A stretch of DNA of 64,000 nucleotides from Chloroflexota bacterium (GTDB lineage: Bacteria > Chloroflexota > Anaerolineae > Aggregatilineales > Phototrophicaceae): the NCBI GenBank assembly GCA_016223085.1, contig JACRPS010000029.1:124001-188000 (forward strand), given 5' to 3'. Numbering within the stretch: position 1 is the stretch's first letter; every line of letters starts with the position of its first letter. A program made the translations under genes and the position numbers. Below, piece after piece: positions 1 to 64,000 of this stretch. The notes under the pieces were generated by a model, which saw only the letters and a list, made by a program, of their open reading frames with translations, searched no databases and was not told the DNA's origin.

Positions 1-70
1 CATAGATTTTTCGTAGGGGCGAACCGCCGGTTCGCCCCTACATTCTATGAATCTGTTTTCGGTCATCCAT
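1..70 (+). repeat. Family A repeat, copy 1 (cut by window edge)
   Basis: This MITE-like unit has the core GTAGGGGCGAACC...GGTTCGCCCCTAC and right end TTTTCGGTCATCCAT. The left end is lost at the window start. It abuts a family B unit without a gap. Confidence 0.85.
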
Positions 71-154
71 TAGAACCTATCGTAAACCTCTTTTATCTGT
101 CGGTAGGGCACGGCATGCTGTGCCCCTACGAAGGGTTTATGGATAGATACCTAA
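70..154 (+). repeat. Family B repeat, copy 1
   Basis: The left end is TTAGAACCTATC-TAAACC, the core palindrome GTAGGGCACGGCATG.. lies at 103-129, and the right end is GGGTTTATGGATAGA. One base of the core is missing compared with the other copies. Confidence 0.85.
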
Positions 155-245
155 CGCAAGGCTACAAAGGAGCAAAGACGCAGAGAACATTTCCCTTTGC
201 GCCTGTGCCCCTTCGCGCCTTTGCGTTACGCCTTTATTTCCCTTT
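151..245. repeat. Family F repeat (CAAAG-rich)
   Basis: The stretch is rich in GCAAAG, GCGCAAAG and CTTTGCG words on both strands. The same family recurs at 58865-58910 and inside the portal gene near 38140-38170. It sits just beyond the 3' end of the glycosidase-like gene. Confidence 0.6.
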
Positions 246-1676
246 TTATCCCACGCCGCGCAGCGAGCCGATGCTGATACACGCCGGGCACGTACCATCC
301 GGTCGGATGATGGCAAACCCCGCCTGCGGGTCGCGGTCGTAAACATCGAAGTCCACGTTAAACACGATCAGCAGGGCGATTTCGACGTTGGGGAATTCCG
401 CTGCCATGCTGATCGCGTCGCGCAGCCACTCGGCCTGTTCCTGCACGCTGGTGCTGCCGCCCCACTCAAAGCCCGCGGGCAGCGGGCCGTAGCCTTCCGG
501 CGACAGGTAGCCGATTTCGGTAAAACACAGCGGCAGCCCCGTGCCGCGGAAGGGCGCGGCGGCGCGCTGCGTCATCAGCGGGAAGTAGCGCGTCGGGTAA
601 TTGTCGCGCGGGTCGCCGCCCTGCTGCTGCGGGGGCAGAATGCCCTCGTTGTAGTGGACGCCGATGCAGTCGGCATAGTTGGCCGCGCCGTTGTTCGCCA
701 TGTTCCAGTAATAATCGCCGTCGTCGCAGCCGGCGTTCGAGCAGCCGCCGAAGAAGCCGGTTGGGGCGGGCGCGCCGCTGATGACCATCACCTGCGGGTC
801 GGCGGCTTTGATCGCCTCATACGCCTGGCGCAGCATTTCCACGTATGACCGTGCCGAGATGCGCCCGGCAGGCCACTCGCGGTCAATGTTCATCTCGTTC
901 CACACTTCGATGGCATCCACCCCCATCGCCGCGATTTCGCCCAGAAACTGGGCGTACAGCGGGAAGTATTCGGCGTCGCCCATTTCGGCCAGCGCCTCTT
1001 TTTCGCCGGTGATGCTGAGCAGCACGTAGAAACCGGCTTCGTGCGACCAGTTGATGCGGTCGCGGGCGACGTTAAACAGGTTGGTATCGCCGACGACAAA
1101 CGGGATTTGCCACTTCACCCAGGTCATGCCGGCTTCCTTCATGGCAGCAATCGTTTCGTCGGTAAAATACAGAACTTGCCCGCCCACCGGCACAGGCAGT
1201 TCGTTGACCACGTTCGGGCGCGGCACGAGTGTGGGTTCGGCGGGCGCTTCCGGCGTGGTAGCCGGTGCTGGCGGCACGAGCACGGTTTCGCCTTCCGGTC
1301 GCTGGAGCGTGTTTGCCACCCGAATCGGCCCGACCTCGTAATTCACCGTTTGACCGGAACGCAGCCGCACCTGTAAGCGAAGCTGGTAGATGCCATCCGG
1401 CACGGTGGTGGTCGGCCAGGTGGCGATCACGCCGTTGACAACCGGCTGGTTTTTAAGCGTGCTGGCGGGAATCCACTGCGGCACTTCCTGATCGTAGGGC
1501 GCGACCTGGACAAAATAACTCTGCAGGTCGGGCGGGTTGACCGTGCCGATGATGCTAATCGTACCGGCCACGTCGTACACGGGCGGTGGCCAGGTAATCA
1601 CCACCGTGTCGTCCTGCGCGGCGGCGGGGATGATGAGCAGAAAAAGCAGCACAATGAATAATGATATTTTCCGCAT
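246..1676 (-). CDS. Secreted TIM-barrel glycoside hydrolase-like protein
   Basis: A 476-residue exported protein. Residues 1-21 look like a signal peptide ending AAAQ. Residues 28-121 form a beta-rich domain opening TWPPPVYDVAGT, shared with the next gene, followed by a Pro/Ala linker to about 160. The rest resembles a clan-A glycoside hydrolase barrel, with WNEMN (Glu261, possible acid/base) and CFTEIGY (Glu387, possible nucleophile). Substrate and family are not assignable by eye. The start at 1676 was chosen over an ATG at 1700 because AAAGGAA lies at the right distance before it and the signal peptide then begins at MRKISLF. It could be a non-catalytic relative, but both Glu motifs are intact. 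Confidence 0.8.
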   Translation of the reverse strand: MRKISLFIVLLFLLIIPAAAQDDTVVITWPPPVYDVAGTISIIGTVNPPDLQSYFVQVAPYDQEVPQWIPASTLKNQPVVNGVIATWPTTTVPDGIYQLRLQVRLRSGQTVNYEVGPIRVANTLQRPEGETVLVPPAPATTPEAPAEPTLVPRPNVVNELPVPVGGQVLYFTDETIAAMKEAGMTWVKWQIPFVVGDTNLFNVARDRINWSHEAGFYVLLSITGEKEALAEMGDAEYFPLYAQFLGEIAAMGVDAIEVWNEMNIDREWPAGRISARSYVEMLRQAYEAIKAADPQVMVISGAPAPTGFFGGCSNAGCDDGDYYWNMANNGAANYADCIGVHYNEGILPPQQQGGDPRDNYPTRYFPLMTQRAAAPFRGTGLPLCFTEIGYLSPEGYGPLPAGFEWGGSTSVQEQAEWLRDAISMAAEFPNVEIALLIVFNVDFDVYDRDPQAGFAIIRPDGTCPACISIGSLRGVG

Positions 1677-1698
1677 GGGCTGTTCCTTTCTGGGTGGC

Positions 1699-1730
1699 AT
1701 GTAGGGACACGATATATCGTGTCCCTACAT
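1699..1730. repeat. Family C palindrome (perfect, 32 bp)
   Basis: A perfect palindrome with arms GTAGGGACACGATA and TATCGTGTCCCTAC, just upstream of the glycosidase-like gene. The same unit recurs at 22986, 41293 and 45293. Confidence 0.9.
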
Positions 1731-1791
1731 ATTTACCTTTCAATCAGTCTGATGAATTCTGACAATCACAGACTGTAATGGTCAATTTCTC

Positions 1792-1855
1792 AGGGGCGCA
1801 CGGCTGTGCGCCCCTACACTCTACGATTTGGGAAGGACACGGCACGCCGTGACCC
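1792..1855. repeat. Two palindromic cores in tandem
   Basis: Positions 1792-1817 hold a GGGGCGCA...TGCGCCCC palindrome and 1836-1855 a degenerate GGACACGGC...CCGTGACCC palindrome. They lie between two minus-strand genes. Confidence 0.6.
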
Positions 1856-1869
1856 TACTCATCTCTTGC

Positions 1870-3042
1870 TTACGGGCAGCTTCCCTTCGCCAGCGTATAC
1901 AGCGCGTTGATGCTGTTGTCGGACTTGTTGGTTTCGATGATCTGGTTGCCGGGGTCAATCGAAATCACCAGCCGGTGCTGTTCGTTGTAGAAGGTGCTGA
2001 TGGTGATCGGAATCGGGCCGACGTTGACGGTCTGGCCGGGGTTGATGGACGGCACCGCGCCCAGGGTGTTCCCCTGCAACGTGTTATCCGCCGCGCGGAA
2101 GTCCTGCACGCTGATGAGGCCGCTGGGGCTGACGGTCGTGCCGAAGTTCGCCACGTCCAGGTAAATGTTAAACGTCTGGGCGCAGGTGGGCGTGGTCGGG
2201 TCAAAGCGGAAGTTGCCCGCCACCAGATTCACCGTCGCGGTCGGCGTGGGCGTGGCCGGAATCGGCGTCGGTGTAGGTGGCGGGGGTGGCTCAACAAACG
2301 GCACGCCGCTGATGTCACCCGTCACGTCTACCACTGACGGCGATACCCAGCCCTGGCGGCCATCCGGCAACTGAATCAGGAACCAGCCGCTGCCCAGGCT
2401 GCTGCGCCCGACAATCGGTACCGTCTGCCCGGACTGGAGGCCGGCGAAGGCTTCGTAAATCACGCTGTCGCCCCGGCGCACGTTGGCGTTCAGGCGGGCC
2501 GTCGCGCGCGGCGTCGGGTCAAACGTCGGTGTGGCCGTCACCTGCGGCTGTACCACGCCCTGCGTGGGCACAACCTGCGTCGTAACTGCGGTTGGCGTCA
2601 CGGCAAACGGCGGCGGGTTGTTTTCAATCCGCAGCGGCGACACAACAAAATACTGCTGCTGGTTGTTGGGCAGGTTAAACGTCAGGCGCAGTTCGTAGAC
2701 ACCATCCTCGACCGTCGTCGTGTCCCACACACCCAGCACGTCGTCCTGCACCGCCTGCTGCTGCGGCACGGTAGCCGGGAACCAGGGCACGTCCGCATCG
2801 GCAGGGGTCAGATCAGGGTTCAGCGGGCGAAATTCGAGGAAGTAGCTGACCATGTTCGGCAGGTTGGCCGAGCCGCGCATGGTGAATTCACCGCGCAGGA
2901 CGTATACGGGCGGCGGCCAACTGATATTGGCGTTCGGGTCAACGGGGGTTGGCGTGGGCTGAAGTTCCTGCGCCTGCACCGTAACGGCCAGCGCCAGAAG
3001 CATCATCACCGCCAGGAGGAAAACCAGTTTGCTCCGGTACAT
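1870..3042 (-). CDS. Secreted SH3b and CARDB domain protein
   Basis: A 390-residue exported protein. Residues 1-25 are a signal peptide (ends TVQAQ). A beta-rich domain at 40-142 opens SWPPPVYVLRGEFT and is clearly paralogous to the one in the downstream glycosidase-like protein. Residues 143-180 are a Thr/Pro/Val-rich linker. Residues 181-245 fit a bacterial SH3b domain (NVRRGDSVIYE, then GWFLIQLPDGRQGWV). A TP-rich linker follows, then 274-383 fit a CARDB adhesion-type domain (FNIYLDVANFG, IDPGNQIIETNKSDN). No catalytic motif is visible, so wall or glycan binding outside the cell is inferred. It is probably transcribed before the glycosidase-like gene, although the 190-bp gap holds palindromes. 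Confidence 0.8.
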   Translation of the reverse strand: MYRSKLVFLLAVMMLLALAVTVQAQELQPTPTPVDPNANISWPPPVYVLRGEFTMRGSANLPNMVSYFLEFRPLNPDLTPADADVPWFPATVPQQQAVQDDVLGVWDTTTVEDGVYELRLTFNLPNNQQQYFVVSPLRIENNPPPFAVTPTAVTTQVVPTQGVVQPQVTATPTFDPTPRATARLNANVRRGDSVIYEAFAGLQSGQTVPIVGRSSLGSGWFLIQLPDGRQGWVSPSVVDVTGDISGVPFVEPPPPPTPTPIPATPTPTATVNLVAGNFRFDPTTPTCAQTFNIYLDVANFGTTVSPSGLISVQDFRAADNTLQGNTLGAVPSINPGQTVNVGPIPITISTFYNEQHRLVISIDPGNQIIETNKSDNSINALYTLAKGSCP

Positions 3043-3211
3043 AGCTCTTTCTCCTGTTAAATCACAAAGTCACATCGGCACTGATTGTACTGAATCAATG
3101 CAAAAAGCGCGTTGGTACGGCTGAGGTCGGGACTGAATTCCTATACCTCAACGCTACATCGTTTACGATAGTCCAGAAGAAAGAGGAATTGCCGGACGGC
3201 TGGCCTACGCT

Positions 3212-4063
3212 TCAGTTACGGGTGAGCATCCGCTCCGTCAGGCGCATCGCGCCCCACGTCAGCAGCAGCGGCAGGACCACCGGCAGCACGAATTCGACCA
3301 CGAAATGCAGCGGCCAGGTCATCGGAATGAGGCGCATCAGGTTGAGCAGCACGAAGTACGAGACGCCGAGGAAGGCGGTGGTGATGACCGCCGTCGAGCG
3401 CACCGGGAAGGCCGCGCCCGCCGCCTGTCCGATAGCGGCGATCATAAATGGCTCCAGCGCCAGCCGCAGCAGCGACACGATCAGTCCCAGCGCCATTGCC
3501 ACCCGCGCCAGCAAGGGGTAATCATCCAGAGGGTACAGGGTGGCGTACAGCGAAATCAGCAGCGGCATACTCAGCACCGCGACCGCGATCATCAGCAGGC
3601 CGAGGTTCTCCAACTGTCGCCAGATCGAGGCCGCCATTTTGCTGGCGAGGATGGATTGCAGGCTGATCGGCGTGGCGCGCACCAGGTCGAAGGTGCTTTT
3701 GCGGAGTTCGTCCACGATGGACAGCGCCGCCGCCGTGCCGATGGCAAACAGGATGTGCCCGTACAGATACAGCGCGATGGGGAACAGCAGCAGCGCGGCG
3801 GTGATCGTCGGCAGCGCCAGGTCGAACAGGAACGGCCACAGCAGCGACAGCGCCACCAGCCCGACCTGCACGATGACCAGCTTCACCAGCACGCTGACTT
3901 CCGGCAGGATGGTTTTCCAGTACATGCCCAACTGGCGGCGGATGATGGGGTTGGTGCGGCGCGCCCAGGCCGGCAGGCGCTGGTCGAGTTCCGGGGAGTG
4001 GTACTTCGCCGGCAGATGAATCACGCTGATGTCGGTTTTGGCCTGTTCCACATGCTTATCCAC
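3212..4063 (-). CDS. Multi-pass membrane protein, ABC-2 permease-like
   Basis: A 283-residue protein with a hydrophilic N-terminus of about 60 residues and about six hydrophobic segments. The stretch DELRKSTFDLVRATPISLQ followed by ILASKMAA resembles the cytoplasmic loop of ABC-2 type permeases, and a similar loop (TWTPLILTGVSARRILLGKW) occurs in the gene at 14929. No ATPase subunit is nearby, so a transporter role is inferred only. It is divergent from the hydrolase gene across a 112-bp gap that probably holds promoters for both. Confidence 0.6.
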   Translation of the reverse strand: MDKHVEQAKTDISVIHLPAKYHSPELDQRLPAWARRTNPIIRRQLGMYWKTILPEVSVLVKLVIVQVGLVALSLLWPFLFDLALPTITAALLLFPIALYLYGHILFAIGTAAALSIVDELRKSTFDLVRATPISLQSILASKMAASIWRQLENLGLLMIAVAVLSMPLLISLYATLYPLDDYPLLARVAMALGLIVSLLRLALEPFMIAAIGQAAGAAFPVRSTAVITTAFLGVSYFVLLNLMRLIPMTWPLHFVVEFVLPVVLPLLLTWGAMRLTERMLTRN

Positions 4064-4144
4064 ACAATAACAACCGATTCGCTATTGTATACTCCGGGAA
4101 GTATGCTCACGTTCAATTTACCCTGATTATACCGAAATCTGCGT

Positions 4145-4150
4145 TAGAAT
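4145..4150 (+). promoter_or_regulatory. Candidate -10 element TAGAAT
   Basis: GTTAGAAT lies 26 bp before the hydrolase start in an AT-rich divergent region. TAGAAT also precedes genes near 6274, 12290 and 35692, which supports it as a -10 variant here. The -35 is weak. Confidence 0.35.
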
Positions 4151-4175
4151 AGGATACATTCACCGAGGGGTTCTC

Positions 4176-5018
4176 ATGTCCTATCCGCTGTATGACTTCG
4201 GCGGCAGCGGCCCGGTGCTGCACGTCGCCGTCGCCAACGGCTTTCCGCCGCAGGTGTACGCGCCGCTGCTCGAACCGCTGACCCGCCGTTATCATGTGGT
4301 GTGCCTGCTGCCGCGCGCCCTGTGGCCGGGCGAAGCACCGCCAGAAACGCTGCGCGACTGGCGTACGCTCTCCGACGATCTGCTGGCAGGCATGGCGCGG
4401 CATCGCCTGACGGATGTGATCGCGGTTGGGCACTCGTTCGGCGGTGTGGCATCGCTGCTGGCGGCGCTGGCCGAACCCGTCCGCTTCCGGGCGCTGTGCC
4501 TGCTCGACCCGACGATTCTGCCGCCCCACGCCATGCAGGCGATGGCGGCGATGCAGGCCGGCGGCACGGTCGGTGACTTCCCGCTGGTGCAGGGGGCGCT
4601 GCGCCGCCGCCGGACGTTCGACAGCGTGGACGCCGCCTACGCCTATTTTAAGTCGCGCACGCTGTTCGCGGATTGGCCGGACGCGACGGTGCGCCTGTAC
4701 GCCGAGCATGGTACGCGACCGGCCCGGCAGGGTGGGGTAGAGTTGGTTTGGCCGCCGGAGTGGGAAGCGTATTATTTCAGCACCTTATACACTGGCACGT
4801 GGGACGATTTACCTCGGCTGCGCGGCCTCCTGCCGCTGCTGATCGTGCGCGGCGAGAATAGCGATACGCTGCTGCCGGAGGCTGCCGGGCAGATACGCCG
4901 CCTGCTGCCGGACGCGGTCTACGCCGAAATCGCCGGACACGGCCACCTGTTCCCGCAGACCGCGCCGGACGAAACACGCCGGGTGATCGAGGCGTGGCTG
5001 GAACAATATAATTCGTAG
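4176..5018 (+). CDS. Alpha/beta hydrolase fold protein
   Basis: A 280-residue cytoplasmic hydrolase-fold protein. The nucleophile elbow GHSFGG puts Ser87 as catalytic. The C-terminal GHGHLFPQ (His255/His257) supplies a histidine, and the acid probably lies in the segment around RGENSDTLLP. A cap region lies between about 120 and 200. The start follows GAGGGG at good spacing. The substrate is unknown. The TAG stop is the first part of a GTAGGGGCGGG palindrome, so the gene end may have been reset by repeat insertion. Confidence 0.8.
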   Translation: MSYPLYDFGGSGPVLHVAVANGFPPQVYAPLLEPLTRRYHVVCLLPRALWPGEAPPETLRDWRTLSDDLLAGMARHRLTDVIAVGHSFGGVASLLAALAEPVRFRALCLLDPTILPPHAMQAMAAMQAGGTVGDFPLVQGALRRRRTFDSVDAAYAYFKSRTLFADWPDATVRLYAEHGTRPARQGGVELVWPPEWEAYYFSTLYTGTWDDLPRLRGLLPLLIVRGENSDTLLPEAAGQIRRLLPDAVYAEIAGHGHLFPQTAPDETRRVIEAWLEQYNS

Positions 5019-5044
5019 GGGCGGGTTTCGAAACCCGCCCCTGC
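5015..5044. repeat. Family D palindrome overlapping a stop codon
   Basis: Arms GTAGGGGCGGGTTT and AAACCCGCCCCTGC. The hydrolase stop codon TAG at 5016-5018 is inside the left arm. Confidence 0.85.
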
Positions 5045-5067
5045 CACAGCATTATTGGGGGCGAATC

Positions 5068-6213
5068 GTGACCGTTTCCATCTGGCAGGCGAACGACACG
5101 CAGCCGGTGCGCGAGGTGGATTTCCTCGTCGTCGGCGCGGGATTGGTGGGCTGCGCGGCGGCGTTCTTCGCGGCACAGGCCGGGCGGCAGGTGGTTATCA
5201 CCGACAAGGCCGACGTGGCGCTGGGCGCGAGCAGCCGCAACGCCGGTTTTATGATTACCGGTCTGGACATCTATTACCACCGTGCTGCCGACCGCTACGG
5301 CCTGCCGGTCGTGCGCGAAATGTGGGCGCTGTCGCAGACCACGCACGCCCACCTGCACGAATTCGCCCGGCGTGGCAGCGTGCCGGTTCAGCAGTGCGGC
5401 TCGCTGCTGCTGGCAGAATCCCCCGAAGAAGCGCGCGAACTGGAACGGGCGGCGCGGGCGCTCAACGCCGACGGCATTGACGTGGAATTCCACAGCCGCG
5501 ACCCACTGCGCCGGGGCTATTTCGCCGCCATCCGCCAGCCCTGGGATTGCGCCGTGCAGCCTTACGAACTGGTGTGGGCGATCTTCCGGCAAAGCGGCGC
5601 GGAACTGGTCAACAACAACGAACTGTACGCCATCCGTCAGGACGACGCCGAGTGCGTGACGGTCTACACGCGCCAGTACATCTTCAGGGCGCGCCACGTC
5701 CTGCTGTGCACCAACGCCTGGTCGCCGCTGATTGACCCGTATTTTATCGGCAAGGTAATTCCCACGCGCGGCCAATGCCTTGTGACCGCGCCGCTGAAAC
5801 ATGGGCCGGTGCTGGGGGTATGCGGCTACAGCGATTACGGCTATATGTACTACCGGGACACCTTCGACGGGCGGCTGCTGATCGGTGGCGGGCGCAAGCA
5901 GAACAAGCTGCTGGAAAACGACACCACCGACGACCGCATCACCGAGCCAGTGCAGCGCCTCCTCGAAGCCTATTTACGCGAGAAGTTCCCGGACGTAGAC
6001 GCGCCGGTTGAACGCCGTTGGGCCGGCATCATGGGCTTCAGCGCCGACGGCCTGCCGCTGGTCGGCACGCTGCCCGGCAGGCCGCGTGTGGGTTTCGCCG
6101 TTGGCTTTCATGGGCATGGGCTGGCGCTGGGCGTGGGCACAGCCGAGCGCGCGGTAGACATGCTGCTGACCGGCGCGAATCCCGGCGCGGTCAGCGCGGC
6201 GCGATTTGGCTAA
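5068..6213 (+). CDS. FAD-dependent DAO-family oxidoreductase
   Basis: A 381-residue flavoprotein of the glycine/D-amino-acid oxidase (DAO) superfamily. The N-terminal Rossmann motif VVGAGLVGCAAAFFA (Gly23, Gly25, Gly28) is followed by LGASSRNAGF, typical of this family. The C-terminal RRWAGIMGFSADGLPLVG and GFHGHGLALG are the second FAD-binding region. It should oxidise an amine or amino acid with FAD, but the substrate cannot be read. The start is GTG; the next ATGs are far inside the Rossmann fold. It lies 50 bp after the hydrolase with only a palindrome between, so cotranscription is possible. Confidence 0.85.
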   Translation: MTVSIWQANDTQPVREVDFLVVGAGLVGCAAAFFAAQAGRQVVITDKADVALGASSRNAGFMITGLDIYYHRAADRYGLPVVREMWALSQTTHAHLHEFARRGSVPVQQCGSLLLAESPEEARELERAARALNADGIDVEFHSRDPLRRGYFAAIRQPWDCAVQPYELVWAIFRQSGAELVNNNELYAIRQDDAECVTVYTRQYIFRARHVLLCTNAWSPLIDPYFIGKVIPTRGQCLVTAPLKHGPVLGVCGYSDYGYMYYRDTFDGRLLIGGGRKQNKLLENDTTDDRITEPVQRLLEAYLREKFPDVDAPVERRWAGIMGFSADGLPLVGTLPGRPRVGFAVGFHGHGLALGVGTAERAVDMLLTGANPGAVSAARFG

Positions 6214-6273
6214 CCGTGCTGCTTCGTTTCCTTATTCTTACAATCCTTTCATTCCCCGCATGGTAAAGTCTGC

Positions 6274-6279
6274 TAGAAT
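6274..6279 (+). promoter_or_regulatory. Extended -10 element TGCTAGAAT
   Basis: TGC precedes TAGAAT, matching an extended -10. It lies about 143 bp upstream of the FHA-receiver gene, leaving a long leader. Confidence 0.4.
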
Positions 6280-6421
6280 CAGAGAATAATGTCCGTCGAA
6301 TTTTTAGTACTCTAGTACTGTAGGGCTATACCCGAATTGTTAAGGCACGCTACCATGAGATGGTGCGAAGATAGTATCAGTGTCTGTTGGACATCCGGCG
6401 TCTGCCGGAAGGAACGTTGTC

Positions 6422-7303
6422 ATGGGTGACGAAAACCGGGAAACGCGCCATCTTGCCAGTTTCCCGACTGAACCGCTGCCGCCCCTGCGGGCAACTACTC
6501 CATTAAATGAGGATTTGCCCTGGGTAATCGAATTTCGGGTAGTGGGGACGGCCTCCACCATTCAGGTGCAGGTTAACGAAGCCATGACCATCGGACGCAA
6601 CGACCCCCAGCGGAATATCTTCCCTGACGTAGACCTTAGCCCGCACGACGCGCAGATGAAAGGCGTTTCGCGCCAGCACGCGGTAGTACTGGCGAAGGAA
6701 AACCGTATCTCGATCAAGGACCTGGGCAGTGTCAACGGCACGCGCCTGAATGGCCGGATGCTGATCGCCAATCAGGAGTACCGGCTGCGACACGGCGACG
6801 AGCTGGACATCGGCGAGCTAAAACTACAGGTGCGCTTTGCCGTTGTCCCAACGATTACAACCGCGCCGGCGCCCGGCCCTGATCTGAATCATGCCCAGAT
6901 TCCGGTGGTCGGCAAGGGGCAGCACGTGCTGATTGTGGAAGACGACGAGGACGTAGGCAAGGTGTTCAGCATCGCGCTGGAACACGCCGGCTTCCGCGTC
7001 ACAACCACCACGTCGGTGGTAACGGCGCTGGGGCTGGTGACGCACGAACTGCCGGACGCGATCATCCTCGATCTGCTGCTGCCGGATATGAGCGGGTTGG
7101 ACCTGCTGCGCTACGTGCGCAAGGAATATGCTGACCGCCACGTGCCGATGATTGTGGTGTCAGGCGCGACCGGCGGCTTCCAGATGAATCAGGCCAGGGA
7201 CATCGGCGCCGATTTGTGCCTGGGCAAACCCGTCAGCGTGGAAGACCTGGTGCGGGCCGTGTCGTCGCTTGTGGCGGAACCGGCCAAAGCGGTTGGAGCG
7301 TAG
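6422..7303 (+). CDS. FHA domain fused to response-regulator receiver
   Basis: A 293-residue signalling protein. An FHA domain at about 45-140 has TIGRNDPQ, GVSRQHAVV and DLGSVNGTRLNG, the phosphothreonine-binding residues of the fold. A linker rich in Pro leads to a receiver domain at 167-285 with acidic pocket VEDDED, phospho-acceptor Asp217 in IILDLLLPDMSG and Lys259 in LGKP. No DNA-binding or output domain follows, so it probably joins phospho-Thr partners to a two-component input. No kinase is adjacent. The start at ATG 6422 is preferred to GTG 6380 because AAGGA precedes it; an intrinsic terminator follows. Confidence 0.9.
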   Translation: MGDENRETRHLASFPTEPLPPLRATTPLNEDLPWVIEFRVVGTASTIQVQVNEAMTIGRNDPQRNIFPDVDLSPHDAQMKGVSRQHAVVLAKENRISIKDLGSVNGTRLNGRMLIANQEYRLRHGDELDIGELKLQVRFAVVPTITTAPAPGPDLNHAQIPVVGKGQHVLIVEDDEDVGKVFSIALEHAGFRVTTTTSVVTALGLVTHELPDAIILDLLLPDMSGLDLLRYVRKEYADRHVPMIVVSGATGGFQMNQARDIGADLCLGKPVSVEDLVRAVSSLVAEPAKAVGA

Positions 7304-7331
7304 TGGTCGTTTGAACCCTCAATCAGTGGCG

Positions 7332-7360
7332 AACAAGGGGCTTGAAGCCCCTTGTTTTGT
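7332..7360 (+). terminator. Intrinsic terminator
   Basis: The hairpin AACAAGGGGCTT/AAGCCCCTTGTT is followed by TTGTTT, 29 bp after the FHA-receiver stop. It can also act on minus-strand transcripts from the membrane gene. Confidence 0.8.
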
Positions 7361-7434
7361 TTCCGGCGCTGATGTGAGCTGACAGGCTGCTACGCGACGC
7401 CGCCGTGTCCCTGCCGCGTGTATGGCGGTCCATG

Positions 7435-8478
7435 CTAATCCCCGGCAGCAGTCGGCAGTGGCGTACCATCGTTGGCACGGAAGCGGTTAAGCTTTCCGGC
7501 CAGCCGGGCGAACAGCAGCCACAGCCAGTAGGTCACAAACACCAGACCGTATTCGATGAACGGGATGCGGATAACTTCATTCACCTGGAACGGCTGGCGG
7601 ATGAAGGCGTAGATCACAAACACGGTAAGGGCAAACGACGCGCCAAACAGGTTTTTTACCCAGGGCTTTAACCCCAAACCGTGCATCTGCGTGACGATGA
7701 AGATGGCCGCAAAACCCAGCACAAACATGTACACCAGTCCGCCGCCCTGGTTGATCGCCACCAGCGCCGCGTGCGGCAGCACCAGGATTTCCAGCAGCAC
7801 AATCCACCGGCGGTTCAGGTGCATTCGCGTGAACATCAGCGACCCCTGCACCATCACCAGAATGACATGCACGAAGCCCAGCAGGTGGCCCCAGGTGGGC
7901 ACCATCGGATGAAACCAGAAGGTGTAGATCACGGCGAAACTGAAGGCGTAACCGTGATACCGCTTCAGCCAGTCGTAGAACTCCTTGCGGAAGTTCAGCT
8001 TGCGCCCGAAGAACATGCCACGACGGCGGTTTTCCATCGTCATGATGATGTACAGCATCATAATCACCGCGCCCTGGGCCGTCCAACTGGGGATGTCCTG
8101 GGCGATGCCGTCGTAAAGGAAGGCGGTTTGCAGGTAGTGCAGGATGATAAAAACCACGTTGATGCCCAGCGCGATCAGGTTGACGGGCTTGAGCGTATCC
8201 GTATATTTGCGCGATGAGCGATCCTGTGCCCACCAGATCGTGAACCAGATGGCGACCTGATGCACCACAAATCCGATCCAGACGGTTGCGCGGCTCCAGA
8301 AGTCCGGCTGCGCCAGCTTCCACTCGTAAAAGAAGCCCACGTCATCGAGCGGCGGCTGCGCCAGCTCATAGCGCGTCAGCCACGTGCCCATTGCCAGAAT
8401 CGCCAGACAAACGCCAACGGCCAGCACGATGCCGAAGTTGGCGGCCTGCCAGTCCTTCAGCCGAGTTAAGGTTTTCAT
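7435..8478 (-). CDS. Unrecognised multi-pass membrane protein with conserved-looking His
   Basis: About 347 residues with eight or more hydrophobic segments. Histidines occur in or next to several segments (VVHQVAIW, FIILHYLQTAF, KRYHGYAFS, FHPMVPTWGHLLGFVH), which could ligate haem or metal, but no family was recognised. A basic loop MENRRRGMFFGRKLNF lies mid-protein. The ATG at 8478 is preferred over an in-frame TTG at 8487, which would sit right on the AGGT ribosome-binding sequence. It is divergent from the TauE-like gene. Confidence 0.75.
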   Translation of the reverse strand: MKTLTRLKDWQAANFGIVLAVGVCLAILAMGTWLTRYELAQPPLDDVGFFYEWKLAQPDFWSRATVWIGFVVHQVAIWFTIWWAQDRSSRKYTDTLKPVNLIALGINVVFIILHYLQTAFLYDGIAQDIPSWTAQGAVIMMLYIIMTMENRRRGMFFGRKLNFRKEFYDWLKRYHGYAFSFAVIYTFWFHPMVPTWGHLLGFVHVILVMVQGSLMFTRMHLNRRWIVLLEILVLPHAALVAINQGGGLVYMFVLGFAAIFIVTQMHGLGLKPWVKNLFGASFALTVFVIYAFIRQPFQVNEVIRIPFIEYGLVFVTYWLWLLFARLAGKLNRFRANDGTPLPTAAGD

Positions 8479-8727
8479 GGTGGACAATACCTGAACAAAT
8501 TGAGGTCAACTTCTGTACAAAATAATGGTGGTGGATAAACCGCCGGTGATGCCGGTATGAGAGGAAGATTGGAAGCTGATCGCGGATGGACGTAAGCGGC
8601 ACTCGCCAAAACCACCTAAAGCTGCAACAATTTGCCCCTGTTGAACCGATTTGATGGACAGACCTATCGTGTCAACGGTAGCTGTCTGCCGGTGGCATCG
8701 GCTACCAGCCAATCGCCAGGAAACCTT

Positions 8728-9546
8728 ATGCCTGAAAACGCAATTGCCTTGCTCATTGTAGGATTGATCGCCGGCGTCGCTTCCGGCATGTTTGGTATCG
8801 GCGGCGGGGTGGTGATCGTCCCGGCGCTGGTCATCCTCGGTTTCGACCTCAAGGAAGCGGTCGGCACATCGCTGGGAGCGCTGCTGATGCCGGTGGGCAT
8901 CTTCGCCGTGATCGCCTACTACCGCGCCGGCAAGCTCAAACTGGGCATCGCCGTGCCGATTGCGGCGGGGTTGATCGGCGGCAGCATCGTCGGCGCACAA
9001 ATTGTTCGCAGCCTGCCGACAGCCACGCTCCAGCAGCTTTACGGCGTGTTCCTGATCTGGATCGGCTGGCGTTTTGCCGAACCGCGTAAGCTGTGGCGGC
9101 AGTGGCGCAGCCATACCCCCGCGCCAGCCGTCACGGAAGACAGCCCCGATGTCAGCTTCTCATGGTCTTTCCTGCTGGTTGTCGGGCTGGTGGCAGGTGT
9201 GCTGGCCGGCATGTTCGGGATTGGCGGCGGCGCGATCATCGTGCCGGCGCTGGTGGCATTCCTCAGGTTCGATCAAAAGCTGGCGGTTGGCACGTCGCTG
9301 GCGGCGCTGCTGCTGCCGGTCAGCATCGGCGCAGTGGTGACGTATTATCAGGACGGCAATCTCGAACCGGCGACGGCGGTGCTGGTAGCCGTCGGGCTGA
9401 TTGTGGGCGCGTTTGGTGGCGCCAGGCTGGCGCTGGGCCTGCCCTCCAGAACCGTCAAGCAGTTGTACGGCTTCTTCCTGATCGGCATTGGCCTGCGTTT
9501 TATCGGCGCGCTCGACCCGATCATCAACGCGCTGGCGGGAAAGTAA
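8728..9546 (+). CDS. TauE/SafE-family membrane transporter
   Basis: A 272-residue permease of the TauE/SafE (sulfite exporter-like) family. It has the expected internal duplication: GMFGIGGGVVIVPALV and VGTSLGALLMPVG in the first half, GMFGIGGGAIIVPALV and VGTSLAALLLPVS in the second. About eight membrane segments are expected. Family members export sulfite, sulfoacetate or related organic anions; the substrate here is unknown. The start at ATG 8728 follows AGGAAA; an upstream in-frame start would add a hydrophilic extension unlike the family. Confidence 0.88.
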   Translation: MPENAIALLIVGLIAGVASGMFGIGGGVVIVPALVILGFDLKEAVGTSLGALLMPVGIFAVIAYYRAGKLKLGIAVPIAAGLIGGSIVGAQIVRSLPTATLQQLYGVFLIWIGWRFAEPRKLWRQWRSHTPAPAVTEDSPDVSFSWSFLLVVGLVAGVLAGMFGIGGGAIIVPALVAFLRFDQKLAVGTSLAALLLPVSIGAVVTYYQDGNLEPATAVLVAVGLIVGAFGGARLALGLPSRTVKQLYGFFLIGIGLRFIGALDPIINALAGK

Positions 9547-9573
9547 AGGGCAGGCCGGCTGGAAATGCGGGGC

Positions 9574-9610
9574 GAGGGACATGACAGCGCCATGTCCCCT
9601 CAGGTTTTCA
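9574..9610. terminator. Candidate bidirectional terminator hairpin
   Basis: GGGACATG and CATGTCCC pair around a short loop between two convergent genes, followed by GGTTTT on the plus strand. Confidence 0.45.
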
Positions 9611-9614
9611 TCCG

Positions 9615-11159
9615 TTACGCTTCCGGCAGGCTGGATGGCGGCGTGATCGTAACCGGCGGTTGTGGCGAACCGTTGGTGATGTCCGTATCCACCGTTTTTA
9701 AGGTATTAAACAGGCTGGCGACCTTGAGAATGGTCTTCTCGAAGTCTTCGCCGCTGAGGGCTTCCACCTTCGCCCGCAGGATTTCCGCCACTTCCGGGAT
9801 GTTCAGCAGCATGTCCATAAAAGTGTTACTGTGCGCGCCATTCCCATTCGAGCCAGAAAACTGCACCATGCGCACGTTGCCGCCCAGCCCGGCTAATGCC
9901 TGAGCAATCGCCTGCGCTTTGGCAATTTCCGCCTTCATCATCTCTTCGACGATAAACTGGCGCAGGTTAATCGAGTCTTCGGCGGCGGTAGCGGCAGCCA
10001 GTTCGCGGCGGCCTTCGGCTTCCGCCAGCAGCTTGGCTTTTTCACCCTCGGCGTCGGCCAGTAACTGCGCTCGCACCCCCTCGGCTTTCGCCTTCTCGCC
10101 TTCGGCCTCGGCCTTTTTCATGGCTTCCAGCGCGGCAGCATCGGCCAGACCTTTCTTTTGCGTCGCCTCGGCTTCGGCTTCGGCGCGCTTGCGGGTCGCC
10201 TGCGCCTGGGCGTCAGCAGTGATGGTCACCCGGTTGCGCTCGGCTTCAGCCTCAATTTCGATGCGGCGGCGTTCAGCCTCGGCGCGGATTTCGACGGCCT
10301 GCCGTTCGGCGCGGGCGGGGACAAGCACCTCCGCTTCCTGCTTCTGTTCGACCGCTAGCGCCCGGCGCTGCTGCACTTCCTGGTCGGCGGCGGCTTTATC
10401 AATATCTACCCGCTTGTTTACCTCGACCTCGCGCAGTTGGAACGCTTCCCGCTGCGCCAGGATTTCGCGCTGCGCATCCAGTTCCGCCTGTTCGGCTTCG
10501 CGTTTGGCCTGGGCGGCCTTCACGCGGGCTTCGCGTTCGGCTTCTGCCTGGGCAATCGTCGCGTCCCGTTTGACGGCGGCGATCTGCGGCGCAGCCATCG
10601 CCTGCAAATACCCCTCTTTGTCAGTGATTTCTTCGATACCCATCGAAATCACCCGCACGCCCATCGCGGCCATATCGTCGGAGGCCAGGTCCTGCACCCG
10701 CTGAACGAAATCATCCCGGTCGCGGTGGATGGCCTCCACCGTCATCTGGCCGACAATGGCGCGGAAGTTGGCGCTGAGTGTTTCCAGGATGACCTGCCGT
10801 ACCTCGTCCCGGTTTTTATCCAGAAAGGCTTTGGCGGCGGTATGCAGCGCCTTTTCTTCGCTGTCAATCTGCACCTGGGCAACCCAGTCCAGTTGGATAG
10901 GCACGCCGCTGATGGTGTACACCTCGTCCTTTTCGGTTTTGATGGTGATAATGGTCAGGTCCAGTTTTTTGAAACTTTCGAGGATGGGGATAACAAACAC
11001 ACCCCCGTTGGTGACGAGGCGCGGCGTTTTGCGCCCGTAGACCACCAGTACTTCGTTGGGAGGGACGCGGTGATAATAGCGCGTCAGCCACACAACCAGA
11101 GCCACCGCCAGGATAATCAGCACCAGCGGTACGCTGATGACACCAAGAATGTCGGGCAT
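9615..11159 (-). CDS. SPFH/flotillin-family membrane scaffold protein
   Basis: A 514-residue flotillin-type protein. A single membrane segment at about 8-28 is followed by an SPFH/band-7 domain (about 30-210; EVLVVYGRKTPRLVTNGG at its start). A long Ala/Glu/Lys coiled coil runs from about 215 to 420 with repeated AEAERRRIEIEAEAER-like heptads. The tail is Ser/Gly/Pro-rich. Flotillins organise membrane microdomains and usually sit beside NfeD proteins, as here: the upstream gene is NfeD-like and ends 12 bp before this start. The A in the ATG is preceded by a run of G that can act as the ribosome-binding site. Confidence 0.9.
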   Translation of the reverse strand: MPDILGVISVPLVLIILAVALVVWLTRYYHRVPPNEVLVVYGRKTPRLVTNGGVFVIPILESFKKLDLTIITIKTEKDEVYTISGVPIQLDWVAQVQIDSEEKALHTAAKAFLDKNRDEVRQVILETLSANFRAIVGQMTVEAIHRDRDDFVQRVQDLASDDMAAMGVRVISMGIEEITDKEGYLQAMAAPQIAAVKRDATIAQAEAEREARVKAAQAKREAEQAELDAQREILAQREAFQLREVEVNKRVDIDKAAADQEVQQRRALAVEQKQEAEVLVPARAERQAVEIRAEAERRRIEIEAEAERNRVTITADAQAQATRKRAEAEAEATQKKGLADAAALEAMKKAEAEGEKAKAEGVRAQLLADAEGEKAKLLAEAEGRRELAAATAAEDSINLRQFIVEEMMKAEIAKAQAIAQALAGLGGNVRMVQFSGSNGNGAHSNTFMDMLLNIPEVAEILRAKVEALSGEDFEKTILKVASLFNTLKTVDTDITNGSPQPPVTITPPSSLPEA

Positions 11160-11171
11160 AACCCCCCCCTT

Positions 11172-11726
11172 TTAAGAACTGCGTTTCTTCTTGACGTGTA
11201 AGAAACGGCCTTCGATCTCTGTCACTTCAACGATGTCGCCGCGTTTGAGCGCCGCGCCGTTGATCTCTTTAACAGGATACTTCAGGATTTGCTCACCTTC
11301 GATAAGGACTTCACCGGTTTTTCCGGCAGGCGAGTCAATCGTTACGCGGGCCGGCATCCCCACCAGGTCCTGACTGGAAAAGACCCGGCTGGACTGCTGC
11401 GCCTTTACATAACCAAGCAGCGCCGTCACGCCTCGTCCCAGCGCGTAGCCAAATGCTAACGCAACGCCGAGAATGACCACTGTGTTCCAACCGGCCAGCG
11501 TGCCGGTCAGTCCGACCGCGCCGAAGCCAGCCAGGAAGGCCGCGATGACACTGCATCCAAGGCCGCTGACCTCACTCACGTCCGGGGAATCCAGCCCAAA
11601 GATTGCATCCAGACCGCTGCTTTCCAGCGCGCCGTCCACGTTAAAGGCGTCACCGATGCCGCCGACGATCATCAGCAGAAGATAGACGATACCGACCAGC
11701 ATAATCAGGCCAAAAACGAGAGCCAT
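11172..11726 (-). CDS. NfeD-like membrane protein, flotillin partner
   Basis: About 184 residues. There are three hydrophobic regions (about 2-22, 55-75, 78-100), then a C-terminal OB-fold-like domain with DLVGMPARVTIDSPAG, GEVLIEGE and LKRGDIVEVTEIEGRFL, the pattern of short NfeD proteins without the protease domain. The neighbouring flotillin supports the call. ATG 11726 is preferred over ATG 11756 because an extended -10 (TGCTATAAT) lies at 11758-11766, which would place transcription start between the two. Confidence 0.82.
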   Translation of the reverse strand: MALVFGLIMLVGIVYLLLMIVGGIGDAFNVDGALESSGLDAIFGLDSPDVSEVSGLGCSVIAAFLAGFGAVGLTGTLAGWNTVVILGVALAFGYALGRGVTALLGYVKAQQSSRVFSSQDLVGMPARVTIDSPAGKTGEVLIEGEQILKYPVKEINGAALKRGDIVEVTEIEGRFLHVKKKRSS

Positions 11727-11757
11727 ATGGGTTGCTCGCAGCAGGAATATGACCATT

Positions 11758-11766
11758 ATTATAGCA
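11758..11766 (-). promoter_or_regulatory. Extended -10 promoter for the nfeD-flotillin operon
   Basis: TGCTATAAT on the minus strand, ending 32 bp before the chosen NfeD start. No good -35 is seen, which extended -10 promoters do not require. Confidence 0.55.
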
Positions 11767-11837
11767 TTTTCCCTCTATGCTGGATTCACCCAGAAATTGG
11801 GGGCTGCACAATGTTTAATCGCAACTGTAATAAAAAT

Positions 11838-11867
11838 TGACAACTTTAACGCTACTCTGACAACTTT
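11838..11867 (+). promoter_or_regulatory. Direct repeats of TGACAACTTT, possible operator
   Basis: Two identical 10-mers at 11838-11847 and 11858-11867 have starts 20 bp apart, about two helical turns, with a partial third TGACC at 11870. They lie between the divergent NfeD and zinc-ribbon genes. TACAAT at 11884 could be a -10 for the plus strand. Confidence 0.4.
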
Positions 11868-11969
11868 TCTGACCGGGCGCGGGTACAATAAAAGTATGAG
11901 GGTGGAACTTTCAGCCCGGATGGAGCGTCCTGAACGGTAAGCGGAATCGAGTTGAAAGTTGGTGGTGTG

Positions 11970-12185
11970 ATGACGACCCAACAACCCATTGCCAACGTCC
12001 GGCTTCAAACCCGGGTTGGGCTGTGCCCGACCTGCGGCCAGGTGGGGACGTTCACCTTCCTGGGCGAACAGCGTTGGCCGCCGCGTGTGGTGGCAGCGAC
12101 GGGCCTCGGCCCGGTGGTTCACCTGTGGCAATGTAACCAGTGCCAGACTACGCTAACCGAAACCGCGTCTGAAACGCAGGACTGA
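11970..12185 (+). CDS. Small zinc-ribbon protein
   Basis: A 71-residue protein with two Cys pairs, CPTC (Cys19, Cys22) and CNQC (Cys55, Cys58), spaced as in a single treble-clef or zinc-ribbon fold. Between them is a basic/aromatic stretch. It could bind nucleic acid or protein; no family was recognised. ATG 11970 is chosen; an in-frame TTG at 11952 would add six residues. The gene stands alone. Confidence 0.65.
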   Translation: MTTQQPIANVRLQTRVGLCPTCGQVGTFTFLGEQRWPPRVVAATGLGPVVHLWQCNQCQTTLTETASETQD

Positions 12186-12289
12186 CCTCGCCAGGCTGTG
12201 CCTCCTTGACTTCCCTGTAGCCTCAATCTGCCTTATTGCTGCCGGCTGTGCCTGCCACCAGCGGTTTTTTTCAATCCCGCCAACAGCGT

Positions 12290-12295
12290 TAGAAT
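12290..12295 (+). promoter_or_regulatory. Candidate -10 element TAGAAT
   Basis: GTTAGAATTG lies 59 bp before the proline dehydrogenase start. It is the same hexamer seen before three other genes in the window. Confidence 0.35.
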
Positions 12296-12354
12296 TGATG
12301 CAAAAGGCTGAGATGGGAGTTCATCCCGTCTCGTTTGTTGCGTAAAGGGACATC

Positions 12355-13278
12355 ATGCTCAGGCGAACGATTCTGTATCTGTCGAAGGCGGGCTGGGCGC
12401 GGCGCATCGTGACCGGCTGGGGACTGGCGCGGCGGGTGGCGCGGCGCTTTGTGGCCGGGGAAACGCTGGACGAGGCTGCGCGTGTGACCCAGACGCTCAA
12501 CCGCAGGGGATTAGCTGTCACGCTGGACTGCCTGGGCGAAAGCGTCCACCAGGCGGAAGACACCGCCGAGGTGGTCAAGGCTTACCGCGCCGCACTCGAC
12601 CGCATCCAGCAGGACCGGCTCAACGCCAGCATTTCGCTGAAGCTGACCCACCTGGGACTGGACATCAGCGAAGACCTGTGCGTAAGCAATTTGCGGCATA
12701 TCCTGGGCGCGGCGCAGGAGCGCGGCGTGCAGGTCACGATTGACATGGAAAGCAGCGATTACACCGACCGCACGCTGCGACTGTACCGCACGCTGCGCGA
12801 TGAGTACGGTTTTACCAACGTCGGTATTGTCATTCAGGCCTACCTGTACCGCAGTGAAACCGACATGCGCGACCTGGCGGCGGAAGGGGCGCACGTGCGG
12901 CTGTGCAAGGGCGCGTATCTCGAACCGCCGACGGTCGCATTCCCCAAAAAGGCGGACGTGGACGCCAACTACGTTAAACTGGCACAGGATTTCCTGCAGG
13001 CGCCGCCCCCGGCCTACCTGTGCATCGCCACCCACGACGAGAAGATGATCGCCGCGACCGAGGCGTTCATCCGGCAGAATCACGTCCCGAACAACCGCTA
13101 CGAGTATCAAATGCTGTACGGCATTCGCTCATCACGGCAGGAAGAACTGGCGAAAGCGGGTTACACCATGCGGGTATACGTGCCGTTTGGCGTGGCGTGG
13201 TATCCGTATTTCATGCGGCGGCTGGCAGAGCGCCCCGCCAACCTGTGGTTCTTCGCGCGGAGTGTGTTCGCGCGGTAA
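12355..13278 (+). CDS. Proline dehydrogenase (monofunctional)
   Basis: A 307-residue FAD enzyme oxidising L-proline to 1-pyrroline-5-carboxylate. The barrel signatures RLNASISLKLTHLGLD, VTIDMESSDY, RLCKGAYLEPPTVAF, CIATHDEKMI and YEYQMLYGIRSSRQEEL match the ProDH family. Its length fits the short monofunctional type, not PutA. No pyrroline-carboxylate dehydrogenase is adjacent, so the second step must be encoded elsewhere. AAAGGGA precedes the ATG at good spacing. Confidence 0.93.
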   Translation: MLRRTILYLSKAGWARRIVTGWGLARRVARRFVAGETLDEAARVTQTLNRRGLAVTLDCLGESVHQAEDTAEVVKAYRAALDRIQQDRLNASISLKLTHLGLDISEDLCVSNLRHILGAAQERGVQVTIDMESSDYTDRTLRLYRTLRDEYGFTNVGIVIQAYLYRSETDMRDLAAEGAHVRLCKGAYLEPPTVAFPKKADVDANYVKLAQDFLQAPPPAYLCIATHDEKMIAATEAFIRQNHVPNNRYEYQMLYGIRSSRQEELAKAGYTMRVYVPFGVAWYPYFMRRLAERPANLWFFARSVFAR

Positions 13279-13648
13279 TGAGAACAGGCCCACGAAACAT
13301 GAAACGAAGCTGGGGGAAGCATTTCAAATTCCACGCTTCCCCGGTTTCACTTCGCAGCCATGCGGTATTCAATCGGCTTGAAACGCTTCGACCATTGGCG
13401 CTGTATTATAGTATTCTCGAACCTTCACTGATTGACCATCGTTAAAGGTGTAGATATGGACAAAATTGGTCTCCCGGACTTTTCCTGTTGGACGCGCAAT
13501 GAATCCAGTTCATGTTGCTATGCTTGAAAAATGTTCTAATTATCTATCCATAAACCCTTCGTAGGGGCACGGCATGCCGTGCCCCTACCAAAAAAACATT
13601 CGATAACTCACTTTAGCAGGAACGCCAGTGATGTTCCCACAGCCCCTC
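13279..13648. other. 370-bp intergenic stretch with a half family B repeat
   Basis: No gene is seen. It separates convergent genes and holds a family B copy in minus orientation at 13543-13590; the rest has no recognised structure. Confidence 0.6.
13543..13590 (-). repeat. Family B repeat, copy 2 (truncated)
   Basis: TCTATCCATAAACCCTTC followed by the complete core GTAGGGGCACGG...CCGTGCCCCTAC, then a run of A. The TCTTTTATTTGTCGG arm is missing. Confidence 0.8.
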
Positions 13649-14779
13649 TCACCGTAACTTCACCCAGTAGCCGGTGTCGCTGCCGGGGATGATGGTGATG
13701 GCATACACCTCTTTAAACGGCGAACCGACAAACGTGGTGAACGAGTAGCGCCCGGCAGGCTGCCAGCCGGCGTCGTAACCCATTTCTTTGCCCAGTGCCC
13801 AGCCCAGCCCTCGTGGCCCGCCAAGCTGCTCCCACACCCGGCCAAACCCGCGCTGCGGTGTGTACATGCCTTCCGGCGCGACTGCTGCCGGAGTGGGGTC
13901 GCCTTCCTGGTAAGTATCTTCCAGAATTTGCAGGCGGGAATCAAAGGTCATCACCCAGATTTGCCGTGTTTCGGAAATCCACATCATCACGCCGCGCTCA
14001 AACGCCTGCCAGGCGACAAACACGTAGCGGATGGGTTCGACCGGGCAGGCGTTAAAACCGGCAGTTTGGCTCATCGCTTCATAAGCGCAAACGACTTCAA
14101 CGCCGATGTCCTGCGTCGCTACGGCCTCGCCATCCACCACCTCCAGCCGGTAGCGCACCGGCCCGGCATAGCGGAAGCCGCTGATCGGCGGAGTGGTGTA
14201 GGTTAGCGGCACGGGCTGCGCCCCCAGAGGCCGCCAGCAGTCCAGTTGCGGGCCGGCGGGGCACATATAAAAGTAGGCCGCTGTGCCGGTGGCCTGCCAG
14301 CTAAAGGTAATGTCCTGGCCTTCGTTCAGCACCTGTGTTGCGCTGGCCGTGAGCGACGTAATCCCGGCGCGGTCTTCGCCGGGAGAGGGGCCCTGCGGCT
14401 CGCCCGGCGCCAGCGCGCTGAACGCGCCGGGCGGCAGCCAGATCACCGCGCCAATGGGCAGCGCCGCTGAATCGTCGAGGCAGTTCAGCGCCGCCACCTG
14501 CGCGACGGTCAGCCCATCCACGCCAACCAGCAGGTTCGCCAGCCAGTCACGCTGCTGAATCAGGTAGGGTTTCCATCCCGGCTGGAAGGGGGCGGAACAC
14601 ACGGCAATGCGTGGGTCATCGCCGGGCGGCGTGGGGGTGATAACCGGCGTCGGCACGCTGGTGAAAGTCGGCGATGGCACAAACACCGGGCCAAGCGGGG
14701 TACTGGTAGGCGCGGCCTCCTGCGCGGCAGTGACACTGACCGCCAGCAGGCACAGCAGCAGGAGAATTAAACGACTCAT
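13649..14779 (-). CDS. Secreted LysM-like protein with C-terminal repeat domain
   Basis: A 376-residue exported protein. The signal peptide is residues 1-19 (AVSVTAAQ). A Thr/Pro linker follows. Residues about 66-115 (KPYLIQQRDWLANLL, VAQVAALNCL, LPIGAVIWLPP) fit a divergent LysM domain for glycan binding. A beta-sandwich-like region at about 140-230 carries Cys residues. A C-terminal region (RGVMMWISETRQIWVM, LGGPRGLGWALGKE) resembles LGFP-type surface repeats. Presumed envelope-associated. It is convergent with proline dehydrogenase. Confidence 0.72.
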   Translation of the reverse strand: MSRLILLLLCLLAVSVTAAQEAAPTSTPLGPVFVPSPTFTSVPTPVITPTPPGDDPRIAVCSAPFQPGWKPYLIQQRDWLANLLVGVDGLTVAQVAALNCLDDSAALPIGAVIWLPPGAFSALAPGEPQGPSPGEDRAGITSLTASATQVLNEGQDITFSWQATGTAAYFYMCPAGPQLDCWRPLGAQPVPLTYTTPPISGFRYAGPVRYRLEVVDGEAVATQDIGVEVVCAYEAMSQTAGFNACPVEPIRYVFVAWQAFERGVMMWISETRQIWVMTFDSRLQILEDTYQEGDPTPAAVAPEGMYTPQRGFGRVWEQLGGPRGLGWALGKEMGYDAGWQPAGRYSFTTFVGSPFKEVYAITIIPGSDTGYWVKLR

Positions 14780-14928
14780 CGGGCCTTCCCTTACCGTTTC
14801 CTGGAGTGTACGTCCGCCGCCATCATACCATTCCCGCTGCGATTATGTTGCATTTTTCACTAATTTGCCGTCGTAATAACGAATCTCGTATAGTTTTTTA
14901 ATCGTTGCCGAGTTGTGAGGGCGCTGTC

Positions 14929-15936
14929 GTGATCTCCGTGCGACCGATCACCAACCCGCTGGAATGGCAGGAACGAACCAGTTTGCAGCGTGGCAGCACA
15001 CCGCTGTCCTCGTCCAGCCAGCGCATAGCGCTGCTGGCGCTGGCGCTCGCCTTCGGGTTCATCGTGTGGACACTGGGCGACATCCGAGGCCCAACGCGCG
15101 AGCTGGGGATGCTGCTGGTCTGGCTGTTTCACGGGCTGGCGGCGGCACGGGCGATTGCGGCGGCCACCAACGCCATCAGCCGCGAGCATATCAACCACAC
15201 CTGGACGCCTCTGATTCTGACCGGCGTCAGCGCGCGCCGGATTCTGCTGGGCAAGTGGCTGGCGGTGATGCACCACGTCGCGCCGGTGATGCTGGCGCTG
15301 GGGGCGGTGCGGCTGCTGATGCTGCCGATCTTTATGCTGGCGTTTGTCAATCGTTTTGCCTGGCGTACCCTGTATCGCGGCGGTTATGGCGGCTATTACG
15401 ACGGCTCCACAGCGATTGAGTGGGTGGCGTGGGCGTCGCTGCTGGCGGTGGTGATGACCGTCGGCCTGACGCTGCTGGAAATGATGTGCTGCACCGCGCT
15501 GGGACTGGCGGCCAGCGCCGTGCTCCGGCGGCGCGGGCTGGCGATGGTGGCGGCGCTGGTCATCCGGTTCGCGCCGGTCATCCTGTTCGCGGCCATTACC
15601 CGCTATGAAGTGGACGACGGCCCATTCTGGCGGGTGCTGCGGTTCACGCCGCTGGCGCTGGCCGACGGCGGCAGCGCGCCCCTGTACCAGCTTATCCTGC
15701 CGCGTACCACGTGGACGATGAGCGCGCATCAGGCGGCGCTGCCCGGCATCCTGCTGGCGGCGGGGTTGCTGGTCGGGCTGCTGGTGGTGGCGCTGGTAGT
15801 GGCACAGGCGGCCATTCAGCGGGCCGGCGCGCTGCCCCACGAGGTCGAGGAACGTCCTGTCCGTCGGCTGTACTGGCTGCGCAGCCCGGTGCGCCTTGCC
15901 AACCCGCAGGAAGGTTTTCCCAGCACGCCCGGGTAA
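14929..15936 (+). CDS. Multi-pass membrane protein, ABC-2 permease-like
   Basis: About 335 residues with around seven hydrophobic segments. A loop AAATNAISREHINHTW followed by TPLILTGVSARRILLGKW is typical of the cytoplasmic loop of ABC-2 type permeases. GTG 14929 is taken as the start because GTGAGG precedes it; TTG 14905 is an alternative. No ATP-binding subunit is near. It is similar in design to the gene at 3212. Confidence 0.62.
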   Translation: MISVRPITNPLEWQERTSLQRGSTPLSSSSQRIALLALALAFGFIVWTLGDIRGPTRELGMLLVWLFHGLAAARAIAAATNAISREHINHTWTPLILTGVSARRILLGKWLAVMHHVAPVMLALGAVRLLMLPIFMLAFVNRFAWRTLYRGGYGGYYDGSTAIEWVAWASLLAVVMTVGLTLLEMMCCTALGLAASAVLRRRGLAMVAALVIRFAPVILFAAITRYEVDDGPFWRVLRFTPLALADGGSAPLYQLILPRTTWTMSAHQAALPGILLAAGLLVGLLVVALVVAQAAIQRAGALPHEVEERPVRRLYWLRSPVRLANPQEGFPSTPG

Positions 15937-15977
15937 ATATCACCGGACACGACGAAACGGGTTATAACGGTCTTTCC

Positions 15978-16033
15978 AGCCACCTGAAAGGTGGCTTCTT
16001 CGTTCTGCCGGACGGCTTTCGGCGTCCGGCGAC
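15978..16033 (+). terminator. Family E two-hairpin repeat acting as terminator
   Basis: The hairpin AGCCACCTGAAAGGTGGCT is followed by a T-rich tract and a second hairpin (CCGGACGGC...GCGTCCGG). It lies 41 bp after the permease-like gene in the orientation that would end its transcript. Confidence 0.65.
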
Positions 16034-16050
16034 GCAGGTCGGATAAGCCT

Positions 16051-16081
16051 TTGAGCCTGCGGCGCGCGCCTGTGTTATACT
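16051..16081 (+). promoter_or_regulatory. Candidate gatA promoter
   Basis: TTGAGC, a 19-bp spacer and TATACT, ending 34 bp before the gatA start. Confidence 0.4.
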
Positions 16082-16115
16082 TGCCTCGCTAAAATCGCAC
16101 ACCGGGATCATCACC

Positions 16116-17582
16116 ATGACTGACCTCACCACGCTGACGTTAAGCGTCACCCTGCAAAAACTGCGTGACCGCGAAATCTCGTCGGTCGAACTCACCCGCG
16201 CCTGTCTGGAACGCATCCAGCAGGTGGACCCGCTGATTCGCGCCTTCCTGATTGTCACTGAAGACCTGGCCTTGCAGCAGGCAGAAGCCGCCGACAAGGC
16301 CCGCGCCGCCGGGGAGGACCGACCGCTGCTGGGTCTGCCGCTGGCAATTAAGGATGTGTTCTCCACCAAAGGCATCGAAACCACCTGCGGCTCCAAAATC
16401 CTCAGGGGCTACGTGCCGGTGTTTGATGCCACCGTCGTCCAGCGATTGTACGACGCCGGCATGGTGATGCTCGGCAAGCTCAACATGGACGAGTTTGCGA
16501 TGGGGTCGTCTACCGAAAATTCCGCCTTCCAGATCACGCGCAATCCCTGGTGTCTGGAGCGCGTGCCGGGCGGCAGCAGCGGCGGCAGCGCGGCGGCCAT
16601 CAGCGCCGGCATGGCGCTGGGCACGCTGGGTACGGACACCGGCGGCAGCATCCGGCAGCCGGGGGCATTATGCGGCATCGCGGCCCTCAAGCCCAGCTAC
16701 GGGCGCTGCTCGCGTTACGGGTTGGTTGCCTTCGGCTCATCGCTGGACTGTCCCGGCCCGCTGGCGCACACGGTTGAAGACGTGGCGCGTATCTTACAGG
16801 TGATGGCCGGGCACGACCCGCTGGATGCGACCAGTATGCCGGTGGACGTGCCGGACTACGTGGCCAGGCTGACGGGCGACGTGAAAGGGCTGCGTATTGG
16901 CCTGCCGAAAGAGTTCTTTATTGACGGGATGCAGCCGGAAGTCGAACAGGCCGTGCGCGCGGCGGTGGCGACGCTGGAACAGATGGGCGCGGAAGTGATC
17001 GAAATCAGCCTGCCGCACACCGACTACAGCCTGCCGGTGTATTACCTGATCGCCCCGGCGGAAGCCAGCGCCAACCTCGCCCGCTACGATGGTGTGCGCT
17101 ACGGGCAGCGCATCGAAAAAGGCGAAATGTGGCCGACTTACAAAGCCACGCGCGGACAGTTTGGGCCGGAAGTCAAGCGGCGCATCATGCTCGGCACCTA
17201 TGCGCTGTCCGCCGGCTACTACGATGCTTATTATGGCAAGGCGCAGGCGGTGCGGACGCTCATCAAACGCGATTACAACGAAGCGTTTAAGCAGGTGGAC
17301 GTGATCGCCACGCCGACCGCGCCTACGACGGCGTTTAAGATCGGCCAGAACACCGACGACCCATTGCAAATGTATCTGGCGGACGTGTTCACGCTGCCCG
17401 CCAGTTTAGCCGGTATCTGCGGCCTGAATGTGCCCTGCGGCTTTGATAAGCAGGGATTGCCTATTGGCCTGCAACTGCTGGGCGCGGCCTTCAAGGAGGA
17501 CGTGGTGCTGCGCGCCGGCCACGCCTACGAACAGGCGACCGACTGGCACACACGCCGGCCAGTGCTGAATGATGAGGTATGA
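16116..17582 (+). CDS. gatA: Glutamyl-tRNA(Gln) amidotransferase subunit A
   Basis: A 488-residue amidase subunit of GatCAB, which converts misacylated Glu-tRNA(Gln) (and often Asp-tRNA(Asn)) to the amide form. The amidase signature is complete: Lys79 in LAIKDVF, Ser154 in PGGSSGGSAA and Ser178 in TDTGGSIRQP form the Ser-cisSer-Lys triad at the positions usual for bacterial GatA. The length is typical. gatB and gatC are not adjacent, so the operon is split. A general amidase is less likely given the close match in length and triad positions. Confidence 0.93.
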   Translation: MTDLTTLTLSVTLQKLRDREISSVELTRACLERIQQVDPLIRAFLIVTEDLALQQAEAADKARAAGEDRPLLGLPLAIKDVFSTKGIETTCGSKILRGYVPVFDATVVQRLYDAGMVMLGKLNMDEFAMGSSTENSAFQITRNPWCLERVPGGSSGGSAAAISAGMALGTLGTDTGGSIRQPGALCGIAALKPSYGRCSRYGLVAFGSSLDCPGPLAHTVEDVARILQVMAGHDPLDATSMPVDVPDYVARLTGDVKGLRIGLPKEFFIDGMQPEVEQAVRAAVATLEQMGAEVIEISLPHTDYSLPVYYLIAPAEASANLARYDGVRYGQRIEKGEMWPTYKATRGQFGPEVKRRIMLGTYALSAGYYDAYYGKAQAVRTLIKRDYNEAFKQVDVIATPTAPTTAFKIGQNTDDPLQMYLADVFTLPASLAGICGLNVPCGFDKQGLPIGLQLLGAAFKEDVVLRAGHAYEQATDWHTRRPVLNDEV

Positions 17583-17657
17583 GTAACGAGTGCTGAGTGA
17601 TGAGTTGCCAGAGAGAAGGTAAACGACTTTTGTCTGGAAACTCACAACTGATAACTG

Positions 17658-17740
17658 ATGGATGACCGAAAACAGATTCATAGAATGTAGGGCGAACCGG
17701 TGGTTCGCCCCTACGAAAAATCCATGTATCGGTTTTCATT
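17658..17740 (-). repeat. Family A repeat, copy 2
   Basis: A full unit in minus orientation, from ATGGATGACCG to CGGTTTTCATT, with a core missing one G on one arm. It abuts family B copy 3, as copy 1 does, but in the other orientation relative to B. Confidence 0.88.
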
Positions 17741-17826
17741 TAGAACCTATCCGTAAACCTCTTTTATTTGTCGGTAGGGGCACGGCATGCCGTGCCCCTA
17801 CGAAGGGTTTATGGATAGACACTTAA
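17740..17826 (+). repeat. Family B repeat, copy 3 (complete)
   Basis: The best complete copy: TTAGAACCTATCCGTAAACC at the left, core GTAGGGGCACGG...CCGTGCCCCTAC, and GGGTTTATGGATAGACACTT at the right. Confidence 0.9.
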
Positions 17827-17862
17827 CCATGAGAACTGAAAACTACGGGCAAGCGGGGTGAT

Positions 17863-19077
17863 ATGGTCAAAAACGGATTAATCGTCGTGCTGATTGTCGC
17901 CGTCGTCGTGCTGGCGGCGGTGGCGTTCACGCAGTTTACCGCCCAGCAGGACGCTACGGCCCTGGCGCGGGACGCGCAGACGGCACAGGCGGAAGTGCTC
18001 GCGGCGCAGGCTACCAGCGTCGCCCAGGCGGACGCCGCGCTGCTGGCGCAGCAGACCGCCGAAACCGGGCGCGCCGCTGCCGAACGGCTGGTAACGGCTG
18101 CCGCCGGGACGCAGGCGGCTGCCGAGGTGGAACGCGGGACGGCGGTCGCCCAGGCGGAAGCCGCTGAGGACGAATTAACAGCGCGCGAAGCCGAATTTGC
18201 TGTTACACAAACGATAATCGCAGCTAATGCGACGGTACAGGCTCAGAACGGTACGGCAGTTGGCATGGCAGCGGCAACGATTACAGCCCAGGCAGGCGAA
18301 CTGCAGGCGGTCGTGGCCGCGCTGGCAACCGCTACCGCGCAGGTTGATCTGGCCGACTTCGCCCGCTTCGCTGCCGAAGAAGACCGCGCTGCCGCGCTGA
18401 CCCAGGCTTACGCTGCCGCGACTGCGCTGGCACAGGCCCAGGCGACGCTTGCCGCCATGCAGCCCGCGACGGCTGCGCCCACACTGCCGCCCGCCACGAC
18501 CGCGCCCACCGGTACGCCGGCAGCGACAACGGCGGCACAGGCGGCCACGCCGACCGCCGGGGCCACCGGCACGCCGGTCGTCAGCGGCGACGTGCGGCTG
18601 AACCAGACCTTCACCTCACCGGATGGCATAGCCAGCCTGAACTATCCCGAAGGCTGGCTGGTGCAGGATATAGACGGCCAGATTGTCATGGTGAACACGA
18701 TAGATGCGCTCTCCGGCAGTGGCAACGAAATCCAGCCGGGGCATTTCATCGGCAATATTATCTTTGGCCCGGCCAGCCAGCTTCCCGGCCTGACGGCGGA
18801 TACCACTGCCGTCGAATTTCTGGCCGCGCTGCGGGAGATTGTGAACGCCCGCGCTGCCGCCGACGCGCAGTTAAGCGAACCGACCGCACTGACGGTTGGC
18901 CCTTACCGCGCTGCCCGCGCCCAGGCCAGCACGGCTAATGGACAAACGCTGGTGATCGCGCTCCAGTTGGGCAGCGGCAATTTCGCCGTCGGTTTTGGCA
19001 ACACCGCGCCGGATGAACTTGACCAGTTCGAGCCGATCTTCCGCGCGATTCTCAGCACGCTGCAATATACACCGTAG
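17863..19077 (+). CDS. Membrane-anchored Ala-rich coiled-coil protein
   Basis: A 404-residue protein. One N-terminal membrane segment (about 5-24) without a clear cleavage site suggests an anchor. Residues 25-200 are very rich in Ala, Gln, Thr and Glu with a coiled-coil pattern. A Thr/Pro/Ala linker runs to about 240. The C-terminal domain (SPDGIASLNYPEGW, then YRAARAQAS, ending AILSTLQYTP) resembles PsbP/DUF1795-like domains. The last part would be outside the membrane. No catalytic residues are recognised. Confidence 0.7.
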   Translation: MVKNGLIVVLIVAVVVLAAVAFTQFTAQQDATALARDAQTAQAEVLAAQATSVAQADAALLAQQTAETGRAAAERLVTAAAGTQAAAEVERGTAVAQAEAAEDELTAREAEFAVTQTIIAANATVQAQNGTAVGMAAATITAQAGELQAVVAALATATAQVDLADFARFAAEEDRAAALTQAYAAATALAQAQATLAAMQPATAAPTLPPATTAPTGTPAATTAAQAATPTAGATGTPVVSGDVRLNQTFTSPDGIASLNYPEGWLVQDIDGQIVMVNTIDALSGSGNEIQPGHFIGNIIFGPASQLPGLTADTTAVEFLAALREIVNARAAADAQLSEPTALTVGPYRAARAQASTANGQTLVIALQLGSGNFAVGFGNTAPDELDQFEPIFRAILSTLQYTP

Positions 19078-19108
19078 TCGGGCATTTCTGAGGAGAAACA
19101 CAGCCCTC

Positions 19109-19954
19109 ATGCCGGATAAAAGGCCGCTTGACCCGATTTTTACGCTTGACCTGTTCCCCGAACTGCGCGCTGCCCTGATCGCGCTGCTGGAATCATTGAC
19201 GGACGAAGCCTGGGAGCGCCCGACTACGTGCTGCCCTGGCTGGTCGGTCAAGGACATGGCGGCGCACCTGCTGGGCGATCATATCGGTATCCTGTCCGGG
19301 CAGCGCGACAGGTACGCTCCACCTACGAATCTCGATCTCTCCGACTGGGCTACCCTCATCCAGTTTATTAACGAGCGTAACGACGTATGGGTGCGCGCCA
19401 TGCGCCGCCTCAGCCCGCGCGTCCTCGTTGAACTGCTGGCTGAAACGGGCATAGCGGTTGATGATTTCTTCGGTACGCTGGATCCGTTCATTCCCTGGGT
19501 TGTCGTGAGTTGGGCCGGCAGCGACCGGGCGCCGGCCTGGATGGGCATTGCGCGTGAGTACACCGAATACTGGATGCACCAGCAGCATATCCGTGATTCG
19601 GTGGGCCAACCGGGACTGAAAGAACCGCGTTTCTTCGCGCCCGTGCTGGAAGCCTTCATGCGCGCCCTGCCGCGCACGTTTCGGAATACCTCTGCCGACG
19701 AGGGGACCCATATCCGGGTGGTGATTTCCGGTGCGGCGGGTAATGCCTGGAGTCTGGTGCGCGAGGGAACGCGCTGGGCGCTGTACCGCAGCGCCGACGC
19801 GCCGGTAACGTCGCAGGTTACGCTGGACGCAGAAACAGCCTGGCGTTTGTTCACCAAAGGTATGGATGCGGCGACAGCGGCGCAGTCAACACAAATCGAA
19901 GGCGACCGGGAATTAGGGGGAGTCGTCCTGCATACGGTATCCATCCTCGCCTAG
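19109..19954 (+). CDS. Maleylpyruvate isomerase/DinB-like family protein
   Basis: A 281-residue protein of the mycothiol-dependent maleylpyruvate isomerase-like (DinB-fold) group. The N-terminal four-helix bundle has CCPGWSVKDMAAHLLGDH and YWMHQQHIRDSVGQPG, which carry the metal-binding histidines of this fold. A C-terminal SCP2-like region (about 185-280) follows. The family binds a divalent metal and often a low-molecular-weight thiol; the substrate here is unknown. ATG 19109 follows AGGAGA; an upstream in-frame start lies inside the previous gene. Confidence 0.8.
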   Translation: MPDKRPLDPIFTLDLFPELRAALIALLESLTDEAWERPTTCCPGWSVKDMAAHLLGDHIGILSGQRDRYAPPTNLDLSDWATLIQFINERNDVWVRAMRRLSPRVLVELLAETGIAVDDFFGTLDPFIPWVVVSWAGSDRAPAWMGIAREYTEYWMHQQHIRDSVGQPGLKEPRFFAPVLEAFMRALPRTFRNTSADEGTHIRVVISGAAGNAWSLVREGTRWALYRSADAPVTSQVTLDAETAWRLFTKGMDAATAAQSTQIEGDRELGGVVLHTVSILA

Positions 19955-20008
19955 TGTTAGCACTGCGCCGGGCGTGTTTACGCCCCTCTTGCATCCGTGC
20001 GCTACAGT

Positions 20009-20038
20009 GTAGGGGCGGGTTTAGAAACCCGCCCCTAC
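20009..20038. repeat. Family D palindrome
   Basis: GTAGGGGCGGGTTT and AAACCCGCCCCTAC with a two-base centre, between two plus-strand genes. Confidence 0.88.
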
Positions 20039-20113
20039 ATCCAAAATTGCCCTGTGGACACGGTGTATCTTGTCCCTACGGCTAATGTGTAAGCTACAGA
20101 GCGCGAGGTTGTT

Positions 20114-20842
20114 ATGCAGCCCCACGATGCCCAGGCCAGCCCCAAACAGAACCCGCAACCCCCGGTGGGTGTTCCCTCACCAGACCTGCAAGCCCTGTGG
20201 AACTATCACGGCTACCAGCTCGATTCCGGCGATTTTACGGCGGCGATGGTGCACCTGTACCGCGCCGAAATCACCCGCGCGAACACCTGGCGCAACCGTC
20301 TCGACGTTACTACCAACTGGGCGATGATCTCCACCGGCGCGGCGCTGTCGTTTGCCTTCAGCCAGACCGAAGCCCATCACAGCGTGATTCTGCTCAATCT
20401 GGTGCTGGTCACGCTGTTCCTGCTGATCGAGGCGCGGCGTTACCGGTATTACGACCTGTGGAGTTCGCGCATCCGGCTGATGGAAACCAACTTCTTCGCC
20501 GCGCTGCTGGAACCGCCGTTTAAACCCAGTCCCGAATGGGCGCGCAGCCTGACGCAAAGCCTGCTGCACCCGCGTTTTTCCGTATCCATGCTGGAAGCGG
20601 TCGGCAGCCGCCTGCGCCGCAACTACATCTGGATTTACCTGGTGCTGGAACTGGCCTGGCTGGCAAAACTGCTGCTGTACGGGGAGAGCATCAATCCACT
20701 GGCGTCGGTGGTTATCCGGGCGCACATGGGTGCGATTCCGGGGCTGGTCGTCATCGGCGCGATCCTGGTCTTTGACCTGGTGCTGCTGGCGGTGGCGCTG
20801 TGGACGCGCTCCCTGCGCCGGACGCGGGATGAAGTGGTCTGA
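20114..20842 (+). CDS. DUF2270-type predicted membrane protein
   Basis: A 242-residue protein. The conserved-looking N-terminal stretch (LYRAEITRANTWRNRLDVTT) is followed by a pair of membrane segments (about 70-100), then IEARRYRYYDLWSSRIR. A cytoplasmic helical part and another pair of membrane segments (about 178-200, 210-235) end the protein. The pattern fits the DUF2270 family, whose function is unknown. GAGG precedes the ATG. Confidence 0.75.
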   Translation: MQPHDAQASPKQNPQPPVGVPSPDLQALWNYHGYQLDSGDFTAAMVHLYRAEITRANTWRNRLDVTTNWAMISTGAALSFAFSQTEAHHSVILLNLVLVTLFLLIEARRYRYYDLWSSRIRLMETNFFAALLEPPFKPSPEWARSLTQSLLHPRFSVSMLEAVGSRLRRNYIWIYLVLELAWLAKLLLYGESINPLASVVIRAHMGAIPGLVVIGAILVFDLVLLAVALWTRSLRRTRDEVV

Positions 20843-20862
20843 TCGGCGATCTCTGCCCATGT

Positions 20863-20868
20863 TATAAT
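20863..20868 (+). promoter_or_regulatory. Candidate -10 TATAAT for transketolase
   Basis: A perfect -10 hexamer 115 bp before the transketolase start. No convincing -35 is seen. Confidence 0.45.
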
Positions 20869-20890
20869 CAACCCAGCGTCGTTTCTTAAG

Positions 20891-20955
20891 CCATTAGCTT
20901 GTAGCTTATCGCCTGTAGCCGGACGCGCTACAGGATACAAGCTAACAGCTAATGG
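20891..20955. repeat. Long imperfect hairpin in the transketolase leader
   Basis: The arms begin CCATTAGCTTGTAGC and end GCTAACAGCTAATGG, with about 29 bp per arm and a GC-rich loop. It would form in the mRNA between the candidate -10 and the start codon. Confidence 0.75.
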
Positions 20956-20982
20956 CGATCAGCCAATACAGGAGAAAACACC

Positions 20983-22974
20983 GTGACTCCCGCCGATCTT
21001 TCCACGCTGGCAATTAACACCATTCGCACGCTCGCCATTGATGCGGTGCAGAAAGCCGACAGCGGCCATCCCGGCCTGCCGATGGGCGCCGCGCCGATGG
21101 CCTATGTCCTGTGGACGCGCCACCTGCGCCACAACCCGCGCGACCCGCGCTGGGCCAACCGTGACCGTTTTGTTCTCAGTGCCGGGCATGGCTCGATGCT
21201 GCTGTATGCGCTGCTGCACCTGACCGGCTACGATCTGCCGCTGGAGCAGCTTAAGAATTTCCGCCAGTGGGGTTATCACACACCGGGCCACCCTGAATAT
21301 GGCTATACCCCCGGCGTCGAAACCACTACCGGCCCGCTGGGACAGGGCGCAGCCAACGCGGTTGGTTTCGCGCTGGCGGAGGCTTATCTGGCGTCCTATT
21401 TCAACCGCCCCGGCTATAACATCGTTGACCATTACACCTACGCGCTGGTCAGTGACGGCGATCTGATGGAGGGCGTCTGCGCCGAGGCGGCGTCGCTGGC
21501 CGGGCTATGGGGGCTGGGCAAGCTGATTTACCTGTGGGACAACAACCACATCACCCTCGACGGCGGCACGGACATGACCTTCACCGAGGACGTATTGAAG
21601 CGGTTCGAGGCCTATGGCTGGCACACGCTACACGTCACAGACGGCAACACCGACCTGGAGGCGATCAACGCCGCGATTGAGCAGGCCAAAGCCGTGACTG
21701 ACCAGCCGACCCTCATTTCGGTCCGTACCACGATTGGTTATGGCAGCCCGAACAGGCAGAATACCAGCAAGGCGCACGGTTCGCCGCTGGGCAAGGACGA
21801 GATTAAGCTGGTGAAAGAGGCGTTCGGCTGGCCGCAGGAGGAATTTTACATCCCCGGTGCGGCGCTGGAACACTTCCGCGAAGCGGTCGAACGCGGCGCG
21901 GCGCAGGAGCAGGACTGGAACGATCTGTTCCAGAAGTGGCGCGCCGAATTCCCCGATCTGGCGCAGGTGTGGGACTCCGCCTTCAACGGTCACCTGCCGC
22001 AGGGTTGGGACGCCGACCTGCCGACCTTCACCCCCGGCAAGGCCATCGCCACCCGCAGCGCGTCCGGCGAGGCGCTGAACGCGATTGCCAGACATCTGCC
22101 GACGATGATCGGCGGCGACGCCGACCTGGCCGGCAGCACCAAAACGCTGCTGAAGGGCGCGGCCAACACCGGCGCCGGGCAACCCGCCGCCCGCAACCTG
22201 CGCTTTGGCGTGCGCGAACACGCGATGGGCGCGATTGTGAACGGCCTGGCGCTGCACGGCGGCATCGTCAAACCCTATTCGGCCACGTTCCTGACGTTCA
22301 GCGATTACATGCGTCCGGCCATCCGCCTGGGCGCGCTGATGAACATCCAGACCGTGTACGTTTTCACCCACGACAGCATTGGTCTGGGCGAAGATGGCCC
22401 GACGCACCAGCCGGTTGAGCATCTGGCGGCGCTGCGGGCGATTCCGGGGCTGACCGTCCTGCGTCCGGCGGACGCCAACGAAACGGCGGGGGCGTGGCAT
22501 GTTGCCATGACTCACCCGCACCCGATTGTGCTGGTGGTCTCGCGGCAGGACCTGCCGATTCTGACCGGCGACCATATCTTCCCCGGTGTGGCGAAGGGTG
22601 GCTACGTGCTGGCCGACTGCAACGGTACGCCGCAGGTGATTTTGATCGGCACGGGCAGCGAAGTTCATATCGCCCATGAAGCCTATCAGCGGCTGATGGC
22701 GGAGGGCATCCAGACGCGGCTGGTGTCGCTGCCGTCATGGGAACTATTTGAGGCGCAGAGCCAGGAATACCGCGACAGCGTACTGCCGCCGGAGGTGACA
22801 GCGCGCGTCGGTATTGAAGCCGGCGTGACATTGGGCTGGGAACGCTACGTCGGCTGCAACGGCGTGATGATCGGCGTGAACCGCTTTGGCGCCAGCGCCC
22901 CTTATGAACGCATCTATCAGGAATATGGCCTGACGTCGGAGGCGGTGGTGCAGGCGGCGAAGGAGCTGGCGTAA
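20983..22974 (+). CDS. tkt: Transketolase
   Basis: A 663-residue thiamine-diphosphate enzyme moving two-carbon units in the pentose phosphate pathway. Visible signatures are [35 protein letters not shown], the ThDP/metal motif [15 protein letters not shown]...DNNHITLDG, the catalytic Glu412 in [10 protein letters not shown], and [15 protein letters not shown] in the pyrimidine domain. Length and order are those of a full bacterial transketolase. The GTG start follows AGGAGA. The fused transaldolase/isomerase gene 900 bp downstream belongs to the same pathway, with xisH/xisI in between. Confidence 0.96.
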
Positions 22975-22985
22975 GTGCAGAAGGC

Positions 22986-23013
22986 GTAGGGACACGATAG
23001 ATCGTGTTCCTAC
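22986..23013. repeat. Family C palindrome, imperfect
   Basis: GTAGGGACACGATA then GATCGTGTTCCTAC, 12 bp after the transketolase stop. Confidence 0.8.
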
Positions 23014-23073
23014 AGTGGGGGCGGCGGAAATCAAGCTGCCCCCTGATTGTTCAATTGGGGAAAGGGGACGTTT

Positions 23074-23481
23074 GTGCTGGATCAATGCCACAAACAGGTG
23101 GTGAATGCTTTGCAAAACGCGGGTTGGGATGTTGACCCCAGTATGTATTTTCTGCGTGTAGAGGGTGTCACCGTGTTTGCCGATATTCGTGCCCGTCACG
23201 TAAACGGTAAACCTCGCCAAATTATTGTGGTTGAAGTCAAATGTTTTCCTGATACTCGTTCAGACATGGACGAACTATACCAGGCAATCGGTCAGTACGT
23301 GATTTACCGTAATATCCTCAAAGCAACCAATAAGCCCGGTACTCCTTATCTTGCCATTCCTTTAGAAGCCTATAACCGGCTTTTTAGAAAAATGGTTGTT
23401 TCTGCAACGATCAACGAATTACAGATAAAATTGATACTGGTGGACGTGGAGCGTGAGGAAACCGTGCGATGGATAGATTAA
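23074..23481 (+). CDS. xisH: XisH-family protein
   Basis: A 135-residue protein matching XisH, first named as a factor for fdxN-element excision in Anabaena. Recognisable parts are HKQVVNALQNAGWDVDP, VFADIRARHVNG, IIVVEVKCFPDTRSDMDELYQAIGQY and YLAIPLEAYNRLF. The EVK and preceding acidic residues fit the PD-(D/E)XK nuclease-like fold assigned to this family. GTG 23074 follows AAAGGGG; TTG 23047 is an alternative. Base composition is noticeably more AT-rich than its neighbours, which suggests transfer. It overlaps xisI by 13 bp. Confidence 0.9.
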   Translation: MLDQCHKQVVNALQNAGWDVDPSMYFLRVEGVTVFADIRARHVNGKPRQIIVVEVKCFPDTRSDMDELYQAIGQYVIYRNILKATNKPGTPYLAIPLEAYNRLFRKMVVSATINELQIKLILVDVEREETVRWID

Positions 23482-23795
23482 GTATTGCTGAACTTGTAGC
23501 AGTTTTACGGCAGGAGATTAGCCGGTACGCCGGAGTCTCGGACGACTCAAAGGCCTATCTCCTGCGGGATGATGAACTAAAACACTACGCCGTCAACGCG
23601 ATCATGAATGAGCCGGGGGATGACCATGCCTGGGTTATTGTGCAGGCGCATATTGACGGTGAACACATCATTGTGGACGAGGACAACGTATGGGACAAGA
23701 ATCTATGGAAAGCCCTTGTCGCCGCCGGCGTCCCGCGCGAGCAGATTGTGCTGGCCTACCAGGGCGAGAAAGTCCCGACGGCCAGCGAGCCGTAA
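23469..23795 (+). CDS. xisI: XisI-family protein
   Basis: A 108-residue partner of XisH. MDRLSIAELVAVLRQEISRY, the alternating beta strands HAWVIVQAHIDGEHIIVDED, and GVPREQIVLAYQGEK at the C-terminus are typical of XisI. It overlaps the end of xisH, as is usual for the pair. No XisF-type recombinase or element boundary is seen nearby, so a role in excision is not supported here; the pair may act as a stand-alone module. Confidence 0.9.
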   Translation: MDRLSIAELVAVLRQEISRYAGVSDDSKAYLLRDDELKHYAVNAIMNEPGDDHAWVIVQAHIDGEHIIVDEDNVWDKNLWKALVAAGVPREQIVLAYQGEKVPTASEP

Positions 23796-23809
23796 TGAGC
23801 AACCAGCCC

Positions 23810-23836
23810 TAGGGGCGAGTCTTAGACCCGCCCCTA
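23810..23836. repeat. Family D palindrome, imperfect
   Basis: TAGGGGCGAGTCT and AGACCCGCCCCTA, 15 bp after xisI. Confidence 0.8.
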
Positions 23837-23873
23837 CAGACCGAAAGATTCGTTTGTTAGAAGGAGTCCACCC

Positions 23874-26747
23874 ATGAGCAGCAACCCCACCGTCGAGGTG
23901 CAGCAGTACGGCCAGAGTTTCTGGCTTGATTTTATCCACCGCACGTCTATCACCGGCGGCGAATTGCAGCGGTATATTGACGACTACGGCATCCTCGGCG
24001 TCACGTCGAATCCGTCCATCTTCCAGAAGGCGATTGGCGAGTCGGATGCGTATGACGACGCCATCAGTCACATGCTCGACCTGGATGCCAGCGACATCTA
24101 TGAAAAGCTGGCGGTGGACGATATCCAGCAGGCGCTGGACCTGTTCCGCCCGATTTACGACCACACCAATGGCCGGGATGGCTACGTCAGCCTGGAAGTC
24201 TCGCCGCTGATCGCCAGCGATACCGAACAAACGCTGTCAGAAGCCAAGCGGCTGTTTAAGCTGGTGGACCGCCCCAATCTGATGGTCAAAATCCCGGCCA
24301 CGCCGGCGGGTATCCCGGCGATTGAAGAAGCCATCGCGGCAGGGGTGAACGTTAACGTGACGCTGATTTTTGCCGTCAAAAATTACGAGCAGGTGGCGCG
24401 GGCGTACATTCGCGGCCTGCAGCGCCGTCTGGACGCGGGTAAAGACATCCGCCATATCGCGTCGGTCGCCAGCTTCTTTGTCAGCCGGATTGACACCGTT
24501 GTTGATCGGATACTGGAAAACAACATCCGCGCGGCGCAGGGGCGGGACATCCACCGCGTGGCCGCCAACCGCGAACTGCTGGGCAAGGCGGCGATTGCCA
24601 ACGCCAAGCTGGCGTACAGGCTGTATCAGGAATTGTTCCTGGGCGACGAATTTGCGCCGCTGCGCGAGGCCGGGGCGCAGGTGCAGCGCCCACTGTGGGC
24701 CTCCACCGGCACCAAAAACCCGAACTACCCCGATACGCTCTATGTGGATACGCTCATCGGGCCGGACACGGTCAATACGCTGCCGCCCGCCACGCTCAAG
24801 GCGTTTAAGGATCATGGCACGGTCGCGCCGACGCTGACCGAAAATATGGATCAGGCGCAGGAAGTGATGGACCGGCTGGCGGAAGTGGGCGTGAACTTCG
24901 ACGATGTGACCGACCAGCTCCAGATAGACGGCGTGACGGCGTTTGCCGAGTCGTTTGAGCAGTTGATCGCCCAAGTGAATGCCAAGCGCGACGTGCTGCT
25001 GGCCGGGGTGATCCAGAAGCAAAATCTGGCGCTGGGTACGTATGCCGAAGCCGTGCAGCCGGCGCTGAAGGCGCTGGAAGCCGAACACGCCAATGCCCGC
25101 GTATGGGCGCACGATGGCAGCCTGTGGAAAGACCAGGCCAGCGCCATCGCCAAAATCGAAAACCGGCTCGGCTGGCTGGACGTGCAAAAAACGATAGACA
25201 TTGACCGGCTGAAGACGCTGCAGGCCAGTGTCAGGGGTGGCGCGTTTAAACAGGTCGTACTGCTGGGCATGGGCGGCAGCAGCCTCGCGCCGGAGGTACT
25301 GTACCAGACCTTCGGCCAGCAGCCGGACTTCCCCGCCTTCCACATGCTGGACAGCACCCATCCGGGGCAGATTCGCGCCATCGAAAACGCGATTGATCTC
25401 CGGTACACGCTGTTTCTGGTTGCCAGCAAGTCCGGCTCAACCATCGAAACCGCTGCTTTCCACAAATATTTCTACGAGCGTACCGGGCGCAACGGCAGCC
25501 AGTTTATCGCCATCACCGACCCAAATACCCCGATGGAGGCGCTGGCGAAGCAGCAGAACTTCCGTGACATCTTCCTGAACCCGGCGGACATCGGTGGGCG
25601 GTTCAGCGCCCTCAGCTATTTCGGCCTCGTGCCGGCGGCGCTGATGGGCCTTGATCTCGACCGGCTGTGGGCGGAAGCGGAACGGATGATGATGGCCTGC
25701 GGCCCACACATCCCGGCGCAGCAGCACCCCGGCCTACAGCTTGGCGCGATTCTGGCGGTACTGGGCCAGCAGGGGCGCGATAAGGTCATCATTCACACCA
25801 GCGCCGCGATCAGCGCCTTTGGCAGTTGGGTGGAGCAGTTGGTGGCGGAAAGCACCGGCAAGGAAGGCAAGGGGTTGCTGCCGGTGGTTGGTGGCACCGT
25901 CGGCAACCCGCACGATTACAATTCCGACCGGCTGGTGATTTACCTGCGTGTCGAAGGTGAGCCGGATAACGAAGCGATGGACGCGGCCATCCGCGCCCTG
26001 CGCGAGGCAGGACACCCGCGCGTGTCCTACTACCTGAACGACCGCTACTGCATCGCTGGTGAGTTTTTCCGCTGGGAGTACGCGACGGCGATTGCCGGCA
26101 AGCTGCTGGGCATCAACCCGTTTGACGAACCCAATGTGACCGAGGCGAAAGAAGCTACCGCCCGGCTGCTGGCGTATTACCAGGAACACGGCGCGCTGCC
26201 CACCCTGGAGCCGGCCTTTAAAGAAAGCGGCGTGACCCTGTATGCCGACGAGCCGACCATCCACCAGTTGAGCGAACTGGCCTTACAGCACGGCTACAGC
26301 AGCGGCGACCTGACCGGTCTGCTGGCAGCCATGATAAACTCCACCCGCGCCAATGATTACTTCGCGCTGCTGGCGTACCTGCCCTACAGCGCCGACCTCA
26401 ACGCCGCGCTGGAGGAGGTGCGCCGCCGTCTGCGCCACACCACGCGCCGGGCGGTGACGATTGGCTACGGGCCGCGCTACCTGCACAGCACCGGCCAACT
26501 GCATAAAGGTGGGCCAAACACCGGCAACTTCATCCAGATTACGGCGGACATCCGCGACGACATCCCCGTTCCGAGTGAGCCGTACACCTTTGGCATACTC
26601 AACGCGGCGCAGGCTGCCGGCGACATGCTGGCGCTGCGCGCCAAGGATCGCCGCGCCATCCGGCTGCACATCACCGGCGACGTGCTGGCCGGGCTGAAGG
26701 TGCTGCTCGGCGCGATTGATCTGGTGGATGAACGTAAGAGCAAATAG
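23874..26747 (+). CDS. tal-pgi: Bifunctional transaldolase/glucose-6-phosphate isomerase
   Basis: A 957-residue fusion. Residues 1 to about 370 are transaldolase: GVTSNPSIFQKAI, the Schiff-base Lys139 in NLMVKIPATPAG, NVNVTLIFA, and WASTGTKNPNYPDTLYVDTL. Residues from about 400 are phosphoglucose isomerase with the sugar-phosphate motifs LLGMGGSSLAPEV and LVASKSGSTIET, and a later region including the His/Lys part near YGPRYLHSTGQLHKGG. It links the non-oxidative pentose phosphate pathway to glycolysis. The fusion is known from several phyla. GGAG precedes the ATG. Transketolase upstream gives functional context. Confidence 0.95.
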   Translation: MSSNPTVEVQQYGQSFWLDFIHRTSITGGELQRYIDDYGILGVTSNPSIFQKAIGESDAYDDAISHMLDLDASDIYEKLAVDDIQQALDLFRPIYDHTNGRDGYVSLEVSPLIASDTEQTLSEAKRLFKLVDRPNLMVKIPATPAGIPAIEEAIAAGVNVNVTLIFAVKNYEQVARAYIRGLQRRLDAGKDIRHIASVASFFVSRIDTVVDRILENNIRAAQGRDIHRVAANRELLGKAAIANAKLAYRLYQELFLGDEFAPLREAGAQVQRPLWASTGTKNPNYPDTLYVDTLIGPDTVNTLPPATLKAFKDHGTVAPTLTENMDQAQEVMDRLAEVGVNFDDVTDQLQIDGVTAFAESFEQLIAQVNAKRDVLLAGVIQKQNLALGTYAEAVQPALKALEAEHANARVWAHDGSLWKDQASAIAKIENRLGWLDVQKTIDIDRLKTLQASVRGGAFKQVVLLGMGGSSLAPEVLYQTFGQQPDFPAFHMLDSTHPGQIRAIENAIDLRYTLFLVASKSGSTIETAAFHKYFYERTGRNGSQFIAITDPNTPMEALAKQQNFRDIFLNPADIGGRFSALSYFGLVPAALMGLDLDRLWAEAERMMMACGPHIPAQQHPGLQLGAILAVLGQQGRDKVIIHTSAAISAFGSWVEQLVAESTGKEGKGLLPVVGGTVGNPHDYNSDRLVIYLRVEGEPDNEAMDAAIRALREAGHPRVSYYLNDRYCIAGEFFRWEYATAIAGKLLGINPFDEPNVTEAKEATARLLAYYQEHGALPTLEPAFKESGVTLYADEPTIHQLSELALQHGYSSGDLTGLLAAMINSTRANDYFALLAYLPYSADLNAALEEVRRRLRHTTRRAVTIGYGPRYLHSTGQLHKGGPNTGNFIQITADIRDDIPVPSEPYTFGILNAAQAAGDMLALRAKDRRAIRLHITGDVLAGLKVLLGAIDLVDERKSK

Positions 26748-26920
26748 GCTGATGTCAGGGGCGGCTGTCGTGGCCGCCCTACCGTTGAGCCATCAGCAAA
26801 CCCGTAAAACCAGAATTTGAACGCTGACGGCTGGCCGCTATCGGTGTTCACCCTGCGAGTCTGGTAAATCCCCCTCAATTCTGCTACCCTCTACCCCCGG
26901 AAAGATGCGGGGGAACACCG

Positions 26921-28105
26921 ATGCGGACTCGTGACCTGTCCGGGCTGGGCGTGTGCTGGATTGGCAATATGCGGTACACCAATCCGCTCAGCCTGACCGA
27001 TGACAAAAAATGGCGGCTGCTCGGCAGCCTGGGCTTGCGGATGTACGTGGTGGGTTTCGCCGTTGGCCTGCAACCGCGCGCCTTCGCCCGCCATGCCCGC
27101 TTCTACCTGCTGCCGGAACTGCCAGCGGCGCCCCTGCGTTACCTCGAATTTTTCCTGATCGTGCCGCTGCTGGCGCTGTGGCTGGTGTTCCGCCGCAACA
27201 TCCGCGTCATCGTCGCCACCAGCCCGTTTGAAGGCGCGATTGGCGCACTGGTAAAAAATGTGGCGCGGCTGGTTGGGCGGCGCGTGGCGCTGGTAGTGGA
27301 GAGTCACGGCGATTTTGAATTGGCGGTTTTTCAGCAGCGCCGGGTGCGTTTCACCCGCGTCTACACCCTGCTGATGTCCCGGCTGGCGCGCTACGGCCTG
27401 CGCCACGCGGATGTGCTACGGGCGGTATCCGGCAGCACACGCCGGCAGCTTGAAGCCTGGACGCCCGCTCAAAAACCCCTGCACCAGTTTATGACCTGGA
27501 GCGACTTTGGCACGTTCTCCGGTCTGCGGCGTGAACTGCCGGTGTCGGCAGCGCAGACCGTGCTGTATGCTGGGACGCTTATCCCGCGCAAGGGGGTTCA
27601 TGTTCTGATTGAGGCTTTTGCCCGTGCGGCGGGGGACGGCCCGGCGGAATTGTGGCTGGTCGGCAAGGCGGAAAACTTCGAATATACCCGGCAGTTACAG
27701 GCGCAGGTCGAACGCTGTGGTCTGGCCGGCAGGGTGAAGTTTATCGGCGCGGTTTCGCAGACCGAACTGGCGGATTACATGGGCCGGGCGCGGGCGCTGG
27801 TGCTGGTGTCCCAATCGGAAGGGCTGCCGCGCGTGGTGATCGAGGCCATGATGACCGGACTGGTCGTGATCGCCAGTCACGTTTCCGGCATCCCGGAAGT
27901 GATCGAACACGGCTCAACCGGCTATCTGGTGCCACCGGATGACGTGGAAGCGCTAGCCGCCGTGCTGCGGCAGGTGCTGCTCGACCCCCACGCCGACGTG
28001 ATCGGCGCGCGCGCCCAGGCCTACGCGCGGCAGTTTTTCTCCGAAGCGGCCTATGTCGAAGGTTATCAGCGGCTGCTGGCGCAGGCAGCGAGGGCAGCCG
28101 AATGA
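26921..28105 (+). CDS. Glycosyltransferase, GT4-like (cluster gene 1)
   Basis: A 394-residue GT-B glycosyltransferase. The C-terminal half has LYAGTLIPRKGVHVLIEAFA, FIGAVSQTELADYMG and the nucleotide-sugar motif SEGLPRVVIEAMMTGLVVIA, then GSTGYLVPPDDVEAL. The N-terminal half has hydrophobic stretches (YLEFFLIVPLLALWLVF) that may touch the membrane. It opens a run of genes joined by 4-bp ATGA overlaps through 31600. The sugar and acceptor are unknown. Confidence 0.88.
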   Translation: MRTRDLSGLGVCWIGNMRYTNPLSLTDDKKWRLLGSLGLRMYVVGFAVGLQPRAFARHARFYLLPELPAAPLRYLEFFLIVPLLALWLVFRRNIRVIVATSPFEGAIGALVKNVARLVGRRVALVVESHGDFELAVFQQRRVRFTRVYTLLMSRLARYGLRHADVLRAVSGSTRRQLEAWTPAQKPLHQFMTWSDFGTFSGLRRELPVSAAQTVLYAGTLIPRKGVHVLIEAFARAAGDGPAELWLVGKAENFEYTRQLQAQVERCGLAGRVKFIGAVSQTELADYMGRARALVLVSQSEGLPRVVIEAMMTGLVVIASHVSGIPEVIEHGSTGYLVPPDDVEALAAVLRQVLLDPHADVIGARAQAYARQFFSEAAYVEGYQRLLAQAARAAE

Positions 28106-29187
28106 CGGTTGAAGGGCGCCGCCTGCGCCTGCTGCTGTTTAACCTCGTCACTGATGCCGACGACCCGGTACTGGGGTTTACGACCGTGTGGCTGAACGCG
28201 CTTGCCCCCCACTGCGCCTACATTGACGTGATTACCATGCGCGCCGGTCGGCTGGCGCTGCCGGCCAACGTGCGGGTGTATTCGGTTGGCAAGGAAAAAG
28301 GTTACAGCGAAGCGCGCCGCGCGCTGGAGTTTTACCGTATTTTGATCGGTCTGCTGCTGCGCCGCCGCTACGACACCTGTTTTGCCCACATGCAGCAGAT
28401 TTTTGCGCTCATGGCCGCGCCGCTGCTCAAGCTCTGGCGCGTGCCGATCACGCTGTGGTACGCGCACAAATCCACGCCCCGGTCGCTGGTCTGGGCGGAA
28501 AAGCTGGTTAACCACATCGTCACGCCGTCGCCCGAAAGTTTCCGCCTGCCCAGCCGGAAAGTGCGCGTGGTCGGGCACGGGATTGATACTACCCGCTTTG
28601 TCCCGGCAGCGCGCGCCGACGATGGCCTGTTTACGCTGGTCAGCGTGGGACGGCTGGCGCCGGTCAAGCGGCTGGAGTTGCTGATTGATACTGTCCACCG
28701 GCTGTATTTTGATCTGGCCTGGGGCGAGGTGCGGCTGCGCATCGTCGGTGGCGCGCCGGAAGAACACACGGATTACGAGCGCGGCCTGCGCCAACTGGTT
28801 GAATCGCTGGACATCACCAGCCTGGTGACATTCACCGGCCCCGTTGAATACGACGCGGTGGTGGCGGAGTACCAGCAGGCCGACGTGATGGTGAACCTCA
28901 GCCAGACGGGCAGCATAGATAAAGCCGTGCTGGAAGCGATGGCCTGCGGCCTGCCCGTGATTACCGCCAACGAAGCCTTCCAGTCGCTGCTCGCTCCCTG
29001 GCGCGACCTGCTGCTTATCCCGCCGGAATCGCCGGGCAAGCTGGCCGTCAGTCTGGTGAAGCTCAAAGCCATGCCGCCGGACGAACGCCGCGCGCTGGGG
29101 CAGCAGCTTCGGGCGCTGGTGGTGGAGCAGCATAGCCTGACACGGCTGGTGGCGGTGCTGCTGGACATCCTGCGGGGCGATTCATGA
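28102..29187 (+). CDS. Glycosyltransferase, GT4-like (cluster gene 2)
   Basis: A 361-residue GT-B enzyme. Donor-site pattern QTGSIDKAVLEAMACGLPVIT has Asp-Lys in the place of the usual E-G before the second Glu. LVSVGRLAPVKRLELLIDTV starts the C-terminal domain. It overlaps both neighbours by ATGA, implying translational coupling. The specificity is unknown. Confidence 0.87.
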   Translation: MTVEGRRLRLLLFNLVTDADDPVLGFTTVWLNALAPHCAYIDVITMRAGRLALPANVRVYSVGKEKGYSEARRALEFYRILIGLLLRRRYDTCFAHMQQIFALMAAPLLKLWRVPITLWYAHKSTPRSLVWAEKLVNHIVTPSPESFRLPSRKVRVVGHGIDTTRFVPAARADDGLFTLVSVGRLAPVKRLELLIDTVHRLYFDLAWGEVRLRIVGGAPEEHTDYERGLRQLVESLDITSLVTFTGPVEYDAVVAEYQQADVMVNLSQTGSIDKAVLEAMACGLPVITANEAFQSLLAPWRDLLLIPPESPGKLAVSLVKLKAMPPDERRALGQQLRALVVEQHSLTRLVAVLLDILRGDS

Positions 29188-30383
29188 CGCGGCTGCTGTA
29201 CATTGCCAACCTTCGCCTGCCAACGGAAAAGGCGCACGGGCTGCAAATCATGCAGAACTGCGAGGCGCTGGCGGACGCCGGCGCGGACGTAACGCTGTGG
29301 GCTGCGCGCCGGGTGAACACGCCGGAGATGAACGCCATCCCGGACCCCTGGGCGCATTACGGTGTCAAGCGCAACTTCCGGCTGCGGCGCGTGCCGTGTC
29401 TCGATCTGCTGTGGCTGGTGCCGGAACGCAATGACCGACTGGCGCAACTGATCTTCCACCTGCAACAGTGGACGTTTACGCTGGCAGCGCTGCTGGGCGC
29501 GCTGTTCACCCGCGCCGACATTTATTACAGCCGCGATCTGCCGGCGCTGCTGGCGCTCAGTCTGGTGAAGCCGCGCCGGGCACTGGTGTACGAAGCGCAT
29601 CAACTGCGGGCCGGACGGGCCGGACGCTGGTTGCAGCGTCAGGTCGTGCGCCAGGTGGGAACGGTGATCACGGTGACGGCGCGCCTGGGGGATGATTTAG
29701 TCAAACTGGGTGCGGATTCGGCGCGGCTGCTGGTCGCCCACGACGGCATCCGCCGCGAACGATTCGCCGATACGCCATCACGCGCGGCGGCGCGGGCAGT
29801 GCTCGGCTGGCCGCCAGACGCCTTCATCGTCGGCTACGTTGGGCGGCTGCACACGATGGCGATGGATAAGGGCGTGGGGACGCTGGTGGAGGCGCTGCGA
29901 CAGGTGGCCGGCGTGGCGCTGGCGCTGGTCGGCGGGCCGGATGACATGGCCGCTGCGCTGCGCCGCCAGTGGGCGGACGCCGGTCTGGATGAAGGCTGTT
30001 TTCTGTCCGCCGGGCAGGTGCCGCCGGAGCGCGTGCCGCTGTATTTGAGCGCCTTCGACGTGTGCGCCATGCCCTTCCCCTGGGCCGAACACTTCGCCTA
30101 TTACGCTTCGCCGATCAAGCTGTTTGAGTATATGGCGGCGCGGCGCGCCATCGTCGCCTCGAACCTGCCCAGCACGGCGGAAGTGGTGACGGACGGCGAC
30201 ACGGCGCTGCTGTATCCGCCTGGCGATGTGGCGGCACTGGCGGCGGCCATTACTCGCCTGCGCGACGATCCCGCCCTGCGCGACCGGCTGGCGGAACGCG
30301 CCTATGAGCGCGTGATGGCGCATTACACCTGGGATGAGCGCGCGGCGGCGATACTCGAAAAAGTGATGAGGTACGAGGGATGA
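29184..30383 (+). CDS. Glycosyltransferase, GT4-like (cluster gene 3)
   Basis: A 399-residue GT-B enzyme. N-terminal LRLPTEKAHGLQIMQNCEAL is typical of sugar transferases that bind acceptor near the membrane. The C-terminal half has VGYVGRLHTMAMDKGVGTL and the donor motif SPIKLFEYMAARRAIVASNL, then LLYPPGDVAALAAAI. It is coupled by ATGA overlaps to both neighbours. Confidence 0.88.
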   Translation: MTRLLYIANLRLPTEKAHGLQIMQNCEALADAGADVTLWAARRVNTPEMNAIPDPWAHYGVKRNFRLRRVPCLDLLWLVPERNDRLAQLIFHLQQWTFTLAALLGALFTRADIYYSRDLPALLALSLVKPRRALVYEAHQLRAGRAGRWLQRQVVRQVGTVITVTARLGDDLVKLGADSARLLVAHDGIRRERFADTPSRAAARAVLGWPPDAFIVGYVGRLHTMAMDKGVGTLVEALRQVAGVALALVGGPDDMAAALRRQWADAGLDEGCFLSAGQVPPERVPLYLSAFDVCAMPFPWAEHFAYYASPIKLFEYMAARRAIVASNLPSTAEVVTDGDTALLYPPGDVAALAAAITRLRDDPALRDRLAERAYERVMAHYTWDERAAAILEKVMRYEG

Positions 30384-31603
30384 GTGAAAACCCGGAACTC
30401 GGAACTTGGAACTCGGAACTCAAGATCGGCCTGCTCGCGGGCGATCTGTCGCACAGACACGGCTGGGCACACTACAGCCTGAGTCTGATCGAAGCCCTGC
30501 GCGATGCCGGCGCCGCCCTCACCGTCGTCGCTGCCCGCAACAGCCCGGACGTGCCGGGGGTGACGCTGCACCGGCTGCTACCCAACGTCGTGCCGGCAGA
30601 ACGCTGGCTGCTGCTCAAACAGGCGTGGGCGCTGCCGCCGGTGCGGGCGCTGCTGCGCGACTGTGACGTGATTCACGCCCTGCTGGAGCCATACGCGCCG
30701 CTGGCCGCCGGGGTTGCCGGCAGCCGCCCGCTGCTGATTACCGCGCATGGCAGCTACGTCCGGCTGGCCAGTCTGCGCCCCTGGCCGGTGAGCGCAATTT
30801 ATGGTTGGGCGCTGCGACGTGGCACGCTGGTGTGTGTCAGCCGCCACACGGCGCGTGTCGCCTCGGCGTCGCTGTCGGGCGCGCGCACGGTTGTTGTCAA
30901 CAACGGCGTGGACGCGGCCCGGTTTGCTGCCCTCACCCCAACCCCTCTTCCACAGGGACAGGGGCTACAAAACGTATCTTCACCCCCTCTCCATTTCGTG
31001 GAGAGGCGGGCAGGGGGTGAGGTCAAAACGATTCTGACCGTTGGCGCGGTGAAGGCGCGTAAGGGAATCCTCGAACTGGCGCGGGCGCTGGCGGTGGTGC
31101 GCCGGGAACTGCCGGAAACGCGCTGCGTCGTCATCGGCAGTCTGACGGATACAGCCTATGTAGGGCGCGTGCGCGCCGAAATCCACACGCTCGGACTGGA
31201 CGATCACCTGCTGCTGCTCGGTCACGTGCCAGAGGATACACTGCTGGCGTGGTACGGCGCGGCGGACGTGTTTGTGCTGCCATCGGTCAATGACGGCTGG
31301 AAGTTCGAGGGTTATGGACTGGTGTATCTGGAAGCCAGCGCCGCCGGGCTGCCCGTTATCGGCACAACCGATACCGGTGCAGTGGACGCGATTGACAACG
31401 GCGTGACTGGTCTGCTGGTGGCGCAGGACCGGCTGGCGGACGATCTGCCGCGCGCGATGCTGCGCCTGCTGCGCGACCCCGACCTGCGGGCGCGGATGGG
31501 CGCAGCGGGCCGCGCCAGAGCGCAGGCGCAGACCTGGGCGCGCGTCGCCGGGCAAATGCTGGCATTGTATACCGATTCACTGACGCATCGGACAAAGCCA
31601 TGA
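30380..31603 (+). CDS. Glycosyltransferase with in-frame repeat insertions (cluster gene 4)
   Basis: A 407-residue GT-B enzyme. The normal family start would be near KIGLLAGDLSHRHGWAHYSL; the preceding NPELGTWNSEL is encoded by a dispersed GGAACTC repeat. Residues about 186-215 (ALTPTPLPQGQGL to RRAGGE) are encoded by a second dispersed repeat placed exactly in the linker between the two Rossmann domains. The C-terminal domain is intact (TILTVGAVKARKGILELARA, NDGWKFEGYGLVYLEASAAG). The frame is kept, so the gene is probably functional. Confidence 0.87.
   Translation: MSENPELGTWNSELKIGLLAGDLSHRHGWAHYSLSLIEALRDAGAALTVVAARNSPDVPGVTLHRLLPNVVPAERWLLLKQAWALPPVRALLRDCDVIHALLEPYAPLAAGVAGSRPLLITAHGSYVRLASLRPWPVSAIYGWALRRGTLVCVSRHTARVASASLSGARTVVVNNGVDAARFAALTPTPLPQGQGLQNVSSPPLHFVERRAGGEVKTILTVGAVKARKGILELARALAVVRRELPETRCVVIGSLTDTAYVGRVRAEIHTLGLDDHLLLLGHVPEDTLLAWYGAADVFVLPSVNDGWKFEGYGLVYLEASAAGLPVIGTTDTGAVDAIDNGVTGLLVAQDRLADDLPRAMLRLLRDPDLRARMGAAGRARAQAQTWARVAGQMLALYTDSLTHRTKP
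30392..30422. repeat. GGAACTC repeat inside the start of a gene
   Basis: Four tandem GGAACT(C/T) units in frame after the start codon. The same repeat, in the other orientation, occurs in frame at 57502-57535 and at 38080-38098. Confidence 0.75.
30933..31022. repeat. CCCTCACCCC palindromic repeat inside a gene
   Basis: It opens CCCTCACCCCAACCCCTCTT and closes with GCAGGGGGTGAGG, with an internal CTCTCC...GGAGAG hairpin. A related copy lies intergenically at 58810-58855. It is read in frame in the glycosyltransferase. Confidence 0.8.
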
Positions 31604-32937
31604 CGACTATCCGCAGATTTTGGGGCAGCAAATTTGTCCGCGATACGGTCATCCTGCAAATCGGCAAAATCGGCGTGGCCGGCCTGTCGTTTCTGTCGTC
31701 CATCCTGGTCTTTCGCCTGCTGGGTGTGGAGCGTTTCGGGCTGTGGGCGCTGACCCAATCCTTTTTCACCATCTGGCAGTCGCTGGATTTAACGGGGGTG
31801 AACATCAGCACCAGCACCCGGCTGGGGCTGGCGGTCGGACGGCAGGATGCCGACGAAATCGCCAGTGTGATGGCCTTTCACGCGCTGGTGTCCGGCCTGT
31901 GGGCGCTGGCCGTGACCGCGCTCATTCTGCTGCTGGGGCCGCCGCTGTCCCGGCTGATGTATGATGGCAGCACCCGGATTGCCGTGTTAACTGCCTGGCT
32001 CTCCCTGACCGTGCTGCCGGACGCGCTCTACAATCTGGTGGTCATCAGCCTGCAATCGCGCCGTCTGATGCAGCGGTTAGCCATTCTCCAGAACGTGAAC
32101 CAGTTCGTCCTGTTCGGCTGTGTGGTCGTGGCGCTGGTCATCAGCCCGACGCCGGAAGGTATGGTGGCATCCCGGCTGGTTTATTCGGTTTTGACCCTGT
32201 TGATCGCCTTTGGGTTTTACCGCCGCGTGCAGCGCCACGATGTTCCCTTTCCATCATTCGCGCAGATCATTTGCCAGATGCGAACCGTGCCGGTCAGGCC
32301 GTACTGGCGGTTTGGGGTTTTGAACGCGCTGGACAAAAATGTGGCGACTCTCTATACCGAAATACCCTTACAACTGGTCGGTGTATTCGCCGGCACGAGT
32401 GCCGCCGGGTTTCTCGAACTCGGCTATCGCGCCATGAGCATCCCCAACCTGCTGCTGTCGGCAGTGTTTGATAATCTTCAGGCAGTTGTGCCGCAGGCGG
32501 TCGGGCGCGGCGATTATGTCCGGCTGTGGCGCAACTTTCGCCGCGTGATGGGAATCATGCTGTTGGGTGCAATTGCGTTTTACCTGGCCTTCGCGCTGGC
32601 CGCGCCGCTGCTGGTACCGGTGCTGTTTGGCAGCGCGGCGTTACCCGCCGTGCCGGTCATCACCGTGTTAAGTATTTACGGCGCAATCACCATGATGGGT
32701 GGTATCTTTGGGCCGCTGTACCGGGCGCTGGCACTCCTCCGACCTGCACTCACCATCAAAGTGGTGGTGCTGGTCATCCTGATACCGGGGCTGGCGCTGG
32801 TACAAACGGAGCAGGCGGTTGGCGGCGCGTGGCTGGTGAATTTATTATTTGGTGTTTCGGTTGTAATGACTGCCGCTGTCACGCTGCCGGCGCTGCGGCG
32901 GCAGGCGCTGCTGATGGAAGGGTCAGACCTTGGTTGA
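31600..32937 (+). CDS. Oligosaccharide flippase (Wzx/MATE-like)
   Basis: A 445-residue protein with 12 or more membrane segments. It opens SKFVRDTVILQIGKIGVAGL and SILVFRLLGVERFGLWAL, the usual start of polysaccharide flippases of the MOP superfamily, which move lipid-linked glycans to the outer side of the membrane. ATGA overlap with the fourth glycosyltransferase and the overlap with the next gene place it in the same operon. Confidence 0.88.
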   Translation: MTTIRRFWGSKFVRDTVILQIGKIGVAGLSFLSSILVFRLLGVERFGLWALTQSFFTIWQSLDLTGVNISTSTRLGLAVGRQDADEIASVMAFHALVSGLWALAVTALILLLGPPLSRLMYDGSTRIAVLTAWLSLTVLPDALYNLVVISLQSRRLMQRLAILQNVNQFVLFGCVVVALVISPTPEGMVASRLVYSVLTLLIAFGFYRRVQRHDVPFPSFAQIICQMRTVPVRPYWRFGVLNALDKNVATLYTEIPLQLVGVFAGTSAAGFLELGYRAMSIPNLLLSAVFDNLQAVVPQAVGRGDYVRLWRNFRRVMGIMLLGAIAFYLAFALAAPLLVPVLFGSAALPAVPVITVLSIYGAITMMGGIFGPLYRALALLRPALTIKVVVLVILIPGLALVQTEQAVGGAWLVNLLFGVSVVMTAAVTLPALRRQALLMEGSDLG

Positions 32938-33709
32938 AATGATCAAAAAGAACCTGCGCGGTAGTTTCCTGCGTCCGCTGTACCTGTGGCTGGCGAACCG
33001 CTATCGCACGCTGCGCCGCCTGTTGAGCTATCCCGACACGGCGCGAGTTGGTGTGGTGGATTATGATGTCTACTGGGATAACAAGGCGCAAGGCGGTCTG
33101 GGGCAGTTATCACCCTGGCGGCGGAAACGGGCGCAGGTATTTGCGGCACTGGTCAGCCCCGGCGCGACGGTGCTTGACCTGGGGGTTGGGGATGGCGCGC
33201 TGCTGCGCTACCTGATCGAACAGCGGCAGGTTCAGGGATACGGGCTGGATGTATCCCCGAAGGCCGTTGCTTTCTGCCGTGACCAGGGGTTGAAGGTAGA
33301 CCTGGCCGATGTCAATAAGCCTCTGACCGATTATCTGCGCGAACCGTTCGATTATATCGTCCTGTCGGAAATCATCGAACATCTGCCGGATCCCGAACGG
33401 CTGTTAAATGATCTGCGTCCTTATGCGCGTCAGGGCATCATCGTATCGATTCCCAACACGGGGTTTTACCAGCACCGGCTGCGGCTGGTACTGGGGCGGT
33501 TTCCGCTTCAGTGGGTGGTAACGCCGGGCGAACACCTGCGTTTCTGGACACGGGCGGATTTTCACTGGTGGGCGCGGCAGTTACGCTTTCGTATCGCTGC
33601 CGAAGTGCCATACGAAGGCACACCCCTGTTAAAAAACATCTGGCGCGGGCTGTTTGCAGCCGGGTTTGTCTACCTCCTGTCGGATGCTTCGAACGCGGTC
33701 AAAGGGTAG
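32930..33709 (+). CDS. Class I SAM-dependent methyltransferase
   Basis: A 259-residue protein. The SAM motif VLDLGVGDGALLRYLIEQ, then GYGLDVSPKAVAFCRDQGLKVDLADV, DYIVLSEIIEHLPDPERLL and IIVSIPNTGFY, resemble MetW/UbiE-like methyltransferases. In this setting it probably methylates a sugar or lipid-linked glycan. TTG 32930 is taken as start because GAAGGG precedes it and it overlaps the flippase end; ATG 32939 is an alternative. Confidence 0.85.
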   Translation: MVEMIKKNLRGSFLRPLYLWLANRYRTLRRLLSYPDTARVGVVDYDVYWDNKAQGGLGQLSPWRRKRAQVFAALVSPGATVLDLGVGDGALLRYLIEQRQVQGYGLDVSPKAVAFCRDQGLKVDLADVNKPLTDYLREPFDYIVLSEIIEHLPDPERLLNDLRPYARQGIIVSIPNTGFYQHRLRLVLGRFPLQWVVTPGEHLRFWTRADFHWWARQLRFRIAAEVPYEGTPLLKNIWRGLFAAGFVYLLSDASNAVKG

Positions 33710-33720
33710 CCAGCAAATTT

Positions 33721-35694
33721 ATGTGTGGTATTTTTGGACATTACCATCCCAACGGCCCGGACACAGCGCTGGTGGAACGCATGGCGCGGGTGCTGGCGCA
33801 TCGCGGGCCGGACGGCTACGACACGGTTACTGCCGGGCCGCTGGCGTTTGGCGCGGGCCGGCTGGCGATTATTGATCTGGCCGCGCCCGCCGGGCCAATT
33901 TTGAACGAAGATGGCCGCGTCGCCGTCGTATTTAACGGCGAAATCTACAATTACCGCGCCCTGCGCGCCGAACTGGAAGCCCTCGGCCACCGCTTTGCGA
34001 CGCACACCGATACCGAGGTCATCGTTCACGGCTACGAGGCATGGGGGCAGGCCGTGCTTGACCGCCTGCGCGGCATGTTCGGACTGGGCATCTGGGACGC
34101 CGGCAGCGAGACGCTGCTGCTGGCCCGCGACCGCCTGGGCGAAAAGCCGCTGTATTACACCGCCTTCGAGAGCGAGTTCCTGTTTGCGTCGGAAATCAAG
34201 GCGCTGCTGGAACATCCCCGCCTGCGGCGCGAAGTGGACGCCGAGGCGCTGCTGAACTACCTGGCCGTTGGTTACGTGCCCGCGCCGCTGACGATGTTCC
34301 AGCACATCCGCAAGCTGTTCCCCGGCGAACGGCTGGTGCTGGATCGCAGCGGCCTGCGCACTGGCCGGTACTGGCAGCCGGTGATGGATACGCGCCAACC
34401 GATGGATTACCGGCAGACGGTGGGACAGGTGCGCCACCTGCTGACTGAAGCCGTCGAGATGCGGCTGATGAGCGACGTGCCGATTGGCGCGTTCCTTAGC
34501 GGTGGTGTGGATTCAACGGCGGTGGTCGCGCTGATGTCCCGCGCCTTAGGTCGCCCGGTACAGACCTTCACCGTTGGCTTTGACATGGCAGCGGGCAGCC
34601 GGGCCGACGCCAAGTTTAACGTGGACGCGCACTACGCGGCGCGCGCGGCGCAGGTTCTTAAAACCGACCACCACGCCATCACCATCCGGCAGGATGAATC
34701 GCTGGGGGAACAGTTGGTGCATTTCATCCACGCGCTGGATGAGCCGGTGGCGGAACAGGCGATCATCCAGACGGCTTACGTTTCGGCGCTGGCACGCTTA
34801 AACGGCGTGCCGGTGCTGCTGACCGGCGACGGCGGCGACGAGTTGTTCGCCGGTTACGATCACTTCCGCGCCGACCAGAGGCTGTCGCACTACCTGCGGC
34901 TGCCGGGCTTGCTGCGACAGACGGTGATTACGCCCCTGCTGGAACGCCTGCCCTCGGATAACCTGCGCAAGCTGGCAGAAAAATCGCGCGATACCGATTG
35001 GGTGCGCCGCTACCTGACCTGGAAACGAATGACCGACCTGCATCGGTTCCCGGAACTGCTGGCCGACCCGGTTCAGGCCAGCCGCGCTTACGACGCGATC
35101 AACGGCGCGCTGCGACCGTTTTTGGACGCGCCGCGCACACGCCATTTTGCCGACCGGCTGGCGTTCGCCGGGCTGCGTTCCTGGCTGGCAGAGGACAGCA
35201 ACATGCGCGTGGACAAAATGAGTATGCTGATGTCCACCGAGACCCGCGCCCCGTTAGAAGATCACCATCTGGCGGAACTGGCGCTGCGGATTCCGCTGGC
35301 GCACAAACTGCGGCGTGGCGATTTTAAGGTGGTGCTGAAGGACGCAGTGGCCGACCTGATTCCGGCGGAAATCCTGCATCGCCCCAAGTGGGGCTTCATC
35401 CCGCCGATCTCGGAATGGCTGCGCTCGGTGCTGCGCCCGCTGGTGGATACCTACCTCGCGCCGGATTACGTGGCGGCTGCCGGCTTCTTCCAGCCGGAAA
35501 CCGTCGCTCGGCTGGTGGACGAACACCTGACCAAACGCGCCTACCACATGACGACCCTGTGGACGCTGCTCACCTTCCACCTGTGGCATGCCGTGTACAT
35601 CGAAGGCAGCCTGAAACCGGAGCGCCCGCTTGTTCCGGCTGACCTGATGGTTTCTGCTGTTCTGCCCAAAGGCGCGGCGGGCACAGTCAGGTAG
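33721..35694 (+). CDS. asnB: Asparagine synthase-type glutamine amidotransferase
   Basis: A 657-residue protein. The chain starts MCGIFGHYHPNG, so Cys2 is the glutaminase nucleophile; AHRGPDGYDT and FNGEIYNYRALRAELE complete the domain. The synthetase half has the PP-loop LSGGVDSTAVVAL and the later LTGDGGDELFAGYDHF. Such proteins in glycan clusters often amidate sugars or peptides, so the true substrate may not be aspartate. In-frame codons continue upstream to 33511, but the required N-terminal Cys fixes the start at 33721. Confidence 0.9.
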   Translation: MCGIFGHYHPNGPDTALVERMARVLAHRGPDGYDTVTAGPLAFGAGRLAIIDLAAPAGPILNEDGRVAVVFNGEIYNYRALRAELEALGHRFATHTDTEVIVHGYEAWGQAVLDRLRGMFGLGIWDAGSETLLLARDRLGEKPLYYTAFESEFLFASEIKALLEHPRLRREVDAEALLNYLAVGYVPAPLTMFQHIRKLFPGERLVLDRSGLRTGRYWQPVMDTRQPMDYRQTVGQVRHLLTEAVEMRLMSDVPIGAFLSGGVDSTAVVALMSRALGRPVQTFTVGFDMAAGSRADAKFNVDAHYAARAAQVLKTDHHAITIRQDESLGEQLVHFIHALDEPVAEQAIIQTAYVSALARLNGVPVLLTGDGGDELFAGYDHFRADQRLSHYLRLPGLLRQTVITPLLERLPSDNLRKLAEKSRDTDWVRRYLTWKRMTDLHRFPELLADPVQASRAYDAINGALRPFLDAPRTRHFADRLAFAGLRSWLAEDSNMRVDKMSMLMSTETRAPLEDHHLAELALRIPLAHKLRRGDFKVVLKDAVADLIPAEILHRPKWGFIPPISEWLRSVLRPLVDTYLAPDYVAAAGFFQPETVARLVDEHLTKRAYHMTTLWTLLTFHLWHAVYIEGSLKPERPLVPADLMVSAVLPKGAAGTVR

Positions 35695-35697
35695 AAT
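35692..35697 (+). promoter_or_regulatory. Candidate -10 TAGAAT
   Basis: It overlaps the stop codon of the asparagine synthase-type gene, 40 bp before the epimerase start. Confidence 0.3.
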
Positions 35698-35737
35698 AGA
35701 AATAAAGTCCGTCAAGAACAAGGATTTTGAACGTCAC

Positions 35738-36745
35738 ATGCACATCCTGATTATCGGCGGAACACGCAATATGGGGCTGTCGCTGGTGAACGCCCTGCGC
35801 CAGAGCGGCCACCGCGTCACCATTCTCAACCGGGGCAAAACACCCGATACGCTGCCGGACGACGTGGAACGGCTGCGCGCCGACCGCACCGACCCGGCAC
35901 AGCTTGAAGCGGCGCTGTCCGGGCGCAGCTTCGACGCGGTGGTGGATATGGTGCTGTACAAAGGCGATGAGGCGGATGCCATCACGCGGCTGCTGCGCGG
36001 TCGCACCGGCCACTATATCTTTGTCAGCACCGGGCAGGTGTACCTGGTGCGCGAGGGGCTTGAACGGCCTTTCCGGGAAGAGGATTACGCCGGGCGGCTG
36101 ATGCCCGCCCCGAAGGAAGCCAGCTACGGCTACGCCGAATGGCTGTACGGCAAGGAAAAACGCGACGCCGAAGACGTGCTGGCGGCGGCGTGGGACAGCC
36201 AGCAATTCCCGTATACGTCACTGCGGCTGCCGATGGTCAACAGCGAGCGCGACCACTTCGCCCGGCTGTACGGCTACATCCTGCGCCTGCAGGACGGCGG
36301 CCCGATTCTCGTGCCGGAAACGCCGGATTATCCGCTGCGGCACGTGTATGCGGGGGATGTGGTGCGGGCGATCTGCCAGATACTGGAAAGCGGACAGGGC
36401 AAAGGCCGCGCCTTCAATATCTCGCAGGATGAAACCGTGCCGCTGCAAAAGTTCCTGCATATTCTGGGCGATCTGCTGGGTGTGACGCCGCACATTGTCC
36501 GCGTGCGCCGCAGCCTGCTGGAGGCCAACGGCTTCCTGCCCGATTGTTCGCCCTTCAGCGACCGCTGGATGTCCGAACTGGACAACACCCGCAGCAAGGT
36601 TGAACTGGGTATCACCTACACGCCGCTGCGGGACTATCTGGAGACGCTGGTCAATTATTACGTGGCGCACCCGCCGCGCCAGCAGCCGGCCAGCTACCGC
36701 CGCCGCCCGGCGGAAATCCAGTTCGCCCTGTCGCCGCAGGAGTAA
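35738..36745 (+). CDS. NAD-dependent sugar epimerase/dehydratase-like protein
   Basis: A 335-residue extended SDR protein. The N-terminal ILIIGGTRNMGLSLVNALR is the NAD(P)-binding motif; FVSTGQVY and YAEWLYGKEKRDAE fit the active-site region, and LRHVYAGDVVRAI the C-terminal part. The Tyr-x3-Lys spacing is atypical (YGYAEWLYGK), as in atypical or regulatory SDRs, so catalysis is uncertain. It follows the glycan genes and may supply or modify a nucleotide sugar. Confidence 0.82.
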   Translation: MHILIIGGTRNMGLSLVNALRQSGHRVTILNRGKTPDTLPDDVERLRADRTDPAQLEAALSGRSFDAVVDMVLYKGDEADAITRLLRGRTGHYIFVSTGQVYLVREGLERPFREEDYAGRLMPAPKEASYGYAEWLYGKEKRDAEDVLAAAWDSQQFPYTSLRLPMVNSERDHFARLYGYILRLQDGGPILVPETPDYPLRHVYAGDVVRAICQILESGQGKGRAFNISQDETVPLQKFLHILGDLLGVTPHIVRVRRSLLEANGFLPDCSPFSDRWMSELDNTRSKVELGITYTPLRDYLETLVNYYVAHPPRQQPASYRRRPAEIQFALSPQE

Positions 36746-36875
36746 ATGCCGTCGGCTGGTGCAAGCCAGTTTTGGAACGTATGTCGCAGCAACCAACAGC
36801 CAACCTCAACGTTTGGCTGCACGGGAACGGTGTTATGCTTAAAGCGTCCGGGTAGACACCTTGCAGGGGACGTTG

Positions 36876-37766
36876 ATGAGCGATAAGGCGTACACCATTG
36901 GCTTTGCCAACATGTGCGAGAGCGTGCCGTTTTCCGCAACGGTGCGCGCGGGGCTGGAAGCGGCTGCTGCCCGGTATCCTAACGTGAAGCTGGTGGTGCG
37001 GGATAACGACCTGAACAACGATCAGGCGCTGGCGAATGCCCACGAGTTTGCCGAACTGGGGGTAGACCTGGCGATTATCTACCACATTGACGAACGGATG
37101 GGCGCGAACATCCGCAGCGTGCTGATTAGAAAACGCATCCCGATCATCGCGGTGGACATCCCAATTCCGATGACGGTGTTTTTTGGCATCAATAACCAGC
37201 AGGCCGGCTATCTGGCCGGCGCGGCGCTTGGTCAATGGGTGCAGCAGCACTGGGACGGCGCGGTGGACAAGGTGCTGGTGATGACCGAGCAGCGCGCCCT
37301 CAGTGCCATCCGCACACGGATTGCTTCGGCAGTGCAGGGGCTGGCAGATACCACCCGGTTCAACCAAGATCACATCTTTTATCTGGACGGCGGCACACAC
37401 CAGAATACGGCTTATGCCCGGTCAGAGTCGGTGTTTAAGCTGTGGGAGAACGTCCACCGCATCGCCGTGATCTGCTCCAACGATGATACGGCGATGGGGG
37501 TCATCACCCGCGCCCGCGAACTGGGCCGGCAGGAGGACATTGCCGTGATCGGCCAGGGTGCGAATCTGGCGATTGACGAATTCCCGAAGCCGGGCAACCG
37601 TTTCATCGCCTCAACCGCCTACTACCCTGAACGTTATGGCGAACACCTGATGGGCCTGGCGCTGCGGATGCTGAACAGGGAGCGCGTGCCGTTTGAAAAC
37701 CTGATCCAGCCGGTGGCCGTGACGGTGGACAATTATCAGGCGTGGCTGCGCGGTGAGCCGGTCTGA
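36876..37766 (+). CDS. Cytosolic periplasmic-binding-fold sugar-sensor protein
   Basis: A 296-residue type I periplasmic-binding-protein fold (LacI/RbsB-like): TIGFANMCESVPFSATVRAG at the start, DLAIIYHIDERMGANI, FGINNQQAGYLAGAALG, and ICSNDDTAMGVITRARELG. There is no signal peptide and no helix-turn-helix, so it is neither a standard transporter subunit nor a LacI repressor. A small-molecule sensor is inferred. ATG 36876 follows AGGGGA. Confidence 0.78.
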   Translation: MSDKAYTIGFANMCESVPFSATVRAGLEAAAARYPNVKLVVRDNDLNNDQALANAHEFAELGVDLAIIYHIDERMGANIRSVLIRKRIPIIAVDIPIPMTVFFGINNQQAGYLAGAALGQWVQQHWDGAVDKVLVMTEQRALSAIRTRIASAVQGLADTTRFNQDHIFYLDGGTHQNTAYARSESVFKLWENVHRIAVICSNDDTAMGVITRARELGRQEDIAVIGQGANLAIDEFPKPGNRFIASTAYYPERYGEHLMGLALRMLNRERVPFENLIQPVAVTVDNYQAWLRGEPV

Positions 37767-37770
37767 ATCG

Positions 37771-37853
37771 GTAGGGGCGTACCGCCGGTGCGCCCCTACG
37801 AAGGAAGACAACACAATTTCATTTGTGGGGGCGGGTTTTAAACCCGCCCCTAC
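37771..37853. repeat. Two family D palindromes in tandem
   Basis: 37771-37799 has GTAGGGGCGTACC...GCGCCCCTAC and 37825-37853 has GTGGGGGCGGG...CCCGCCCCTAC. They lie between the convergent sensor and portal genes. Confidence 0.85.
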
Positions 37854-37855
37854 GC

Positions 37856-39364
37856 TTACTCCTGAACGGTCAGCGTTTCACGAGCGGTTTGAAACACGTC
37901 CCGCGCGGCGGCTTCGCTGTCCGCCGCCAGCAGCCCCGCCGAGATTTCCAGCGCGATTGCGTCCGGCAGCGCCCGCACCTCGAAGGCACGCCGGTGTTCC
38001 CGCCCCCAGCGTTTGAGCGTGAAGCGTTCCCAGCGGGCGATTTCGTCCAGCGCAGCTTTGGTGGAGTTGAAGGTCGCGGGTTCCGAGTTCTGAGTTGATT
38101 GCTTGTCTTGGCCTGCGCCATCTGCATCCGGACCCTCTGCGTCTTTGCTCCTTTGCCCCTTTGCGTTAAATTCTGCTTTCTCCTCCGTGTCTCCGAGTCT
38201 CTGCGCCTCCGTGTTCCGCTTTTCCGCCCCTACCGGCAGGGCACCCCAGGCAACCGGCGGAAGCTGGTAATAACGGGCGCGGATTTCGTTGATGCTCAGC
38301 ACGGGGTAAGCGGCGCGAATGTCGTCCAGCCGCGCCTGCGTGTCGGTCGGGCGGATGTCGTCAAATTCGGCAACCGTATCACCCGGCCAGAACGGCAACA
38401 GTTCCTGTGTGATCTTCTGCGCGATGCGTACCAGCTTCGGCCACAGCGTGCGCTCGATGAACAGCCGTTCCGCCACTTTCGCGTTAGCCTCGGTGGCGTT
38501 TTCGCTGAACAAGCCAACGGGCACACCAAAGATATTGAGGATTTCCTCGCGGTGCGCCTGCCGCCCTTTAAGAAAATCGAGGTCGTTGTGGTTCAGGCCG
38601 ATGTTCTGCCACTCGATGCCGCCGCCGCGCAGGAAGGCGGTGCGCCGCTGCGGGCCGCCGTAACTCTGCCGCCACTCGCGTTTGATGCGCTCGAAGTCGG
38701 CGTCGGACACCAGTTCCCTGATATGAACGATGCCCGCCGGCACGCCGTTATCGCGCCCGAAGGTGTTGCGGTTCCACTCCGCCATCGCCCGGTCGCTGGC
38801 GACGGCCAGCCGCGCCGCTTCCAGCGCCGACAGGCCGTAGTAGTCGTTAGCGGGATTCCAGCGTTTGAAATGCACCACTTCGGCGGGTTCCAGCGGAATC
38901 CGCAGGCCGTCCAGTTCATAGACGTAGCCTTTGATGTAACGGGCCGGGTCCGGTACGATGCTGACACGGTCGGGACGCAGCGGCCAGATTTCCACCGGAG
39001 CGCCATCCCCGGCCAGGAACCAGTAGGCGCTGCCGGTGAGTTCGAGCGCGCCAACCGTTTGCTCTATCAATTCAAAACGGCTAAGGAAGGGGTTGGGCGC
39101 GTTCAGCAGGCGTTCCAGCGGATGCCGCCGGACTTCAACGCGGCGTTCCCCGTCCAGCCGCAGCACCCGCAGCGGCACCAGCGCCGCCGCTTCAGCGATG
39201 CGGTTGACGGCGACGTAGACCCAGGGCGACTGCTGATACACCAGGCTGTGATTGTGCGTTTCGGCCAGGTTCGGCCAGTGAAAATCATTATGGCGGGCAA
39301 CGGCGGCCACATGCGGCGCGGGCCGCAGCCGTCGCCCGATCAGGGCGGAAAACTTCTGCAACAT
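37856..39364 (-). CDS. HK97-type phage portal protein with repeat-derived linker
   Basis: A 502-residue portal protein, the dodecameric DNA-packaging gate of tailed phages. Family marks include VYQQSPWVYVAVNRIAEAAA, HPLERLLNAPNPFLS, LTGSAYWFLAGDGAP, VVHFKRWNPANDYYGLSALE, FGVPVGLFSENATEANAKVA and FIERTLWPKLVRIAQKI. The core ends near 380. Residues about 384-428 are encoded by two or three dispersed repeats (families F, G and GGAACTC) that keep the frame; a helical tail follows. No terminase, head or tail gene is adjacent. The only other phage gene in the window is the protease-capsid fusion at 57032. Confidence 0.9.
   Translation of the reverse strand: MLQKFSALIGRRLRPAPHVAAVARHNDFHWPNLAETHNHSLVYQQSPWVYVAVNRIAEAAALVPLRVLRLDGERRVEVRRHPLERLLNAPNPFLSRFELIEQTVGALELTGSAYWFLAGDGAPVEIWPLRPDRVSIVPDPARYIKGYVYELDGLRIPLEPAEVVHFKRWNPANDYYGLSALEAARLAVASDRAMAEWNRNTFGRDNGVPAGIVHIRELVSDADFERIKREWRQSYGGPQRRTAFLRGGGIEWQNIGLNHNDLDFLKGRQAHREEILNIFGVPVGLFSENATEANAKVAERLFIERTLWPKLVRIAQKITQELLPFWPGDTVAEFDDIRPTDTQARLDDIRAAYPVLSINEIRARYYQLPPVAWGALPVGAEKRNTEAQRLGDTEEKAEFNAKGQRSKDAEGPDADGAGQDKQSTQNSEPATFNSTKAALDEIARWERFTLKRWGREHRRAFEVRALPDAIALEISAGLLAADSEAAARDVFQTARETLTVQE
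38080..38220. repeat. Family F, G and GGAACTC repeats inside the portal gene
   Basis: GTTCCGAGTTCTGAGTT lies at 38080-38097, CTTTGCTCCTTTGCCCCTTT at 38143-38162 and CTCCGTGTCTCCGAGTCTCT at 38182-38201. The same words fill intergenic DNA at 151-245 and 58865-58960. All are translated in frame. Confidence 0.8.
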
Positions 39365-39443
39365 GGGTTCACTCCTCTGCGGGAGCTACCCGACTGTAGC
39401 TCCCAGGCTGCCCTCACTATAGGCGTGTTCGCCGGGCAGAGGG

Positions 39444-39469
39444 TGAACATTTGTTTAAACATTTGTTCA
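39444..39469 (-). promoter_or_regulatory. 26-bp double-site element upstream of the portal gene
   Basis: On the minus strand this is two copies of AACAAATGTT separated by TA and flanked by TG and CA. The same element, with one mismatch, lies at 56710-56735 upstream of the protease-capsid gene. The half-sites GAAC..GTTT and AAAC..GTTC resemble the GAACNNNNGTTC operators bound by DinR-type LexA. It is 80 bp before the portal start. Confidence 0.7.
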
Positions 39470-39477
39470 GCGTTGAG

Positions 39478-39870
39478 TCAGCTTTCCTGCGATTGACCCA
39501 GGAGCGCATACGCTTCGGCGATGGAGTCGACAAACGTCACTTTGCTCACCGCTTTCGGATTCAATTTGAGCAGGATGTCGGCAATTGCAGCGAGAAACCG
39601 GCCCGGTTTGACAATAATGACCCGTTCAACCTGGTCGGTACTGGGCGCGCCACGCCGGAACAGGTTGCCAAAATGGGACACGGCGCCAGTCGGAAGGTGG
39701 TGCGTTTCGGAGAAGTCCACAATCACACGAACCGGCTCCGAGCCGCGCTGCTCCCGCATCTTCCTGCCGTACTCGATAGTGTTGAAAAACTCCTCCCAGG
39801 ACCAAATGCCACTCACGGTGTAATGGAGAATCGTTAAGTCCGAGTCTCCCCAACGAACGGTCATCGGCAT
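39478..39870 (-). CDS. Small STAS/SpoIIAA-like protein
   Basis: A 130-residue protein with alternating strands and helices: VRWGDSDLTILHYTVSG, WSWEEFFNTIEYGRKM, VRVIVDFSETHHLPTGAV, VERVIIVKPGRFLAAIADI. The order resembles STAS-like/SpoIIAA-like folds (MlaB or DUF type), but no phosphorylatable Ser is certain. ATG 39870 is chosen because GGGGGAG precedes it. It lies just upstream of the portal element on the same strand. Confidence 0.55.
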   Translation of the reverse strand: MPMTVRWGDSDLTILHYTVSGIWSWEEFFNTIEYGRKMREQRGSEPVRVIVDFSETHHLPTGAVSHFGNLFRRGAPSTDQVERVIIVKPGRFLAAIADILLKLNPKAVSKVTFVDSIAEAYALLGQSQES

Positions 39871-40087
39871 CGGTAGCTCCCCCCACTCACCTGCCAGCAT
39901 CAGATGATGTGGCTGCGATCGTTACGTTTGTTTCAGCTTCTATTAGTCTATCAGGCGTTGTTTTACAACCAACGTGGAAAAAGTATGAAGTTTCGGTTAG
40001 AGGCGGGGTGTGAACCGGGCGTTGCTGGGGGTTGACATTATCAGCCGGCAGGGACAAACGGATTACGTCGGGCTGCCGCGTAATCCG

Positions 40088-41344
40088 TCAGAGAGGGTGC
40101 GCCGCCGCGCGGCTTCGTTCGCGCCAGCCCACCCAGGCAATGCCGGGCAGCACCAGCAGCAGCGCCAGCGCCGCCGCGCCCAGAATCCCGCCCAGACCGA
40201 GCGCCGGAAGCAGCGATATACCCAGCACCGGCCCGGCGGCACTGCCCAGGTCGCCAACCGTATTTAGCACACCCATCATACGTCCGCTACGGCGTCCGGC
40301 GTAATCGCCCGCCAGCGTGACCGCCTGCGTTTGCAGCACGCCGGTGGTGATCGCCCCCAGGAAGATGCCGCTGATCGCCAGTGGCGCACTGCCAAGCGCG
40401 GCCAGCAGCAGCGCCACCACGCCCAGCGCCAGCGCCGCGACGATCAGTCCCCACCGGCTGCCGCTGCGGTCGGACAGCCAGCCGGAAGCGGGCGCGGCCA
40501 CCAGACTGAGCGCCTGACTGATGGCCGACACAATACCGGTCAACGTCGCCAGTGGCAGCAGCAGGGCGTTTGGTTCGCCTACCCGTGCCTGGAGCAGCAG
40601 CGGCAGCAGCGCGCCGATCACGCCCAGGAAGATCAGCCAGTTCAGCCCCATGATAAACACGGCGGCGACCAGTGGCAGGCGGCTGGTGGGAGGGAGCGTA
40701 GCAACCGGCGCAGCAGTCATGTCATGGTGGGGCAACGTAGCGGGGCGCGTCTCAGGCAGGAACAGCGCCCAGAGGACGACGGGAATTAACCCGGCGGCGG
40801 CCATCAGCAGGAAGGCAGTCTGGTAGCCAAACAGGTCTACCAGCAGGCCACCCAGCAGCGCGCCCGCGCCCAGGCCGATGAAGCCCCACATCTGGAAGCG
40901 CCCGACCAACCGCCCCCGGTTGGTGTTGGAGGCCAGATCGAGCACGGCGGTGCTGCCACCCAGCCAGATGCCCATCCAGGCCAGCCCCCACACCAGCCGC
41001 CCGACCAGCAGCGGCCAGAAGCCGGGCACGGCGTACAGCAGCGTGGATGCGACGCCCAGCGCCAGCGACGGCACCAGCACCCGCCGCCGGGGCAGGCGTT
41101 CGATCAACATGCCGTACGGACTGTTGAGGAAGATACGGATGGCGCGGTTGGCGGACAGCATCAGCCCCACGTCCGCCAGCAGAATGCCAGCCTGCGCGGT
41201 GTGGGTCGGCAGTACCACGTACAGCGCCGTATCACCCAGCAGCGACAGCGCCAGTCCGATGCCGAGCAGGTTAAGGATCGTTTCGGGGGAATGTAAGGAC
41301 ACGATATATCGTGTCCTTACGGGTGTGTTCCTAGACCAGCGCAT
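40088..41344 (-). CDS. Major facilitator superfamily transporter
   Basis: A 418-residue protein with about 12 membrane segments. The loop LNSPYGMLIERLPRRRVLV after the second segment matches the conserved MFS loop, and GWLSDRSGSRWGLI is its counterpart in the second half. The substrate is unknown. ATG 41344 overlaps the upstream phosphodiesterase gene by 14 bp, and then a family C palindrome encodes residues 9-18 in frame. Alternatively the GTG at 41302, inside the palindrome, is the start. Confidence 0.85.
   Translation of the reverse strand: MRWSRNTPVRTRYIVSLHSPETILNLLGIGLALSLLGDTALYVVLPTHTAQAGILLADVGLMLSANRAIRIFLNSPYGMLIERLPRRRVLVPSLALGVASTLLYAVPGFWPLLVGRLVWGLAWMGIWLGGSTAVLDLASNTNRGRLVGRFQMWGFIGLGAGALLGGLLVDLFGYQTAFLLMAAAGLIPVVLWALFLPETRPATLPHHDMTAAPVATLPPTSRLPLVAAVFIMGLNWLIFLGVIGALLPLLLQARVGEPNALLLPLATLTGIVSAISQALSLVAAPASGWLSDRSGSRWGLIVAALALGVVALLLAALGSAPLAISGIFLGAITTGVLQTQAVTLAGDYAGRRSGRMMGVLNTVGDLGSAAGPVLGISLLPALGLGGILGAAALALLLVLPGIAWVGWRERSRAAAHPL
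41293..41320. repeat. Family C palindrome inside the MFS gene
   Basis: GTAAGGACACGATA and TATCGTGTCCTTAC, a perfect palindrome with compensating A/T changes compared with copy 1. It is translated as VRTRYIVSL on the minus strand, or it supplies the GTG start. Confidence 0.85.
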
Positions 41345-42134
41345 CGGTCACCGGCTGTCCTTCCCAGACTGCCGGACGCGGCAGGCCGAGCAGGTGGGCG
41401 ATGGTCGCTGCCGTGTCGCGCAGGTGGACCGGTGACTGGATGGCGTATCCGCGCTTCACCCCGGCGCCGTTCAGAATCCAGGGGATGGTCATATCTTCCG
41501 GCGAGTCCGTGCCGTGTCCGTGATCGTGGCCGCCGTGATCGGCCAGTGCCAGTATGGTGCAGGTTTCGCGCAGGCCGTTGGCCGCCAGCGTGTCCAGCAC
41601 GCTGCCGATGGCGCGGTCGTTGGCCTCAATCGCGGCGATATATTCCGGCGACATCCAGCCGCAGGCGTGGCCGGTCAGGTCAATGTCGCCCAGGTAGAGC
41701 ACGCACAAATCCGGCTGCTCGGCGGCGATATAGGCGGCTGCCGCCTGCGCGACTGGCGTATCGCTGTCCTCACCCTTGCGGGCGGCGCGGCAGTAGCTCA
41801 TATCCAGGCTGCCCGGCGCGGCCAGATCGCGGAGTTGCTCCCAACTATAAAACATGGCCGTATGCAGGCCGTTCTGTTTCGCCACATCCAGCACGCTGGG
41901 AAATGCCGCCGCGCCCGGCACAAACACGTTATCCTCGCCGACGCCGTGTTTCTCCGGCGACACGCTGCGGAACATCGTCATATGCGCCGGCAGAGTAACA
42001 CTCGGCAGGACGCTGCGCGCCGTCCAGGTATAGCCGCCGGTCTGCCAGAGTGAATCGAGATGCGGAGTGTGCGCCTGCGCCAGCCCGTCGGGGCGGCAGG
42101 CATCGAGGATGATAAGCAGCAGTTTTACGGCCAT
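41331..42134 (-). CDS. Type I phosphodiesterase/alkaline-phosphatase superfamily enzyme
   Basis: A 267-residue metal-dependent phosphoesterase. Metal and nucleophile residues are visible: LLIILDACRPDG (Asp), SVLPSVTLPAHMTMF (Thr nucleophile), YLGDIDLTGHACG (Asp, His) and LADHGGHDHGHG (Asp-His-Gly, His). The pattern matches nucleotide pyrophosphatase/phosphodiesterases and related phosphoglycerate mutases. There is no signal peptide, so it acts in the cytoplasm. The substrate is unknown. Confidence 0.88.
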   Translation of the reverse strand: MAVKLLLIILDACRPDGLAQAHTPHLDSLWQTGGYTWTARSVLPSVTLPAHMTMFRSVSPEKHGVGEDNVFVPGAAAFPSVLDVAKQNGLHTAMFYSWEQLRDLAAPGSLDMSYCRAARKGEDSDTPVAQAAAAYIAAEQPDLCVLYLGDIDLTGHACGWMSPEYIAAIEANDRAIGSVLDTLAANGLRETCTILALADHGGHDHGHGTDSPEDMTIPWILNGAGVKRGYAIQSPVHLRDTAATIAHLLGLPRPAVWEGQPVTDALV

Positions 42135-42247
42135 GTTCGCTACAGGTTTTACATGGTTTTAATAATCGCCTAACTATACTCGATTTTAACACTCAAGACC
42201 TGTGTTATTGGATATAGCCATAGTTCAGGCCGGAAAAGGTAGTCATC

Positions 42248-43444
42248 ATGAGCAGGGTATCGGTTCAGCGTCAGCCGACGGTAGGAGACAGCGCCGGACT
42301 GCCGGCGGCGTTGTGCCTGTCACGCGCGCGCTACTGGATTGGTGGCATCAGTCTGCTGTTTGTCCTGTTTACGATTGTGGTGACCTACCTGCCGGAATCC
42401 TCGTTCGCCTGGAATATCCTCAAGTTTTTTAACCTGGCGTGGGAAAGTAACGCGGCCTCCTGGTGGTCATCCATGAATTTGCTGCTGGTCAGCCTGCTGG
42501 CTTACGAGCTGTTTTCCGTGCAGGTGGCGGGACTGCGCTGGAGCTGGCTGATCGTGGCGCTGGTGTACCTGATTCTGTCGTGGGATGAGATGGGGTCGCT
42601 GCACGAACGCGCCGGCCACTGGCGCGATTTGCTGCCGTATGCGCTGGCGCTGGTCATTCCGTTAGGCTACGCGCTGGTGATGCTGCTGCGCCAGCCAGCA
42701 ACGCGCCGCACCGGCATGCTGCTGCTGGTCGGGTCGCTGCTGCTGTCGTCGGCGGCGGGGCAGGAGTATTTTGAACGCGCCATTCACTGGCCAAACAGTT
42801 TGCTCGGTTTTCGGGTTGGGCTGGAAGAAGGGACGGAACTGCTGGGCATGTTTATCGCGCTGACGGCGCTGGCGCAGCACTCGCCGGAAGGCAGCGTGCT
42901 GGCATCACCCCAGCGTATGGTCGCGCTGCCGGTGATTGCGGCGCTGGGGCTGGTTTTTCATCTGGTGATCGTGTCCGTGCCGATTCTGGATTTGGGCCGG
43001 CGCGGCGACCCGGCGGCGTGGTATCCCTCGGCGCTGCTGATCGTCCCGGCGCTGGTCGCGCTGCACCGGTCCACGCGGGCGGTGGAGCAGCGCTGGTTAT
43101 GGTGGCTACTGGCGGCAGCGTTTGCGCTGACCTCGCTGGGGATGGCGTTTATCATCCCCGCCGATCTGGCGCGTGACAACCATCTGCCGGTGGTGGTATA
43201 CGCGGTTAATCTGCTGCCGCTGGCGCTGCTGGTGGCCATTTATTTCACTATGAAACAGCCGCCGACTGCGAGTGAATGGCTGCTAATCGCCATTATGGTG
43301 GGCGCGTTTGCAGCCGTTGTGCTGCTGGATACAGCCGTTAGCCGCCGTTTTCTGCCGGGGGCCGTGGCGTTTGGTTACATCCTGCTGCTGGAGCTGCACC
43401 GGCGGCGCGTTGCAGCCGCGCCGGTGACTCCGGCTGCGAGTTGA
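42248..43444 (+). CDS. Unrecognised multi-pass membrane protein
   Basis: A 398-residue protein with about ten hydrophobic segments. The hydrophilic N-terminal 25 residues are followed by regular membrane segments separated by short loops. Acidic residues lie close to membrane segments (LSWDEMGSLHERAGHWRD; GQEYFERAIHW; GLEEGTELLGMF), which is unusual and may mark a metal or ion site. No family was recognised. AAAAGGT precedes the ATG. It lies directly upstream of the conjugation operon on the same strand but 225 bp away. Confidence 0.75.
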   Translation: MSRVSVQRQPTVGDSAGLPAALCLSRARYWIGGISLLFVLFTIVVTYLPESSFAWNILKFFNLAWESNAASWWSSMNLLLVSLLAYELFSVQVAGLRWSWLIVALVYLILSWDEMGSLHERAGHWRDLLPYALALVIPLGYALVMLLRQPATRRTGMLLLVGSLLLSSAAGQEYFERAIHWPNSLLGFRVGLEEGTELLGMFIALTALAQHSPEGSVLASPQRMVALPVIAALGLVFHLVIVSVPILDLGRRGDPAAWYPSALLIVPALVALHRSTRAVEQRWLWWLLAAAFALTSLGMAFIIPADLARDNHLPVVVYAVNLLPLALLVAIYFTMKQPPTASEWLLIAIMVGAFAAVVLLDTAVSRRFLPGAVAFGYILLLELHRRRVAAAPVTPAAS

Positions 43445-43621
43445 AAGCAGAACCGTTGCCAGTTACTGGAGAACTGTTGAAAGGGTGGCAGCGGGTTCCT
43501 GATCGCAGTGGATAAATAGCTGCAACGTTCCACCTGCCGGGCGCGTATACAGCAGTAGATGAAACGCCGAATTTTCGGGGGTTCTGGTTCGAATACCCGT
43601 TCTCGTGGACCGTTCCGGTGG

Positions 43622-43627
43622 TACAAT
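43622..43627 (+). promoter_or_regulatory. Candidate -10 TACAAT for the conjugation operon
   Basis: It lies 41 bp before the E2-like start. A weak -35 may lie near 43600. Confidence 0.35.
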
Positions 43628-43668
43628 GAACGCGGAAATGGGGATGAGGTTAGAGGAGAACCCGAAGC

Positions 43669-44136
43669 ATGTCAACCTGGTGGGGATCACGGAGCAACGT
43701 CACCCCGCGCCTGCGCCTGGAAGTGGAGGCCATGCGAGCTGCCTTTGACGATACGTTCAAGCTGGTTGTCCCGCAGTACGGCCTGCTGTACTGGGAAGGC
43801 GAGGTGGAGATCAACCTGGCGACGCTGGATACCCGCAACCATAAGTTGAAGATCGTTTATCCCAACGAATATCCCAACCGCCCGGCGGAAGCCTATGTGC
43901 TGAGGCCGCGCATTTACAGCGAAAAGCACCAGTACGAAGACGGCCAGTTATGCCTGTTTAACCCGAAGGACGGGGAACAGTACGGCTGGAATCCAAGCCG
44001 GTCAACGGCGGTGACGGTGGCGGGCTGGGCGATTCAGTGGATTTACGCCTATTACACCTGGCGGGCGACCGGCGAATGGCCCGGCATCGAGGAACGGGTG
44101 GACCCGAACACGCCGCTGCCGCCGCGCCGCCGATGA
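43669..44136 (+). CDS. E2-like (UBC-fold) ubiquitin-conjugating protein
   Basis: A 155-residue bacterial E2-like protein. LKIVYPNEYPNRPAEAYVL corresponds to the fourth strand and Pro-rich loop of the UBC fold. EKHQYEDGQLCLFNP holds His87 and the candidate catalytic Cys95, matching the H..(N)..GxxCL pattern of E2 enzymes. The C-terminal helix has WAIQWIYAYYTWRATGEWPG, as in other bacterial E2 families. It should carry a modifier as a thioester passed from an E1. GAGGAG precedes the ATG. It is coupled by ATGA to the JAB gene and heads the operon. Confidence 0.85.
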   Translation: MSTWWGSRSNVTPRLRLEVEAMRAAFDDTFKLVVPQYGLLYWEGEVEINLATLDTRNHKLKIVYPNEYPNRPAEAYVLRPRIYSEKHQYEDGQLCLFNPKDGEQYGWNPSRSTAVTVAGWAIQWIYAYYTWRATGEWPGIEERVDPNTPLPPRRR

Positions 44137-45296
44137 AAGGTATCGCAGCCATGATAACCGGTCGCTTGAACGCCCGGCGGCAGCCGCACATCAGCGTACC
44201 CAATCTGGTCATCGCGCAGCGCGTGCTGGACAAGATGGCCGCCGCCGCCAGCCACTACATCGCCGACGAAACCGGCGAAGCGATGGTGGGGCTGGTGGTG
44301 CCGGGGACGCACACCAACGGCGTCCCGACGCTGTACGTGCTGGACACGATTGCGCCGGACGACAGCGCCGTGCGCCAGCTTCACACCTTCCAGCAGGGGG
44401 ACGAGCGCCAGGACGAACTGATCTGGTGGCTGCAGGAGAACTGGCGCTTCGGGCGGGAGAAACACACGGGCGCCGACGGCAAACCGCTGGCGGCCAAGTG
44501 GGACGTGCCGCTGCGCTACCTGGGCGACTGGCACAAGCAGCCCGGTTTTATGATCCAGCCCAGCCAGGGCGACCTGATGACCGCCAAAAACTGGATCGCC
44601 GACCCGGCCAACGGCATGGACTTTTTACTGGCGCCGATTGTGACGCTGGGACACCCGGCGACGACCGAGAGCCACCCGGCGGGCGCAAATTACGTCACCA
44701 TCCCGCAGGGGGATGACACCTGTATGCGGGTGGATTTCTGGTATCTGGATGGACACAGCCGGGACTTTATGCCGATTGTGCCGGCGGTGTACCCCAGCGA
44801 GCAGCTTCCGGCGCTGGTGGCGTACCCCTGGCATCTGGCGAAGGAAGACCGCTTCCGCGCCGAATACAGCCTGCTGGAAAAAGATGGCCTGTTCACATCG
44901 CTGGTGCTGTGGGAAGCCAGCGGCAGCCTGCCGCTGGAAATCTGCCTGCTGACGGCGCGGCTGGGCTGGAAGAAGGTGCTGATTCTGGTCACGCCGAGCG
45001 ATTACCCGGCGTCGCCGCCAACGGCGCGCACCGCGCCGTTTGTGGAGATGAAGCCGGAAGATGATATTTACACCGTGTTTGAGTCGCTGTGGGCCGATTC
45101 CGAACCCGTGCCTGACCCGCCCGATTGGACGTGGACGGAAGGCCGCTTCCTGCTGGATTACGTCTACGCGCTGGAAGCGGCGCTGGACCTGCGTGAGGAA
45201 GCGCCGGTGGCCGGGGGTGGCGGTCCAGTGAGTAATGGCGACGGTGATGCGGCAGAGGACAGTCAAAGCACCGCAAATACGGATGCTTCGCCGTAG
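44133..45296 (+). CDS. JAB/JAMM protease-like protein with C-terminal E2/RWD-like domain
   Basis: A 387-residue protein. Residues about 22-180 are a JAB/MPN domain: the acid Glu46 in ADETGEAMVGL and the zinc motif at 134-147, where GDWHKQPGF then PSQGD gives His134, Gln136, Ser144 and Asp147. Spacing equals H-x-H-x7-S-x2-D, but Gln136 replaces the second His. Residues about 195-320 form a second domain; KVLILVTPSDYPASPP resembles the strand and Pro-loop of UBC/RWD folds, without a catalytic Cys. A Gly/Ser/Asp-rich tail follows. JAB proteins in such operons cut the modifier from targets or mature it. ATG 44151 is an alternative start with a better GAAAGG. The TAG stop lies in a palindrome. Confidence 0.8.
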   Translation: MKGIAAMITGRLNARRQPHISVPNLVIAQRVLDKMAAAASHYIADETGEAMVGLVVPGTHTNGVPTLYVLDTIAPDDSAVRQLHTFQQGDERQDELIWWLQENWRFGREKHTGADGKPLAAKWDVPLRYLGDWHKQPGFMIQPSQGDLMTAKNWIADPANGMDFLLAPIVTLGHPATTESHPAGANYVTIPQGDDTCMRVDFWYLDGHSRDFMPIVPAVYPSEQLPALVAYPWHLAKEDRFRAEYSLLEKDGLFTSLVLWEASGSLPLEICLLTARLGWKKVLILVTPSDYPASPPTARTAPFVEMKPEDDIYTVFESLWADSEPVPDPPDWTWTEGRFLLDYVYALEAALDLREEAPVAGGGGPVSNGDGDAAEDSQSTANTDASP

Positions 45297-45320
45297 GGAC
45301 ACGATATATCGTGTCCCTAC
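45293..45320. repeat. Family C palindrome inside the conjugation operon
   Basis: A perfect palindrome, identical to copy 1. It supplies the TAG stop of the JAB gene at 45294-45296 and lies 36 bp before the E1-like start. Confidence 0.9.
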
Positions 45321-45355
45321 ACACCGTTTCGCGGCATCTGGAAGGACACAACATC

Positions 45356-46261
45356 ATGACGTGGGATCGGGTGGAACGGCTGATCGGCGCGGACAACCTG
45401 GCGCGGCTGGCACAGAAGCGCGTTGGCATCATCGGGCTGGGGTCAGGCGGCGGGTTTGTCGCCCTGAGTCTGGCGATGAGCGGCGTCGGCCAGTTCGTGC
45501 TGGTGGACGACGACACGGTGGAACACGGCAACATCGTGCGCCACGTAGCCGACAGCCGGTACGTCGGCCAGCCGAAAGTCGAAGCGGTGGCCGACCTGAT
45601 TCGCCAGCGCCACCCGGCGGCGCAGGTGGAAACGCGGCAGGGACGGATTGAGCAGCACATGGACGTGCTCGACCAGGTGGACGTGCTGATCGTCGGCGTG
45701 GACGGCGAAAACAGCAAATACGTCATCAATCAGGCCTGTTTGCAGCGTGGACTGACGGCGGTGTACGCCGGTGTGTACGAACGCGGCGAGGGCGGCGACG
45801 TGGTGGTGATTCGCCCGTACAATGGGCCGTGTTACGCCTGCTGGGCGGCGGAACTGCGCGAAGGGCTGGCGGCGAACGAGAATCAAGCCTCGAAGGACCT
45901 GGATTATGGTATGATTGGGCCAGAAGGCACGCTGGAAGCTGAGCCGGGATTGTGGCTGCACGTCGTGCGGGTGGCCTCGGTGCAGGCTGACCTGGCGCTG
46001 AACGAACTGCTGCAGGGGACGGCGGCGTATAAAACGATGCCCGCCAATACCGTCATCCTGGCGAACACGGCGCTGGAAATCCTGAACGGTGAAATCAGCC
46101 TGCCGTATACCGCCGTGTGGGTGAACATCCCGCGCGACCCGCACTGTCTGGTCTGCGGTGACGCGCTGCGGAACGAGCTGGCGGCAGAGGAGCAGGCTGT
46201 CTCGCTGGACGATCTGGCGCAGTCCACCGGCGTGGCGCTGGAAGAAGAAGCAGGAGAATAG
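45356..46261 (+). CDS. E1/ThiF-like adenylyltransferase
   Basis: A 301-residue activating enzyme. KRVGIIGLGSGGGFVALSLA is the nucleotide-binding loop; FVLVDDDTVEHGNIVRHV has the Asp and the Asn59/Arg62 that bind ATP in ThiF/E1 proteins. Two Cys pairs, CYAC (159, 162) and CLVC (264, 267), fit the structural zinc site. Cys128 in NQACLQRG is a further candidate reactive Cys. It should adenylate the C-terminus of a modifier and pass it to the E2. ATG 45356 follows GGAAGGA; GTG 45311, inside the palindrome, is a less likely start. The next gene starts 9 bp later. Confidence 0.87.
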   Translation: MTWDRVERLIGADNLARLAQKRVGIIGLGSGGGFVALSLAMSGVGQFVLVDDDTVEHGNIVRHVADSRYVGQPKVEAVADLIRQRHPAAQVETRQGRIEQHMDVLDQVDVLIVGVDGENSKYVINQACLQRGLTAVYAGVYERGEGGDVVVIRPYNGPCYACWAAELREGLAANENQASKDLDYGMIGPEGTLEAEPGLWLHVVRVASVQADLALNELLQGTAAYKTMPANTVILANTALEILNGEISLPYTAVWVNIPRDPHCLVCGDALRNELAAEEQAVSLDDLAQSTGVALEEEAGE

Positions 46262-46269
46262 TCGGTCCT

Positions 46270-46596
46270 ATGGAAGATCAGAACAACCGGCCCACAGTGG
46301 AACCCACAAACGAACCGGCGGCGACGAACCCACCGGAAACGCCGGTCAACGGCCAGACAGCAGCGCCGCCACCGCCGCCCCCGGCGAACGTGCCGGAAGA
46401 CGACCGCATGAACGAACGGCTGGAACGGCTGGGCGGCGAACCGGCCCCGGCGATCACGCCGGAGGAATTCGCCCGGCTGCAGCGCGCCGGTCAGGTGCAT
46501 ATTGACGCACAGGGGCGCGTCCGCGCCGCGCGGCGCAGCGACGCGGAAGCCGGTGTGTCGCTGAAGAAACGCCGGGCGTGGTATGAGCGCCAGTGA
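46270..46596 (+). CDS. 108-residue Pro-rich, probably disordered protein
   Basis: No family was recognised. Residues 1-45 are Asn/Pro/Thr/Ala-rich with a run of Pro (APPPPPPANVP). Residues 46-100 look helical and charged (DDRMNERLERLGGEPAP, EEFARLQRAGQVHID). The chain ends KKRRAWYERQ, with a C-terminal Gln and no Gly-Gly end. There is no beta-grasp pattern, so it is not an ordinary ubiquitin-like protein. Position between E1 and methyltransferase, with a 14-bp overlap with the latter, suggests an adaptor, substrate or unusual modifier. Confidence 0.7.
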   Translation: MEDQNNRPTVEPTNEPAATNPPETPVNGQTAAPPPPPPANVPEDDRMNERLERLGGEPAPAITPEEFARLQRAGQVHIDAQGRVRAARRSDAEAGVSLKKRRAWYERQ

Positions 46597-47764
46597 GGGT
46601 TCCGAACTCCGCAAGGCGCTGGTAGACGCCTTAAAACGCAAGGGCGACCTCGACGATCCCGCGATTGAGGCCGCCCTTTTAGCCATTCCCCGGCACTTCT
46701 TCCTGCCGGACGAACCGCTGGAACGCGCCTATGCCGACGAAGCCGTGCCGGTCAAACGCGACAGCGACGGCATGGTGCTGGCATCGGCCAGCCAGCCGAG
46801 CATGATCGTGCTGATGCTCCAGCAGCTTCAACTGCGCCCCGGCGACAACGTGCTGGAGATCGGCGCGGGCACGGGGTATAACGCCGCGATCATGCAGCAC
46901 ATCATCGGCAGCAGCGGCACGGTCACGTCCATCGAACTCGACCCGCAGGTTGCCAAGCAGGCGCGGATTAATTTGCAGCACGCCGGCATGGGCGAGGTGA
47001 ACATCGTCGAAGCCGACGGCGCGATGGGCTACCCGGTGCGGGCGCAGTACGACCGCATCATCGCGACCGTCGCCGTGTGGGACATCCCGCCGGCATGGGT
47101 AAGGCAGCTCAAGTCGAACGGCATCCTGGTCGCGCCGGTGGGCGGGGCGGCCCAGTACAGCGCCGCGTTTAAGTTCGAGCCGGATGACAGCCTGTACAGC
47201 CCGGTGAACATCCCGTGCCGGTTTATCGCGCTGCGCGGCATTGCCGCCGGGCCGACCATCCTCCAGCGCATCAACGCGACCGGCCTGATTCTGGTGTCGG
47301 ATCACATCAGCCAGCTTGACCCGGCGGCCACCCACATGCTGCTGTCCGAAGACGAGGAACTGAACTACCTGGGCGCGGCGCTGTCGCCGGGGGAATACTG
47401 GCAGGGGTTTTTGCCGTACCTGGAACTGAACACGCCGGAGGATTACCTGTTCGCCAGCTACGTGGTGGCCGACAACCAGCAGGCCTACGGGCTGGAAGGG
47501 ACCGGCTTCGCGCTCGTCAGCCCCGGCAGCGCGTGTTTTGTGCCGTTCCAGGGGCAGGGTGATGTTCACTGTTACGGCGGCGCGGATGCGTTCATGGCGC
47601 TGCGCGAGGTGCTGGGCGCCTGGGAAGCCGCCGGGCGACCGGGCAGCGACCGGCTGCGGATGCGGCTGCTGCCGAAGAAGCCGGGACGAACCGCGCCCCC
47701 CGGCGGTAAAGTCTACTCCCGCCTGTACCACGACCTGATGATGTGGCTGGACACACGCGCATGA
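46583..47764 (+). CDS. Protein-L-isoaspartate methyltransferase-like protein, extended
   Basis: A 393-residue protein. Residues about 5-215 match PCMT: IPRHFFLPDEPLERAYADEA, the segment ASASQPSMIVLMLQQLQL, and the SAM-binding VLEIGAGTGYNAAIMQHI. PCMT methylates isoaspartyl residues in aged proteins. Residues from about 216 form an extension of roughly 175 residues not found in the short repair enzyme, with no recognised motif. Its place in a conjugation operon suggests quality control or modification of targets. It overlaps both neighbours. Confidence 0.87.
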   Translation: MSASEGSELRKALVDALKRKGDLDDPAIEAALLAIPRHFFLPDEPLERAYADEAVPVKRDSDGMVLASASQPSMIVLMLQQLQLRPGDNVLEIGAGTGYNAAIMQHIIGSSGTVTSIELDPQVAKQARINLQHAGMGEVNIVEADGAMGYPVRAQYDRIIATVAVWDIPPAWVRQLKSNGILVAPVGGAAQYSAAFKFEPDDSLYSPVNIPCRFIALRGIAAGPTILQRINATGLILVSDHISQLDPAATHMLLSEDEELNYLGAALSPGEYWQGFLPYLELNTPEDYLFASYVVADNQQAYGLEGTGFALVSPGSACFVPFQGQGDVHCYGGADAFMALREVLGAWEAAGRPGSDRLRMRLLPKKPGRTAPPGGKVYSRLYHDLMMWLDTRA

Positions 47765-48402
47765 GCATCACGCTGGCCCAACTCCGCGCGGCAGTGGAAC
47801 TGCCGGAGTTTGACGCACAGGCGGCGCAGCTAGCGATGGCGCCACACAAGCCGCGGATTCGCCCGGAAACCGGCGCGCGGCAGGCCGGCGTGCTCGTCCT
47901 CGTCTATCCCGAACTGGACGACCGGCTACAGCTGGTGCTGACGCGGCGCACCGATACGCTGCGCGGCCACAGCGGGCAGATCAGCTTCCCCGGCGGGCGG
48001 CGCGACCCGCAGGACGAGTCGTTTGCCGCGACGGCGCTGCGCGAAACCTGCGAAGAACTGGGCCTGTGCGAGCAAGACATTACGATCCTCGGCGCGCTGA
48101 CGCCGATTTACATCCCCCCCAGCAATTTTGAAGTGTTCCCGACGGTAGGCGCGCTGCCGCTGCCGCCGGTGTTCCACCCCAATCCCGCCGAAGTGGCAGA
48201 AGTGCTGCCTTTTCCGGTCGACAACCTGCTTGACCCGCGTTATAAATCAACCGAAGACTGGACGTTCCAGGGGATGGCGGTGCGCATCCCGTTTTACACC
48301 GTTGGCCCGCACAAGGTGTGGGGTGCGACGGCGATCATGCTGAGCGAACTGGAACACCGCCTGCGCCGCGTGGTCCTACCGACCGGCATCCCCAACCCGT
48401 AG
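47761..48402 (+). CDS. Nudix hydrolase, CoA-pyrophosphatase-like
   Basis: A 213-residue protein. Residues 68-102 carry TLRGHSGQISFPGG followed by the Nudix box ending TALRETCEELGL, a combination typical of the NudL/CoA diphosphatase group. LTPIYIPPSNFEVFPTVG follows, also usual for that group. It should hydrolyse a nucleoside diphosphate linked to another group; substrate not proven. ATGA overlap with the methyltransferase places it at the end of the conjugation operon. The start at 47761 is favoured over 47743 by the overlap. Confidence 0.87.
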   Translation: MSITLAQLRAAVELPEFDAQAAQLAMAPHKPRIRPETGARQAGVLVLVYPELDDRLQLVLTRRTDTLRGHSGQISFPGGRRDPQDESFAATALRETCEELGLCEQDITILGALTPIYIPPSNFEVFPTVGALPLPPVFHPNPAEVAEVLPFPVDNLLDPRYKSTEDWTFQGMAVRIPFYTVGPHKVWGATAIMLSELEHRLRRVVLPTGIPNP

Positions 48403-48464
48403 GGCCGGTAGGCATGGGGCAACGCGTGCTGCGCCCCACAGGCAGCAGGATAAGGTTTGGGCTG

Positions 48465-48522
48465 GCGTCGCCGGGGGTGAAAACTGCCCGGCTGAATGAA
48501 AAAAGCTCACTGAAGGGGCTGG
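48465..48522 (-). repeat. Family E two-hairpin repeat
   Basis: It contains CTGCCCGGCTGAATGAAAAA followed by an AGCTCACTGAAGGGGCT hairpin. It would terminate transcripts on the minus strand, which is not the strand of either neighbour. Confidence 0.65.
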
Positions 48523-48545
48523 TCAGTGTGCTCCAGTCAAAACGA

Positions 48546-48573
48546 TTGTAATTAACTTTTTAACAGATACACT
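48546..48573 (+). promoter_or_regulatory. Candidate promoter of the PfkB gene
   Basis: TTGTAA, 16-bp spacer, TACACT, ending 39 bp before the start codon. Confidence 0.5.
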
Positions 48574-48612
48574 CTGACTGCCAATCGCCAAGTGCCAGAA
48601 GGAGAAGCCGCG

Positions 48613-49548
48613 ATGGACGAGGGCTACGTACTGGTGATCGGTTCCGCCGGAATTGACGTGAAGGGGCGGGCGCTGGCCGAGGAGCTACGATGGGGCGCGT
48701 CCAACCTGGGGCGCGTGCGCAACAGCGTCGGCGGGGTGGCGCGGAATATCGCGGAAAATCTGGCGCGGCTGGAAGTGGACACCTTTCTGCTGACGGCGGT
48801 CGGGGATGACGTGGAAGGGCAGCGCGTGCTGCACCACTGCGAGGCGCACGGCATCAACTGCGCCTCCGTGCGGATGGTCGAAGGGGCGCGCACCGGCACG
48901 TATCTGGCACTGCTGAAGCCCAGCGGCGAACTGCTGGTGGCGCTGGGCGACTTTGAGGTGATGCGCTTCGTGGACAGCGACTATCTGCGGCAGCACGAAG
49001 CGCTGCTGGCCGACGCCGACATGGTGGTGATTGATGCCACGCTGTCGGAAGAAGCGCTGGCAACGCTGTTTGAACTGGCGGAGCGCCACCACGTGCGCGT
49101 CTGCGCCGACCCCACCACGCCGATGCTGGCGAGCCGGTTATGCCCGTATATCCCGCAACTGCATGTGGTCACGCCCAACGCCAGCGAAACGGCGGCGCTG
49201 TGCGGGCTGGTGGGCGAGGTACATGACCACGAATCAGCCATTAACGCGGCGCGGCAGTTGGTGGCGATGGGCGCGTATATCGCGGTCGTGACGATGGGCG
49301 ACAAGGGGCTGGCCTACGCCGACGGCAGCGGCGGGGGGTTCATCCGGGCGGTGCATACCAACGTGGTGGACTCGACCGGCGCGGGCGATGCGCTGACCGG
49401 CGCGGTGATCTTCGGCCTGCTGAACGAAGTGCCGCTGGACGAGGCGATGCGGCTGGGGGTGACGGCGGCCTCGCTGACGCTGCAAACGACGGAAACGGTG
49501 CTGCCGAATTTGAGCCAGGAACTGCTGTACGACCAGTTGGCGATTTGA
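48613..49548 (+). CDS. PfkB-family carbohydrate/nucleoside kinase
   Basis: A 311-residue ribokinase-fold kinase. NSVGGVARNIAENLARL is the N-terminal substrate signature; VDSTGAGDALTGAVIFGLL is the C-terminal signature with the catalytic Asp of GAGD. The N-terminal pattern (VIGSAGIDVKGR) is close to pseudouridine kinases of this family. GGAG lies 8 bp before ATG 48613; the in-frame ATG at 48592 lies before it. No pseudouridine glycosidase gene is nearby. It has its own promoter candidate and is probably separate from the conjugation operon. Confidence 0.87.
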   Translation: MDEGYVLVIGSAGIDVKGRALAEELRWGASNLGRVRNSVGGVARNIAENLARLEVDTFLLTAVGDDVEGQRVLHHCEAHGINCASVRMVEGARTGTYLALLKPSGELLVALGDFEVMRFVDSDYLRQHEALLADADMVVIDATLSEEALATLFELAERHHVRVCADPTTPMLASRLCPYIPQLHVVTPNASETAALCGLVGEVHDHESAINAARQLVAMGAYIAVVTMGDKGLAYADGSGGGFIRAVHTNVVDSTGAGDALTGAVIFGLLNEVPLDEAMRLGVTAASLTLQTTETVLPNLSQELLYDQLAI

Positions 49549-49611
49549 CGGCAAGGGATGAGGGATGAGAAGCAGCGCGGGGAGTTAAAAAGGTTTGGCC
49601 GATCATTTGCT

Positions 49612-49664
49612 GCCGGACACTGGAAGCCGTCCGGCTGAACAAAAAAGCCACCGGGAAGGTGGCT
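49612..49664 (-). repeat. Family E two-hairpin repeat
   Basis: GCCGGACAC...GCCGTCCGGC then AAAAAAGCCACC...GGTGGCT. On the minus strand it reads as hairpin plus T-run. Confidence 0.75.
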
Positions 49665-49767
49665 GAAAAGACGCATGAGCCATGTTCTGCTGGAAGCAGG
49701 CTGACCAAGAATGATCGGAACATGTGGCTGCCGAAAACCAAGCGCGCCGTGAATGAGAGGTAGTGTT

Positions 49768-50937
49768 ATGCGGAAGTGGCTGGTTATCAGTATCGTCGTA
49801 ATGCTCATGATCGCCGCGCTGCCAGCGCGGGCGCAGCAGACCGGCGGGCAGCGTTTGCCACTGCCGGGCGCGGACGCGTTTGAACGGGCGCAGGCGGCGC
49901 TGCAGGCGGGCGATTTTGAAGATGCGGTGCTGCAGGCCAGCCTGTTTGTGCTGGTGAACCCGACATACAGCCGGGGCTATTATCTGCGGGGGGTGGCGTA
50001 TGCGCAGTTGGGCGACGCCGAGCGGGCGCTGGACGACCTGGACCGGGCGCTGCGGTACCCTGCGCCGGACGCGGCCTTCACCGCCAGCCTGTACAACATT
50101 CGCTCGATCATTCACGCGCAGATGGGCGAGACGGCGGCGGCGCTGGACGACCTGAGCGCGGCCATCGAAGCCACGCCAGACGACGCCGCGCTGTACGGGG
50201 CGCGCGCCACGCTGTACGGGGCGCAGGGTGAGCTGGACAAGGCGCTGGCGGATTACAACCGGGCGCTGGAACTGGACGCGACGGCAACAGCGGCCTACAC
50301 CGGGCGGGCGCTGGTGTATCTGCGGCAGGATAAGCTGGCGGCGGCGCTGGAGGATTATAACCACGCGCTGGAGCAGAACCCGGACGACGTGGAGTCGCTG
50401 GCGCGGCGGGCTTCGATTTACCTGCGGCAGGAGGACTTCGAGCTGGCACTGGCAGACGCGAGCCATGCCATCGATCTGCAGCCGGATGCCCCGGCGCTGT
50501 ACCTGACGCGGGGGGCGGCCTATAACGGCCTGGGGCAGCACGCGGCAGCAGCGGCGGATTTCCACGAATGGCTGGAGCGCATCGGCCAGCAGACGGCCAC
50601 GTACCAGGGCAAGCTGAATCCCGGCGAGTCGGTAGTGGCGCCGCTGGCGGCGGGCAAGGTCTACCGCTTTCCGTTCGAGGCGCAGGCCGGGCAGACACTG
50701 CGGCTGTCCGCCACCGCCCGCGAGGGGGCGGCGACCGACCCGTTGATCGTGCTGCTCGACGCGCAGGGCAACCCGGTGGCTGCCGACGATGACAGCGGCG
50801 GCGGGATGAACGCGCGGATTGACGCTTATGCCGCGCCGGAAAGCGGCACATACACGCTGCTGGTCGGCCATGCCGGCGGCAGCCCGGACGGGCCGGTGCG
50901 GGTGCTGCTGGAAGTGATTACGGGCGTGACGCGATAG
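49768..50937 (+). CDS. Secreted TPR protein with C-terminal PPC-like domain
   Basis: A 389-residue exported protein. The signal peptide is residues 1-22 (LPARAQQ). Six or more TPR units cover about 35-265 (for example LYNIRSIIHAQMGETAAALD and ALADYNRALELDATATAAY). Residues about 275-385 form a bacterial pre-peptidase C-terminal-like beta domain (LAAGKVYRFPFEAQAGQ, VLLDAQGNPVAADDDSGGG, ESGTYTLLVGH). A role in protein interaction at the cell surface is inferred. ATG 49768 follows GAGAGG. Confidence 0.83.
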   Translation: MRKWLVISIVVMLMIAALPARAQQTGGQRLPLPGADAFERAQAALQAGDFEDAVLQASLFVLVNPTYSRGYYLRGVAYAQLGDAERALDDLDRALRYPAPDAAFTASLYNIRSIIHAQMGETAAALDDLSAAIEATPDDAALYGARATLYGAQGELDKALADYNRALELDATATAAYTGRALVYLRQDKLAAALEDYNHALEQNPDDVESLARRASIYLRQEDFELALADASHAIDLQPDAPALYLTRGAAYNGLGQHAAAAADFHEWLERIGQQTATYQGKLNPGESVVAPLAAGKVYRFPFEAQAGQTLRLSATAREGAATDPLIVLLDAQGNPVAADDDSGGGMNARIDAYAAPESGTYTLLVGHAGGSPDGPVRVLLEVITGVTR

Positions 50938-50992
50938 GCTGCCGATGCAAGGAGGTGCGATGCTCCGATAACTACCGGCTGGCCCCTGCCTG

Positions 50993-51083
50993 ATGGTTAA
51001 ATGAAAACCGATACATAGATTTTTCGTAGGGGCGAACCGCCGGTTCGCCCCTACATTCGATGAATCTGTTTTCGGTCATCCAT
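50993..51083 (+). repeat. Family A repeat, copy 3 (complete, 91 bp)
   Basis: From ATGGTTAAATGAAAACCG to TTTTCGGTCATCCAT, the best full copy. It ends 37 bp before the methyltransferase start. Confidence 0.9.
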
Positions 51084-51120
51084 GAGATACGCGATTCTAG
51101 TGTAAGTTGGAGGTGGGGAA

Positions 51121-52071
51121 ATGGGTATTACAGCTGATGCGGTTCGGTTTCTGATCTGTGCCCGGCAGTCGGGCGTGTCGTTTGAGAATTTTTTAACGGT
51201 GGGCCGGCAAAACCTGATGGTGAGCGCCGCTGAACTGTCCGCAGTGTGCAGGCAGTTGAAGGTTGCCGGCGTCAGCGAGGAGAACATCAGGGCGGTGGTC
51301 GAACCCTATGCCGACCAACTGCTGAAGCTGCTGGGCGCCCAGCGGGTGGAGTCGCTGGATTACTCACCCTACGAAGGCGCGACCGTCATCCACGATCTGA
51401 ACCAGCCAATCCCGCCTGAACTGAAAGAAACCTTCGATGTGGTCTACGATGGTGGATCGCTGGAACATGTTTTTAATTTCCCGGTCGCTGTCAAAAACTG
51501 CATGGAGATGGTGAAGGTGGGCGGGCATCTCATCCTCCATACGCCAGCCAACAACTATTTTGGGCACGGCTTTTACCAGTTCAGCGCGGAACTGTTTTAC
51601 CGGATTCTGGCGCCGGACAACGGCTATCAGATCAAGCGGCTGATCGCCGCCGAAGATGTTCCGCCGGGACGATGGTACGAGGTGGCCGACTCGAAAACAG
51701 CGCAAAGCCGGGTGCAACTGGTGAATGACGTGCCGGTGTCGCTGCTGATTCTGGCGCAGCGGGTGGAACGGTCGGCGATTTTTGACCGGATACCGCAGGA
51801 ATACAATTACGAGGTCGCCTGGACCAAACCGCCGCGCCGTGCCACGACGGCACAACCGGCCCGGCAAAATTCCGGCGTTCGCGCGATCAAACAGGTTTTG
51901 CAGCGGGTGAGTCCCGCCCTGCTGGCGAGGGTTCAAGCCAGCTACGGGGAGTATCGCCGGCGGCGGCGGGAAGCGCAGAAAAACAAAAGAAAGACGTTTC
52001 AGAACCGGAACATTTTTCGGCTGGTCAACAAACAGCGGCTGAGAACCCTGTCCGATCTTCAGTCCCGGTAA
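51121..52071 (+). CDS. Putative SAM-dependent methyltransferase
   Basis: A 316-residue protein. FDVVYDGGSLEHVFNFPVAV, then NCMEMVKVGGHLILHTPANN, matches the later motifs of class I methyltransferases of the type found with glycan genes. The usual glycine-rich SAM loop is not clear in the N-terminal part, so binding is uncertain. The C-terminal part is basic. GGAGGTGGGG precedes the ATG. A family E repeat follows. Confidence 0.65.
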   Translation: MGITADAVRFLICARQSGVSFENFLTVGRQNLMVSAAELSAVCRQLKVAGVSEENIRAVVEPYADQLLKLLGAQRVESLDYSPYEGATVIHDLNQPIPPELKETFDVVYDGGSLEHVFNFPVAVKNCMEMVKVGGHLILHTPANNYFGHGFYQFSAELFYRILAPDNGYQIKRLIAAEDVPPGRWYEVADSKTAQSRVQLVNDVPVSLLILAQRVERSAIFDRIPQEYNYEVAWTKPPRRATTAQPARQNSGVRAIKQVLQRVSPALLARVQASYGEYRRRRREAQKNKRKTFQNRNIFRLVNKQRLRTLSDLQSR

Positions 52072-52074
52072 GTC

Positions 52075-52131
52075 GGCGCCGGAGGCTGAAAGCCGTCCGG
52101 CTGAACGAAAAAAGCCACCTTTCAGGTGGCT
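52075..52131 (-). terminator. Family E two-hairpin repeat, terminator for the cupin gene
   Basis: On the minus strand it reads AGCCACCTGAAAGGTGGCT followed by TTTTTCG, a good intrinsic terminator, 111 bp after the cupin gene. The second hairpin GCCGGA...TCCGGC follows. Confidence 0.75.
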
Positions 52132-52241
52132 AGTGCACCAGGCACGATTACGTAACCGCGTTTGGGTGGAGTGTTTGTTGTAAGGGCGCAGCAAAGGAAC
52201 CGCGCGCCGGCGGCTGTGTTCCGGCAAGGCGGGCGCAGGTT

Positions 52242-52721
52242 TCAGCCGGCTGGCAGCGTATCCCGAATGTACCGTTCCAGCGCCGCCAGATAGGCGTCGG
52301 CTTCCGGCGTGCCTTCGCGGGGCGCCCAGGGCGCGAACTGCTTGTGGGTGTCCGGGTGATACGGCCCCTGAATGATCTCCAGCACGGCGCAGGGGGTGAG
52401 CGCAACAAAGTTGTGGTAGGTGCGCGGCGGGATGTCCACGCCCCGCACCGGCCCGGCGGGGTCGAGCAGAAACAGTTCCTGAATGTCGCCAGTATCGGTG
52501 TACCAGAGCATGGCGGCGCGGCCTGTCAGCGCGGCGATCAGTTCCACCTTGTCCGGGTTTTCGTGTTTGTGGGGCGTCACGTAGCTGCCGGGCACGATGG
52601 CGTTAATCATACGCTGGACGGTTTCGTGATATTCGTGGAAATTATAGGGCACGCGCCGGCGCGGCGACGCGGCGGCCTGAGCAAGCAGCCGGTCAATCAG
52701 TTCCTGGGTGATGGGGCGCAT
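52242..52721 (-). CDS. WbuC-like cupin metalloprotein
   Basis: A 159-residue cupin. SYVTPHKHENPDKVE gives the His-x-His...Glu metal ligands and RTYHNFVALTPCAVLEIIQ the last His; the end QGPYHPDTHKQFAPWAPREG is the signature of the WbuC group. WbuC proteins are often found with O-antigen or glycan genes; the reaction is not established. It stands alone between two terminator-like repeats. Confidence 0.85.
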   Translation of the reverse strand: MRPITQELIDRLLAQAAASPRRRVPYNFHEYHETVQRMINAIVPGSYVTPHKHENPDKVELIAALTGRAAMLWYTDTGDIQELFLLDPAGPVRGVDIPPRTYHNFVALTPCAVLEIIQGPYHPDTHKQFAPWAPREGTPEADAYLAALERYIRDTLPAG

Positions 52722-52778
52722 TTTGTCTCCTGTACCGTTGCCAGTTTCCGGTTATCCGTTACCAGTTCAAGTAAGTCC

Positions 52779-52834
52779 GCGCCGCCAGGGGTTAAAACCA
52801 CCCGGCTGGGTGAAAAAGCCCACTGAAGGGGCTG
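52779..52834 (-). terminator. Family E two-hairpin repeat, terminator for the kinase gene
   Basis: On the minus strand, AGCCCCTTCAGTGGGCT followed by TTTTTCACC. It lies 117 bp after the histidine kinase stop. Confidence 0.7.
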
Positions 52835-52950
52835 AGAAACCGCTTTCAGAACAGGGTCCGTGTTCTCTCGTTGATTGGTTTCGAGACCTTACTTTAATCC
52901 AAAATAGAGCAACTGTGAACGGGTTTGCCTGAACGGTACGCGAAATACCA

Positions 52951-54630
52951 TTACACGCTGGATTGCAGCGGCAGAAACAGGCGGAAGGTGCTGCCCTGCC
53001 CCGGCGCGCTGTCCACTTCGACGTGGCCGCCGTGCATCTCCGCGACGCGCTGGACAATCGCCAACCCCAGGCCAGAACCGCCGTTCATCACCTCGCGCGC
53101 TTTGGGGGAACGGTAGAAACGGTTGAAGATCAGCGGCAGCACGTCCGGCTCGATGCCCATGCCAGTATCGCTAACCGTGACAACGGCGGCATTGTTGTGC
53201 TGAGCGGTGCGAATGCTGATGGCGTGATCGTCCGGCGTATAGTTGACGGCGTTTTCGATCAGGTTGGTGATGGCGCGGTTGAGCGCCTCGCGGTCGGCGT
53301 TGACCGGGCGCAGGGCGGGGTCGAGCTGCACCTGAACCTCCAGCCGCTTCTTTTCAATCGGCAGGCGGAACTGCTCCTCCACCTGCTGCACCAGTTCATT
53401 CAAATCCAGCAGGTCCAGGTTCGGCTCCGGCAGATAGTCGAGCCGCGAGATCATGAGCAGGTCCTGAATGAGGCGGTTGAGCAGGTTGGCCTGCATCCGA
53501 ATCATTTCAATTTTTTCCTGCCGTTTCTGCGGGTCAGTGTGGCGTTCGATTAAAAACAGGCTGGTCTGGATGATGGTCAGCGGGGTTTTGAGGTCGTGGC
53601 TGATGTTGCTGATAAAGGTGCGCAGCAGGTCCAGCCGTTCCTTTTCAACCGCTACCTCCACGCGCTCGCGTTCGGCGCGCAGCCGGTCCGTGATATCAAC
53701 GGCCTGACCGATGGAATACACGCTGCCGGAATTGGCGATCAGGCTGACCACCAGTTCCACCCGCCGGGTCTGACCGGATGGCGTGAGGATGTCCAGTTCG
53801 TAGCGGCGGGAAACCGATTCACCGCGCTGGCGCCGGCGATACAGGTCAACGATGGCGTCACGGGTTTCCGACGGCAGCAGTTCGCGGAAGTCCAGGCCGA
53901 CCATGGCCGAGGCGGGACGTTCGGCAATGCGAGCGGTTTCCTCGTTCACGTAGGTGAAGTGGAAATTATTGTCAATCATAAAGACACCGGCGGGGGAATG
54001 TTCCACCAGCAGCCGGAACTTCTCCTCGCTGGCGGCCAGCGCCTCCGCTGCCCGAATCCGTTCGGTGATGTCCAGGAAGGCCGTCGCCATGTGACCGGGC
54101 GCAGTCTGGAAGGCGTTGATCTCGTAGATTCCCTCAAGGGACCCGCTGCGGTAGACAAACCGATCAGCGTGCCAGACGCCGCCGGACTGCGCCAGCCGGC
54201 GGTAAATCTGCGGAATCGGGGTGTCCACCAGGCCGGGAAAGGCTTCCTCAATCGTTTTGCCGATGAACTGGCGGTTATCCACACCGAGGATGCTGTCAGC
54301 AGCCGGATTCGCGCCGGTAAAGATAAGCCGCCCGTCGGGTGACAGCCGGTAGGTGTGCATCCCGACCGGGACACTTTCAACGATGCTGCGAAAGCGGGTT
54401 TCGCTCTCGCGCAAAACCACGCCCACGCGCGTCAGTTCCACCACGCGGATGAGCAGGGAAACGGCAGTAGCGATGACCAGAAACAGGATCAGCAGGCCGG
54501 TGCCGGCGGTCAGCAGCGGCAGCAGCAGCGACACCAGAATAACCAGCCCCAGCGAAATAAAAATCACTAAAGTGGTGATGCCAACACGAGCCTGCACATC
54601 TCTTGTCATAAACCTGCCGGAGGGACGCAT
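52951..54630 (-). CDS. Membrane PAS histidine kinase
   Basis: A 559-residue sensor kinase. Two membrane segments lie at about 18-62. PAS domains cover about 76-190 and 202-316. The HisKA domain has His345 in [11 protein letters not shown], the phosphorylation site. The ATPase domain has [14 protein letters not shown] (N box), SDTGMGIE (G1) and [11 protein letters not shown] (G2). There is no extracellular sensor of any size, so input is probably through the PAS domains or the membrane. No response regulator is adjacent. ATG 54630 is chosen because GGGAAGG precedes it; ATG 54609 has no spaced site. Confidence 0.93.
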
Positions 54631-54818
54631 AAAGGGGCCTTCCCGGTACTGGGACCCTACCTGCGGGGCGGTGATGGCCGGAAGCGGCGCAGGTTTAATT
54701 CATTATAGCTTACAACGCTGACCGATACCTTAAAGAAATCCAGCGGGAAGGCAAATGGTGAGCGATGGCACAGGATAAGGGTGACAAGCGCAGGGGGCGA
54801 TGGGGCAGCAGGACAAGG

Positions 54819-54976
54819 GGCGCCGGAGGCTGAACACCGTCTGGCTGAGTGAAAAAGCCACCTGGAAGGTGGCTGGTGGAGGTCGGCTGGAAGCGGCTTG
54901 CCGAGGCGCCGCCAGAGGCTAAAGCCGTCTGGCTGAATGGGCAGCCTGCGGCTGCTGAAAGCCCACTAAAGGGGCT
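54819..54976 (-). terminator. Tandem family E repeats downstream of the lipoprotein gene
   Basis: Units at 54819-54874 and 54905-54976, both oriented to terminate minus-strand transcripts. The second has a modified hairpin (GGCAGCCTGCGGCTGC). Confidence 0.7.
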
Positions 54977-55000
54977 ATTCAGAAATCGGTTGTGTGCTTC

Positions 55001-55086
55001 TTAGTGTCTATCCATAAACCCTTCGTAGGGGCACGGCATGCCGTGCCCCTACTGGCAAATAAAAGAGGTTTACGGATAGGTTCTTA
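55001..55086 (-). repeat. Family B repeat, copy 4 (complete)
   Basis: From TTAGTGTCTATCCATAAACC to GAGGTTTACGGATAGGTTC, with a full core. It matches copy 3 in the reverse orientation. Confidence 0.9.
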
Positions 55087-55351
55087 GCCCTTTCAGTGGG
55101 CCTGGTTTTTCGGTCAGCCCTGGGTTTGAACCCAGGGCATGCAAACCGAAACGTTCAATTGATGCGAATGGGCGACCTACCAGGTCACCCCTACATGACC
55201 AATGCCGTTTTATTTTTTAACGTTCAGAAGGGGTCCAAGACCGTTTTCCGGAGTCCTTTCAGGAACTTTCTGGTTTAAGTCAGCCGAGCGTTTTGAGCCG
55301 AATCCCAGTATGCCGGGGCGCGCTGTGCCGCGCCCCGGACAGCGAGCCGTG

Positions 55352-56569
55352 TTACGAGCGCGGCGTGGCCGTTGGTGACGGCGTGGGTGGGACATCCGCC
55401 GTGACAGCGGCGGTCGCCTCCCCGGTGGCGGCGTTTTCCGCCGGGCCGGTGGGCAGGCCGAGCCGCTCCAGTTCTTCGTCAATGATGGCAGCAAACACCT
55501 CGTAGGGCTGCGCGCCTTCCACGCGCTGGCCGTTGATAAAGAATGTGGGCGTGCCGGAGACGCCGGCGTTCTGCGCGGCGGCCAGGTCGGTGCGCAGTTC
55601 GTCAACGTGGGTCTGGTTATCCACGCAGGCGTCGAACGTGTCCACGTTTAAGCCCAACTGCTCAGCAAAGGCGGTCAGGGCGGCGCGGTCCAGGCTGCCC
55701 TGATTGGCAAACAGCAGATCGTGATACGCCCAGAACTGACCCTGATCGTCGGCGCACTCGGCGGCCAGCGCCGCCCAGCCAGAGGTCGGGCCGAGGATGG
55801 GCGCGTCGCGGAAGACAAACCGCACACGGTCGCCGTAGTCGGCCAGCAGGCGCGGCAGGGTCTCCAGCGCGAAGTCACGGCAGTGCGGGCAGGAAAAATC
55901 GCTGAATTCGATGATGACGACCTGCGCAGCAACCGGGCCAAGCGCCGGGTCATCGTCCTCGCTCACATCGGCGGGCTGGGCGGCGACGGCGGTCTGGGTC
56001 GCCTGTACGGCAAGCTGGCGGGCGGCCTGCTGGGTGGCCTGCTGCGCGACCTGCTGCGTCACCTGGGCAATGAGCGTCTCGATGACAGCTACCTGTACGG
56101 TGCTGACCAGCACCGGCACGTCGAGCGTGGGGGCCGGGGTGTTCTGCTGCGCGAGAATGTTCGACTCGATATTCGCGGCAAGGCGGGTCACGTCGAGGGT
56201 GGGCGCGCCGGTGGGTAGCTGCGCGATCAGCGTTCCTGGCAGATTGGCGGTACGGTCTTCAAACTGAGTCTGTTGTTCCGAGATACGCACATCAAGCTGG
56301 GCCAGCGTTGTCGCCACGGCGTCCGGCGACGGGGTGTAGCTGGCTGTCACCGTTGGTGAGGGTGTGGCTGTCGCGCTTGGTTGGAGCGTGTCGGTGGGCT
56401 GCGCGGTCAGCGTGGCGAAGATGTCAGCAGCGATGGCCTGCGCCAGGGCGGTTACATCGAGGGTAGGCGCCGGTGTCGCGGTGGGGGTGGGCGACGACTG
56501 CGCCGCGCAACCGGCCAGCAGCGCGATCAGCAGCGCGGCCAGCAGCGCAGGGCGGAAACGGTTGGGCAT
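55352..56569 (-). CDS. Lipoprotein with C-terminal DsbA-like thioredoxin domain
   Basis: A 405-residue lipoprotein. The lipobox LLAGC puts Cys21 as the lipidated residue. Residues 22-210 are Thr/Pro-rich and Ala/Gln-rich (coiled-coil-like). The C-terminal domain has CPHC (Cys227, Cys230) and GVSGTPTFFINGQ with the cis-Pro, as in DsbA/BdbD-type oxidoreductases. It probably makes or repairs disulfides outside the membrane. ATG 56569 follows AAAGG; in-frame codons further upstream run into a repeat region and lack a signal sequence. The 26-bp element shared with the portal gene lies 141 bp before this start. Confidence 0.87.
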   Translation of the reverse strand: MPNRFRPALLAALLIALLAGCAAQSSPTPTATPAPTLDVTALAQAIAADIFATLTAQPTDTLQPSATATPSPTVTASYTPSPDAVATTLAQLDVRISEQQTQFEDRTANLPGTLIAQLPTGAPTLDVTRLAANIESNILAQQNTPAPTLDVPVLVSTVQVAVIETLIAQVTQQVAQQATQQAARQLAVQATQTAVAAQPADVSEDDDPALGPVAAQVVIIEFSDFSCPHCRDFALETLPRLLADYGDRVRFVFRDAPILGPTSGWAALAAECADDQGQFWAYHDLLFANQGSLDRAALTAFAEQLGLNVDTFDACVDNQTHVDELRTDLAAAQNAGVSGTPTFFINGQRVEGAQPYEVFAAIIDEELERLGLPTGPAENAATGEATAAVTADVPPTPSPTATPRS

Positions 56570-57031
56570 GGACGTTTGCCTTTCGTGTGGTGGGTTACGG
56601 GTGGGGATTATAGCGGGCGCGGCGGGGGTTGCCAGTCGTTCGTCAAAAGCGCCAGGGAAGGCCGCGCGTATGGGACGGTTGGCAAAGCCGGAGGGTGTTT
56701 GAGAAAAAGTGAACAAATGTTTAAACAAATGTTTACCCGGAATACGAACAGATGTGCTAGGGTAGTTGTCAGTTAGCAGTCCAGAAAAAACTGAAGACTG
56801 ACGACGATTTAACAACCGCTTCCGGGCCAGTAGGCTGCCGCGCTTTTGGGCGAACGGCGGCGACAACCTGCGGCGGAGATGGCTGCCCGCGTCTGCACCA
56901 CGAATAGGGATACCGCGTGTGGACGGGCGGAGGCGGCCAAAGGCAAGTTACCAGTTATCAGTTGTCAGTTATCAGTCCAGGAAAAAAACTGAAGACTGAG
57001 GACTGAAGACTGACGACTATCGAGGTGAAAC
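56570..57031. other. 460-bp divergent intergenic region with repeats
   Basis: It holds the 26-bp element and two stretches rich in CAGTTATCAGT and GAAGACTGA words (56770-56805 and 56943-57020). It is the shared upstream region of the lipoprotein and the protease-capsid gene. Confidence 0.65.
56710..56735 (+). promoter_or_regulatory. 26-bp double-site element upstream of the protease-capsid gene
   Basis: Two AACAAATGTT sites separated by TA, flanked by TG and TA. It differs at one base from the element at 39444-39469. It is 297 bp upstream of the capsid gene and 141 bp upstream of the divergent lipoprotein gene. Confidence 0.7.
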
Positions 57032-58810
57032 ATGCAACATGCAGTCAAGACGATCAACGCCGCAGAGGGGCGCGTGGGGGGCTACCTGATCGTGTGGGGT
57101 AACCCGGCGCAGCGCGACCTGCAGGGCGAATACTTTACGCCGGACACGGCGCTGGGGCTGGACTGGTTCGACCGGCGTCCGGTGCTGTACCATCACGGGC
57201 TGGATGGCGAGGTGGGGCCGGCAGTCATCGGGGTGATGGATACGCTCAAGGCCGACGCGGTGGGGGTGTGGGCGGAGGCGCAGTTGGATTTACGGCAGCG
57301 GTACGTCCGCGCCGTGCAGAAGCTGGTTGACCGGGGTCTGCTGGGCTGGTCGTCCGGCAGCCTGCCGCATCTGGTCGAAGTGGCGGGCGATGGACACATC
57401 CGGCGCTGGCCGATCATCGAAGGCAGCCTGACACCCACGCCCGCGGAACCGCGCCGGACGGACGCGCGGACGATCAAAAGCGCGTATGAGGCCGCTGGCC
57501 TCAGTTCCGAGTTCCGAGTTCTGAGTTCCGAGTTGAAAGACAAAGAGGACAACATGCAGGACGAGATCGAAATGGTCAATATCCACGAAGACGAACGCCC
57601 GATGCGGAAGCGGCTGCCGGTTGCCAGCGCCAGCGACGCGCTGAAGGCGAGCATCAGCGTGGGCAGCCCGTTTGACCGGCTGGACGCGCTGGATTTGCTG
57701 CACGGCTATGTGATGCTGCGCTCCGCCAGGAGCTTTCACGGCGTGAGCGAGCAGTACGCCAACGCGCTGGCGTTTAAGGTCAACCGCGCCGGACTGAGCG
57801 CGATCAAGGCCAACGAACTGACCCACAGCACGCAGACCGGCTTCGGCGACGAGTGGGTGCCGGACATGTGGAGCGCGCAAATCTGGCAGAAAGCGCGGCT
57901 GGAAAATGTGATTCTGCCGTTATTCAAGTCGCTGGAGATGCCGTCGAATCCGTTCGAGATTCCGATTGAGGGGACCGATCCGAGCGTTTACTATGTGCCG
58001 GAGACGACGGACGAAAATCACCTGGCGCTGGGCAGCGGCAACCCGATCCCGGACAGCAAGATCGGGTCGGGCAAGGTGCAGCTCACAGCCAAAAAGCTGG
58101 CGCTGCGGGTGGGCTTCAGCGCGGAACTGGTCGAGGACGCGATTCTGCCGGTGCTGAACATCTACCGCGAGCAGGCGATGCGGGCGATTGCCGACAGCAT
58201 GGATTATGTGCTGCTGAACGGGGACACCGAAACCGGCGCGACCGGCAACATCAACAGCGATGCCGCCGCGCCGGCGGCCACCGCGCGTTACCTGGCGTTC
58301 GACGGCCTGCGCAAGCTGGCGCTGGTGACGAACACCGCCAACAAGGTGGACGCCGGCAACGCCGCGCCCGACCTGGCGAAACTGCGCACGACGCGCTTCA
58401 AGCTACCGGCACGGTACAGCGCCCGGCCTTCCGATCTGGCGTGGATTGTGGACGGCGGCACGTATGCCAAATTTCTGGCGATGAGTGAGTTTCTCACAAT
58501 GGAAAAAGCCGGGCCACTGGCGACGGCGCAGACCGGGCAGATCGGTTTCGTGGATGGCGCGCCGGTGCTGGTCAGCGCGGAGATGGCACTCACGGAAGCC
58601 GATGGCAAGGTGGGCAGCGGCACGAATGACCGGGGGACGGCGCTGTGCGTGTACCGTCCGGGCTGGTTTGTGGGCTACCGGCGGCGTATCGCCGTGAGCG
58701 TGGACTACCTGCCGTATACGGACAGCTACCAGCTTACCGCAACGGTGCGGCTGGCGTTCGCGCCGTTTGATACGAGCGTGGCAAGCGTGCTGTTTAATAT
58801 CGCCGTTTAA
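57032..58810 (+). CDS. Prohead protease fused to HK97-type major capsid protein
   Basis: A 592-residue fusion. Residues 1-145 fit a prohead (S78-type) protease: VGGYLIVWGNPAQRDLQGEY, YHHG (His54/55), GLLGWSSGSLPHLVE (Ser107/108) and PIIEGSLTPTPAEP (Glu130). Residues about 155-172 (SSEFRVLSSEL) are encoded by a dispersed repeat. From about 180 to the end it matches an HK97-fold capsid protein: TGFGDEWVPDMWSAQIWQKA, KLALRVGFSAELVEDAIL and DGAPVLVSAEM. A protease joined to its capsid could cleave itself during shell maturation. No terminase or tail gene is adjacent. Confidence 0.88.
   Translation: MQHAVKTINAAEGRVGGYLIVWGNPAQRDLQGEYFTPDTALGLDWFDRRPVLYHHGLDGEVGPAVIGVMDTLKADAVGVWAEAQLDLRQRYVRAVQKLVDRGLLGWSSGSLPHLVEVAGDGHIRRWPIIEGSLTPTPAEPRRTDARTIKSAYEAAGLSSEFRVLSSELKDKEDNMQDEIEMVNIHEDERPMRKRLPVASASDALKASISVGSPFDRLDALDLLHGYVMLRSARSFHGVSEQYANALAFKVNRAGLSAIKANELTHSTQTGFGDEWVPDMWSAQIWQKARLENVILPLFKSLEMPSNPFEIPIEGTDPSVYYVPETTDENHLALGSGNPIPDSKIGSGKVQLTAKKLALRVGFSAELVEDAILPVLNIYREQAMRAIADSMDYVLLNGDTETGATGNINSDAAAPAATARYLAFDGLRKLALVTNTANKVDAGNAAPDLAKLRTTRFKLPARYSARPSDLAWIVDGGTYAKFLAMSEFLTMEKAGPLATAQTGQIGFVDGAPVLVSAEMALTEADGKVGSGTNDRGTALCVYRPGWFVGYRRRIAVSVDYLPYTDSYQLTATVRLAFAPFDTSVASVLFNIAV
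57502..57535. repeat. GTTCCGA repeat inside the protease-capsid gene
   Basis: Four tandem GAGTTCCGA-like units, translated in frame in the linker between protease and capsid domains. It is the reverse complement of the repeat at 30392-30422. Confidence 0.8.
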
Positions 58811-58960
58811 CCCCCTCACCCAAACCCTCTCCCCCAAATTCAGGGGAGAGGGCTTTCGGAAAAGGCGTAACGCAAAGCGCGCGAAGGGGCAAGGGCGCGA
58901 AGGAAAAGCAGAAGAGAAAAGCGTAACACGGAGGCGCAGAGGGACAGAGACACAGAGAGG
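58810..58960. repeat. CCCTCACCC, family F and family G repeats in a row
   Basis: 58811-58855 has CCCCTCACCCAAACCCTCTC...GGGGAGAGGG; 58865-58905 is CAAAG/CGAAG-rich; 58925-58960 is CACGGAGGCGCAGAG...CAGAGACACAGAG. These are the same families found inside the portal and glycosyltransferase genes. Confidence 0.75.
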
Positions 58961-59084
58961 GGCGCGGGGAAGTGGCCGCGCTTCGGCATATGGTATATAT
59001 TTACCGGATAATTGGAACAAACTTCTTTAAAAAGTTGTCTATCATCCCCTGAATAGGTTATTAAAGATTACATTTCGTCTGCTT
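58961..59084. other. Repeat-free part of a 365-bp gene-free stretch
   Basis: The whole gene-free stretch runs 58811-59175. This middle part is AT-rich and no structure was recognised in it. Confidence 0.5.
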
Positions 59085-59175
59085 ATGGTTAAGTGAAAAC
59101 CGGTACATAGATTTTTCGTAGGGGCGAACCGCCGGTTCGTCCCTACATTCTATGAATCTGTTTTCGGTCATCCAA
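59085..59175 (+). repeat. Family A repeat, copy 4
   Basis: A full unit with three scattered changes. It abuts the stop codon of the following minus-strand gene. Confidence 0.88.
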
Positions 59176-60234
59176 TTAATTCCCATCCAGTATGATGTAC
59201 AGAATGTTATTGGCCTGATTGATTGTGTCAGCGGCTGCGCCCATCTCATTGAGAAAGGTATTATCATCTATAATTCCATCCAAATAATTGTCGAACGCTG
59301 CTACAGTTCTGTTCATGCCCGATACCATTAGTGTTCTGTATTCAGCGAGACAAGCTGGCATTTGCATGTCTCTCAGGATAATAATTGCAGCATCCATTGT
59401 TCCCAACGCTGTACCAAGCCCATCAAGAGACATTCCGTAGAATTCTGCATAGTAGAGGATGTCATATGCAGCAGATCGTGCATTCATAAAATCAACGGTT
59501 ATTGTTCCTTCAAATGCAAACCACCATTCTACATCTTCTTTACAGGAACTTTGGCCTGATTGATTGTACTGCTGAGAGGATGGTTGAATTGATGCTTGAT
59601 TGGGGGAAGATTGCATGATAGCGGGCACAGCAGTTGGCTGCTGTTGAAGGGCTATCGCCATTTGAGTATTCCTTATGGTAACGGCTGTCTGCGTGACGCC
59701 TAACTCAGCTAGGACTGTTGAACGAGCTTGACTGGTTAGCGTAATGGCTGTTTCAGCTTTCAATGTAGCTGTAAGCGCAGCATGAGTTGCTTGCTGCTGT
59801 GTAGCAATAGTATCAACAGTTGGTAACGGAGTATTCGATGGAGTTGGGGTATCAGTAATGGTTGGAGTTGGTGTTGAGGTACTGGTTCCTACTCTGGTAG
59901 GCACAGGTGTACTCACTAGACCGAGAGCAACCAGCTTTGGCTGAGTTGGTGTTGTTGTTTCATAACGAACTTCTTTAAAACCCGTATTTCCAAATACAAG
60001 CCACAGAAAAACTATTAATATACAAAAAACCAATAAACTACCACAACTAAAAAAGATGCTATAGCGGGGCAAAGCCGAAGAAAATATGCTCGTGTTCTCA
60101 GATTGTATTTTATCCAGATTCCGCAACCAGTCCTTTGCGGCGGGATGGTTGATCGTCTTCAGGAGGGCGCGGGCTTCGTCGTACCGCTTCTGGTTGATGA
60201 GTTCTTTGGCGGCATAAAACTGCTGCTGGGACAT
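59176..60234 (-). CDS. Anchored protein with N-terminal TPR-like helix pair, AT-rich
   Basis: A 352-residue protein, paralogous in design to the next gene upstream. Residues 1-45 are a helical hairpin (FYAAKELINQKRYDEARALL then NHPAAKDWLRNLDKI). A membrane segment lies at about 59-82. A Thr/Pro/Ser linker follows (TPTPTITDTPTPSN), then a coiled-coil-like Ala/Thr/Gln region and a C-terminal helical domain (ARSAAYDILYYAEFYGMSLD). Base composition is clearly more AT-rich than neighbours, which suggests transfer or an older, unusual origin. The function is unknown. Confidence 0.72.
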   Translation of the reverse strand: MSQQQFYAAKELINQKRYDEARALLKTINHPAAKDWLRNLDKIQSENTSIFSSALPRYSIFFSCGSLLVFCILIVFLWLVFGNTGFKEVRYETTTPTQPKLVALGLVSTPVPTRVGTSTSTPTPTITDTPTPSNTPLPTVDTIATQQQATHAALTATLKAETAITLTSQARSTVLAELGVTQTAVTIRNTQMAIALQQQPTAVPAIMQSSPNQASIQPSSQQYNQSGQSSCKEDVEWWFAFEGTITVDFMNARSAAYDILYYAEFYGMSLDGLGTALGTMDAAIIILRDMQMPACLAEYRTLMVSGMNRTVAAFDNYLDGIIDDNTFLNEMGAAADTINQANNILYIILDGN

Positions 60235-60395
60235 GCTGACCTCTTCGTTGTATATATAGTTCTTGTTGCTACTAAACAGGCAACAGGATTGTGAAACGGG
60301 GAACTATTTCAAATTGTAGGGGATGAGGGCGGGGATACAAACTAAAGGAATCGAGGTTCGGAAATTTTTCACGAAATCGGAGGATTCGCCTTCAT

Positions 60396-60455
60396 GCCGC
60401 CACAGGCTAAAGCCGTGCGGCTGCCCAAAAACCAAGTCCACTAAAGGGACTTTTC
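60396..60455 (-). repeat. Family E two-hairpin repeat, divergent
   Basis: GCCGCCACAGGCTAAAGCCGTGCGGC then AAGTCCACTAAAGGGACTT, oriented like a terminator on the minus strand. Confidence 0.6.
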
Positions 60456-60512
60456 ATCGCCCTGTGATGAGGCGTGGCAATTTACCTTCACGACGCGCAC
60501 AAATAGCGCCTA

Positions 60513-60603
60513 ATGGTTAAATGAAAACCGATACATAGATTTTTCGTAGGGGCGAACCGCCGGTTCACCCCTACATTCTATGAATCTGTTTTCGGTCATC
60601 TAT
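60513..60603 (+). repeat. Family A repeat, copy 5
   Basis: A full unit; one base of the right arm of the core differs (GGTTCACCCC). Confidence 0.88.
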
Positions 60604-60695
60604 AAGCTCTACCGGCGGGTTCGAGTCGGCTTTAGCCGACTTCCCGCCGGAACCTGGCAGCCGGATGCTTGAGCATCTGGCTGCGTCTGCGCCAA

Positions 60696-61820
60696 TCAGA
60701 ACCCCGTCTGCCGGAAAGCGCCGGCGAGGTTGGGGCTGAGCGTGGCGATCTCTGCAAAAAATTCGTTGATCTGCGCCCGCGCTGCCTGGAGATGGGCATC
60801 GGAGGCGGAGCGGTCGCCGTTCAGCAGCGTGTTGATCGTGTTGATAAATTCCTTCATACCGTTCAGGTAGTGGTCGCTGGCCGGTTTGATACATTCCGGG
60901 AAGGCGGCGCTGTCGGTTTCAAACGCGCTCTGGAGATTGCGCATCTCGCGCAGGGTATTTTGTGTTTCGGCCAGCGACTGGTTCTGGATGCTGACATCCT
61001 CGACCAGCCGGAAGAACCGCTGGTAGTCGCGGATGACCATCGTTTCGATGAACCAGCGTTCCGCCGGACAATCGCCACGCGTGAAGTTCTGCACGGTCTG
61101 CACCCAGGCCGCGCCGTCGCCCAGGTTGATGTTCAGGCCGGCGGCAGCGTCCGCCACCGGCAGCAGTTTGTCCATAGTGGTCAGACGCTTCTGGGCGCGC
61201 TCCTGTTCGGTGGTGGTGGTCAGATGCGCGGCATACAGGTCGTCCATCGCCTGCGCGGCATCCAGCGCCGCCGTTTGCACCGGCGCGAGACAGGGCGCGA
61301 CCGGGGCGCTGTCAATGCCGGCCTGCCACGCCTGGAAGCTGGTCCGCGCGCGCTGAATGTCGGCGGGGCGCATCTCGACCGACAGGTTAAGCACGTCATT
61401 CACGACCTGATTCATGGCTGCCCCGTTGGCATCCCACCACGCCTGCGCCTCGCATGGGATGGGGGTGAGCGTGGGGGTGGCGGTCGGCTGAGGAATTGGC
61501 GTTCCCACTGTGCCGCTGTTCGGACGGTCAGCGGACGCGACGCTGGTGCCGGGCGGGCCGAGCTTTAGGCCGCGCTGCGTCGCCAGCAGGTAACCAACGC
61601 CGCCAAACAGCGCCGCGAAGATCATGCCGATGAGCAGCACGTGCAGAAAATCCCGCAGCAGGCTGTTGGACGAACGGGGCGGTGTGTCGTCCTGTTCGTC
61701 TATTTCCGCCAGGATTTCGGCGGCGGCGGGGTCCTTCACGCCACGCAGCGCCCTGCGCGCTTCGCGGTAGCGTCCTTCATCCATCAGGCTTCTGGCTCTG
61801 GAAAGTTTATCTTTGGACAT
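60696..61820 (-). CDS. Anchored protein with N-terminal TPR-like helix pair
   Basis: A 374-residue protein. Residues 1-42 are a TPR-like hairpin (ARSLMDEGRYREARRALRGV then DPAAAEILAEIDEQ). A membrane segment lies at about 57-80. A Thr/Pro linker (PIPQPTATPTLTPIP) leads to a mostly helical extracytoplasmic region of about 250 residues with several Cys. It shares this layout with the downstream AT-rich gene, so the two are probably distant paralogs. No known family was recognised. Confidence 0.75.
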   Translation of the reverse strand: MSKDKLSRARSLMDEGRYREARRALRGVKDPAAAEILAEIDEQDDTPPRSSNSLLRDFLHVLLIGMIFAALFGGVGYLLATQRGLKLGPPGTSVASADRPNSGTVGTPIPQPTATPTLTPIPCEAQAWWDANGAAMNQVVNDVLNLSVEMRPADIQRARTSFQAWQAGIDSAPVAPCLAPVQTAALDAAQAMDDLYAAHLTTTTEQERAQKRLTTMDKLLPVADAAAGLNINLGDGAAWVQTVQNFTRGDCPAERWFIETMVIRDYQRFFRLVEDVSIQNQSLAETQNTLREMRNLQSAFETDSAAFPECIKPASDHYLNGMKEFINTINTLLNGDRSASDAHLQAARAQINEFFAEIATLSPNLAGAFRQTGF

Positions 61821-62141
61821 GGTTGTGTGTTCCGGTGGTTGCGAGTTTCAATCTCTATTATGGAGCAAAGCGGGAAAACGCGCGATTAAGGATTGAGGGA
61901 TGAGGGATGAGTCAAAAGCGGAAGGTGCGCGCCGACGGAGGCTGAAAGCCGTAACCTCTTTTATCTGCCAGTAGGGGAACGGCATGCCGTGCCCCTACGA
62001 AGGGTTTATGGATAGACACCAAGTAGTTACATTGCATCAGGGGGTGTGGCTTTTGGACAGACAGAGGTTTGAACCCCTGCGTCGGACAGCGCAACATGCC
62101 TGATGCCGATCAGACACGATTTATCGTATCCCAACAGCGTA
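61821..62141. other. 320-bp gene-free stretch with a repeat junction
   Basis: The stretch 61929-61950 is the first hairpin of a family E unit, broken where family B copy 5 begins. The rest (62023-62141) has only short hairpin-like GGTTTGAACCC and a CACGAT..ATCGTA remnant. Confidence 0.65.
61951..62022 (+). repeat. Family B repeat, copy 5 (left end missing)
   Basis: It starts at TAACCTCTTTTATCTG and continues through a core with one mismatch (GGGGAACGG) to GGATAGACACCAA. The outer 13 bases of the left end are absent at the family E junction. Confidence 0.85.
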
Positions 62142-63254
62142 TCACGCCAGCGTGAGGGCGCGAGGTTCGTGGGCGAGGCCATGACGGACAGCGGCTACAT
62201 CCACGATGGTGTTAATCAGGCGGTCGTAGCTCCAGCCGGCGGCCCGCGCCTGGAGCGTCAGATCGCTGAAGCCCGGGTACAGGCCGGGCAGCGGGTTGAT
62301 TTCGAGAATGTAGGGTTTATCACCCTGCCCGGCGTCCAGCCGGAAGTCCACGCGGGATACGTCCTTGCAGTCCAGCACACGGAACACCGCCGCCGCCAGC
62401 CGCTGCAGTTCGCGCAGGGCGTCGGCTACCAGCGGCGCGGGGCACAGGTACTTAAAGTCTTCCACTTCAATGCCGGTCTTGAGGTAGCTGGAGTAGACGC
62501 CGCCCTCGCCATGCGCTTCAAAATCCACTTCCAGCGCGGGTAGGAAGGTCAGCGACGGCGGCAGTTCGGCGGCGGTGCGCCCGGTCAGTTTACGCGCGCT
62601 GGTCGGTTCCAGGTTGCCTACCAGTCCAACCGTGACCTCGCGCCCCTGAATGAAGTGTTCGGCCAGAATTGGCTGTGTGTATTTTTCAAGCTGTTTGGTG
62701 ACCTGCTGCCGCAGTTCAGCAACGGTGCGCACGACGCTCTCAACGCTGGCACCCATGCTGGTGCCTTCGCGGCTGGGTTTGACAAACAACGGGAAGCGCA
62801 GTTCCTGACCGCTATTGTCCAGCAGGTCGGCGTCCACCGGCTCGTCGGCGCGCTCGAATACCTGGAATTCCGGTGTCGGCAGACCGTGAAAGAGCAGAAT
62901 CCGCTTGGTCAGCGGCTTGTCCAGCGCGACGGCCAGCGCCGTGACGCGGCTGCCGGTATAGGGGATTTGCAGCATTTCCAGAATCGCGGGGACGTGCGAC
63001 TCGCGGCCATCACCAAAGTGCCCTTCGGCGATGTTAAAACACAGGTCGGGCTGGTAGGCGCGCAGTTCTTCGATCAGGTTGTGCGGCGGGTGGATGCTGG
63101 CCTCAACAAAGCGGGCTTCGTGGCCACCTTTTTCCAGCGCGGCGGCGATGGACTCGACCGTGATCGGACTGTCGAGATCGTCCCAGCGGTCCTTGGGCAT
63201 ACCTTCCCAGCGAGGGGCGTTTTTCTTTAAGTTGGCAAGCACGGCGATGCGCAT
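62142..63254 (-). CDS. ATP-grasp ligase, D-Ala-D-Ala ligase-like
   Basis: A 370-residue ATP-grasp protein. PYTGSRVTALAVALDKPLTK, FPLFVKPSREGTSMGAS, EHFIQGREVTVGLVG and RVDFRLD...YILEINPLPGLYP are the binding and metal motifs of the D-alanine:D-alanine ligase superfamily. The N-terminal region lacks the usual short Ddl start and the chain is longer, so it may join other amino acids. The neighbouring lysine 2,3-aminomutase gene suggests a beta-lysine-linked substrate, as an inference. Confidence 0.85.
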   Translation of the reverse strand: MRIAVLANLKKNAPRWEGMPKDRWDDLDSPITVESIAAALEKGGHEARFVEASIHPPHNLIEELRAYQPDLCFNIAEGHFGDGRESHVPAILEMLQIPYTGSRVTALAVALDKPLTKRILLFHGLPTPEFQVFERADEPVDADLLDNSGQELRFPLFVKPSREGTSMGASVESVVRTVAELRQQVTKQLEKYTQPILAEHFIQGREVTVGLVGNLEPTSARKLTGRTAAELPPSLTFLPALEVDFEAHGEGGVYSSYLKTGIEVEDFKYLCPAPLVADALRELQRLAAAVFRVLDCKDVSRVDFRLDAGQGDKPYILEINPLPGLYPGFSDLTLQARAAGWSYDRLINTIVDVAAVRHGLAHEPRALTLA

Positions 63255-63280
63255 TCTTTAGTCCTGAGTACAAAGTGCTA

Positions 63281-63342
63281 ATGGTTAAATGAAAACCGAT
63301 ACATAGATTGTTCGTAGGGGCGAACCGCCGGTTCGCCCCTAC
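63281..63342 (+). repeat. Family A repeat, copy 6 (right end missing)
   Basis: From ATGGTTAAATGAAAACCG through the complete core; the ATTCTATGAATCTG right end is absent. It fills the gap between the ATP-grasp gene and kamA. Confidence 0.85.
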
Positions 63343-63345
63343 GGA

Positions 63346-64000
63346 TTATTCGTGTTGCGGTTTGTGGCCGTTGGTGTAGACGCCGACGTGAGTAGTGCGG
63401 TGGCCGCTGGCGCCGTTCCCGTTCCTGTGAGCGCCGTTGTTATGGTGTCCATTGCCGTTATGGCCGTTGGCGTCGTGACCATTAGCGTGATACCGTTCCC
63501 ACTTGGACGCATCGGCGTTCAGGCGGTGTGCCGTGCCACCGCGCTGATGGGTTTCATCGAAGCCTTCCGGCTTGATGGCGGCGTTTTCGCCGGCCAGCAG
63601 GCTGAACACGCCGCCCTGTCCTGGCTCGGTGCGGTGCGGCGCCTGCCGGTCGAGATGGTCAATGGCGTGCGGGTCGTAGTCCAACGGTTCTTCGTAGGTG
63701 GTGATGTAACCCTCGTAGTTGCGCAGCACAACCTTGCCGGGCGACTGGCTGATGAGATACTGCGGCATGACCGGGATTTTGCCGCCGCCGCCGGGGGCAT
63801 CCACGACGTAGGTTGGAACGGCATAGCCGCTGGTGTGGCCGCGCAGGCCTTCGATGATCTCAATGCCTTTGGCAACGGTGGTGCGGAAGTGCCCCGCGCC
63901 TTTCACCAGGTCACACTGATACAGGTAATACGGGCGGACGCGGTTTTTCACCAGCTTATGCACCAGCTCGCGCTGGATATTCACGCTGTCGTTGATGCCC
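63346..64000 (-). CDS. kamA: Lysine 2,3-aminomutase (3' part), His/Asn/Gly-rich tail
   Basis: The gene continues beyond the window; 217 codons are visible. [21 protein letters not shown] and [20 protein letters not shown] are the C-terminal signatures of lysine 2,3-aminomutase (radical SAM, PLP), which makes beta-lysine. The PLP-binding Lys and CxxxCxxC lie outside the window or were not seen. After about residue 165 of the visible part, an unusual tail repeats [16 protein letters not shown]-like runs, which could bind metal. The normal enzyme ends before this. Confidence 0.88.

What the first reader, a model, noticed from the sequence alone, without database searches (positions are those of the whole stretch)
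43669..48402. Ubiquitin-like conjugation operon: E2, JAB, E1, Pro-rich protein, PCMT, Nudix
Seen: six plus-strand genes overlapping or separated by at most 60 bp. UBC-fold protein with Cys95, JAMM-type protein, ThiF-type E1 with ATP-binding and CxxC pairs, 108-residue Pro-rich protein, isoaspartate-methyltransferase-like protein and Nudix hydrolase. Known: E2/JAB/E1 operons occur as Bil, Bub and type II CBASS in bacteria. Inference: the methyltransferase and Nudix genes are unusual partners, and no beta-grasp modifier is visible, so this may be an undescribed variant, perhaps for antiphage defence or protein quality control.
Basis: partly seen in the sequence, partly recalled or inferred. Interest (0 to 1): 0.85.

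Follow-up and report, generated by a model that had tools for sequence, protein, structure and literature searches.

The report
Ubiquitin-like operon with tail-tagged partner
A group of Chloroflexota bacteria carries, as a stable part of its chromosome, a ubiquitin-like enzyme set next to a small floppy protein whose nearly unchanging end also appears on phage shell proteins, which hints at a protein-tagging or protein-cutting pathway that phages exploit.

Summary
The six genes are real. The conserved core is E2 - JAMM/MPN - E1: 76 of 80 related loci keep that order on one strand, 3 more are cut by contig ends. It looks like vertically inherited core genome, not a mobile defence island: E2 in 36 of 37 sampled members of the order, and only six weak E2-like matches in the other 359 sampled genomes of the class. 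Three features separate it from Bil and type II CBASS. The E1 is one ThiF domain without a conserved crossover Cys. The MPN protein keeps E, H, S and D, but the second His of H-x-H is Gln in 77 of 80 rows. The Pro-rich partner P4 is predicted not to be a beta-grasp. P4 has a variable N-part and a tail (...SLxKRRAWY), median 91% identical to the window's. P4 tracks E2 (34 of 36 E2-positive genomes), even where its gene has moved away. Similar tails occur at the N-termini of phage scaffold and major head proteins and in an Rhs-like protein, resembling the S. aureus Prp/L27/phage 80alpha case. Best reading: the trio acts on the P4 tail, as a non-beta-grasp modifier or processed substrate, in a housekeeping role. 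No biochemistry was done.

The parts
43669..44136 (+). E2 / UBC-fold protein, 155 aa; Cys95 and His87 (HQYEDGQLCLF) invariant
   Evidence: PADLOC E2 4.5e-17; profile to PDB UBE2L3 4.2e-6; H87 and C95 in 81 of 81 rows
44133..45296 (+). JAMM/MPN domain (about residues 22-231) plus C-terminal alpha-beta part with YPxxPP (233-351, possibly RWD/E2-like, not shown); second metal His replaced by Gln136; relatives start at 44151
   Evidence: AlphaFold pLDDT 86.6; Foldseek 1.1e-7 BRISC; VIA Z 15.3 CfBRCC36, 14.5 Caldiarchaeum Rpn11, 12.6 Cap3; motif
45356..46261 (+). E1 / ThiF-type adenylating enzyme, 301 aa; glycine loop, R62, K74, D116 and two CxxC invariant; no conserved crossover Cys
   Evidence: Pfam ThiF 7.4e-35; PDB MccB 6.2e-18, ThiF 1.1e-16, MoeB 1.5e-16, UBA5 1.7e-16
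46270..46596 (+). P4, 108 aa: variable Pro-rich N-part, near-invariant C-part
   Evidence: no Pfam/NCBIfam/PADLOC match up to E 1; residues 50-105 median 91% identical to the window, residues 1-49 34% (34 loci); low-confidence model without beta-grasp
46513..46584 (+). P4 tail module GRVRAARRSDAEAGVSLKKRRAWY (residues 82-105); the residues after it vary between species
   Evidence: similar stretches in phage head proteins and an Rhs-like protein
46583..47764 (+). PCMT-like methyltransferase with C-terminal extension (FxLD-like), 393 aa; goes with P4 in part of the loci
47761..48402 (+). Nudix hydrolase (CoA-pyrophosphatase-like), 213 aa; goes with P4

Best explanation
A housekeeping E1-E2-JAMM pathway of one order of Anaerolineae (name inferred from record titles of relatives) whose client is the C-terminal tail of P4. 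Shown: the trio is a conserved operon; E2 keeps its Cys/His; E1 keeps its ATP-binding residues; the MPN fold is predicted, with an altered (HxQ) metal site; P4 has a near-invariant tail ending in ...KRRAWY, then 0-22 varying residues; P4 and E2 occur in the same genomes; similar tails sit on phage head proteins and an Rhs-like protein. Inferred: the MPN protein (or another host protease) trims P4 just after the module; E1 adenylates the exposed C-terminus; E2 Cys95 takes it over directly (no E1 thioester Cys) and passes it to target proteins, so P4 would be a disordered modifier that is not a beta-grasp. Phages that place the module on scaffold and head proteins would exploit the same recognition step, as phage 80alpha uses the host protease Prp. 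PCMT and Nudix are accessory.
For: Operon order in 76 of 80 loci. E2 in 36 of 37 and P4 in 34 of 37 sampled order members; in the other 359 genomes of the class sample P4 in none, E2 only as six weak matches, two of which (G080, G120) I opened and found next to nucleotidyltransferase-like genes. The two E2-positive genomes without P4 (G572, G584) have the E2 13.4 and 11.3 kb from the contig end on the side where eight genomes of their genus carry P4 12-15 kb away: G584 is thereby explained, G572 probably. P4 is kept where its gene has left the trio. P4 tail in 132 of 151 genomes of the order. Catalytic residues. Tail boundary: 58 distinct P4 ends, 57 with 1-22 residues after WY, 1 with none. 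Tail in non-P4 proteins with a profile made only from P4: E 2.6e-9, 8.1e-8, 4.3e-6. Held-out G754: two adjacent head genes, E 4.5e-5 and 0.0015, against 0.0225 as the best for one column-shuffled profile in the same 151 genomes. Precedent for E1/E2/JAB acting on the C-end of a non-beta-grasp protein: cGAS in type II CBASS (PMC10097602, passages).
Against: P4's last residues vary, while in the CBASS precedent the last residue is fixed (Gly/Ala); one P4 ends exactly at WY. In the window P4's end overlaps the next start codon, which alone could make the extension variable. The MPN metal site lacks one His, so it may be inactive. Co-occurrence is within one order, hence few independent events; E2 was sought in only one genome (G557) of the P4-less family f86. 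No conjugate, cleavage or binding was measured. The module is short: the mixed profile also gave 2.9e-5 to an unrelated enzyme family outside the order.
Confidence: 0.4

Rival explanations
1. The modifier is an ordinary beta-grasp protein encoded elsewhere (MoaD/ThiS type); P4 is an adaptor, E3-like factor or main target.
For: Four ThiS/MoaD-family proteins over the cut-off in this genome, one ending in Gly-Gly; E1 scores about equally against ThiF, MoeB and UBA5.
Against: None of the four is on the window's contig. By eye two lie next to aldehyde ferredoxin oxidoreductase-like genes, one next to a MoaC-like gene, one about 1.5 kb from a MoeB-like gene, which suits cofactor synthesis. YukD search under the cut-off. 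I noticed no small beta-grasp among recurrent neighbours of the trio, but did not search the loci with beta-grasp profiles.
Confidence: 0.25
2. The tail module is the recognition site of a separate housekeeping protease (Prp-like logic); P4 is one client and sits by the trio for another reason.
For: Same layout as Prp with L27, 80alpha scaffold and capsid (PMC5744158, passages): N-terminal in head proteins, free sequence after the site; in the Rhs-like protein it lies just before the C-terminal domain.
Against: No Prp in the genome; L27 starts MAHKKGG without extension. P4 and the trio share operon and phyletic range.
Confidence: 0.2
3. An antiphage system of the Bil/Bub/CBASS kind.
For: E2 and JAB match PADLOC models of these systems; a P4-like tail is found on phage head proteins.
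Against: Near-universal in the sampled order, stable operon; seven flanking window genes give no defence family beyond a weak methyltransferase-type match; no CD-NTase or effector noticed among recurrent neighbours.
Confidence: 0.08
4. A peptide-maturation (RiPP-like) cluster: MccB/ThiF-like E1 and FxLD-type methyltransferase act on a P4-derived peptide.
For: Best E1 match in PDB is MccB; methyltransferase fits TIGR04364 over its length.
Against: Below that model's cut-off; the varying end that could be a core is 1-3 residues in 46 of 58 P4s; E2 and MPN have no place in it; PCMT is missing from many loci.
Confidence: 0.04

Closest known systems
Type II CBASS Cap2/Cap3 (E1-E2 fusion, JAB, CD-NTase)
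   Same: E1, E2 and JAB act on the C-terminus of a protein that is not a beta-grasp (PMC10097602, passages); MPN model matches Cap3 with Z 12.6
   Different: No CD-NTase or effector found beside it; E1 and E2 are separate; E1 lacks the active Cys; MPN has HxQ; P4 does not end in a fixed Gly/Ala; core chromosome rather than defence island
Bil (BilA-D)
   Same: E1, E2, JAB in one operon
   Different: BilA has two beta-grasp domains, BilD an inactive plus active adenylation domain and a Cys domain, BilB a CEHH motif (PMC11354881, passages); not seen here
Iyer et al. 2006 operon types 6a-6e (PMC1779556)
   Same: Bacterial operons of E2-like, E1-like and JAB genes, some with RWD-like inactive E2 domains
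   Different: 6d/6e carry beta-grasp proteins; the trio with P4 is not among the rows that I saw (passages)
   Same: E2 about 40% identical, an E1 that also lacks the crossover Cys, JAB proteins
   Different: JABs keep HxH; clusters also hold genes that I read as SPFH-like, VWA, TM and (L090) FtsK/HerA-like; no P4 tail seen by eye
Prp protease with L27 and phage 80alpha head proteins
   Same: One short motif shared by a host housekeeping protein and phage scaffold and capsid N-termini
   Different: Motif and host protein differ and Prp is absent; in P4 the module is C-terminal
Pup / UBact
   Same: Small, disordered, conserved C-end
   Different: Pup-type ends in Gly-Gly-Gln/Glu and needs a ligase of another family (recalled); P4 ends ...KRRAWY plus variable residues

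Membership tests
E2 (UBC) fold | catalytic Cys with upstream His in HxxxxGxLCL-type motif | tested here: met
   C95 and H87 in 81 of 81 rows; PADLOC 4.5e-17; fold itself not modelled
E1 / ThiF family | ATP-binding ThiF domain | tested here: met
   Pfam 120.6 bits, cut-off 28.1
E1 that forms a thioester | crossover catalytic Cys | tested here: not met
   Place of the Cys in the genome's own MoeB-like protein reads LDYGM here; LDYG is invariant in 37 rows; Cys128, at another place, is in 67 of 75 rows
JAMM/MPN+ metalloprotease | MPN fold | tested here: met
   Z 12.6-15.3 in the 50 rows shown
JAMM/MPN+ metalloprotease | E - HxH - S - D motif | tested here: not met
   E, first H, S, D conserved; second H is Gln in 77 of 80 rows, His in L081, L084, L089
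RWD / inactive E2 (C-terminal part of the MPN protein) | profile or fold match | tested here: inconclusive
   predicted helix, strands, helix order; hhalign to E2 family 6%; no RWD or E2 match in Pfam; not folded alone
Bil | two-domain beta-grasp BilA in the operon | tested here: not met
   P4, 108 aa with about 55 conserved, is the only small protein of the operon; its model has no beta-grasp but pTM is only 0.30
Bil | BilB CEHH motif (Cys, +6 Glu, +8 His, +13 His) | tested here: not met
   C95, D101, E103, N108 (motif)
Type II CBASS | CD-NTase next to E1/E2/JAB | tested here: not met
   none among seven flanking window genes (PADLOC, Pfam); none noticed among recurrent neighbours of the loci, by eye only
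Bub | beta-grasp Ubl and oxyester-forming E1 | not testable with these tools
   a defining paper is not held; features recalled
FxLD methyltransferase TIGR04364 | curated score of 320 bits | tested here: not met
   262.5 bits
Prp-type processing system | Prp protease (PF04327) | tested here: not met
   0 of 1 genome (97.85% complete); the search rings in 6 of 14 control genomes

The most novel reading that the evidence does not exclude
A core bacterial conjugation pathway with a disordered modifier that is not a beta-grasp. P4 is exposed at ...KRRAWY by a Gln-substituted MPN enzyme, activated by a Cys-less E1, carried by an E2. Its tail has been copied onto scaffold, capsid and perhaps other head proteins by phages, and into an Rhs toxin-like protein, to be processed or ligated by the host.
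Probability: 0.25. Interest if true: 0.95.

Novelty: new variant of a known kind. Interest (0 to 1): 0.78.

Why it matters
The bacterial E1/E2/JAB sets that I found in print are discussed as known or putative immune systems. A vertically inherited, near-universal one in an environmental order would be a case of housekeeping ubiquitin-like modification in bacteria, with a client that is not ubiquitin-like. The tail module gives a concrete, testable handle: the same 23 residues on a host protein, phage heads and an Rhs-like protein should meet the same enzyme.

Tried and rejected
Considered and set aside: (1) a P4 beta-grasp fold: model shows helix 43-53, helix 64-72, hairpin 76-78/84-86, helix 98-106, mean pLDDT 67.8, pTM 0.30. 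(2) L27 as the processed host protein: it starts MAHKKGG. (3) Prp: not found. (4) YukD-type modifier: best E 0.93, under the cut-off. (5) RWD identity of the MPN protein's C-part: profile comparison 6%, Pfam gave one chance match in 10 members; left open. (6) PDB profile search with P4: only CodY, E 0.0087, judged chance; with the MPN alignment: E 0.13, chance.

Results against the module reading: a P4-tail peptide scan of IMG/VR found 138 pattern matches and no confirmed relative; the G590 scaffold-like protein has no relative in IMG/VR or INPHARED by the searches made. Of the 5 IMG/VR contigs matching the pattern (3 of them also), L152 and L153 (apparently the same phage) and L156 carry it near the N-terminus of a protein; L151 and L155 carry it in a short or antisense frame and were dropped. 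Weak P4-profile hits that I opened and judged chance or could not place: L146, L147, L149 (E 0.0019-0.0026); weak mixed-profile hits likewise: L158, L159. Nine further listed hits at E 0.004-0.026, those at E 0.0127 and weaker, and matches beyond the listing caps were not opened. Outside the order, the mixed profile has hits at E 0.05 or less in 52 of 359 genomes, best 2.9e-5; of the 7 that I opened, 5 are one enzyme family (URO-D-like by eye) with a partial match in mid-protein and 2 look non-coding. So E-values near 1e-5 from this short profile are not proof alone; the weight lies on the P4-only profile scores, N-terminal position and neighbouring head genes. The shuffled control was made for the mixed profile only, once. 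Rows of that profile include the G590, G771, G692 and G629 instances, so only G754 is held out. G754 itself shows no P4, in an assembly of 510 contigs. The Rhs-like reading of L145 and L124 is by eye; Pfam gave nothing.
Full report
What is there. The six genes at 43669-48402 exist as described; neighbours overlap by 4, are 59 and 8 bases apart, and overlap by 14 and 4. Library searches name the E2 (PADLOC 4.5e-17), the ThiF-type E1 (Pfam 7.4e-35), PCMT (2.9e-48) and Nudix (2.1e-12). They say nothing about the Pro-rich protein P4, and show the JAB-like protein only through weak PADLOC JAB models (best 2.9e-8). A predicted structure of the latter with a 39-row alignment (mean pLDDT 86.6) has an MPN domain: VIA-align Z 15.3 to CfBRCC36, 14.5 to a Caldiarchaeum Rpn11 homologue, 12.6 to Cap3. 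Its C-terminal part (233-351) has a helix, strands, helix order and a YPxxPP turn that suggest RWD/E2, but a profile comparison with the E2 family gave only 6% and Pfam no RWD or E2, so this stays open. Seven flanking window genes are MFS, phosphodiesterase/sulfatase, PfkB, TPR, a weak methyltransferase and two without a family; none is a defence gene beyond weak methyltransferase-type matches.

Conservation. A scan of genome contigs (84,980 species) gave 91 relatives of the E2, of which the best 80 were kept, 71-93% identical; record titles are mostly Anaerolineae, Chloroflexi or Aggregatilineales, from which I take the taxonomy. In 76 of 80, E2, MPN and E1 follow each other on one strand; L010, L029 and L035 are cut by contig ends; L030 has a lone E2. 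P4 is in 34 of the 80 loci, PCMT in 28, Nudix in 24. In the 34 loci with all of E2, MPN, E1 and P4, median identity to the window is 81% for E2, 69% for E1, 60% for MPN, 54% for PCMT (28 loci), 60% for Nudix (23 loci), and 91% (minimum 61%) for P4 residues 50-105 against 34% for residues 1-49.

Distribution. In 396 sampled genomes of the class, the E2 profile finds 36 of the 37 members of the order at E below 1e-55; six others score between 5.7e-14 and 9.2e-8. I opened two of these six (L007 = G080, L008 = G120) and one E2-like gene from another class (L009): all three lie next to genes that I read as nucleotidyltransferases, as in CBASS. P4 is found in 34 of the same 37 and in 0 of the 359 others. 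The two E2-positive genomes without P4, G572 and G584, have the E2 13.4 and 11.3 kb from the contig end on the relevant side; in eight genomes of their genus P4 lies 12-15 kb away, so the contig end explains G584 and probably G572. In a larger sample of the order the P4 tail is in 132 of 151 genomes; the other 19 are all 9 of family f86, the one of f130, both of f131, and 7 scattered assemblies (three weak hits, G754, G678 and G682, counted as misses). In six loci where P4 has left the trio (L125, L126, L129, L130, L131, L133), a Nudix gene stays next to P4 in all six and a PCMT gene in four, read by eye. This looks like core genome, not a mobile island. Because it is one clade, the co-occurrence rests on few independent events, and E2 was sought in one f86 genome only.

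Active sites. E2: His87 and Cys95 in 81 of 81 rows. E1: glycine-rich loop, Arg62, Lys74, Asp116 and both CxxC pairs are invariant, but the place of the crossover Cys reads LDYG; Cys128 is in 67 of 75 rows. The relatives L090 and L091 from another class also lack it. MPN: Glu49, His134, Ser144 and Asp147 are kept, while the second His of HxH is Gln in 77 of 80 rows; L081, L084 and L089 have His. The more distant JAB proteins of L090 and L091 keep HKHP. So the Gln is probably a derived change that has been kept, not decay.

P4. It is a short variable arm plus about 55 conserved residues. The model shows helix 64-72, hairpin 76-78/84-86 and helix 98-106, no beta-grasp, at low overall confidence (pTM 0.30). 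After ...KRRAWY come 0 to 22 residues with little in common: among 58 distinct ends in the held loci one has none, 13 have one, 20 two, 13 three. Gly (19) and Ala (13) are the most frequent next residues. In the window this stretch overlaps the start of the next gene, which may loosen it. A fixed boundary followed by free sequence is what a processing site would look like, but the zero-length case shows that processing cannot be needed everywhere.

The tail elsewhere. A 32-column profile made from P4 tails only also hits, in 151 genomes of the order, an Rhs-like protein just before its C-terminal domain (G692/L145, E 2.6e-9), a frame among Rhs-like fragments (G629/L124, 8.1e-8), and the N-terminus of a prophage scaffold-like protein (G590/L123, 4.3e-6; PHROG head scaffolding 0.0024) (the Rhs readings are by eye, Pfam gave none). 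Two weak hits 1.1 kb apart (G771/L148, E about 0.01) are the N-termini of a scaffold-like protein (PHROG 2932, 0.0004) and a major head protein (PHROG 371, 1.1e-10). Degenerate-pattern scans of IMG/VR gave 5 contigs, three with the module near the N-terminus of a protein beside genes that I read as head genes: L156 (PHROG scaffolding 0.0007) and L152/L153, apparently one phage (no named family). A mixed profile then found a held-out case, G754: scaffold-like (PHROG 2932, 0.0066) and major head protein (1.3e-13) with E 0.0015 and 4.5e-5, and by eye a third gene of no named family with ...NLTRVRRWH. One column-shuffled profile in the same 151 genomes reached 0.0225 at best, 8 hits at 0.1 or less. 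Outside the order the mixed profile's best hit is 2.9e-5, to an enzyme family with a partial match in mid-protein, so short-profile E-values alone are not enough.

Known parallels. In S. aureus, scaffold and capsid of phage 80alpha and ribosomal protein L27 share an N-terminal motif cut by the host protease Prp (PMC5744158, passages; PMC9405229, listing and abstract start only). This genome has no Prp by search and a plain L27. In type II CBASS an E1-E2 fusion ligates cGAS through its C-terminal Gly/Ala although cGAS is not a beta-grasp (PMC10097602, passages). Bil has a two-domain beta-grasp modifier, an E1 with a Cys domain and an E2 with CEHH (PMC11354881, passages); none fits. [quoted passage not shown] a defining paper is not held. 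Iyer et al. 2006 (PMC1779556, passages) list operons 6a-6e; none that I saw has this set. Paper searches showed me no description of this operon, in listings and the passages named; the library holds open-licence papers only.

Mechanism. I put 0.4 on the trio acting on the P4 tail. The modifier version (AMP-P4, P4~E2, ligation) is the bolder half; plain processing is the milder one. The main rivals are a MoaD/ThiS modifier encoded elsewhere (four such proteins) and an unrelated protease that reads the module. Antiphage defence fits the distribution poorly.

Noticed in passing
L123:2716-3417, L148:2531-3238 and 1094-2077, L157:2068-2790, 630-1619 and 3048-3290, L152:1273-1938, L156:429-1118: Phage scaffold-like, major head and neighbouring genes with a P4-tail-like module at the N-terminus; L148 and L157 carry it on two or three genes at once.
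   Followed up: partly
L145:1438-2571; L124:3069-3575: Module inside an Rhs-like protein (by eye) just before its C-terminal, toxin-like domain, and in a frame among Rhs-like fragments; suggests a release or recognition site.
   Followed up: partly
   Followed up: partly
L007, L008, L009: E2-like genes beside nucleotidyltransferase-like genes, as in short CBASS operons.
   Followed up: no
41 of 81 stretches (80 loci plus window, not in the window), e.g. L038:5724-9626, L059:6706-10726: Genes read by eye as an iron(III)-type ABC transporter flank the trio, upstream or downstream.
   Followed up: no
34 of 81 stretches, none of them with P4 in reach, e.g. L038:12741-13292: A 183-aa unknown protein on the opposite strand right after the E1.
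   Followed up: no
L030:9794-10468: E2 82% identical but with no MPN or E1 found beside it on 20 kb.
   Followed up: no
window 46583-47764: Methyltransferase fits the FxLD model over its length (262.5 of 320 bits).
   Followed up: partly
L025: Record titled Bacteroidetes carries this operon at 83% E2 identity; probably a mislabelled bin.
   Followed up: no
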